Source: Desulfosporosinus sp. (GTDB taxonomy: Bacteria; Campylobacterota; Campylobacteria; Campylobacterales; Arcobacteraceae). Taken from it: a stretch of 44,235 nt of DNA. This document shows, in pieces, positions 1-44,235 of this stretch (position 1 is its first letter; each line of letters begins with the position of its first letter). The stretch is from contig DYPS01000010.1 in the NCBI GenBank assembly GCA_020719775.1, forward strand, positions 1 through 44,235, read 5' to 3'. A program made the position numbers and the translations under genes. Below the pieces are notes generated by a model that saw nothing but the letters and a program-made list of their open reading frames with translations, did not search any database and was not told the DNA's origin.

Positions 1-6
1 AAATAT

Positions 7-1404
7 TTAATGGTCTCTATTAATTAATGCCAGTGAACTTGGGTATCCTCTTTGCGTACAAATATCTTGAGCATATTTTTCTATATCGTTAAATAATATT
101 TCTAAATCATCAAAGTTTCTTTTCCCTTGAAGAGGTTTATCAACATATTCTAATAATATTAATTTTTCCATAATACTATCGCACATAGTTAATACAGATG
201 ATGCTTTTACCACTTCACATCTAGCATAGTTATCACTTTCAAATGATACATCAGCTGCACGAAGTTCTTTATTGTCTCCAGGTATTTGCTGAGCACCATA
301 TAGTGGTTTTGATGCAACACTACCACCACAAAATTGTGGTATAAACTTACATATATGTTTTATAGCTAGTTTTGTTCTGCTTTCTATATCTTCTTTTTCC
401 CAATTTTTATATATTTTATTTATAAATTTTGGATCCAAAGATGGTTGGGAGCTATTTTGTGAACTTTTAACTAATCCATTTTCAAAAAGTGTAATATCAT
501 TTGTCATTCCATGAAGTTGAAAATATCCATTTGGATATGGTGTAAATTGAGCCATGCCATTTGGTGTACCTCTTTGACCATGAAAAATAACTTCAGGCCA
601 AATATCATCACATTTATCCCATTTTGTTATGTATGCTGCTTTAAATTCTACAAATCTTTCCCTCTTATATGAGAGGATATCATCTACTATACCTGTCTCA
701 AATCCTGCAGCATTGATCAAATAATCAAATTTCTCACCATCAACTATCCATTTATTGGTATGGTCATCTTTTTTGACATTTTGTATTTTTGTATTGAGCT
801 GCAGATTGCAATTGTTCAGCTTTTCGATAGCTTTTGTCACTCCACTGGCTAATCGAAATAAATTTAAACCATATTCTTGAACTATCACTAGTGGAAACTT
901 AATTTTCTCTAGATCTAGATTTTTTGCAACCGGTACCATCCATTCATCTAGATTTTTTGGATGCTTTGATGCCTCATTTATTTGCAAAGCTAAAATATCG
1001 TCTTTTGAATAAAATTTAAAATATTCATCAACCTCGCCTAAAACTTTATTTGATGGGTCTTTTTTAATCGATTTTTTATATTCATCTCTTAATAACAATA
1101 ATCTATCTTTTAGATCATATGGATTGCCAGAATCTATTATAGGGATTGCTATGACTGTAGGTCTATAGTCTATCGCATACGGATAGAATTTCAGAAGATC
1201 AATAGACTGATGAAGCAATGTTACACATTGGGTATCGTCTATCTCACGATACAAATTTCCTCCAGCATGAAGATGACAAAATGGTGGACCACTCACTAAG
1301 CTAGATCTTTTTTCAAATAGTGTTACATCTAAACCAATTTGACACAAATATAATGCTGCAGTAGAACCTGCGATACCCCCGCCAATAATAGCTATTTTTG
1401 CCAT
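7..1404 (-). CDS. FAD-dependent oxidoreductase (DAO-like fold)
   Basis: The 465-residue protein opens with a Rossmann FAD-binding motif, GGGIAG at residues 8-13, followed by an acidic strand end (LFEKR) that would hold the ribose of FAD. This arrangement is typical of DAO/GidA-like flavoprotein oxidoreductases. No signal peptide or membrane segment is visible, so it is probably cytoplasmic or membrane-peripheral. The substrate cannot be read from the sequence; a malate:quinone oxidoreductase-like role is possible but unproven. It begins one base after the stop codon of the upstream HAD phosphatase gene, and an AAAAGG ribosome site lies inside the end of that gene, so the two are probably co-transcribed. 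Confidence 0.8.
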   Translation of the reverse strand: MAKIAIIGGGIAGSTAALYLCQIGLDVTLFEKRSSLVSGPPFCHLHAGGNLYREIDDTQCVTLLHQSIDLLKFYPYAIDYRPTVIAIPIIDSGNPYDLKDRLLLLRDEYKKSIKKDPSNKVLGEVDEYFKFYSKDDILALQINEASKHPKNLDEWMVPVAKNLDLEKIKFPLVIVQEYGLNLFRLASGVTKAIEKLNNCNLQLNTKIQNVKKDDHTNKWIVDGEKFDYLINAAGFETGIVDDILSYKRERFVEFKAAYITKWDKCDDIWPEVIFHGQRGTPNGMAQFTPYPNGYFQLHGMTNDITLFENGLVKSSQNSSQPSLDPKFINKIYKNWEKEDIESRTKLAIKHICKFIPQFCGGSVASKPLYGAQQIPGDNKELRAADVSFESDNYARCEVVKASSVLTMCDSIMEKLILLEYVDKPLQGKRNFDDLEILFNDIEKYAQDICTQRGYPSSLALINRDH

Positions 1405-1405
1405 A

Positions 1406-2080
1406 TTATTTGCCTTTTAATATTTCTAATATATCTGAAAAATTATCTACTTTAAATGTAGGTTTATAGATAGCTATATCTTCACCATAGTTATATCCAT
1501 ATGTCACAGCTATATTGTGCATATCACAAGCATGAGCAGCTAATATATCATTTTTCGAATCACCCACCATTATACAGTTATGAATATCTACATCAAGTTT
1601 AGTAGCCACATATTTTAGTGGTGCAGGATCTGGTTTTTTTGTATCCAAAGAGTCCCCACCAATAAATATTTCAAATAGATTTAAAATATTTAATTGATTT
1701 AATATAGGTTCCACAAAATTATATGGTTTATTTGTAACAATTGCTAATCTAAAGCCATTATTATATAACTCTTTTAGGGTGAATTCTACACCCGCATACA
1801 TTTTTGTTTTTACTGCTAAATTTTTTGCATAATAATCTAAAAATATTTTAAGGGCATTATTTAAAAGTACTTCATCAAGATCTTGATTAACTTCTCTTTG
1901 TCCTACTAGTGCTCGTTTTACCAATGTTTGGGCACCATTTCCAACCCATCCTCTTATTATGGCTTCATCAAAAGAATCTCTATTAAGAGTTTTCAACATA
2001 TAATTAACTGCTATAGCTAAATCCAACGCACTATCTATCAAAGTACCATCTAGGTCAAATATTATTAATTGTTTATTCAT
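1406..2080 (-). CDS. gph: HAD-superfamily phosphatase, phosphoglycolate phosphatase-like
   Basis: This HAD hydrolase shows all four motifs: DLDGT with nucleophile Asp9 and acid/base Asp11 counted from the chosen start, then VTNK, KPDP and VGDSKND. The helical cap of about 120 residues after motif I is that of the Gph/phosphoglycolate phosphatase group, which removes 2-phosphoglycolate formed during DNA repair or oxygenase side reactions. The frame is open to an ATG at 2110, but I chose the ATG at 2080 because family members start just before the first strand (LIIFDLDGT). Neither start has a clear ribosome site. Specificity within the HAD family is uncertain. It is the first gene of a two-gene unit with the downstream FAD oxidoreductase. 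Confidence 0.8.
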   Translation of the reverse strand: MNKQLIIFDLDGTLIDSALDLAIAVNYMLKTLNRDSFDEAIIRGWVGNGAQTLVKRALVGQREVNQDLDEVLLNNALKIFLDYYAKNLAVKTKMYAGVEFTLKELYNNGFRLAIVTNKPYNFVEPILNQLNILNLFEIFIGGDSLDTKKPDPAPLKYVATKLDVDIHNCIMVGDSKNDILAAHACDMHNIAVTYGYNYGEDIAIYKPTFKVDNFSDILEILKGK

Positions 2081-2128
2081 AACATCATTGTACACTATAG
2101 TTGGTTTCATTAATATATTTACTAATCA

Positions 2129-2317
2129 TTGGATATTATTTTTTATGATAAATATAGAAAACAAACAATTGATATCATATCTAATAGTCTAAAATATCTC
2201 CAATACAATGGTAAGCTACAAATATATGCCTATGAAATACCGGAAAATCATCTCCGTTTAGTTCTAAAGAGTGATGATGGAAAAAATATAAGTCAGAATA
2301 AAATCATCCCATTTTAA
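2129..2317 (+). pseudogene. Remnant of an IS200-like / REP-associated tyrosine transposase (Y1_Tnp)
   Basis: The 62-codon frame has no ATG (it opens at TTG). It resembles the middle of Y1 transposase-domain (RAYT) proteins: a helix KYRKQTIDIISNSLKYLQ, then a strand ending in YEIPENHLRLVLKS. In intact family members this last segment carries the HUH metal-binding motif, as in ENHLHL or PNHIHL. Here the second histidine is replaced by arginine (HLR). The N-terminal strand and the C-terminal catalytic-tyrosine helix are both missing and the frame stops soon after. I read it as a dead fragment of a mobile-element gene lying between two housekeeping genes. Confidence 0.6.
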
Positions 2318-2332
2318 ACCAAAAACTATACA

Positions 2333-3337
2333 ATGCCATTTTATAAATATTTCAAGGGGTATGATTTGATATATGGAATTGGACTATCGGTTTTTTTGGC
2401 TTTTTTGGCTTTTTTGTTGGATAGATATATTCCGATTGGTTCGGCGGTTATTGCAATTATTTTAGGAGTGATTGTTTCAAATAGTATTCAATTACCTACT
2501 CAATATAATAAAGGTATTGGATTTAGTGAAAAAACACTTTTAGCTGTTGCGATAGCTACAATGGGGATAACTCTTGATTTTTCAATTCTTATAAATTTAG
2601 GAGTAGAAACACTTTTATTAATTCTTAGTGGTATTGCTATCACTATTTTTTCTGCATTATTTGTAGCTAAATTTTTCAATATTGACAAAAATCTTGCACT
2701 TTTACTTGGAATTGGAAATGGAATATGTGGAGCAAGCGCGATTGGGGCTTCAAAAGATATCATTAAAGCAAAAGATACAGATGTTGGTATCTCTGTTGCT
2801 GTTGTAAATTTATTAGGTACAATTGGAATCTTTTTGGTTCCGTTTATAGCATTGTCAATTGGATTTGATGATAAAAGTTCTGGAATTTTAGTGGGAAATA
2901 CACTTCAAGCAGTTGGTCAAGCAGTTGCAGGTGGATTTGCAATCAGTGATATGGCAGGTCAAAATGCAACTATCGTCAAAATGGGACGAGTAGTCTCCCT
3001 CTCTTTAGTTTTAGTAGTTCTTTTGATTGTGTTTTTAGACAAAGATGAAAAGGGATCAAAGTCAAAAACAAATATTTTGAAAAGTATCCCATTGTTTATA
3101 TTATTTTTTCTCTTTTTTTCATTTATAGCAACTATTGATATTTTACCTTCAATGATCGTTGATATTATAAAAAAAATTAGTCATTTTACTTTGATTGTTG
3201 CGATGGCTGCAATTGGATTGAAAATAAGTTTTTCTAGTATCAAAGAGAATGGTAAGAATGCACTTATTGTCGGTAGTTTAGTATTTGTAGTGCAAATTAT
3301 ATTTACGAGCTCATTTATTGCTTTATTTCTAAAATAA
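2333..3337 (+). CDS. YeiH/UPF0324-family putative sulfate-exporter-type membrane protein
   Basis: The 334-residue protein is very hydrophobic, with roughly nine or ten transmembrane helices. It carries the conserved glycine-rich core of the YeiH family (Cons_hypoth698), visible as LLGIGNGICGASAIGA and GNTLQAVGQAVAGGF. Members are annotated as putative sulfate exporters, but the substrate is poorly established. The annotated ATG lacks a ribosome site. An AAGGGG at 2354-2359 sits six bases before an in-frame TTG at 2366, which may be the true start and would give a protein 11 residues shorter. The gene lies directly behind a transposase remnant, so its native upstream region may have been replaced. 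Confidence 0.85.
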   Translation: MPFYKYFKGYDLIYGIGLSVFLAFLAFLLDRYIPIGSAVIAIILGVIVSNSIQLPTQYNKGIGFSEKTLLAVAIATMGITLDFSILINLGVETLLLILSGIAITIFSALFVAKFFNIDKNLALLLGIGNGICGASAIGASKDIIKAKDTDVGISVAVVNLLGTIGIFLVPFIALSIGFDDKSSGILVGNTLQAVGQAVAGGFAISDMAGQNATIVKMGRVVSLSLVLVVLLIVFLDKDEKGSKSKTNILKSIPLFILFFLFFSFIATIDILPSMIVDIIKKISHFTLIVAMAAIGLKISFSSIKENGKNALIVGSLVFVVQIIFTSSFIALFLK

Positions 3338-3344
3338 CCCCTTA

Positions 3345-3366
3345 CACTTTCATTCAAAAGAAAGTT
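3345..3366. terminator. Weak bidirectional hairpin between convergent yeiH-like gene and rnhB
   Basis: ACTTTC at 3346-3351 pairs with GAAAGT at 3360-3365 around an A-rich loop, between two converging genes. The stem is only six base pairs and has no U-tract on either strand, so a terminator role is tentative. Confidence 0.3.
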
Positions 3367-3928
3367 ATCTGTCTATCCCTTTGATTTTATAAGTAAGCCT
3401 ATGAAGTTCGCATTTTCCATATTTTTTAATCATTTCCATATGAAGCGCAGTTCCATAGCCTTTGTGTTTGCTAAACATATATAAAGGATATTCTTTATCA
3501 ATACTATTCATAAATCTATCTCTTGTTACTTTTGCCAATATTGAAGCAGCTGAAACCTCTTTTATTGTGGCATCAGCTTTGATGAGGTATTCTAAATTAT
3601 CTATCCCAAAAGCTGTATTTCCATCCATCAAATAATGATAATTTTTTAAATGTTTCATTATTTCTAAAATACTATTTTTAATACAAACAGCAATTCCTAA
3701 TCTATCAATATCTTGGTTAGAGGTTAAAACAATATGATGATGTGAGTTTTCTTTTATTATCTCAAATAAAGCTTCTCTCTTTTTTTCAGTAAGTTTTTTA
3801 CTATCATTAATAATAGTAAATTCTTTTATTGTTGTAATATCATTTTTAAATACAACACCTGCAACACATAAGGGTCCAGCAAGTGGCCCTCTTCCAGCTT
3901 CATCAATCCCGCATAGTTTTTTCATCAT
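3365..3928 (-). CDS. rnhB: Ribonuclease HII
   Basis: RNase HII removes misincorporated ribonucleotides and RNA primers from DNA by cutting the RNA strand of hybrids. The N-terminus has the diagnostic GIDEAGRGPLAGP with catalytic Asp9 and Glu10. Further features are SKKLT, a central aspartate region and the AASILAKVTRD block with its metal-binding aspartate. At 187 residues it matches the compact campylobacterial form. Two adjacent ATG codons could start it; GGAAAA lies just upstream inside the preceding gene. The upstream ATPase gene ends at the base before this start, so translation is probably coupled. Confidence 0.95.
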   Translation of the reverse strand: MMKKLCGIDEAGRGPLAGPLCVAGVVFKNDITTIKEFTIINDSKKLTEKKREALFEIIKENSHHHIVLTSNQDIDRLGIAVCIKNSILEIMKHLKNYHYLMDGNTAFGIDNLEYLIKADATIKEVSAASILAKVTRDRFMNSIDKEYPLYMFSKHKGYGTALHMEMIKKYGKCELHRLTYKIKGIDR

Positions 3929-4993
3929 TTATTTTCCTATCGCCCATTCATAAAAAGGAACAATTTGTGCTTCAATAGTATCTATAAAAATAGTATCAAA
4001 ATTACTAATTGTTACAATGGTTATTCTATTTATTTTATATTCATCTATATGTCTTAAGAGTTTAGGAAATATTTTTGAAATAGCATTACTATTATAAAAA
4101 GGTAAACTTATAATAATTGTATTGTTGTGAGGAGTATAGAAATCAATATAGTCTAGATAAAAAATAGAACGATTTTGATTGAATAGTTCCAGAAAAATCA
4201 TATTTGCAAAAAGATTTGCAAAGTTCTTTTTTGAACTTACTATATCAATAAGGGCAAAATTAAAAGAGAAAACTTTTTTAACGGCTTTTGATTGATTGTA
4301 TTTTGGACATAAAATAATTGTATTATTGTTTTCTAAACTTTTTATTGTTTTATAAAAAAAGTCTTTTGATATTTTAATTTTCTTTTTTAAGATATTAAAT
4401 AACCAAAATGGTGATTTTAATTCTCCAGATGATTTAATGCAAAGTTTTAAAATTTCAATGACATTTGAATTTGTATCGTAGAGTTGAATTAATTCTTTAT
4501 TGCGACCACTTTTTTTATAATCCTTATAATCAATAATTTCAGGAATATTTCCATATTTTAAAAAACTATTAAAACTATTAATAGTACTTTGATGTTTTGT
4601 ATCAAATAATAAGTATTCTTCAAAATCTAGTGGCATAACTTTTAGAAGAGTAAAGTTATCCAATGAGATAAAATGAAGACTTGATAAGATTAGCTCTTCC
4701 ACTTTTGGTATTGGAAATCCCAAAGTATAATTTTCTATTACACAAACTTTAATTTTCTTTTTTTCTAAAAAAGACTCTATATTATACAATTCCTCTTTTT
4801 CATATCTAAAATCATCTAAATCAATGTATAGATAATCTTCCTCTAGATTTTTTAAGTAATTCCATATTATTGAAGTTTTCCCAGATAACTTTGGTCCATA
4901 AACAAATGTTTTTTTATGAGTAATTGACATTTTTCTCTCATACAAAGTTGGAAAAGTTATTTTATTTTCGTAAAGTGATTCTAATATATCCAT
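3929..4993 (-). CDS. Orphan P-loop ATPase (AAA_14/DUF4143-like)
   Basis: A Walker A motif, GPKLSGKT, lies at residues 33-40 counted from the ATG. A hydrophobic strand ending in Glu (KVCVIENY) stands where Walker B and its acidic residue should be. The order of P-loop, short Walker B strand and a long C-terminal alpha/beta region resembles the AAA_14/DUF4143 group of single-copy ATPases of unknown role, but the match is weak. A TTG at 4999 is an alternative start and lies closer to an AAGGA. The gene runs straight into rnhB, so both are probably one operon, divergent from the S10 operon. I cannot assign a function. Confidence 0.65.
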   Translation of the reverse strand: MDILESLYENKITFPTLYERKMSITHKKTFVYGPKLSGKTSIIWNYLKNLEEDYLYIDLDDFRYEKEELYNIESFLEKKKIKVCVIENYTLGFPIPKVEELILSSLHFISLDNFTLLKVMPLDFEEYLLFDTKHQSTINSFNSFLKYGNIPEIIDYKDYKKSGRNKELIQLYDTNSNVIEILKLCIKSSGELKSPFWLFNILKKKIKISKDFFYKTIKSLENNNTIILCPKYNQSKAVKKVFSFNFALIDIVSSKKNFANLFANMIFLELFNQNRSIFYLDYIDFYTPHNNTIIISLPFYNSNAISKIFPKLLRHIDEYKINRITIVTISNFDTIFIDTIEAQIVPFYEWAIGK

Positions 4994-5006
4994 GAGCAAT
5001 TATATA

Positions 5007-5030
5007 TTATTCCTTTTTAAAAGGAAATAA
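5007..5030. promoter_or_regulatory. 24-bp palindrome in the ATPase / S10 divergent region
   Basis: CCTTTT and AAAAGG form the core of a near-perfect inverted repeat with one central base. The outer arms TTATT and AAATAA extend it with a single extra base. It lies just upstream of the ATPase start and about 50 bases upstream of the S10 promoter -35 box. It could be a repressor operator or simply part of the AT-rich upstream region. Confidence 0.3.
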
Positions 5031-5076
5031 AATAGAAATAATTAGCAAAAATATGGTTTAAAATAGATAAAAATTA

Positions 5077-5105
5077 TTGACATAAACTGAATATTTAGTT
5101 ATAAT
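5077..5105 (+). promoter_or_regulatory. Consensus sigma-70 promoter of the S10-spc operon
   Basis: A perfect -35 hexamer TTGACA (5077-5082) and a perfect -10 hexamer TATAAT (5100-5105) are separated by exactly 17 bases, with A/T-rich DNA upstream. The first gene, rpsJ, starts 67 bases after the -10 box, leaving a leader of roughly 60 nucleotides. No other strong promoter is visible before the first of the 22 co-directional genes that follow. Confidence 0.85.
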
Positions 5106-5172
5106 CCCGCCTCATACATAAGATCAGGGTTGTATTAAAATAATGCCTGACGAGTTCTTTAAAGGAAAAAAA

Positions 5173-5487
5173 ATGGAAAAAATTAGATTAAAGCTTAAAG
5201 CTTATGATCATAGAGTTTTAGATCGTTCTGTTGCTTCAATTATTGAAGCTGTTAAAAGAACAGGAGCTGAATTAGTAGGACCAATTCCAATCCCTACGAA
5301 ATTTAGAAGATATACTGTTATTAAATCACCACATGTTAATAAATCAAGCAGAGAGCAATTCGAAATTAGAATTCATGCAAGAATTATTGACATAGTGTCT
5401 GCAACACCAGATACTATTGATTCATTAATGAAACTTGATCTTGCACCAGAAGTGGATGTAGAAGTAAGATCAATGGGTAAAGAATAG
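5173..5487 (+). CDS. rpsJ: 30S ribosomal protein S10
   Basis: S10 (104 residues) belongs to the 30S head and in other bacteria also acts with NusB in antitermination. The sequence [19 protein letters not shown] and the later [15 protein letters not shown] are textbook S10. The frame is open from 5143, but the ATG at 5173 has AAAGGAAAAAAA directly before it and matches the family N-terminus. It is the first gene of the S10-spc operon. Confidence 0.98.
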
Positions 5488-5497
5488 GAGGTATCAG

Positions 5498-6070
5498 ATG
5501 GAATTTATTGTAGAAAAAATCGGAATGAGTAGAACTGTTACAGCACCTTCAATACCTGTTACTTTGGTAAGAGTATTAGAAGCTAAAGTTTGTGAAGTTA
5601 ATGATGGTGTAGCGATTGTTGCATATAGTGATGGTAAAAAATTTAACAAAGCTATCGAAGGTCAACAAAAAAAATATAATATATCTAAAGAATTCAATAG
5701 ATTTGCAACTATGAATGTAGCAAATAGTGAAGCTGGAGATTTAGATAAATCTGCTTTAGTTGAAGGTGTGATTGTAAAGTCTACATTTAAAACAAAAGGT
5801 AGAGGATTTACTGGTGTTGTAAAAAGATGGAACTTTGCTGGTGGTAGAGGTTCTCATGGACATAGAATGGGTAAAAGAACAGGATCAATTGGTAACTGTG
5901 AATGGCCAGGAAGAGTTCAACCAGGTAAGAAAATGCCAGGTCAATATGGTAATGAGACAATTACTCATAAAAATAATGTAGTTTCATTTGATAGTGAAAC
6001 GGGAATTTTAGTTCTTAAAGGGTCAGTTGCTGGTGCAAACGGTACTTTAGGTAAAGTAAGGATAGCGTAA
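5498..6070 (+). CDS. rplC: 50S ribosomal protein L3
   Basis: L3 (190 residues) binds near the 3' end of 23S rRNA and helps start 50S assembly. The conserved loop reaching the peptidyl-transferase centre is visible as [21 protein letters not shown] followed by MPGQYGNE. A strong GGAGGT ribosome site lies six bases before the ATG. Its TAA stop shares one base with the ATG of rplD, which suggests translational coupling. Confidence 0.97.
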
Positions 6071-6675
6071 TGTCTAAATTAGTAGTATTAAACGATAAAT
6101 TTGAAGCAAATGGTGAAGTAGTTTTACCAGAAAAATTTCAAAATATTAATTCACATAACTTACATTTATATGTAAAGTCATATTTAGCATCTTTGAGATC
6201 TAACACAGCTAGAGTAAAAAATAGAAGTGAAGTAAGTGGTGGTGGTAAAAAACCTAAATCACAAAAAGGAAGTGGAGCTGCTAGATGGGGTTCTAAGAGA
6301 TCACCATTATTCGTAGGCGGTGGACAAGTTTTTGGACCATCAAATAGAAATTATGATCAAAAAATAAATAGAAAACAAAAAGTTCTTGCATTAAATTATG
6401 CAATTAATGCACAAGCTGAAAAAGGATGTTTATTTGTTGTTGATTCAGTTAAGGTAGACTCTGCTAAAACTAAAGATGCAATGGCAATTGTTAATAAGCT
6501 TAACAAAAGAGACTTGTTAATTGTAGTTGACCAATTTGATGATAACACTTATCTTGCATTTAGAAATATTAAAAATTGTTATGTGATAGAAAAATCAGAA
6601 TTAAATGCCTATGCAATGGCTGCTTTTCATTCAGTATTGATTGAAAAAGCTGTAGTTGATAGCTTAATAGCGTAA
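6070..6675 (+). CDS. rplD: 50S ribosomal protein L4
   Basis: L4 (201 residues) lines the exit tunnel and in E. coli also represses its own operon. The tunnel-reaching extended loop is seen as [18 protein letters not shown] followed by SPLFVGGG. The start overlaps the rplC stop by one base. No E. coli-like S10 leader is obvious upstream of rpsJ, so L4 autoregulation cannot be inferred here. Confidence 0.97.
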
Positions 6676-6690
6676 GGAAAAGGGTAAAAT

Positions 6691-6972
6691 ATGGCAGATA
6701 TTACAGATATCAAATCGATCCTTTATACAGAAAAAACAATTGCACTACAAGAAAATGGTGTAATCGTTGTTCAAACTAGTCCTAAAATGACTAAGAATGG
6801 ATTAAAAGAGGTATTTAAAGAATATTTTGGAGTTACTCCTAAAAATATAAATTCTTTAAGACAAGACGGTAAGGTTAAAAGATTTAAAGGAAGAATCGGT
6901 TCAAGAGCTGATTTCAAAAAATTCTATGTAACATTACCAGATGGTGCGCAAATAGCGAACCTATCGGCATAA
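6691..6972 (+). CDS. rplW: 50S ribosomal protein L23
   Basis: L23 (93 residues) sits at the tunnel exit and is the docking site for trigger factor and SRP. The N-terminal [11 protein letters not shown] and the later VNSL-like [18 protein letters not shown] segment are typical. AAGGAAAAGGG precedes the ATG, and the gene lies between rplD and rplB in standard order. Confidence 0.96.
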
Positions 6973-6982
6973 GGAAGTAAAG

Positions 6983-7810
6983 ATGGCAATTAAAAAATTT
7001 AGACCAATTACACCTGCTAGAAGATTTATGAGTGTTATGGACACTTCTGATATTACTTCAAAGCCAACAGTAAGATCATTACTTGTGAAAGTAAAAGCAA
7101 CTGCTGGAAGAAATAATAATGGAAGAATTACATCAAGACATAAAGAAGCTGGTGCAAAAAAACAATATAGAATTATAGATTTCAAAAGAAATAAATTTGA
7201 TATTCCAGGTACAGTTACAACTGTAGAATATGACCCATACAGAAACTGTAGAATTTGTCTTGTAACTTACTTAGATGGTGATAAAAGATATATTTTACAA
7301 GCAAGTGGTATGAAAGTTGGAGATAGTGTTCAAGCTGCTATATCAGGACTTGATATTAAATCTGGTAATGCTATGCAACTTATGAGTATCCCAGTTGGTA
7401 CAATGGTGCATAATATTGAGATGAGCCCAGGTCATGGTGGTCAAATCGCTAGATCTGCTGGTGGATATGCTCAAGTTATGGGTAGAGAAGACAAGTATGT
7501 TATTATGAGATTACCAAGTGGTGAGATGAGAAAAATACTTGGTGTTTGTATGGCAACTATTGGTATAGTTGGAAATGAAGATTTCTCAAATATGGTAATA
7601 GGAAAAGCTGGTAGATCTAGACATTTAGGTATCAGACCACAAACTAGAGGATCTGCAATGAACCCAATCGATCACCCACATGGTGGAGGAGAAGGTAAAA
7701 CTGGTCCAGGTAGACATCCTGTTACTCCATGGGGTATGCCAACTAAAGGTTATAAAACTAGAAAGAAAAAAGCTAGTGATAAACTAATTATCTCAAAAAG
7801 AAAGAAATAA
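6983..7810 (+). CDS. rplB: 50S ribosomal protein L2
   Basis: L2 (275 residues) is needed for subunit joining and peptidyl-transferase activity. The near-invariant [18 protein letters not shown] segment, which contains the histidine long linked to activity, is intact near the C-terminus. AAGGAAGTAAAG lies before the ATG. The length and KRKK-rich C-terminal tail are usual for the family. Confidence 0.98.
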
Positions 7811-7819
7811 GGGTAAATA

Positions 7820-8098
7820 ATGGCAAGAAGTATTAAAAAAGGTCCATTTGTTGATGCTCATTTATTAAAAAAAGTGGCTAAGGCTATAGAGACTAACGAT
7901 AAAAAACCAATTAAAACTTGGTCAAGAAGAAGTACAATTTTACCAACTATGATTGGATTATCATTTACTGTGCATAATGGAAGAAATTTCGTTCCAGTAA
8001 CTATTACTGAAAATCATATCGGTTATAAATTAGGTGAATTTGCACCAACTAGAACATTTAAGGGACACAAAGGTTCTGTTCAAAGAAAGGTAGGTTAA
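7820..8098 (+). CDS. rpsS: 30S ribosomal protein S19
   Basis: S19 (92 residues) contacts S13 and the A-site finger in the 30S head. The family signatures [15 protein letters not shown] and GHKLGEF-like [16 protein letters not shown] are all present. It sits nine bases after rplB with GGGTAA before the ATG. Confidence 0.97.
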
Positions 8099-8101
8099 TC
8101 G

Positions 8102-8431
8102 ATGAGTAAAGCAACATTGAAATTTATTAGACTTTCTCCAATTAAAGCTAGATTAATAGCAAGAGAAGTTCAAGGTATGAATGCTGAAGTAGCAATAGCA
8201 TCTTTAGAATTTACTCCAAACAAAGCGGCTGGAATTATCGCAAAAGTTATAGCTTCTGCTGTTGCTAATGCTGGTATAGAATCAGAAAATGCAGTTGTTA
8301 CAAGCTGTAGAGTTGATAAAGGTCCAGTTCTTAAGAGATTTACTCCAAGAGCAAGAGGAAGTGCATCACCTAAGCATAGACCTACTGCACACATTTATGT
8401 TGAAGTAGCTGCAATAGAAGGAGACAAGTAA
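8102..8431 (+). CDS. rplV: 50S ribosomal protein L22
   Basis: L22 (109 residues) contributes a hairpin to the peptide exit tunnel, the site where macrolide resistance changes occur in other bacteria. The hairpin region [20 protein letters not shown] is standard in length, with no insertion or deletion. It begins three bases after the rpsS stop with AGGTTAATCG before the ATG. Confidence 0.96.
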
Positions 8432-8432
8432 T

Positions 8433-9134
8433 ATGGGTCAAAAAGTTAATCCAATTGGACTAAGATTAGGTATCAATAGAAACTGGGAAAGCAGATGGTT
8501 TCCAAGTTTTGACAAAATGCCTGCTAATATAGCTGAAGATAATAAAATCAGAAAATATATTAAAAAAGAACTTTATTATGCTGGAATAGCACAAACTGTA
8601 ATAGAAAGAACTGCTAAAAAAGTTAGAGTTACTATTGTTGCTGCTAAACCAGGGATCATAATTGGTAAAAAAGGTGCTGATGTTGAAAAGATAAAAACTG
8701 CTCTTGCTGCATTAGTTGGAAAAGAGATTGCTGTTAACATTAAAGAAGAGAGAAAGCCTTTCCTTTCTGCTCAATTAGCTGCTGAAAATGTTGCTCAACA
8801 ACTTGAGAGAAGGGTTGCATTTAGAAGAGCAATGAAAAGAGTTATGCAAAATGCTATCAAAGCTGGTGCTAAAGGTATCAAAGTTTCTGTTTCTGGAAGA
8901 CTTGGTGGAGCTGAAATGGCTAGAACCGAGTGGTATTTAGAGGGAAGAGTTCCATTACATACACTAAGAGCTAAAATTGATTATGGTTTTGCGGAAGGTC
9001 ACACAACTTACGGTTGTACTGGAATCAAAGTTTGGATATTCAGAGGGGAAGTTCTTGCTAAAGGGATTCAACCTGAAAGAATGGAAGAACCTGAGAAAAA
9101 AAGAAGACCAAGTAAATCAGGAAGAGGTAACTAA
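8433..9134 (+). CDS. rpsC: 30S ribosomal protein S3
   Basis: S3 (233 residues) forms part of the mRNA entry site. An N-terminal KH domain with GIIIGKKG is followed by the conserved C-terminal domain ending in WIFRGE. The tail is lysine/arginine-rich. Start [13 protein letters not shown] matches the family exactly and is one base from the rplV stop. Confidence 0.98.
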
Positions 9135-9136
9135 TC

Positions 9137-9562
9137 ATGTTAATGCCTAAAAGAACTAAATACAGAAAAGTAATGAAAGGTCGAAATAGAGGTAACTCTA
9201 TGAGAGGGTGTGAGCTTTCTTATGGTACTATTGGACTAAAAGCACTTGAGCACGGAAGAATAGATTCAAGACAAATTGAAGCAGCTAGAATTGCAATGAC
9301 AAGAAAAGTAAAAAGAACTGGTAAAGTTTGGATTACAGTTTTCCCTGCAAAACCTCTAACAGCTAAACCTCTTGAAACGAGAATGGGTAAAGGTAAAGGA
9401 AGTGTTGATAAATGGGTTATGAATATCAAGCCGGGTAGAATTTGTTTTGAGATGGCTGGTGTTGAAGAATCATTAGCAAGAGAAGCATTAACTTTGGCTC
9501 TTCATAAATTACCGTTTAAAACAAAAATTATAACATTAGAGGCACAAAATGATATATTCTGA
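9137..9562 (+). CDS. rplP: 50S ribosomal protein L16
   Basis: L16 (141 residues) helps place the A-site tRNA acceptor arm. The start [11 protein letters not shown], the [12 protein letters not shown] segment and the [22 protein letters not shown] loop are diagnostic. Its last 14 bases overlap rpmC, a larger overlap than elsewhere in this operon. Confidence 0.97.
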
Positions 9563-9740
9563 TTTAAATACTAAAAATTTAGAAGAGTTAAAAGCTTTAT
9601 TAAAAGAGAAAAAGGTGTTATTGTTTGAGCTTAGAGCAAAGTTAAAAACAATGCAATTAACTAACACAAGTGAGTTAAAGCTAGCTAAAAAAGATATAGC
9701 TAGAATTCAAACTGCTATAACTGCAGTTAGTGCAAACTAA
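9549..9740 (+). CDS. rpmC: 50S ribosomal protein L29
   Basis: L29 (63 residues) is a small two-helix protein at the tunnel exit beside L23. The lysine-rich helix pair with [19 protein letters not shown] is typical. The start lies inside the 3' end of rplP, so it is probably translated by reinitiation. Confidence 0.94.
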
Positions 9741-9750
9741 GGATAAGAAT

Positions 9751-10005
9751 ATGAATTCACATAAAAGAGAAATCCAAGGTGTTGTGGTTAAAAGATCTGG
9801 AGAAAAAACAGTTTCTGTATTAGTTACAAGAAAAGTTTTACATCCTAAATATCACAAGATTGTTAAAAGATTCAAAAAATATTTAGTTCACGATGAAAAA
9901 AATGAAGTAAATGTTGGCGATACAATTTCTGCAATTGAGTGCAGACCATTATCTAAAACTAAATCTTTTAGATTAAATACAATAATTTCGGCGGGAGTTA
10001 ACTAA
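9751..10005 (+). CDS. rpsQ: 30S ribosomal protein S17
   Basis: S17 (84 residues) is an early-binding 16S rRNA protein with an OB-like barrel. [16 protein letters not shown] and the [10 protein letters not shown] stretch identify it. The frame is open from 9730, but the ATG at 9751 has AAGGATAAGAAT upstream and fits the family start. Its stop overlaps the rplN start by one base. Confidence 0.97.
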
Positions 10006-10376
10006 TGATTCAAAGTTTTACAAGATTAAATGTAGCTGATAATAGTGGTGCTAAAGAAATTATGTGTATTAAAGTTTTAGGTGGTTCAAAAAGAAGATAT
10101 GCAACAGTTGGTGATGTTATTGTTGCTTCAGTTAAAAAAGCTGTTCCTCATGCTCCTAAAATTAAAAGAGGTCAAGTTGTTAAAGCTGTTATCGTTAGAA
10201 CTCATAAAGAGGTTCAAAGAGATAATGGTTCTTTAATTAGATTTGATGATAACGCAGCTGTAATTATTGATGCAAAAAGAGAACCAATTGGGACAAGAAT
10301 TTTTGGACCAGTTGCAAGAGAAGTAAGATACGGTGGATTTATGAAAATCGTTTCACTTGCTCCGGAGGTATTATAA
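10005..10376 (+). CDS. rplN: 50S ribosomal protein L14
   Basis: L14 (123 residues) forms intersubunit bridge B8. The N-terminal [18 protein letters not shown] and the [13 protein letters not shown] region are nearly invariant in bacteria. It overlaps its neighbours by one base at both ends (TAATG junctions), suggesting coupled translation of rpsQ, rplN and rplX. Confidence 0.98.
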
Positions 10377-10615
10377 TGGCAATTAAATATAAAATTAAGA
10401 AAGGTGATACTGTAAAAATTATCGCTGGTGATGATAAAGGTAAAATAAGTGAAGTTTTGGCTGTATTTCCAAAAGCTGGAAAAGTAATCGTTAAAGACTG
10501 TAAAATAGCTAAAAAAACTATAAAACCTGATCAAGAGAAAAATCCAAATGGTGGATTTATAAATAAAGAGATGCCAATAGATATCTCTAATGTATCAAAA
10601 GTAGAAGGTGAATAA
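10376..10615 (+). CDS. rplX: 50S ribosomal protein L24
   Basis: L24 (79 residues) begins 50S assembly. Its KOW motif is clear in [24 protein letters not shown] near the N-terminus. It is short, as is usual in Campylobacterota, and overlaps the rplN stop by one base. Confidence 0.96.
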
Positions 10616-10616
10616 T

Positions 10617-11168
10617 ATGGCAGCTAGATTATTTGATAGATATAAAAGTGAAATCAAACCTGTTTTAGAAGGGGAATTCCAACAAAATAAAATGTTAACT
10701 CCAGCTTTAGAAAAAGTAACTATTTCTGTAGGTGCTGGTGAAGCTATGAAAGATACAAAATTAATGCAAAATATTAATGATACTATCTCTTTAATAGCTG
10801 GTCAAAAAGCGGTTACTATTGTTTCTAAAAAATCTGTTGCTGGATTTAAAGTAAGAGAAGGTATGCCTGTAGGAGTAAAAGTTACACTTAGAGGTGAAAG
10901 AATGTATCATTTTATGGACAAACTTTGTACAATTGCACTTCCAAGAGTAAAAGACTTTAGAGGAGTTGATAGAACAGGTTTTGATGGTCAAGGTAATTTT
11001 AACTTTGGTCTTAATGAGCAATTGATGTTCCCAGAAGTTGAATATGATAATATCATTAAAACTCATGGAATGAATATTTCTATAACTACTACAACAAATA
11101 GTGATGAGCAATCTTTTAGATTATTAGAGCTTCTTGGTGTACCGTTTACTAAAGGGGGAAGAGCATAA
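10617..11168 (+). CDS. rplE: 50S ribosomal protein L5
   Basis: L5 (183 residues) binds 5S rRNA and contacts S13 across the subunit interface. The segments [29 protein letters not shown] and [14 protein letters not shown] are conserved in the family. I chose the ATG at 10617 rather than the GTG at 10608, because AAGGTG stands at the right distance and [10 protein letters not shown] fits the family start. Confidence 0.97.
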
Positions 11169-11353
11169 TGGCAAAGAAAGCAATGATATTAAAAGCAGCT
11201 AAACCTGCTAAGTTTTCTACTAGAGCTTACACAAGATGTTCAATTTGTGGAAGACCGCACTCTGTATATAGAGATTTTGGTCTATGTAGAGTATGTTTAA
11301 GAAAAATGGCTAATGAGGGTTTAATTCCTGGTATTAGAAAAGCTAGTTGGTAA
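11168..11353 (+). CDS. rpsN: 30S ribosomal protein S14, zinc-binding (type Z)
   Basis: S14 sits in the 30S head and this form is only 61 residues long. Two CxxC pairs, CSICG and CRVC, form a zinc site, so this is the ancestral zinc-dependent type rather than the longer zinc-free paralogue. The start overlaps the rplE stop by one base, and a 28-base gap separates it from rpsH. Confidence 0.97.
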
Positions 11354-11381
11354 TAAAAAATAAAAGAAAGAGGATAAGCCC

Positions 11382-11780
11382 ATGATGAATGATTTAATCG
11401 CAGACGCAATAACTCGAATCAGAAATGCTGCTATGAGAAAGTTAGAGTTCACTACTCTAATTCACTCAAACACAGTTGAAGCAGTTATGAATGTTTTAAA
11501 GGTAAAAAACTATATTGAAAGTTACAGTGTAGAAGATATTGGAAATAATAAAAAGTCTTTAAAAGTAGTTTTAAAGTATGATGATAACGAAAAAAGTGTT
11601 ATCAACGAAGTAAAAAGAGAATCTAAACCGGGAAGAAGAATGTATAAAGCTGCTTCTGAGTTAAAAAACTTTAAAAATGGATATGGAACAATCGTAGTTT
11701 CTACTAACAAAGGTGTAATAAGCAATGATGAGGCTTATAAACTAAATGTTGGTGGCGAAGTACTTTGTTCTATATGGTAA
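11382..11780 (+). CDS. rpsH: 30S ribosomal protein S8
   Basis: S8 (about 131 residues) binds the central domain of 16S rRNA and in E. coli represses the spc operon. [20 protein letters not shown] and [20 protein letters not shown] mark the family. Two adjacent ATG codons at 11382 and 11385 could start it; AGAGGATAAG upstream suits either. Confidence 0.96.
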
Positions 11781-11791
11781 GGAGCTGAACT

Positions 11792-12328
11792 ATGTCAAGA
11801 ATTGGAAAATTACCTATTGCAATACCTGCTGGTGTTGAAGTTTCTGTAAATGGTTCAGTTGTAGTTATCAAAAAAGGTAGCAATGTTGTTGAGTTAGATA
11901 CGCATAATAGAGTTGGAATTGATGTTGCTGAAGGTAATGTTGTTTTTTCTTTAAAAGGTGAAGAAGCTCAAGACAAAGCTTTCTGGGGAACTTATAGAGC
12001 TTTAACTGCAAATGCTATTTCTGGTTTAGTTACAGGATTTAGTAGATCTTTAGAAATTAACGGTGTTGGTTATAAGGCTGCTGTAAAAGGTGACATTTTA
12101 GAATTACAACTTGGATATTCTCATCCAATTAATTTCAACATACCTACTGGTATTGAAATAAGTGTTGAAAAGAATATCATCAATGTAAAAGGTAGTAGCA
12201 AACAACAAGTTGGTCAAGTTGCTGCAATAATTAGAGGCTTTAGAAAACCAGAACCATACAAAGGTAAAGGTGTTAAATATTCTGATGAGACAATCATTAG
12301 AAAAGCCGGAAAAACTTCTAAAAAGTAA
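11792..12328 (+). CDS. rplF: 50S ribosomal protein L6
   Basis: L6 (178 residues) lies near the sarcin-ricin loop and factor-binding site. The family start MSRIGKLPI, the internal duplicated fold with GVGYKA, and the C-terminal [15 protein letters not shown] are all seen. AAGGAGCTGAACT provides the ribosome site. Confidence 0.97.
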
Positions 12329-12338
12329 GGGTTAAATT

Positions 12339-12698
12339 ATGAGTAGAATTAAAGACTTAGCAAAAAAGAATGCATTAAGATTAAGAAGAAAGAGAAGAAT
12401 TAGAGGTAAAATTGATGGGTCAGTTGCAAAACCAAGACTAACAGTTTTTAAATCTAACAAATTCTTCTATGCTCAAGCTATTGATGATGTTACAGGTATT
12501 ACACTTGCAGCTGTTGATAGTAGAGTTATGAAACTTAGTGTGAATAAAGAGAATGTTGTTAAAGTTGGAGCTGTTATGGCTGAAAACTTAAAGGCTAAAA
12601 ATATCGAAACTGTTGTATTTGATAAAAATGGTTACTTGTATCATGGTGTAATAGCGAGCTTCGCTGATGCACTAAGAGACAATGGAATCAGAGTATAA
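12339..12698 (+). CDS. rplR: 50S ribosomal protein L18
   Basis: L18 (119 residues) binds 5S rRNA with L5. The arginine-rich N-terminal tail, [14 protein letters not shown], and the [15 protein letters not shown] and [19 protein letters not shown] stretches are characteristic. It is preceded by AAGGGTTAAATT. Confidence 0.97.
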
Positions 12699-12708
12699 GG
12701 GGCTTATG

Positions 12709-13152
12709 ATGGCTGTAGTTAATAGAGAAGATTTCGAAGAAGCTATCGTTAAGATAGGTAGAGTTACGAAGGTTGTTAAGGGTGGTAGAAGATTTAGATT
12801 TACTGCGCTTGTTGTTGTTGGAGATAAAAAAGGTACTATAGGGTATGGAACTGGAAAAGCAAAAGAGGTTCCTGATGCTATTAAAAAAGCACTTGATGAT
12901 GCTTTTAAATCTCTTGTAAAAGTTAATATTCATGGTACAACAATTAATCATGATATCGAACATAAATATAATGCAAGTAGAATTTTATTGAAACCTGCGT
13001 CTGAAGGTACTGGGCTAATTGCTGGTGGAGCTGCTAGACCTGTGCTTGAGCTTGTTGGTATCAAAGATATTATTGCAAAATCTTTGGGTTCAAATAATCC
13101 AAATAATCTTGTGCAAGCTACTGTTGAAGCATTAGCTATGATAAAAGGATAA
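12709..13152 (+). CDS. rpsE: 30S ribosomal protein S5
   Basis: S5 (147 residues) helps form the mRNA entry helicase and decoding region. The dsRBD-like N-terminal domain has [23 protein letters not shown], and the second domain has GTGLIAGG followed by PNNLVQAT. The frame opens at 12682; of the two ATGs at 12706 and 12709 the second is six bases from AAGGGG, the better spacing. Confidence 0.97.
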
Positions 13153-13155
13153 AAG

Positions 13156-13560
13156 ATGTCATTATTACAAGAATTAACACCTGCTGCTGGAAGTACTAAA
13201 AATACTAAAAGAGTTGGAAGAGGACAAGGAAGCGGTAACGGTAAAACTGCTGGTAAAGGTAACAAAGGGCAAAAAGCAAGAAGTGGATATTCAATTAAAA
13301 GAGGATTCGAAGGTGGTCAACAACCACTTCATAGAAGACTACCAAAAGTTGGATTTACTTCAAGAGTAGTAAAACCAACTACTATTAATGTTGATAAAGT
13401 TACTAAAATTTCTGAATTAGCTGAAATTACTTTAGATTCAATTAAAGAGATTTATAGACTTTCATCTACTGTTGTTAAAGTAAAATTAATAGGTGCTGGT
13501 GCTAAAGATTTAGCATCTAAAATTAAAGACGAAAATATAACAATTACTGCTGGTAAATAA
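13156..13560 (+). CDS. rplO: 50S ribosomal protein L15
   Basis: L15 (134 residues) is a late-assembly 50S protein. Its glycine/lysine-rich N-terminal extension, [22 protein letters not shown], followed by [18 protein letters not shown], is typical. It starts three bases after rpsE. The rpmD gene for L30, which lies here in most bacteria, is absent. Confidence 0.97.
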
Positions 13561-13562
13561 TT

Positions 13563-14825
13563 GTGAATAAAGACTTATTAAATAAAATCTTAATAACTTT
13601 AGGGTTTATTTTAATATACAGAATGCTGGCTTATGTGCCAGTTCCTGGTGTCGATCTTGATGTAATCAAAGAATTTTTTGATACAAACTCTAACAATGCT
13701 TTAGGCCTTGCTAATATGTTTAGTGGGAATGCAGTTGAAAGAATGAGTATCATCTCTTTGGGTATTATGCCATACATCACAGCTTCAATTATTATGGAGC
13801 TACTTGCTGCTACTTTCCCATCTCTTGGAAAAATGAAAAAAGAAAGAGATGGAATGCAAAAATATATGCAAATCATCAGATATACTACTATTGTTATTAC
13901 TATAATTCAAGCCATTGGTGTTTCTATGGGATTAAATTCTCTTACTGGAAAAACTGGAGCGAGTGCAATTATGTTGGATTTAAACACATTTATTTTCATA
14001 GCTACAATCTCTATGGTTGCAGGTACGATGCTTTTAATGTGGATAGGAGAACAAATTACTCAAAGAGGAATAGGTAATGGAATTAGTTTAATTATCTTTG
14101 CTGGAATTGTTTCTGCCATCCCAAGTGCAATTGGTGGAACTGTTGAATTAGTTAATAATGGACAGATGAATTTTTTAACAGTTATTGCTTTGATAGTAAT
14201 TATGCTAGCTACGGTTGGAATAATTATCTATGTAGAATTAGCTGAGCGAAGAATTCCAGTTACATACAGTAAGAAAGTGATGATGGAAAATCAGTCAAAA
14301 AGAATTATGAATTATATTCCTATAAAAGTAAATCTTAGTGGTGTTATTCCTGTTATATTTGCAAGTGCTATTTTAATGTTTCCCTCTACTATTTTACAAG
14401 GGAGTCAAAATGAGTATCTTATAATTATTGCTGATTATCTTAATCCTAATAGTTATACATATAATTTATTGACATTTCTTTTTGTTGTTTTCTTTGCATA
14501 TTTTTATGCTTCGATTACTTTTAATGCAAAAGATATTAGTGAAAATTTAAAAAGACAAGGTGGATTTATCCCAGGAATTAGAACTGGAGATACAACTAAA
14601 AACTTTTTGAATGAAACGGCAAGTAGATTGACATTTTGGGGTTCTATATATTTAGGTGCTGTTGCAACTGTACCTTGGCTTATTGTTAAGGCTATGGGAG
14701 TTCCATTCTTCTTTGGTGGGGTTGCAGTAATGATTGTAGTTCAAGTTGCTATTGATACTATGAGAAAAATTGAAGCTCAACAATATATGAATAAATATAA
14801 AACTTTAAGCGCTGTAGGTTTATAA
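13563..14825 (+). CDS. secY: Protein translocase subunit SecY
   Basis: SecY (420 residues) is the channel of the Sec translocon with ten predicted membrane helices. The early segment YRMLAYVPVPGVD, the plug and NMFSGNA region, and the cytoplasmic loop FIPGIRTGD that meets SecA and ribosomes all match the family. It starts with GTG two bases after rplO and has only a weak ribosome site (GGTAAATAATT), so translation is probably coupled to rplO. Confidence 0.97.
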   Translation: MNKDLLNKILITLGFILIYRMLAYVPVPGVDLDVIKEFFDTNSNNALGLANMFSGNAVERMSIISLGIMPYITASIIMELLAATFPSLGKMKKERDGMQKYMQIIRYTTIVITIIQAIGVSMGLNSLTGKTGASAIMLDLNTFIFIATISMVAGTMLLMWIGEQITQRGIGNGISLIIFAGIVSAIPSAIGGTVELVNNGQMNFLTVIALIVIMLATVGIIIYVELAERRIPVTYSKKVMMENQSKRIMNYIPIKVNLSGVIPVIFASAILMFPSTILQGSQNEYLIIIADYLNPNSYTYNLLTFLFVVFFAYFYASITFNAKDISENLKRQGGFIPGIRTGDTTKNFLNETASRLTFWGSIYLGAVATVPWLIVKAMGVPFFFGGVAVMIVVQVAIDTMRKIEAQQYMNKYKTLSAVGL

Positions 14826-14828
14826 ATC

Positions 14829-15590
14829 TTGGCAATACCTCTTCGAAAATTAAACGAAATAGAAAAGCTTCGTATCGCTGGTAAAGCGGTTGCGAAGACT
14901 CTTTCTTATTTAAGTGAAAATGTAAAATCTGGAATGACTTTATTAGATGTTGATAAAATGGGTGAAGAATATCTGCTAAGCCTTGGTGCTAAACCATCAT
15001 TTAAAGGACTTTATGGATTTCCTAATGCAATTTGTACATCACTAAATGAAGTAATTATACATGGTATACCAACAAATCAGGTGCTAAAAGATGGTGATAT
15101 TTTAGGTATTGATATTGGAAGTGAAGTTGATGGATGGTATGGCGATGCCGCTATTACAATACCAATAGGTAAAATATCAAAAGAAGATGAAGAACTAATA
15201 GCTTGCAGTAAAGATGCTCTTTACTATGCTATTAGCATCATTAAAGATGGTATGAGATTTAAAGAACTTAGTTATGCTTTGGAGGAATTTATTACTAAAA
15301 GAGGTTTTGTTCCTTTGATAAGATTTTGTGGGCATGGTATTGGTAGAGAACCACATTGTGATCCAGAAATTCCAAATTATCTTGAAGGAAACAATGCAAA
15401 ACAAGGGCCTAAAATTAAAAATGGAATGGTGTTTTGTCTTGAGCCTATGATTTGTCAAAAAGATGAAGAACCCGTTATAGATAAAGAAGATAAGTGGTCA
15501 GTTAGAAGTCGTGATGGATTAAGAGGAAGTCATTATGAACACCAAGTTGCAGTTGTAAACGGTAGAGCCGAAATACTAACTAGTATCTAA
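14829..15590 (+). CDS. map: Type I methionine aminopeptidase
   Basis: This enzyme removes the starter methionine from nascent proteins. All five metal ligands are visible: Asp95 (GIDIGS), Asp106 (YGDAA), His169 (GHGIG), Glu205 (FCLEPM) and Glu237 (YEHQ). The 253 residues contain the catalytic domain without an N-terminal zinc extension. Translation starts at TTG three bases after the secY stop and no clear ribosome site is seen, suggesting coupling to secY. Confidence 0.96.
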   Translation: MAIPLRKLNEIEKLRIAGKAVAKTLSYLSENVKSGMTLLDVDKMGEEYLLSLGAKPSFKGLYGFPNAICTSLNEVIIHGIPTNQVLKDGDILGIDIGSEVDGWYGDAAITIPIGKISKEDEELIACSKDALYYAISIIKDGMRFKELSYALEEFITKRGFVPLIRFCGHGIGREPHCDPEIPNYLEGNNAKQGPKIKNGMVFCLEPMICQKDEEPVIDKEDKWSVRSRDGLRGSHYEHQVAVVNGRAEILTSI

Positions 15591-15629
15591 TTAAAAAAAT
15601 AATTTAAAGAAATTTAAAAAAGGAAAAAA

Positions 15630-15848
15630 ATGGCAAAAGATGATGTAATTGTTATTGATGGTAAGGTTGTAGAAGTTTTACCTAATGCAACATTTAGAGT
15701 TGAGCTTGATAATGGACATATTGTTTTATGTCATATTTCTGGAAAAATGAGAATGCACTATATTAAAATACTATTGAGTGATGTGGTTAGGGTTGAGATT
15801 ACACCTTATTCACTTGATAAAGGAAGAATTACTCATAGATATAAGTAG
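15630..15848 (+). CDS. infA: Translation initiation factor IF-1
   Basis: IF-1 (72 residues) occupies the A site of the 30S subunit during initiation. The single OB fold shows [21 protein letters not shown], the [14 protein letters not shown] loop and the RITHRYK end of the family. A strong AAAAAAGGAAAAAA stands before the ATG. It closes the operon: two hairpins with U-tails follow, and no alpha-operon genes. Confidence 0.97.
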
Positions 15849-15860
15849 AAATCTTTTGAA

Positions 15861-15890
15861 AGATAAGATGATAGTAGTTTCATTTTATCT
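15861..15890 (+). other. Weak hairpin just after infA
   Basis: AGATAAGATG (15861-15870) can pair with CATTTTATCT (15881-15890), with one G-U pair and a 10-base loop. An A-rich stretch follows rather than a U-tract. It may protect the 3' end of the mRNA or be incidental. Confidence 0.3.
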
Positions 15891-15908
15891 ATAATAAAAA
15901 TATACTTT

Positions 15909-15954
15909 AAGAAATCTATTCTTATTAGTTTTAGTAAGAATGGATTTCTTTTGA
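15909..15954 (+). terminator. Main terminator of the S10-spc-infA operon
   Basis: A 16-base-pair stem pairs 15909-15924 with 15935-15950, with one U-G pair and a 10-base loop. The right arm ends in TTTCTT and a few further T residues follow. It is the strongest hairpin in this gap and lies 60 bases after infA. Confidence 0.7.
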
Positions 15955-15963
15955 TAACTAATG

Positions 15964-15998
15964 AAGTTTTTATTTTTACCATAGATAAAAACTTTTTT
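15964..15998 (+). terminator. Second U-tailed hairpin downstream of infA
   Basis: AAGTTTTTAT (15964-15973) pairs perfectly with ATAAAAACTT (15985-15994) around an 11-base loop, followed directly by T residues. It may be a backup terminator 14 bases beyond the first. A further 6-bp AT-rich hairpin, GAATAG/CTATTC, lies at 16000-16021. Confidence 0.5.
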
Positions 15999-16171
15999 AG
16001 AATAGTATTACATTGCTATTCCAATCTTAATAAATAACAATCATCATAACTATAACCTCCGAATTCTAAATAAATATATTTTTGTTTTATTGTATAGTAT
16101 GAAATCAATTTGAAATATATTTTTGATATTATTCCAAAAATATATACTTGTGTGAATTAAAGGGGGGTAAC
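15999..16171. other. AT-rich intergenic segment upstream of the unknown gene
   Basis: Apart from the hairpins listed, the 323-base gap after infA holds nothing I can name. This section is AT-rich, with no open frame of note and no RNA gene that I recognise. It presumably contains the promoter of the 16172 gene, but I cannot identify its boxes with confidence. Confidence 0.4.
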
Positions 16172-16576
16172 GTGGATTATTTTAAAAATGCAAAAAAAGG
16201 CGATGTAGTATTTGGTCTTGTGTTTGGGAAAGGGATAATCGTAGATGTTTTTGAGAATAGTCATTATAAGATAATAGTTTCATTTGAAAATGAGCATGAA
16301 ATACCATATACTGAGGATGGCATAGCTGGACTGGGAAAATTTAAAGAGCAAACACTTTTTTATAAATCTGATATAGATCTTACAGAACTTGATTTTACTC
16401 CTATTTCAAAGATTTTAACACCAAAGAAGATTATTAAATTAATGGATAAGAAAAAATTAGAAGTGAGACTGCCATCTGGAATTTGGCATAAATGTAATAA
16501 AGCAACTAAAAAATATACAAGAGAGATGCTGGAAAAAGAGAAATTTTATTTATTTCGAAAGCAACCTTCAAATTAA
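16172..16576 (+). CDS. Small protein of unknown function with SH3/KOW-like N-terminus
   Basis: I do not recognise this 134-residue protein. Its N-terminal half (GDVVFGLVFGKGIIVDVFEN, then IIVSFENEHEIPYTEDGIA) reads like a small SH3-like beta barrel: a GDxV turn, a GxG turn and a strand holding FENE. Similar patterns occur in phage and plasmid hypothetical proteins. The C-terminal half is lysine-rich with one CxK-like spot at WHKCNKATKKY, which may favour nucleic-acid binding. I chose GTG at 16172 because AGGGGGG lies four bases before it; the frame itself opens at TTG 16148. It stands alone between the ribosomal operon and the metF-like gene. Confidence 0.6.
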   Translation: MDYFKNAKKGDVVFGLVFGKGIIVDVFENSHYKIIVSFENEHEIPYTEDGIAGLGKFKEQTLFYKSDIDLTELDFTPISKILTPKKIIKLMDKKKLEVRLPSGIWHKCNKATKKYTREMLEKEKFYLFRKQPSN

Positions 16577-16595
16577 AATAAAAACTAAGATGTGG

Positions 16596-16620
16596 TACAA
16601 TCATATAAATTAATATAAGG
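16596..16620 (+). promoter_or_regulatory. Putative promoter and ribosome site of the metF-like gene
   Basis: TACAAT at 16596-16601 is a good -10 box with TGTGG directly before it. No -35 box is visible. AAGG at 16617-16620 is the likely ribosome site, nine bases before the ATG at 16630. Confidence 0.4.
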
Positions 16621-16629
16621 TGTACAAAA

Positions 16630-17541
16630 ATGTTTCAAAAACTTATTCATAAACTTCAAAATGAAGAATACCTTACGCTAGAAACTACACCTTCTCATGA
16701 ACCAGTTCTTGATGGAATCATAGAAAAAATAAAGGTATATGATTTGGCTTCAAAAGTAGATGGATTTACAACTACTGACAATCCTCTATCAAAATTGAAG
16801 TACAATTCTTTTTTTGCTAGCTTAAGGCTTCAGCAAACTTTTAATAAGCCTGTAATCACAACATTATCAATGAGAGATAGAAATAAAATAGCATTACAAA
16901 GCGATTTGCTTGGTGGAAATGATTTTGATATTAGAGCAATTTTAGCTTTGACTGGCGACCCTGTTCATATGAGTGATCAGCCACATGCAAAAGGGGTATT
17001 TGAAAATAATTCTAATTTACTTTTGGAAATTATAAATTCATTTAATAATGGAATGGATTTTAGTGGAAAACCTTTTAAAATTGCTCCAAAAGAGATTTAT
17101 CCATTTGCAGTCATTAATTCATTTGCTAAGAATTTTAAAACATTAGAGAAAAAGATGTTCAAAAAAATATCTAATCATGCAGTTGGTATAATTACTCAAC
17201 CAATTTATGACATAGAAAATGGAAAGATACTTCTTGAATCATTTAGGAATGCAAAATCTGAATTTCAAGATGAACGGAAAAAATCAGAGCTCATTCTTGG
17301 AGTTTTCCCTATTACTAAATTAAGAACAGCTCAATTTCTAGCTTCGCATGTTCCAGGAATTTATGTACCTAATACTTGGATTGATGCTTTAACAAAAGCA
17401 TCAAAAATGGGTGAAGATGAGGAGTATAAGGTGGGAATGGAGTTAAGTCAAAAATTATTAACAGATATTCAACAGTTCCATCCAAAAATTCATCTTATGA
17501 CAGCAAATAGATTTGATATAGCAAATGAGCTTATAAAGTAA
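16630..17541 (+). CDS. Methylenetetrahydrofolate reductase family protein
   Basis: The 303-residue protein fits the MTHFR TIM-barrel family, which reduces 5,10-methylene- to 5-methyl-tetrahydrofolate with FAD for methionine synthesis. Visible features are the N-terminal LETTPSHEP (catalytic Glu region), DGFTTTDNPLSKLKYNS, the barrel strand ILALTGDPVH and the GIITQPIYD strand. It departs noticeably from E. coli MetF, so it may be a divergent MetF or a relative with another folate partner. It is a single-gene unit, convergent with the DUF234-like gene. Confidence 0.75.
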   Translation: MFQKLIHKLQNEEYLTLETTPSHEPVLDGIIEKIKVYDLASKVDGFTTTDNPLSKLKYNSFFASLRLQQTFNKPVITTLSMRDRNKIALQSDLLGGNDFDIRAILALTGDPVHMSDQPHAKGVFENNSNLLLEIINSFNNGMDFSGKPFKIAPKEIYPFAVINSFAKNFKTLEKKMFKKISNHAVGIITQPIYDIENGKILLESFRNAKSEFQDERKKSELILGVFPITKLRTAQFLASHVPGIYVPNTWIDALTKASKMGEDEEYKVGMELSQKLLTDIQQFHPKIHLMTANRFDIANELIK

Positions 17542-17577
17542 ATAATTATTTTATAACTTTTATATTATAATCATAGC

Positions 17578-18402
17578 TTAGTTAACATTTTTTTTATTTA
17601 CTAAAAGTTTTAAATGTTTTGGAGTAAAAAGTTTTAAATTTTCATTCTTCATAGATTTAAGTTCATTTGAAAAACCATTTTTTGAAAAAAGAACTAGAAT
17701 ATCAGCTGAAACATCTAGCGCATCACAATTACTTATAAGTTTTGAAAGTTCATTCTTTTTAATTTTATTGTTAGTATCTTTACAATTTGCTACTATTAGT
17801 TTATTACTTGAAGTTTTTGCAACGATATCTATCTCAACTTCATTATTCCAGAATTTTCCAATAAGTTTAATTCCATCTTCAATAAAATAATTCTGCAAAA
17901 ATATAAGTGATAATTCTTCAAAAATAAATTTTGAAAACTCATTGATATGGTTGTCAAATCTTGTATTAAATTCTTCAAAATTTCCTTCTTTAATTCCTTT
18001 ATAAATAGGAGAAATAAATCCAAACCAAAATCTAACGAAAGGTGAAGTGAAATAAAATCGCTTAGCTGTTTTATTTTCATTTCTTTTATTAAGAATAAAG
18101 TATTGCGAAGATTCAATTTCTATAATTCCTTTTTCTATTAAACTTTCTGCACATTTCATCCCTTCATCAAAGCTTACATGAGCTCTTTTGAAAGCTGTTG
18201 TAGTTTTTCTATCCCCAAGTGCTATCCCTGTTAAAATAGCATAGTCTACACTATATCCGCCAATAAGGTAATTAATCTCTTTTCTAAAATAATCATACTT
18301 ATTTAAAATAGTTATTTTTATTAATTCCTTTAAAGGGATAGAGGTATCTATTTTTTCTTCTAAGCCACCAAATATTGTAAAGTATTTGATAGCCAGTTCC
18401 AT
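17578..18402 (-). CDS. DUF234-like protein without an ATPase domain
   Basis: The 274 residues resemble the C-terminal part of DUF234 archaeal/bacterial ATPases: a winged-helix-like region (about 25-105), the FYFTSPFVRFWFGFISP motif near 117-132, then a PD-(D/E)XK-like core. In that core Asp192 (EVEIDIVA) and Lys208 (LIVANCKD) fit the nuclease signature, but the usual acidic residue before the lysine is Asn206. The N-terminal P-loop ATPase of the full-length family is absent and no remnant of it is seen upstream. It could be a natural short form or a truncated gene. It lies downstream of PBP1A and is probably expressed separately. Confidence 0.65.
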   Translation of the reverse strand: MELAIKYFTIFGGLEEKIDTSIPLKELIKITILNKYDYFRKEINYLIGGYSVDYAILTGIALGDRKTTTAFKRAHVSFDEGMKCAESLIEKGIIEIESSQYFILNKRNENKTAKRFYFTSPFVRFWFGFISPIYKGIKEGNFEEFNTRFDNHINEFSKFIFEELSLIFLQNYFIEDGIKLIGKFWNNEVEIDIVAKTSSNKLIVANCKDTNNKIKKNELSKLISNCDALDVSADILVLFSKNGFSNELKSMKNENLKLFTPKHLKLLVNKKNVN

Positions 18403-18430
18403 GTCTTCTATTTGATTTTGAATGCAAAAT

Positions 18431-18448
18431 GAGCTAAAAAGCTCTTTT
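18431..18448 (-). terminator. Short hairpin after the PBP1A gene
   Basis: GAGCT and AGCTC (18431-18444) form a 5-bp stem with a four-base loop. Read on the minus strand it is flanked by AAA and by ATTTTG. It may partly end the gpmI-ABC-PBP1A transcript before the DUF234-like gene. Confidence 0.4.
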
Positions 18449-18487
18449 GTTGATTTATCTATTGAAATAATTATGTATCCTTTAGTA

Positions 18488-20410
18488 TTAAAATTCTATA
18501 TTAGAATTGATTGTAGACGATTCTGTCAAATCTGGCACCTCTACTGTTGTATTAGCATCTATTTTTTTAGGATAAAACTCATTAAAGTATCGTTTTGTTT
18601 CTGGATGAATTTGAAGCCAATTTTTATAAAAATATCCAACAGCTGGAGCAGCAGCTTTCCCTCCAGTTTCACTTACTCTCATTGGTTTATTATCGTCATT
18701 ACCAAACCAAACAATAGTTTGAATAGTAGGTGAGTAAGCACAGAACCAAGCATCCATATTTTTATTCGTTGTACCAGTTTTTCCAGCTATATCTAATCCA
18801 GAAACAATACTTCCAGTACCTGTTCCATACCTTACAACATCTTTTAGAATAGAGGTCATTTTAGCAATTTGATAAGGTTGAGCAATTGTTTTGGAAGTTA
18901 TTGCTGTTTTTTCTAGAATTTTAGATCCTTTTTCAACAGAAGTTACAAAATAGGGTTTCACTTGAACCCCTTTGTTTGAAAAAACAGTATAATATTCACT
19001 AAGTTTTAGTGGTGTTACGCCAAAACTTCCTAGGGCTACAGACATATCATATGGGATATCCCTGAATCCAAAGTTTTGCAAATCTTTATGAACTTTACTC
19101 AAGCCTATTTCCATAACAAGATTGATTGTTGCTAAATTTCTAGAATGAACCAAAGCATCCCTTAAGCTTACAAATCCTTTGTAATCATTTCCGTAATTCT
19201 TTGGTTGCCATTTTTTTATTTCATTTATACTTGATTTGTATTCAAAAGTCCTTGGAATATCTGCTATGTGACTTTCTGTTGAATAACCGAGATTTAATGC
19301 ACTTTGATAGATAAAAGGTTTTATTGAACTCCCTGGTTGTCTTAGTGCTGAAACTGCTCTATTATAGGATGATTTTGTAAAATCAATCCCACCTGACATA
19401 GCAAGTACTCCTCCTGTGGCACTATCCAAAACGATAATAGCTCCATTTAATGTTTGTGATGTACTTTTATTAGGATCTGTTTTTTGATCTCTATTTTTAA
19501 TTCCATCATAGCCTAATTTTAGAGCTTCATTGGCAAGTTTTTGTGCATCTATGTCTATAGTTAATTTAATTTTATACCCACCAGTTCTTATGTCAGGATA
19601 TTTAACTTCTAAGTCTTTTAATATAGTATCGACAACATAAGGTGCTTTATTTTTGGTTGCGCTATCATTATAAATAATTGGGACAAAATTAATAGCATCA
19701 TTATATTGTTTTTCATTGATCCAACCTAAAGTTTTTAATCTTGTAATTACTTGATTCCCCCTGCTGATTGAAAATTTAAGATTTTTTGTTGGATCATAAA
19801 AGCTTGGAGCTTTTGGAAGTCCTACTAGCATAGCAATCTCTTTGAGGTTAAGTTGATTTAAATCTTTATGAAAATATCCTAAAGCAGCTGTTCTAATCCC
19901 ATAATATCCATGCCCAAAATAAACCTGATTAAGATATCTTTCAAGTATCTCTTCTTTGGTTAATAATGATTCTATTTGCAAAGAAAGGAAAACCTCTTTC
20001 GCTTTTCTTGTAAACTTTTTCTCTCTAGTGAGAAGCATAGTTTTTACAAGTTGTTGTGTGAGTGTACTAGCTCCTTCCACTAACTTCATATGGCTAATAT
20101 CTTTGAGAATTGCTCTATTGATAGCTTCAAAATTTATCCCATTATGTTCAAAAAAATTGGTGTCCTCAACAGCAAGTAATGATTCAATTACTTTTTCTGG
20201 AATCATTTTATATTGAACATAAAATCGATGTTCTTTATCAAAAACATTTGCGACTAATTTGTTATTTTTATCAAAAACTTGAGTTGTGAGAGGCGGATTG
20301 TAATCTACTACTTTATTTATATCAATACGGATTTGATTGATTACATACAATAACCATACTAGAAAAATCCCTCCCATTATCATTATTACAATTGTTAATC
20401 TTTTGTTCAT
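18488..20410 (-). CDS. Penicillin-binding protein 1A-type peptidoglycan synthase
   Basis: This bifunctional enzyme polymerises glycan strands and cross-links them. An uncleaved N-terminal membrane anchor spans about residues 4-28. The GT51 glycosyltransferase domain shows EDTNFFEHNG (catalytic Glu82) and GASTLTQQLVK. The transpeptidase domain shows the SxxK motif in RQPGSSIKP, HSRN as the second motif, and KTGTT as the third. At 640 residues it is of ordinary class A length. The gene starts one base after the ABC ATPase gene, in the order gpmI, ABC ATPase, PBP1A, and is divergent from mraY and murD. Confidence 0.93.
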   Translation of the reverse strand: MNKRLTIVIMIMGGIFLVWLLYVINQIRIDINKVVDYNPPLTTQVFDKNNKLVANVFDKEHRFYVQYKMIPEKVIESLLAVEDTNFFEHNGINFEAINRAILKDISHMKLVEGASTLTQQLVKTMLLTREKKFTRKAKEVFLSLQIESLLTKEEILERYLNQVYFGHGYYGIRTAALGYFHKDLNQLNLKEIAMLVGLPKAPSFYDPTKNLKFSISRGNQVITRLKTLGWINEKQYNDAINFVPIIYNDSATKNKAPYVVDTILKDLEVKYPDIRTGGYKIKLTIDIDAQKLANEALKLGYDGIKNRDQKTDPNKSTSQTLNGAIIVLDSATGGVLAMSGGIDFTKSSYNRAVSALRQPGSSIKPFIYQSALNLGYSTESHIADIPRTFEYKSSINEIKKWQPKNYGNDYKGFVSLRDALVHSRNLATINLVMEIGLSKVHKDLQNFGFRDIPYDMSVALGSFGVTPLKLSEYYTVFSNKGVQVKPYFVTSVEKGSKILEKTAITSKTIAQPYQIAKMTSILKDVVRYGTGTGSIVSGLDIAGKTGTTNKNMDAWFCAYSPTIQTIVWFGNDDNKPMRVSETGGKAAAPAVGYFYKNWLQIHPETKRYFNEFYPKKIDANTTVEVPDLTESSTINSNIEF

Positions 20411-20411
20411 T

Positions 20412-21122
20412 TTATTTTCTATACTCCCTATTTATAAAACTAGCTTCTATTAGATTTTTTGTATATTCTGTTTGTGGATTTAATAATACTTCTGCAATTG
20501 TACCAGATTCACAGATTTTTCCGTTTTTTAATACAATAATTTCATTGCAAATATTTTTAATTGAATCAATATCATGTGTGACAAATAACATTTTAAAATC
20601 AAGTTTATCTTGAAGGTCTTTTAGTAAATTCAAAATCATATTTTTATTATTTGTATCTAGTGCCGTTGTTGGTTCATCAAGCAATAAAAGTTTTGGATTA
20701 TTCTCTAATGATAAAGCAACAACGATCCTTTGTAATTGCCCACCACTTAATTGCATTGGATACTTCTTTAAAATCTCTTCTTCAAGATTGACAAGTCTTA
20801 AAAGCTTTATTTGTTCCTCTTTGTTTAATGAAAATTGTTTTTCTATTTTTGTAAGAGGAGATAAAGAGGTGAATGGATTTTGTGGAACATAACCAATCGT
20901 TTGAGTATTTAATCTAAAATTACTTGTGTAATCTAGTTTTATATCTAAATTAGATGGTAACATGCCAAGTAGAGCTTTTATAGTAATTGATTTACCGCTT
21001 CCACTTTCTCCAATAAGGGCAGTTGATTTTTTTATTTCAAATGTTATATTTAAAAGAGAACTACTTGTTGGTATCTTTTTATTTATCTGTAAAGATTCAA
21101 TCTTAAAAACATTTTGTGACAT
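20412..21122 (-). CDS. Orphan ABC transporter ATP-binding protein, peptide/nickel-type
   Basis: The 236-residue ATPase has Walker A GESGSGKS (38-45), a Q-loop in VPQNPFTSLSP, signature LSGGQLQR near 125, Walker B LLLLDEP near 145-151 and switch His183. The Q-loop wording and overall style place it with the Dpp/Opp peptide and nickel importer ATPases, though it lacks the C-terminal extension of those enzymes. No permease or binding protein gene adjoins it. Its ATG overlaps the gpmI stop by one base and it is followed by the PBP1A gene, so it may serve an envelope or peptide-recycling step, an inference only. Confidence 0.85.
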   Translation of the reverse strand: MSQNVFKIESLQINKKIPTSSSLLNITFEIKKSTALIGESGSGKSITIKALLGMLPSNLDIKLDYTSNFRLNTQTIGYVPQNPFTSLSPLTKIEKQFSLNKEEQIKLLRLVNLEEEILKKYPMQLSGGQLQRIVVALSLENNPKLLLLDEPTTALDTNNKNMILNLLKDLQDKLDFKMLFVTHDIDSIKNICNEIIVLKNGKICESGTIAEVLLNPQTEYTKNLIEASFINREYRK

Positions 21123-22597
21123 TATATAAGTGGTTCATCCATTTCTTGTGGAATATTTAAGCCCATCAGTTTTAAAACAGTAGGAGCAATATTATTAAGT
21201 CCCCCATCTCTTACATGGGTAACATTTGGAGCAACAATAAAACAAAAAACATCTCCTACTGTGTGATTTGTTAATATGTTTCCATTGTCATCTTGCATCA
21301 TTTCGCAATTTCCATGATCGCTTGTGATAATAAGATTGTAACCTTTTGCTTTTGCTTTTTCTAAAATAAGCCCAAGTTCTCTATCAACTGCTTCAACAGC
21401 TTTAATTCCTGCTTCATACACTCCTGTATGTCCAACCATATCTCCATTTGCAAAGTTAACTACTATAAAGTCCAACTCTTCATCCATCCCATTCCTTACA
21501 GCTTGACCAACTTGTGGTGCTGACATTTCTGGTTGAAGATCATAAGTTGCAACTTTTGGACTAGGGACAAGAACTCTTTTTTCAAGATGGAATGGTTCCT
21601 CTCTCCCGCCATTAAAGAAAAATGTAACATGGGCATATTTTTCTGTTTCAGCTGTATGGAGTTGTGAAAGACCGGCTTTTGAAATTATTTCAGATAGAGT
21701 ATTTGTTGGATTTTCTTTTGGAAACATTACAGGAAGTGGTAAGTTTTTATCATACTGAGTCATTGTGGCGATATTTAAAGGGATCAATTTTCTCTCAAAT
21801 CCATTAAATTTTTTATCAGCAAGTGCAGTTGTAATTTCTCTTACTCTATCGCTTCTAAAGTTAGCAAAAATCACTCCATCATTTTCAACTATTCCTTGAA
21901 AATTGTTAAATCTTGCAGGTGTAATAAATTCATCAAAAATATTTTTATCATATTGTGATTGAATATAATTTGTTGGAGATAGCGTTTGGCACTTAATATT
22001 TTTATCCATCATTATCTCATAAGCAATTTTAATTCTGTCCCAATTATTATCTCGGTCCATCCCATAATATCTTCCACCAATGGTTGCTATTTGGATATTT
22101 TCATTGCAGATAATGAGTATTTGATTAAGATAATAATTTGCACTTGTAGGTGAAACATCTCTTCCATCTGTAATTAAATGTAAATACACTTTTTTGTCTT
22201 GTGCTGCGATTTTCGCTAAAGCTACTATATGATTAATATGAGAATGAACACCACCATCACTTAAAAGTCCTATAATATGGATAGCATTAGAATTAGTGAT
22301 GGTTTTTTTCAAGACAATATTGTTTTTGAGCGTATCATTTTTCATTTCAAGATTAATTTTGACAAGATCTTGATAGAGGATTCTTCCACTTCCAATGCTC
22401 ATATGACCAACTTCACTATTTCCCATTTGACCATCAGGAAGTCCAACGTATTCCCCATAGGTTTTTATTAAACTGTTTGGAACATTGTTAAATAAATAAT
22501 CATATGTTGGTTTTTTTGCATTGTAAAATGCATTATAATTTTTTGAACTATTGAATCCTATACCATCAGTAATAACTAGTAATGTTTTGTGTGACAT
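21122..22597 (-). CDS. gpmI: 2,3-bisphosphoglycerate-independent phosphoglycerate mutase
   Basis: GpmI interconverts 3- and 2-phosphoglycerate in glycolysis and gluconeogenesis with two manganese ions. The 491-residue product shows VITDGIG with Asp11, the phospho-acceptor Ser61 in [17 protein letters not shown], the RSDRVRE anion site and the SDHGNCE metal cluster. The frame opens at 22639, but the ATG at 22597 has AAGG nine bases upstream and begins right at the first strand. It is the first gene of the gpmI-ABC-PBP1A unit, back to back with mraY. Confidence 0.95.
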
Positions 22598-22668
22598 AAT
22601 TTTAAACCTTTTTGAATAATATTTTATATATAATGACACTTCATTTTACAATAAAGAGGCTTTATAAA

Positions 22669-23730
22669 TTGTTTTATTGGTTTTACACATTTTTAAATAT
22701 TAATATACTGCAGTATATTTCGGTAAGAGCGGGATTGGGTTTTTTTATAGGGTTTATATTTACAATCTATTTTATGCCTAAGTTTATCAAATGGGCGAAA
22801 AGAAGAAAGGCAAATCAACCAATCTATGAGTATGCTCCAGAAACTCATAGAATAAAAGTAGGGACACCTACTATGGGTGGAATTGTATTTATTACGGGGA
22901 CACTCTTCGCAACTTTGTTAACCGCAAAGCTTAATAATTTATATGTAATAGGGGCTATCTTAACGATAGTACTTTTTTGTGCTATTGGCGTAAAAGATGA
23001 TTTGTCGAAAATTTTTGCAAATAAAAATGATTCAGGGCTGACTCCAAAAGCAAAAATGATCCTTCAGGTTCTTTCTTCTTTGATTGTTGTTGGTATTTTA
23101 TTTTATGCAAATCATACAACAACTCTATATGTTCCTTTTTGTAAGTTGCCAATATTTGATATGGGTCTTTTTGCAATAGCATTTTGGGTTTTAGTGATGG
23201 TTGCTACAACAAATGCAGTCAATTTAACAGATGGATTAGATGGTCTTGCAACAGTTCCATCTATTATCTCATTTTTCACTCTTTCTGTAATTATTTATAT
23301 AACTGGACATTTTGTATTTAGTGGGTATCTATTGATGCCATATATCCCTTCCGTTGGAGAATTATCTGTTGTAGGAGCAAGTTTCATAGGAAGTCTCATT
23401 GCATTTTTATGGTTCAATTCGCATCCTGCTCAAGTTTTTATGGGTGATAGTGGAAGTTTGACGATGGGTGGATTTATGGGATATCTTGCGATTATTGGTA
23501 AGAGTGAAGTGCTTTTAGTTCTTATAGGACTTATATTTGTTATTGAAGCCGTTTCTGTAATATTACAAGTAGGAAGCTATAAATATAGACAAAAAAGAGT
23601 TTTTCTTATGGCACCTATCCACCATCATTTTGAAAAAAAAGGATGGCATGAAAATAAAATTATAATTCGATTTTGGATAATAGCATTTATGGCAAATTTA
23701 CTAGCAATCCTTAGTTTAAAAATACGATAG
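22669..23730 (+). CDS. mraY: Phospho-N-acetylmuramoyl-pentapeptide transferase MraY
   Basis: MraY makes lipid I on the inner face of the cytoplasmic membrane. About ten membrane helices are predicted. QPIYEYAPETHRIKVGTPTMGG, the catalytic NLTDGLDGLA, FMGDSGSL and MAPIHHHFEKKGW are family hallmarks. The frame opens at an ATG-less position near 22612, but the TTG at 22669 follows AAAGAGG and gives a 353-residue protein with the family-type N-terminus, so I chose it. The 72-base divergent gap to gpmI must hold promoters for both directions. Confidence 0.93.
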   Translation: MFYWFYTFLNINILQYISVRAGLGFFIGFIFTIYFMPKFIKWAKRRKANQPIYEYAPETHRIKVGTPTMGGIVFITGTLFATLLTAKLNNLYVIGAILTIVLFCAIGVKDDLSKIFANKNDSGLTPKAKMILQVLSSLIVVGILFYANHTTTLYVPFCKLPIFDMGLFAIAFWVLVMVATTNAVNLTDGLDGLATVPSIISFFTLSVIIYITGHFVFSGYLLMPYIPSVGELSVVGASFIGSLIAFLWFNSHPAQVFMGDSGSLTMGGFMGYLAIIGKSEVLLVLIGLIFVIEAVSVILQVGSYKYRQKRVFLMAPIHHHFEKKGWHENKIIIRFWIIAFMANLLAILSLKIR

Positions 23731-23744
23731 CAAAAAGAGTTTAT

Positions 23745-24905
23745 ATGAGAATATTAGGTAAAGGGAAAACTGCTCAAGCAATAAAAGAGAAGTATAATAA
23801 TGCTATTATGTACGATGATTTAGATAATGATATTTATGATATTAATAGTGATGAATTGACAGTTGTAAGTCCTGGTATTCCACCTTATAATTATTTAGTT
23901 CAAAATACAAAAAATCTTATTAGTGAATACGATTTAATCTGCCAAGATGTGCCCTATACAATTTGGATTAGTGGTACAAATGGAAAAACAACAACAACTG
24001 CCATGATGGAGCATGTTTTGCAATACAAAAATGCAATTAGTGGTGGTAATATTGGATTACCATTAGCAAAAATGGATAAAACAAAAAATATTTGGATTTT
24101 AGAAACATCATCTTTTACAATGCACTATACGAAAAAAGCTAAGCCAAATATCTATGTATTGCTACCCATCACAGAAGATCATACGAGTTGGCATGGAAGT
24201 TTTGCTGAATATGAAAAAAGTAAACTTAAGCCTCTTGATGGTCTATGTGAAGGTGAAATTGCAATTATTCCAAAAAAATATGAAAGTTATCCAACCAATG
24301 GATTTAAAATTTGTTATGAAAATTCAGATGATTTAGCAGATGCTTTTGGAATTGATAAAACAAAAATTAATTTTCAAGAACCATTTTTAATGGATGCACT
24401 GCTTGCAATGAGTGTAGATAAAATTTTATTTGATAATATTAATTATCTAACAATTAACAGCTTTATCCAAGATCCGCATAAAATGGAAGAGTTTAGAGAT
24501 AAAAATAATAGACTGTGGGTAGATGACAGTAAGGCTACAAATTTTGATGCTACATTGCAGGCTCTTAATAGATATCAAGATAGATTAATTTATTTGATTT
24601 TAGGTGGAGATGATAAAGGGGTAGATTTGTCTCCATTATTTAAGGAATTACATAAATATAATCTTAAAATTTATGCGATAGGAACAAATTGTGAAAAGCT
24701 GGATAAGTTATCATATGAATACAATAATATTCAATGCCACAGATGTTATTTTCTTGAAGAAGCTGTAAAGCAAATATCAGAGGAGATGAAAACAATAGTA
24801 AATGACGATGAAGTTGCACTTTTATCACCAGCTGCCGCTTCTTTGGATCAATTTAGTTCTTATAAGGAAAGAGGGGAAAAATTTAAACAATTTGTAAAAT
24901 CTTAA
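23745..24905 (+). CDS. murD: UDP-N-acetylmuramoylalanine-D-glutamate ligase
   Basis: MurD adds D-glutamate to UDP-MurNAc-L-Ala in the cytoplasm. A short Rossmann N-domain (GKGKTAQA) is followed by the P-loop GTNGKTTT (77-84), LETSSF, the ITEDHTSWHG variant of the DHxxxH region, VDDSKATNFDAT and the C-terminal LLSPAAASLDQFSSYKERGEKF. At 386 residues it is shorter than the E. coli enzyme, as in other Campylobacterota. It lies 14 bases after mraY, the same order as in the classic dcw cluster. Confidence 0.93.
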   Translation: MRILGKGKTAQAIKEKYNNAIMYDDLDNDIYDINSDELTVVSPGIPPYNYLVQNTKNLISEYDLICQDVPYTIWISGTNGKTTTTAMMEHVLQYKNAISGGNIGLPLAKMDKTKNIWILETSSFTMHYTKKAKPNIYVLLPITEDHTSWHGSFAEYEKSKLKPLDGLCEGEIAIIPKKYESYPTNGFKICYENSDDLADAFGIDKTKINFQEPFLMDALLAMSVDKILFDNINYLTINSFIQDPHKMEEFRDKNNRLWVDDSKATNFDATLQALNRYQDRLIYLILGGDDKGVDLSPLFKELHKYNLKIYAIGTNCEKLDKLSYEYNNIQCHRCYFLEEAVKQISEEMKTIVNDDEVALLSPAAASLDQFSSYKERGEKFKQFVKS

Positions 24906-24921
24906 AAGAATTATTTTAAGA
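24900..24921 (+). other. AT-only hairpin after murD
   Basis: TCTTAAAA pairs with TTTTAAGA around six bases at the murD stop. It is weak and not followed by a long U-tract, so termination between murD and the tRNA block is uncertain. Confidence 0.25.
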
Positions 24922-24941
24922 ATATCTTAAGTTTGTTTAGT

Positions 24942-24947
24942 TATACT
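24942..24947 (+). promoter_or_regulatory. Putative -10 box of the tRNA-tuf transcription unit
   Basis: TATACT lies 39 bases before the mature 5' end of tRNA-Phe, leaving room for a short leader. Upstream DNA is AT-rich, but no convincing -35 box is seen. Confidence 0.4.
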
Positions 24948-24986
24948 TCCACTCCATTTTAAGAGGTAACACTTTAAAGTAAATAT

Positions 24987-25062
24987 GGCTCGGTAGCTCA
25001 GTCGGTAGAGCAAAGGATTGAAAATCCTTGTGTCGACGGTTCGATTCCGCCCCGAGCCACCA
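24987..25062 (+). tRNA. tRNA-Phe (anticodon GAA)
   Basis: The 76-base gene folds as a full cloverleaf. The acceptor GGCTCGG pairs with CCGAGCC, the anticodon loop carries GAA, the T-arm has GGTTCGATTCC, and the CCA end is encoded. It is the first of five closely spaced tRNA genes before tuf. Confidence 0.96.
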
Positions 25063-25071
25063 CTTAAATAA

Positions 25072-25147
25072 GCTGGATTAGCTCAGTTGGTAGAGCAGCT
25101 GATTTGTAATCAGCAGGTCGTAGGTTCAAGTCCTATATCCAGCTCCA
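25072..25147 (+). tRNA. tRNA-Thr (anticodon TGT)
   Basis: Acceptor GCTGGAT pairs with ATCCAGC. The anticodon stem CTGAT encloses TTGTAAT, giving anticodon TGT for ACA codons. The CCA end is encoded. It matches the position of thrU in the E. coli tufB operon. Confidence 0.94.
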
Positions 25148-25177
25148 TTTTATTGTTTAAAAGCAAGAAAATCTCAT

Positions 25178-25262
25178 GGTGAGGTTGGAGAGCGGTCAAA
25201 TCCTGCGGACTGTAAATCCGCCGCCTACGGCTTCGAAGGTTCAAATCCTTCTCTCACCACCA
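25178..25262 (+). tRNA. tRNA-Tyr (anticodon GTA)
   Basis: This 85-base class II tRNA has a long variable arm (CCGCCTACGGC) and anticodon stem GCGGA/TCCGC around CTGTAAA, giving GTA. The acceptor GGTGAGG pairs with TCTCACC with one G-U pair, and CCA is encoded. Confidence 0.95.
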
Positions 25263-25270
25263 CTTTTTTT

Positions 25271-25347
25271 GCGGGAGTAGCTCAGTTGGCTAGAGCTTCT
25301 GCCTTCCAAGCAGATTGTCGCGAGTTCGAGTCTCGTCTCCCGCTCCA
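25271..25347 (+). tRNA. tRNA-Gly (anticodon TCC)
   Basis: Acceptor GCGGGAG pairs with CTCCCGC, the anticodon stem TCTGC/GCAGA encloses CTTCCAA, giving TCC for GGA codons, and CCA is encoded. It is followed by about 100 AT-rich bases with no gene before tRNA-Thr(GGT). Confidence 0.95.
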
Positions 25348-25450
25348 TTATAAAATTAAATCATAAAATAACAATTAAGTAAAAAATAGAAAATCATTAA
25401 AGCTATATTTAAAGTTTTTTATTGTAAAATTCCCAACTTTTTACAATTGA

Positions 25451-25525
<75 letters not shown>

Positions 25526-25534
25526 TAAGTGTGA

Positions 25535-25579
25535 AGCCCTTTGAGCAGATGAGTCATCGACTTATTTGCTCAAAGGGTT
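25535..25579 (+). other. Strong U-less hairpin between tRNA-Thr and tuf
   Basis: CCCTTTGAGCA (25537-25547) pairs perfectly with TGCTCAAAGGG (25567-25577). An A-T and a G-U pair extend the stem outward, and the loop holds a second short stem, TGAGTC/GACTTA. No U-tract follows, so it is more likely an RNA processing or leader element than a terminator. Confidence 0.6.
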
Positions 25580-25602
25580 AAAATATTAAATAAGGAAAAA
25601 AA

Positions 25603-26811
25603 ATGGCAAAAGAAAAATTTAACAGAAATAAACCGCATGTAAATATCGGTACAATTGGACATGTTGACCACGGTAAAACTACATTAACGGCTGCTATCTC
25701 TGCTGTTCTTGCTACAAAATTCGGTGGAGAGATGAAAGATTACGATCAAATCGATAATGCTCCTGAAGAAAGAGAAAGAGGTATTACTATTGCTACTTCT
25801 CATATTGAGTATGAAACAGCTGAAAGACATTACGCTCACGTTGACTGTCCAGGACATGCTGACTACGTTAAAAATATGATTACTGGTGCTGCTCAAATGG
25901 ATGGTGCTATTCTTGTTATTGCTGCAACAGATGGACCAATGGCTCAAACAAGAGAACATATCCTTCTTTCAAAACAAGTTGGGGTTCCATATCTAGTAGT
26001 TTTCTTAAATAAAGAAGATCAATTAGATGACGATGATAAAGAAGAGATGTTAGAATTGGTTGAAATGGAAGTTAGAGAGCTTCTTTCTATGTATGATTTC
26101 CCAGGTGATGATACTCCGGTTATTCCAGGTTCTGCATTCCAAGCTTTAGAAGAAGCAAAAGCTGGTAATTATGGACCATGGTCTGAAAAAGTTATGGCTT
26201 TAATGGATGCTGTTGATAGCTATATCCCAACTCCAGTAAGAGATGTGGATCAAGATTTCTTAATGCCTGTTGAAGATGTATTCTCTATTTCAGGAAGAGG
26301 AACTGTTGTTACTGGAAGAATTGAAAAAGGTACAATTAAAATTGGTGAAGTTATTGAAATCGTTGGTCTTAGAGATACAATTAAAACTACTGTAACAGGT
26401 GTTGAAATGTTCAGAAAAGAGATGACTGAAGGTCTTGCTGGTGATAACTGTGGTCTTCTTTTAAGAGGTGTTAAGAAAGAAGATGTTGAAAGAGGACAAG
26501 TTCTTATTAAACCAGGTACGATCACTCCACATACAAAATTTGAATGTGAAGTGTATATCCTTTCTAAAGAAGAGGGTGGAAGACATACTCCATTCTTTAC
26601 TAACTATAGACCACAATTCTATGTTAGAACAACAGACGTTACAGGTTCAGTAACACTTAACGAAGGTGTTGAGATGGTTATGCCTGGTGATAATACGAAA
26701 TTAACAGTTCAATTAGTTTCTCCAATTGCTCTTGAAGAGGGAACTAAGTTCGCGATTCGAGAAGGTGGAAGAACAGTTGGTGCTGGTGTTGTTTCTAAAA
26801 TTTTAGAATAG
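25603..26811 (+). CDS. tuf: Translation elongation factor Tu
   Basis: EF-Tu carries aminoacyl-tRNA to the ribosome. The GTPase motifs are G1 GHVDHGKT (19-26), RGITI in switch I, DCPGH (G3), NKED (G4, a variant of the usual NKxD) and GSA (G5). The 402-residue length and the three-domain layout are normal. AAGGAAAAAAA precedes the ATG. The neighbouring rpsL-rpsG-fusA genes of a str operon are absent, so this is the tufB-type position with tRNA genes upstream. Confidence 0.98.
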
Positions 26812-26824
26812 TCAGGTACTGATT

Positions 26825-26995
26825 ATGGCAAATGGTGTTAGAATAAAAATAGGTTTGAAATGTGTAGAAACTGGTGATATCAACTATACAACAATGAAAA
26901 ATCCAAAAACGCATACAGAAAAATTTGAAGTGAATAAATATTCACCAAGATTAAGAAAACATACAATTCATAAAGAAGTTAAGTTAAAATCTTAA
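26825..26995 (+). CDS. rpmG: 50S ribosomal protein L33
   Basis: This 56-residue gene reads [21 protein letters not shown] at its start and ends in [15 protein letters not shown], the L33 pattern. Only one cysteine remains (KCVE), so this is a zinc-free type with the CxxC pairs lost. It follows tuf by 13 bases with AGG before the ATG and is followed by a hairpin and tRNA-Trp. Confidence 0.93.
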
Positions 26996-27004
26996 TCTCT
27001 TTAT

Positions 27005-27036
27005 TAAAGCATAGTAGATATTTCTATTGTGCTTTA
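27005..27036 (+). other. Hairpin between rpmG and tRNA-Trp
   Basis: A 14-base arm (27005-27018) pairs with 27023-27036 through a four-base loop, with two G-U pairs and no mismatch. It ends two bases before the mature 5' end of tRNA-Trp and lacks a U-tract. A role as a processing site for freeing the tRNA is plausible. Confidence 0.55.
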
Positions 27037-27038
27037 GA

Positions 27039-27115
27039 AGGCTAATAGCTCCAATGGTTAGAGCACCGGATTCCAAATCCGGGTGTTGTGGGTTCGAGTC
27101 CCTCTTGGCCTGCCA
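27039..27115 (+). tRNA. tRNA-Trp (anticodon CCA)
   Basis: Acceptor AGGCTAA pairs with TTGGCCT with one wobble. Stem CCGGA/TCCGG encloses TTCCAAA, giving CCA, and the 3' CCA is encoded. It lies between rpmG and secE, a placement shared by many bacteria. Confidence 0.95.
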
Positions 27116-27201
27116 CTATAGATTTTCACTACATGTGATAAATTAAAAGTAAAACGGGAATATTTTTTATTTTTATTTTTTCACTATAAAAGGGTTGTAA
27201 T

Positions 27202-27384
27202 TTGAATAAATTAAAAAATCATTATAAACAAGCAAATGATGAGCTAAACAAAGTTATTTTTCCAATAAAAGAGCAAGTAAAAAGTGCTTATTTATCAGTA
27301 TTTGTTGTGGTAACTGTAATATCACTATTTTTAGCGCTTATTGATACAGTAATGTCTTTAAGTCTACAATCTATAATGAACTAA
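27202..27384 (+). CDS. secE: Preprotein translocase subunit SecE
   Basis: SecE (60 residues) stabilises SecY. It has an amphipathic N-terminal half (ELNKVIFPIKEQVKSAYLSV) and a single C-terminal membrane helix, about residues 30-52, the minimal SecE form. Translation starts at TTG with AGGG upstream. The 86-base gap before it contains TATAAA, a possible internal promoter. Confidence 0.9.
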   Translation: MNKLKNHYKQANDELNKVIFPIKEQVKSAYLSVFVVVTVISLFLALIDTVMSLSLQSIMN

Positions 27385-27393
27385 GGAAACGAA

Positions 27394-27921
27394 GTGGCAC
27401 ATAATTGGTATGCGATACAAACACATTCTGGTAGTGAATTAACTATTAAAAGGGCGCTAGAAAAATTAAGTAATGAGCTAAATGATGGAAGAATTGAACA
27501 AGTTCTTGTTCCAACAGAGGATTTAATTGAAATTAAAAAAGGTTCCAAGGTAATTATTGAAAAACCTCTTTATTCTGCATATGTTTTTGCTAGAATTGAT
27601 CTTGATACAGCGCTTTGGCATGCAATTCAATCAATGCCAAAAGTTGGAAGATTTATTGGTGAAGCTAAAAAGCCATCACCATTAAGCGAAAAAGATATAA
27701 ATCAAATCTTAGATAAAGTGAATCATAGAGCAGCTGCAAAACCAAAAATTTCATTTGAGAAAGGTGAAATGGTTCGGATTAAAGATGGCTCATTTTCTAA
27801 TTTTAATGGAAATGTAGAATCTTTTGATATGTCATCTGGGTTATTAACTCTAAATGTCTTAATATTTGGAAGAAATACACCGGTTGAAATATCTTATACT
27901 CATGTTGAAAGAGTAGCATAA
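27394..27921 (+). CDS. nusG: Transcription antitermination factor NusG
   Basis: NusG (175 residues) binds RNA polymerase and links it to Rho or ribosomes. The NGN domain starts HNWYAIQTHSGSE and contains the VPTEDLIEIKKG segment; the C-terminal KOW domain is GEMVRIKDGSFSNFNGNVES. AAGGAAACGAA precedes the start at 27394. It is followed by a strong inverted repeat before rplK. Confidence 0.96.
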   Translation: MAHNWYAIQTHSGSELTIKRALEKLSNELNDGRIEQVLVPTEDLIEIKKGSKVIIEKPLYSAYVFARIDLDTALWHAIQSMPKVGRFIGEAKKPSPLSEKDINQILDKVNHRAAAKPKISFEKGEMVRIKDGSFSNFNGNVESFDMSSGLLTLNVLIFGRNTPVEISYTHVERVA

Positions 27922-27932
27922 AAGGGAAGATT

Positions 27933-27992
27933 AATAGGTATTAGGCAATAGATACTAGCTTCTAATTTTAGTAGTATTGCCTAATACCTATT
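27933..27992 (+). repeat. Perfect 18-bp inverted repeat between nusG and rplK
   Basis: AATAGGTATTAGGCAATA (27933-27950) is the exact reverse complement of 27975-27992. Within the 24-base loop TACTA (27953-27957) pairs with TAGTA (27969-27973). The result is a stable hairpin of about 23 pairs with an internal bulge. No U-tract follows on either strand. It may control rplK-rplA expression, be an RNase III site, or be a small mobile repeat. Confidence 0.65.
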
Positions 27993-28014
27993 TCAAAACA
28001 AAAAAGGAATTAAA

Positions 28015-28440
28015 ATGGCAAAAAAAATACAAGGACTTATCAAGCTTCAAATACCAGCTGGAGCAGCTAATCCATCACCACCAGTAGGGCCTGCGCTTGG
28101 TCAAAGAGGTGTTAATATTATGGAATTTTGTAAAGCTTTCAACGAAAGAACAAAAGCGAATGCAGGATTTAAAATACCAGTTATTATAACTGTTTATACT
28201 GATAAAAGTTTTACATTTGTAACAAAACAACCTCCAATGAGTGAACTTATTATGAAGGCTGCTGGAATTAAAAAAGGTAGTAATAATGCACTTAAAAATA
28301 AAGTTGCTAAGCTATCAAAAGAGAAAGTATTAGAGATAGTAAAACAAAAAATTGCTGACTTAAATACAAAAGATGTTGATCAAGCAGTGAAAATTGTTGA
28401 AGGTCAATGTAGAAGTATTGGTGTTGACGTAGAAAAATAA
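28015..28440 (+). CDS. rplK: 50S ribosomal protein L11
   Basis: L11 (141 residues) forms the base of the GTPase-associated stalk and is needed for stringent-response sensing in other bacteria. [30 protein letters not shown] near the N-terminus is diagnostic. AAAAAGG precedes the ATG. It lies just behind the nusG/rplK inverted repeat and before rplA. Confidence 0.97.
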
Positions 28441-28457
28441 TTTTACATTATTTGAGG

Positions 28458-28493
28458 TGCCGTAAAGACCACAAGGCTTTAAATGTGGTAGCA
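28458..28493 (+). promoter_or_regulatory. Candidate L1 operator hairpin between rplK and rplA
   Basis: ACCACA (28468-28473) pairs with TGTGGT (28484-28489). Below it TGC (28458-28460) pairs with GCA (28491-28493), with an asymmetric internal loop (CGTAAAG opposite A). Two short helices around an asymmetric loop are the general layout of L1 binding sites in mRNA, and the place fits L1 autocontrol. Sequence identity with known L1 sites was not tested. Confidence 0.35.
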
Positions 28494-28519
28494 AAATTAA
28501 AATATGCGAAGGAAAAAAA

Positions 28520-29215
28520 ATGAGTAAAAGATTAAAGGCTCTACTTACTAAAGTAGACACAACAAAAGTTTATAGTTTAACAGATGCAGTTACAAATGTT
28601 AAAGAATTAGTTTCTGCTAAATTTGACGAAACTGTAGAGTTAGCTTTAAATTTAAATGTAGATCCAAGACATGCTGATCAAATGATTAGAGGTTCGGTTG
28701 TTCTTCCTGCAGGTACTGGTAAAATAGTAAGAGTTGCAGTTTTTGCAAAAGGGCTTAAAATGGATGAAGCTAAAGCAGCAGGTGCTGATTTAGTTGGAAA
28801 TGATGATTTAGTTGAGCAAATTCAAGCTGGAATTATTAATTTTGATGTTCTTATTGCAACTCCAGATACAATGGGTCTTGTTGGTAAAATTGGTAGAATC
28901 CTTGGGCCAAAAGGTTTAATGCCAAATCCAAAAGTTGGAACAGTAACTATGGATGTAACAAAAGCTGTTAATGATGCTAAAGGTGGTCAAATAACTTATA
29001 GAGTTGATAAAAAAGGTATTATCCATGCTGGAATTGGAAAAGTATCTTTTTCTGCTGAAGATTTAAGAGCAAATGCAAGAACTTTAATGGCAGCTGTAAA
29101 TAGACAAAAACCTGCAACTGCAAAAGGTAAATATGTTATAACTGCTACAATATCTTTAACAATGTCTCCAGGGATTAAAATTGATCCAATGGAAATGATT
29201 GATATTAGAAACTAA
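28520..29215 (+). CDS. rplA: 50S ribosomal protein L1
   Basis: L1 (231 residues) forms the mobile stalk that releases E-site tRNA and represses its own operon in several bacteria. The [15 protein letters not shown] start region, [17 protein letters not shown] and the C-terminal [11 protein letters not shown] are typical. GAAGGAAAAAAA precedes the ATG; a 79-base spacer separates it from rplK. Confidence 0.97.
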
Positions 29216-29225
29216 AATAGCTGAA

Positions 29226-29301
29226 TAAAATAGGCTTTATCTTAAGACTAAAGACAGTGGGTTGAATGATAATATTCAATAAATCCTACCGAAGTTTTTT
29301 T
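29226..29301 (+). promoter_or_regulatory. L10 (rplJ) leader RNA
   Basis: The leader before rplJ has the conserved AAGACAGTGGG (29251-29261) and CCTACCGAAG (29285-29294) elements of the ribosomal L10 leader family, which bind the L10-L12 complex in other bacteria. Between them TTGAAT pairs with ATTCAA, and GTGGG pairs with CCTAC with one G-U. A run of seven T residues follows at once and can pair with the A-rich 5' part, so attenuation as well as translational control is conceivable. Confidence 0.7.
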
Positions 29302-29321
29302 GTTTTGAAAGGAGGAAAAAT

Positions 29322-29810
29322 ATGACTAGAGAAGAAAAAAATGTAATTGTTAATACTCTTGCTGAAGAATTTAAAGTTGCTGGTTCTATTGTTGTTGTAA
29401 ACTATAAAGGTTCTACGCATAGAAAATTAGAAGCATTAAGAGCTATCGCAAAAGAAGCTGATGTAAAAGTTCAAGTTGCTAAAAATACTTTTGTAAATGT
29501 AGCATTAAAAAATGTAGATTTACCGCAAATGGATTTGAAAAGCGAGAGTATGTTTATTTGGGCTAATGATCAAATTAGTGCATGTAAAATTGCAGAAAAA
29601 TTTGCATCAGAAAATAAAGACACTTTTGTAATTAAAGGTGGTATTATTGATGGTCAAATTGCTGATACTGCTAAAGTTATGGCATTTGCTAAGTTACCAG
29701 GAAGAGAAGAACTACTTGGAATGCTTGCGTCTGTTTGGATGGGACCTATTAGAAACTTTACTATTGGTCTTGATGCGCTTAGAAGACAAAAAGAAGAAAC
29801 CGCTGCTTAA
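29322..29810 (+). CDS. rplJ: 50S ribosomal protein L10
   Basis: L10 (162 residues) anchors L7/L12 dimers to the ribosome through a C-terminal helix. VVVNYKGSTHRKLEALRAIAKEADVKVQVAKNT is the family core. A near-perfect ribosome site, AAAGGAGG, precedes the ATG and would lie next to the leader RNA fold, as expected for autoregulation. Confidence 0.96.
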   Translation: MTREEKNVIVNTLAEEFKVAGSIVVVNYKGSTHRKLEALRAIAKEADVKVQVAKNTFVNVALKNVDLPQMDLKSESMFIWANDQISACKIAEKFASENKDTFVIKGGIIDGQIADTAKVMAFAKLPGREELLGMLASVWMGPIRNFTIGLDALRRQKEETAA

Positions 29811-29872
29811 TTAATAAGTGACGGTATGTGTTTAAAACAACAATATAAAAATTAAATAAAAAAGGATTTGAA

Positions 29873-30244
29873 ATGGCAATTTCTAAAGAAGATGTATTAG
29901 AATTTATTTCTGGTTTAAGTGTATTAGAACTTTCAGAATTAGTAAAAGAGTTTGAAGAAAAATTTGGTGTATCTGCACAACCAGTAGCGGTTGCTGGTGG
30001 AGCTGTTGCTGCTGCTGAAGCTGTTGAAGAACAAACAGAATTTACAGTTGTATTAGTTGATGCTGGTGATAAAAAAATAAATGTTATTAAAGAAATTAGA
30101 GCGTTAACTGGTCTTGGACTAAAAGAAGCTAAAACTATGTCTGAAGAAGCAAATTCTATTGTTAAAGAATGTGTTCCTAAAGATGTAGCTGAAGCAGCTA
30201 AAGCACAATTAGAATCTGCTGGTGCAAAAGTAGTAATTAAATAA
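29873..30244 (+). CDS. rplL: 50S ribosomal protein L7/L12
   Basis: L7/L12 (123 residues) forms the flexible stalk that recruits GTPase factors. The N-terminal dimerisation helix ([17 protein letters not shown]), an alanine-rich hinge ([15 protein letters not shown]) and the C-terminal domain with [16 protein letters not shown] are clear. It is followed by two hairpins before rpoB. Confidence 0.97.
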
Positions 30245-30264
30245 TTCTATTTACTAAAAATCTA

Positions 30265-30296
30265 ACTAATGCTTCGCTTTTTAGCGAAGCATTAGT
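30265..30296 (+). other. Perfect 14-bp hairpin after rplL
   Basis: ACTAATGCTTCGCT (30265-30278) pairs perfectly with AGCGAAGCATTAGT (30283-30296) around TTTT. It is GC-richer than its surroundings and lacks a U-tract, which fits a processing or mRNA-stabilising structure upstream of the attenuator. Confidence 0.6.
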
Positions 30297-30315
30297 GGTT
30301 TAAGAAGAAGTGTTA

Positions 30316-30360
30316 GCATTCTAAGGTATATGTTTTTCATGTATCTTAGAGTGCTTTTTT
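30316..30360 (+). terminator. U-tailed attenuator between rplL and rpoB
   Basis: GCATTCTAAGGTATATG (30316-30332) pairs with 30338-30354 over 17 positions, three of them G-U, with a T5 loop and six T residues directly after. This is a canonical intrinsic terminator, but it lies inside the operon, where partial termination would set the ratio of ribosomal protein to RNA polymerase transcripts. AAAAAAGC at 30370-30377 can pair with GCTTTTTT at 30353-30360, a possible competing structure. Confidence 0.75.
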
Positions 30361-30371
30361 AAGCTTTATAA

Positions 30372-39095
<8,724 letters not shown>

Positions 39096-39096
<1 letters not shown>

Positions 39097-39125
39097 AAAA
39101 ATAGAGCTTTGGCTCTATTTTTTTA
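39096..39125. terminator. Bidirectional terminator shared by rpoC and the HD gene
   Basis: AAAAAATAGAGC (39096-39107) pairs with GCTCTATTTTTT (39112-39123) around TTTG. It has T-runs on both strands and overlaps the stop codons of rpoC and of the converging HD-domain gene, so it ends both transcripts. Confidence 0.85.
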
Positions 39126-40760
39126 AAAACACTCACTTAAAATCTTCCTAATATCCTCAATCATCTCTTTTTCTAAAATAGTTTTATTTGAATATAAATA
39201 AAAAGGTACAGTATTTAAAATAGATTTTTTAAGTCGTTTTCTAATTGTAGATATTAAATCAACTTTGATAGGATTTTTGCCATCAAAAAGTAAAAAGTTC
39301 GCTTCAATTCCTATGCTTAAAGAGACAACTTGAAAAGTAAAAAACCTATCTTCTTTTTCATATTTGACACAAAAATTTTCTAATTTATGCTGTAATTTCT
39401 TATGGGTATGATCTGAAACATAGCCAAAACTTTCTCTAAATTTATATCTCTCAATTTCACTAAAGTCCAAAATATTATAGAGTTCGTTAAGGTTTCTCCA
39501 AGTTGCTTGATAAAATCTTTTTCCAAATAAAACTTCTTCAAATGATTTTAAATATTTTATATCATTTAAATTTTTAGAAGATTTATTTTTTATTTTGAAA
39601 TATTCTTTTTTAAAAAGGGTAATAAGCCAATTTTCATCAAGTTGTGTAATTATATCAAGTCTTTTTTCTGAATCTTGTTCATCTAAAAATTTCCATAACA
39701 TTGAAATTGAATCTGTAACCTCGGAAATTTTATTTTCATCGAAATATTTTTTTGCAAGGTATAAGATAACATTTTCTAAGTGTGTATCGGTTGCTGTTAT
39801 TTTATGATTAAAAATAATTTTTTTGTAAAGATTAAATCTCATCTCTAACATATGCTCAATATCTATAATTTCACTATCTAAAAAAGAGAGAATAAAGTTA
39901 TTATTGTATTCAATTATAACCGATTGTTTGGCTATTCTTATAAAATCAACTGGACCACCAATATAACCACTAGCAAGCATATCACGATTAATATAATCCA
40001 ACCTATCAGCATCAATTGTTCCATCAATAAATGAGTGCAATACTTTATAATTAAAATATTGATCTTTTTTTTCATTTAGGATATTTTGAATAATTAAATA
40101 TAAGAGTTGTAAATAAGGATCATTCTGACAATTAAGTTCATAGGTAAAAAGAAGCTTGATTAGTTTATAACCTATTGCTTCATGTAAAACTTTTGATTCA
40201 TTTTTTGTACTCTTTTCATAAAAATTTAAAAATATTTGTTCTTCATTAGTTAGTATTTTTTTCCTTTTTAGCATGATGTAAATATTTTCCATTGCATATT
40301 CTACTTGATGTGAAAATGGAAAATGTCCTAAATCATGGAGTAGTCCCGCTAATCTTATTGCTTGAAGAATGATAAGATATACAGATTTACTTGAATTAGA
40401 TTTTAGTGGAATCATAAATTCAAAGAGTGCTTGATCTTCGTAAATATCAGTGTTTTTAAGTGTAATATCAATTTTATTTTTACTTATTATCTCTTCAATT
40501 GAGGATTTTAAACTCTTCAAGAAGTGATTCTTTGTTTCTTCTGTTGCGTTTAACATACTATTTTTAACCATATGTGCTGCTATATGCATAGTTCCTAAAC
40601 TATGGATATAGCGTTTTGTATTTATAGATGGATAAGCAAAATATGCTAAAGCATTTTGTGTGATAAAAAGAAGACGATTAACAATTTTTGTTTGTAAAAT
40701 TCTATCTTCAATCTCACTACATTCAATATGTTTATATATGGTATCATTAATAAATTTCAT
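39123..40760 (-). CDS. HD-domain phosphohydrolase (COG1078, dNTPase/SAMHD1-like)
   Basis: The 545-residue protein has the SAMHD1/dGTPase-type HD arrangement: RYIHSLGTMHI with His53, LLHDLGHFPFSH with His142-Asp143, and DADRLDYINRD with Asp252. Relatives hydrolyse dNTPs or other nucleotides, but this group is mostly uncharacterised. The C-terminal half (after about 300) is less conserved. Its ATG directly follows the stop of the PIN-PhoH gene, with no gap, so the two are co-transcribed and probably translationally coupled. Confidence 0.8.
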   Translation of the reverse strand: MKFINDTIYKHIECSEIEDRILQTKIVNRLLFITQNALAYFAYPSINTKRYIHSLGTMHIAAHMVKNSMLNATEETKNHFLKSLKSSIEEIISKNKIDITLKNTDIYEDQALFEFMIPLKSNSSKSVYLIILQAIRLAGLLHDLGHFPFSHQVEYAMENIYIMLKRKKILTNEEQIFLNFYEKSTKNESKVLHEAIGYKLIKLLFTYELNCQNDPYLQLLYLIIQNILNEKKDQYFNYKVLHSFIDGTIDADRLDYINRDMLASGYIGGPVDFIRIAKQSVIIEYNNNFILSFLDSEIIDIEHMLEMRFNLYKKIIFNHKITATDTHLENVILYLAKKYFDENKISEVTDSISMLWKFLDEQDSEKRLDIITQLDENWLITLFKKEYFKIKNKSSKNLNDIKYLKSFEEVLFGKRFYQATWRNLNELYNILDFSEIERYKFRESFGYVSDHTHKKLQHKLENFCVKYEKEDRFFTFQVVSLSIGIEANFLLFDGKNPIKVDLISTIRKRLKKSILNTVPFYLYSNKTILEKEMIEDIRKILSECF

Positions 40761-42143
40761 TTATCTTCGTTTATTTTCAAAGATTCGTTCAGTGAATTCA
40801 GCAAATCTTCCTCTCACAGCTTTTGTAAGTTCAATCGCAAACATTTTAAGCTCAGGATGTTCAAATCTTGTTTGTTTTAAAAGTGTTGTTAATCCGTTAT
40901 TAAATCTGTTAAGGTAAAGATTATCGATTTGTCTATTGGAACCGATAACGATAGCCATACAACTCTCATCAAGTCTTGAAAGGATGAGTTGGGTTGTATT
41001 TTCACTACTATTTTGCCACTCATCAAGGATAACAATAGCACCACTTAGTGTTCGCCCCCTTGCTTCTCCTGGCCATAATGTTTCAATATTGTATTTTTCC
41101 ATCAACTCTGCTGTTTTCGCTTTTATCGATTCTTGTTGATCAATATTTTGAGAATTTTTGAGTTTTTTCTTTGCGATAAATTCCAAAGTATCATAAAGGG
41201 CCATATTATAAATTCTAAATTTTTCATCATTTCCAGATAAAAATCCAACCTCCGCACCTTTATCAAGTGACTCAATAGAGTTTCTTACATAGACTATTTT
41301 TTCATAAGAACCTTTTTCAATCAATCGCATAGCAGCAGCGACGCTTAGAAGTGTTTTTCCACTACCAGCTTTCGCATCTATAACTAATAAGTTGTACATA
41401 TTGGATAGCATTGCACTTAAGAGAAATTTTTGTTTGAGATTTGCAGGGCGAAGAGCTAAAGGATTAAAGATAGCATCATCTATAATCTCTATTTTTTGAT
41501 TAACGATGATTCCATAAGTAGAATTTCCATCATCACTAACAAACTCATAAGAGAAATTTTCATTTTGGTAATGTGGGTCATAATCATGAATTGATTTTCC
41601 ATCTAAGCCATTGAAATAGATGGAGTTTAAAGCGATGGTTTTTATAAATTCAAATTCAGGGATATCAGATCTATCTTCTTTGAGTGTTTCTGTTTTGATA
41701 TTTTTAAAGAGAGCAAAAGTTCTTGCATAGATATCAATAGAGATAAAGGTAACATCCATTTTCTCATAGTATTCTACAGCAACACTTGCAACTTCAATGA
41801 TTCGTTTATCATTACTTTCTGCGATGTTATGAGCCAACATCTCACTTTCATATCGCTCTTTTGAGATGATATGAATCCTAATATTTTCATAAGAGAGTTT
41901 GACTATTTTAAACTCTTTTTTAATGATAATATCATCCACGGCTGCTTTTGCTAAAAGCCTTGCAAATTGTCTTGATTGGTATCCTAGTTCATCGTGTAAT
42001 TTTTTTTTATCTTCAAGTTCAACTAAAACAGTTTCTGGAATAACTACAATATTAGAACCATTATCAGAAAGATTAAAAACATTTTGAATATTTTGTAATA
42101 CGATATTTGTATCAATAACATAAACTTTTTCTTTTGTATGCAT
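40761..42143 (-). CDS. PIN-PhoH fusion protein (RNase plus ATPase)
   Basis: Residues 1-145 form a PIN-like RNase domain: Asp11 in VIDTN, acidic residues in VLVELEDKK, Asp112 in ESNDKRIIEVA and Asp137 in FISID fit the catalytic pocket. Residues from about 225 form a PhoH-type ATPase with Walker A AKAGSGKT (257-264) and Walker B GAIVILDEWQN. Related PIN-PhoH proteins act as RNA helicase/nucleases, so RNA turnover is likely. AAAGGAAAATA precedes the ATG. It is divergent from the U32 gene and runs into the HD gene. Confidence 0.9.
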   Translation of the reverse strand: MHTKEKVYVIDTNIVLQNIQNVFNLSDNGSNIVVIPETVLVELEDKKKLHDELGYQSRQFARLLAKAAVDDIIIKKEFKIVKLSYENIRIHIISKERYESEMLAHNIAESNDKRIIEVASVAVEYYEKMDVTFISIDIYARTFALFKNIKTETLKEDRSDIPEFEFIKTIALNSIYFNGLDGKSIHDYDPHYQNENFSYEFVSDDGNSTYGIIVNQKIEIIDDAIFNPLALRPANLKQKFLLSAMLSNMYNLLVIDAKAGSGKTLLSVAAAMRLIEKGSYEKIVYVRNSIESLDKGAEVGFLSGNDEKFRIYNMALYDTLEFIAKKKLKNSQNIDQQESIKAKTAELMEKYNIETLWPGEARGRTLSGAIVILDEWQNSSENTTQLILSRLDESCMAIVIGSNRQIDNLYLNRFNNGLTTLLKQTRFEHPELKMFAIELTKAVRGRFAEFTERIFENKRR

Positions 42144-42231
42144 TATTTTCCTTTGTATATTTTAAATAGTTTAGAATATGATAATCTCTTTTTGATTACA
42201 GCATAAAGTAGTTAATTTAGTCTAGCTTAGG

Positions 42232-42237
42232 TATAAT
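42232..42237 (+). promoter_or_regulatory. Putative -10 box of the U32 family gene
   Basis: A perfect TATAAT lies 43 bases before the ATG at 42280. No -35 hexamer is visible at the right distance. The 136-base divergent gap must also hold the promoter of the PIN-PhoH gene, which I cannot place. Confidence 0.5.
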
Positions 42238-42279
42238 GAAGCAATCAATCAAAACAAAAAAATATTATAAAAGAGTCAT

Positions 42280-43560
42280 ATGAAAAAAGTAGAATTATTA
42301 TCTCCAGCTGGAAATTTAGAAAAATTAAAAATAGCTTTTGCTTATGGAGCAGATGCAGTGTATGGTGGAGTGAGCCATTTTAGTCTTAGAATTCGAAGTG
42401 GAAAAGAGTTTACCGTAGAAACATTTAAAGATGGGATTGACTATGCCCATAGCTTAGGAAAAAAAGTTTATGTAACTATCAATGGGTTCCCTTTTAACTC
42501 ACAGATTGAACTTCTTAAAAATCATATCAAAACGATGGCTGAATTGAATCCAGATGCCCTTATTGTAGCAACTCCAGGTGTTGTTGGACTTTGTAGAGAG
42601 ATAGCTCCACATATCCCTATCCATCTTTCAACTCAAGCAAATGTTATGAACTATCTTGATGCAAAAGTCTATTATGATATGGGAGTTCGTCGAATTATTG
42701 CAGCAAGGGAGATAAGTCTTAGAGATGTGGAAGAGATTAAAAAAAGATTGCCAGATCTTGAGATAGAGATATTTGTACATGGAAGTATGTGCTTTGCTTA
42801 TAGTGGAAGATGTCTTGTGAGTGCGGTGCAAATGGGAAGAGTTCCAAATAGGGGAAGTTGTGCGAATGATTGTCGGTTTGAATACACTTTGTATGCTGGA
42901 AATGAAAATCACGGGACACTTTTTAGACTTGAAGAACAACCAGAAATTGGTACATATATCTTCAATGCAAAAGATATGAATTTAGCAAGTCATGTAGATG
43001 AGATTTTAGCAAGTGGGGCTGTTGATAGTATTAAAATAGAAGGGCGAACAAAATCACCTTATTATGCAGCTATTACGGCTTACACTTATAGAATGGCTAT
43101 TGATGATTTTTATGCTGGAAAATTTGAGGCACAAAAATACCAAAATGAACTTAAAACGACTAAAAATCGTGGGTTTACAGATGCTTATTTGGTGCATAAA
43201 CCATTTGAAAAACAAGGAACTGAAAATCATGATTATACGATGAGCAAAGGTGCTTTTGAGGTGAGTGGACTTGTAATGGCTGATGGGGAACATTTCCTTT
43301 GTAAATACAAAACTTACTTAAATGAAGAGGTTGAGATATTTCATCCACTAAACACAACTATTGATGAAGTAGATAATGAGATAGGAACTATTTATAAAAA
43401 AGAAGATGGAAAATATTACATTAAATTTAAAAAGATAATTACTGAATCTGGAAAAGAACTTGAATCGGTACACAGTGGAAATGTTAACCCAATTAAACTT
43501 CCTACGAAGCTACCATATTTAACTATTTTTAGAATTGAGACAGAAGATTTTGTAGATTAG
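42280..43560 (+). CDS. Peptidase U32 family protein, TrhP (YegQ)-like tRNA hydroxylation protein
   Basis: The 426-residue protein carries the U32 signature EIFVHGSMC (163-171) and four conserved cysteines, Cys171, Cys178, Cys194 and Cys198, which suggest metal or cluster binding. N-terminal VELLSPAGNLEKLKIAFAYGADAVYGG is the start of the TIM-like barrel. In E. coli the U32 member TrhP makes 5-hydroxyuridine at tRNA position 34; other members are called collagenases. The length and single-barrel layout favour TrhP. It stands alone, eight bases before the restriction gene. Confidence 0.8.
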   Translation: MKKVELLSPAGNLEKLKIAFAYGADAVYGGVSHFSLRIRSGKEFTVETFKDGIDYAHSLGKKVYVTINGFPFNSQIELLKNHIKTMAELNPDALIVATPGVVGLCREIAPHIPIHLSTQANVMNYLDAKVYYDMGVRRIIAAREISLRDVEEIKKRLPDLEIEIFVHGSMCFAYSGRCLVSAVQMGRVPNRGSCANDCRFEYTLYAGNENHGTLFRLEEQPEIGTYIFNAKDMNLASHVDEILASGAVDSIKIEGRTKSPYYAAITAYTYRMAIDDFYAGKFEAQKYQNELKTTKNRGFTDAYLVHKPFEKQGTENHDYTMSKGAFEVSGLVMADGEHFLCKYKTYLNEEVEIFHPLNTTIDEVDNEIGTIYKKEDGKYYIKFKKIITESGKELESVHSGNVNPIKLPTKLPYLTIFRIETEDFVD

Positions 43561-43568
43561 AGATTGAA

Positions 43569-44235
43569 ATGTCTAGTATTTTTCAATCATCAATCTTAAG
43601 AAGCTTTCCACAAGATGAAAGTAAAATAGCTCAAAGATGGGCTTCTTATCAAGATTATATAACCAAAATTGAGTTTATCAAATCTGTCAAAGAGGAGAAA
43701 TATCAAGATGGATTTCTCAAAGATATCTTTGAAAACTGTTTGGGTTACACACTTGATAGCTCAAACCCTCAAAATTTCAATCTTGAAAGAGAAAAGAAAA
43801 ATGAAACAGACGGGAAAAAAGCCGATGGTGTTATCATTTTAAACTCCGAAGTGGTTGGAGTCATCGAACTCAAAGACCAAAAAACCAAAAATCTTGACCA
43901 AATAGAAGCCCAAGCATTTAACTATCATCTCTCGCATAGCAAAAGTAAATATATCATCATCTCAAATTTTGATGAGTTACGATTTTATATTGATAAGAAA
44001 ACTGCTTATGAGAAATTTAGCCTTTTTGGTTTGAGTTATGATGAGTTTAAAAAACTCCATCTACTCCTTAGTTTTGAGAGTATCAAAGAGGATATTCCAC
44101 TCAAACTCAAAGAGAAATCTTCCAATTTTGAAGCTGAGATAAGTAAACAACTCTACAAAGATTTTAGTGCATTTAGAACTCATCTTTTTGAAAATATTGT
44201 CAAAAACAATGACCAAATAGACAAATCAACACTTC
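43569..44235 (+). CDS. N-terminal part of a probable type IIG (Eco57I-like) restriction-modification enzyme, cut by the window edge
   Basis: The first 222 residues hold a PD-(D/E)XK nuclease core: Asp86 in KADGVII, Glu100 and Lys102 in GVIELKD, then QIEAQAFNYH, a QxxxY-like element. Next come IIISNFDELRFY and a helical segment leading to the expected methyltransferase domain. This is the layout of the nuclease end of single-chain type IIG enzymes. It continues past the window, so the methylase and target-recognition parts cannot be seen. Codons ending in C (ATC, CTC, TCC, GAC) are much commoner than in neighbours, a sign of transfer. There is no strong ribosome site. Confidence 0.75.
   Translation, partial: MSSIFQSSILRSFPQDESKIAQRWASYQDYITKIEFIKSVKEEKYQDGFLKDIFENCLGYTLDSSNPQNFNLEREKKNETDGKKADGVIILNSEVVGVIELKDQKTKNLDQIEAQAFNYHLSHSKSKYIIISNFDELRFYIDKKTAYEKFSLFGLSYDEFKKLHLLLSFESIKEDIPLKLKEKSSNFEAEISKQLYKDFSAFRTHLFENIVKNNDQIDKSTL

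Follow-up and report, generated by a model that had tools for sequence, protein, structure and literature searches.

A contig of an Arcobacteraceae genome ends inside a probable Type IIG restriction gene inserted beside a U32 peptidase gene

The stretch of DNA analysed here (the window) is 44,235 bases long and comes from an Arcobacteraceae genome assembled as 2,854,032 bases in 228 contigs. At its right end an open frame runs on the plus strand from an ATG at 43569 to the last base, 44235, with no stop codon within the window; the ATG lies 8 bases downstream of the stop codon (43558-43560) of a U32 peptidase gene. The window spans contig C9 from end to end (44235 bases), so that its edge coincides with the contig edge; the frame is therefore truncated by the assembly and not by a stop. 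A first-pass annotation of this DNA had described a PD-(D/E)XK nuclease core directly after a core gene, and this was borne out both by the position of the ATG and by the motif residues, which are invariant in all rows of the alignment described below. The features of the locus are as follows.

42280..43560, plus strand: U32 peptidase gene (Pfam PF01136, 6.7e-77), the left neighbour, at which the likeness of the sister genomes to the window stops
43569..44235, plus strand: 5' part of the Type IIG gene, first 222 codons (PADLOC, relatives, contig edge)
43686..43737, plus strand: stretch with a 90% identical copy (a Type IIG remnant) after the U32 stop in sister genome G002
43692..43730, plus strand: conserved helix E42-E43...F54 of the nuclease domain (alignment and model)
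43824..43826, plus strand: D86, first acidic residue of the PD-(D/E)XK motif (53/53 rows)
43866..43874, plus strand: E100-L101-K102, the (D/E)XK part of the motif (53/53 rows)

The 222 residues encoded by the frame were compared with domain and structure collections. The PADLOC model REase_MTase_IIG (PDLC03609) matches residues 4-222 at 6.1e-44; only 222 of some 1000 residues are available from the gene, and in a relative, L006, the best stretch of the same model covers 1-707 (3e-179). The Pfam family MmeI_N was matched at 7.8e-6 with a score of 26.8 bits, which is below the curated cut-off of 27, and the gene is therefore not assigned to MmeI_N; relatives of the gene also fall below this cut-off (L006 19.7, L002 22.4, L010 22.9). 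Nothing was matched in NCBIfam up to 0.01. A sequence search of solved structures returned only one repeat protein (CAP REPEAT), with a whole-sequence E-value of 0.00023 and no single stretch passing, and a search of the same structures with a profile (A1) returned one chain at 0.65. The BREX protein PglX was also considered and was rejected; the cut-off of the BREX-1 PglX family of NCBIfam is 500, which neither L006 (141.3) nor L002 (126.1) reaches, and the 222 residues are unmatched.

Related sequences were found at 59 loci in public genome contigs, with a highest identity of 86%. Frames were read for 53 of these (L002-L054), of which 35 have a stop codon and more than 800 codons and 34 a stop codon and more than 900; a typical full-length relative has about 920-1060 codons. 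An alignment of the nuclease region contains 53 rows, made up of 52 loci and the window, L054 with its frame of under 200 residues being left out. D86-x13-E100-L-K102 and K84-A85 are identical in every row, and E42, E43, Q46, F49 and F54 are likewise invariant. Further along, DPACGSG and NPPY, which are motifs of DNA methylases, are present in all 34 full-length relatives tested. The domains Eco57I, MmeI_Mtase and TaqI_C score above cut-off in both L002 and L006, and the methylase part of L006 resembles solved methylases, among them, weakly, MmeI (5hr4, 3.1e-4). Mean pairwise identity, taken over 40-residue blocks in L006 numbering, is 0.57-0.83 up to residue 520, 0.43 at 521-560 and 0.13-0.29 over 561-880, and rises again to 0.30-0.52 from there to the end; as would be expected, the drop at 561-880 fits a putative variable recognition domain. 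The window gene is most likely an ordinary Type IIG member of a widespread Campylobacterota family. At E 1e-20 the head of the gene has matches in 3 of the 8 genomes from the genus, its own included, and in 25 of the 104 from the taxonomic family; at 1e-10 it has matches in 61 of the 397 from the class.

An AlphaFold model of the 222 residues, made from a 23-row alignment, has a pLDDT of 90.4 and places a helix at 42-55. The top rows in VIA-align were DrdV (Z 11.6, rmsd 2.8, 133 aligned) and BpuSI (Z 10.8, rmsd 3.6, 142 aligned), followed by HsdR proteins (3h1t, Z 10.7); unrelated mitoribosome rows lie at Z 8.9 and below. Foldseek E-values were weak, with a best value of 5.6e-3. The N-terminal nuclease domain of DrdV and BpuSI thus appears, in the model, to share its fold with the window protein, at 12-16% identity in the structure alignments. 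The likeness to MmeI lies in the MmeI-type methylase domains found in the relatives. A further single-gene Type IIG system from the same bacterial class is Cj0031/CjeFV of Campylobacter jejuni, which is described as having a conserved frame with one hypervariable, presumed recognition region, 1243 residues and, in strain NCTC11168, a phase-variable polyG tract (PMC4889913). Its length and polyG tract, as given there, set it apart from the window gene, and the likeness between the two does not imply a common subfamily.

The rest of the gene was sought in the window's own assembly. A search with the whole of L006 found nothing past the 222 codons, and nothing was found with the back three quarters of L002, a search without a control of its own. 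That the gene is Type IIG, as the first-pass annotation had proposed, is upheld by the PADLOC match and by the methylase motifs of the full-length relatives, its own methylase part being absent from the assembly. The same assembly holds two matches to Eco57I (PF07669) in contig C50 (G000:C50 14693-16267), in separate frames of 250 and 283 residues; these are perhaps the pieces of another, broken restriction gene.

The far side of the gap appears to lie on contig C190. Alignments of the window to the sister genomes stop at about 43537-43561. In four of the seven sisters (G003, G004, G006 and G007) the very next gene after U32 encodes 1146-1148 residues, and purE comes after it in G003, G007 and G006, the contig piece of G004 showing none; in G005 and G001 purE comes immediately after U32, and G002 has an insert at that place. 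The window's own 1146-residue gene, with MFS, acyltransferase and AMP-binding domains, begins at base 128 of C190, and this contig continues from it to purE, the latter recognised by eye from its likeness to sister frames. C9 and C190 are inferred to be neighbours. C190 opens with the codons IVEGN-stop, 127 bases ahead of the start of the 1146-residue gene. The pattern I[VI]EG, with no more than four residues after it, forms the end of 19 of the 35 long stop-terminated relatives (16/35 end otherwise), and IVEGx-stop has a total of two occurrences in 367,990 bases of DNA of the genus, both strands included, a set that includes C190 and one complete Type IIG gene. Going by these codons, the start of C190 fits the C-terminus of the Type IIG family, and the gap most likely holds the body of the Type IIG gene with no defence island behind it. 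The suggestion that a defence island might lie past the edge was not upheld, as C190 runs from IVEGN-stop straight to the 1146-residue gene and purE; at the equivalent site of G002 there are at least three defence-type genes.

The reading preferred here, to which a probability of about 0.9 is given, is that a single-gene Type IIG enzyme has its 5' end at 43569-44235 and is inserted between the U32 gene and the MFS-acyltransferase-AMP-binding gene of this Arcobacteraceae genome. It is considered an insert because the U32 gene directly adjoins the first gene of C190 in four of the seven sisters; an intact Type IIG gene at the U32 site was seen in none of the seven. Going by the relatives, the missing middle would comprise a spacer, an N6-adenine methylase carrying NPPY, and a target-recognition domain of the TaqI type. 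Past the 222 codons, only codons fitting the last five of the gene have been seen, on C190. Type IIG enzymes serve in anti-phage defence, and, to judge from the relatives' sequences, the one protein would methylate a short DNA site and cut unmethylated (phage) DNA at a distance. The gene is halted by the end of a contig and not by biology; taken alone, it adds a further example to the Type IIG genes.

In G003, G007, G002 and G006 the U32 gene shows 95-97% identity, and the Type IIG head is 86% identical in G007 and 84% in G006, where it lies on contigs other than that of U32. These identities and separate locations agree with a presumed insertion at the U32 site rather than inheritance there. 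In a tree of the heads (up to 230 residues, 53 rows) no well-supported group includes the window, which is placed with L002 and L010 at a weak support of 89/66. At loci L002-L060 neither the U32 gene nor the MFS gene was matched at 1e-10 in the flanking DNA available, which at some loci is short on one side. Plasmid and phage carriers were both tried and rejected; 30 of 72,556 plasmid records match, each with under 60% identity at its best place, and 1 of 50,697 phage records matches, at 27.7%. No close relative was thus found in these two collections.

The codon use of the frame was compared with that of 30 other ORFs of the window of at least 150 residues, one of them shortened at its 5' end to lessen overlap. 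NNC/(NNC+NNT) is 0.336 in the Type IIG frame against 0.131 pooled over the 30, in line with the earlier observation that C-ending codons are commoner here than elsewhere in the window; this value exceeds that of every one of the 30 ORFs (highest 0.239) and of all 278 overlapping 222-codon blocks (highest 0.295). When amino-acid make-up is allowed for, 43 C-ending codons are observed against 17.6 expected (z 6.6). The runner-up is a PhoH/PIN gene at 40761-42143 with z 4.9, and the Type IIG frame is therefore not the sole unusual ORF. Its GC content of 0.312 is ordinary; the departure is confined to the third position.

A C-ending excess over the neighbouring genes is, however, usual for the front part of the gene in this family. 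It is present over residues 1-222 in 45 of 50 relatives, 3 of the 53 loci having been dropped from this comparison for too little neighbouring DNA, and over residues 223-530 in 40 of 42; in the recognition part only 4 of 32 show an excess and 28 of 32 a deficit. The boundary is shared with the fall in protein identity described above. Over the whole gene the median excess is +0.046, positive in 25 of 32, so that codon use probably becomes normal in part once the whole gene is included. Furthermore, the codon use of the head tracks that of the host (r 0.86, slope 0.96, intercept +0.11, n=50). Since the excess in the front part is the rule in the family while the recognition part is in deficit, it is weak evidence for recent transfer; being limited to the conserved front of Type IIG genes it puts no date stamp on a transfer. 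The sister sites that lack the gene speak for transfer more strongly than the codon excess does. The proposal of recent acquisition therefore stands as regards the insert, which is absent between U32 and the next gene in four of the seven sisters, but the codons, which had been taken as the sign of its recency, do not date it.

Remnants of Type IIG genes were found at several other places, beginning with the U32 site itself. In G002 a stretch of 52 bases with 90% identity to window 43686-43737 adjoins the U32 stop, and the genes after it encode a C5-cytosine methylase (PF00145, 3.4e-89) and a nuclease of the Eco47II type (PF09553, 8.8e-88); after this pair come some 50 codons from the tail of a Type IIG gene, more genes including a DUF1016/YhcG nuclease, and then the MFS-type gene. 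The pair (locus L102, G002:C8, about 10634-12686) thus has Type IIG remnants on both flanks. It recurs in L010, with 84% identity over 1840 bases, between a Type IIG head (1-210) and tail (876-996); L010 is a record titled Candidatus Thiovulum stygium. At L058 (2201-3813) head 1-65 and tail 958-980 enclose a PD-Lambda-1 gene (PADLOC, 2.2e-176), and L057 (7995-9541) has the stretch of head and PD-Lambda-1 in common with it (85% over 1508 bases), the tail not being found. At L183 (1518-3838) head 1-68 is followed by a frame of 132 residues without a PADLOC match and then a PD-Lambda-1 gene (1.3e-154), and again no tail was found.

In all, 13 such remnants are counted: L010, L102, L056, L057, L058, L059, L060, L135, L136, L160, L161, L183 and L184. 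A defence gene adjoins the remnant, or is one small frame off, in five (L010, L102, L057, L058, L183), three of which retain both ends; these are not five independent events, because L010 and L102 share an insert, as do L057 and L058. L060, L135 and L136 resemble internal deletions without an insert, and L161 is probably alike; the heads of L135 and L161 were identified by eye in translations only. The neighbours scanned at L056 and L184 had no PADLOC match. At L059 PADLOC names a candidate, PDC-S04 (2.2e-42), some 0.9 kb beyond the remnant, in a scan that did not take in the gene nearest to it, nor L160 and L060. The count is that of an uneven survey, with further short-frame loci (for example L167 and L177) outside it; also kept apart from the 13 were the frameshift-split L036, L054/L094 and L087, L049 with a transposase after its frame, and L055, L137, L138 and L162, which lie near contig ends.

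These remnants raise an alternative for the window itself, that it carries only a Type IIG head whose middle was deleted or swapped for another defence cassette, as in some relatives. The 13 examples, five of them with a defence gene close by, give this some weight, as does the fact that G002 has such a locus at the same U32 site and that L010, a tree neighbour of the window at weak support, is itself a remnant. Nevertheless it is judged unlikely: the window frame stays open and resembles the family as far as codon 222, where the heads of the remnants stop at codon 210 or earlier with the exception of L060, which keeps an additional piece (270-346) besides its head; a search of the window's own assembly did not find the Eco47II-type nuclease that G002 carries; and C190 begins with codons fitting the end of the gene and its stop, though remnants may retain tails. 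Those same codons, as fitting the end of the Type IIG family, and the continuation into a methylase of the 34 full-length relatives tested make it very improbable that the frame is instead a lone nuclease or a fragment of a Type I HsdR, for which there are the closeness of HsdR folds to the model and a weak match of the 222 residues to HSDR_N_2 (0.0023, under the cut-off).

An origin for the codon excess in recent transfer from a host richer in C-ending codons, for example a relative of Sulfurimonas or Sulfurovum, is a fair minority possibility, though not the favoured one. The excess of the window over its host, 0.205, is larger than the 0.106 that the fit to 50 relatives predicts for a host at 0.131; many relatives in such hosts reach 0.4-0.6, and one Sulfurimonas sequence is 83% identical. 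Against this, the nearest sequences are those within the same genus (G007 and G006), head codon use follows the host with an excess over neighbours as the rule, and the window belongs to no well-supported group of the tree.

At the U32 site of G002, as in other Type IIG genes, one defence gene stands in the place of another. It is tentatively proposed, as a lead and not a result and with the odds rather against it, that Type IIG genes act as exchange sockets in Campylobacterota: the front (about 1-520) and the tail would serve as arms, the middle would be swapped, and cassettes would move between genera with flanking remnants. What is swapped could be the recognition domain alone or a whole defence cassette, such as the Eco47II-type methylase-nuclease pair or PD-Lambda-1. 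A comparable case is described for Helicobacter pylori, where hrgA occupies the place of hpyIIIR (PMC4687069). As in the present loci a restriction gene is missing and another gene is there instead; unlike that case as described, Type IIG remnants here flank or precede a different defence gene, and do so in more than one genus. No account of Type IIG remnants flanking other defence genes was among the matches listed from what is mostly open-access literature, which is therefore no proof.

Two minor observations were made. Of 53 frames, 14 are cut off by the end of their contig, where a crude model would give about 9 (P 0.03), and among contigs of at least 10 kb (relatives L003-L051) 9 of 41 end inside the Type IIG gene against 3.2 expected; that contig ends fall in Type IIG genes above expectation is suggestive only. 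Between rpoC and U32 the window also carries an HD-domain and a PIN-PhoH gene (39123-42143), and in G007, G006, G004 and G001 the matching DNA skips from the end of rpoC to just ahead of U32. This pair may be mobile too, because its PIN-PhoH member has the second highest excess of C-ending codons in the window.
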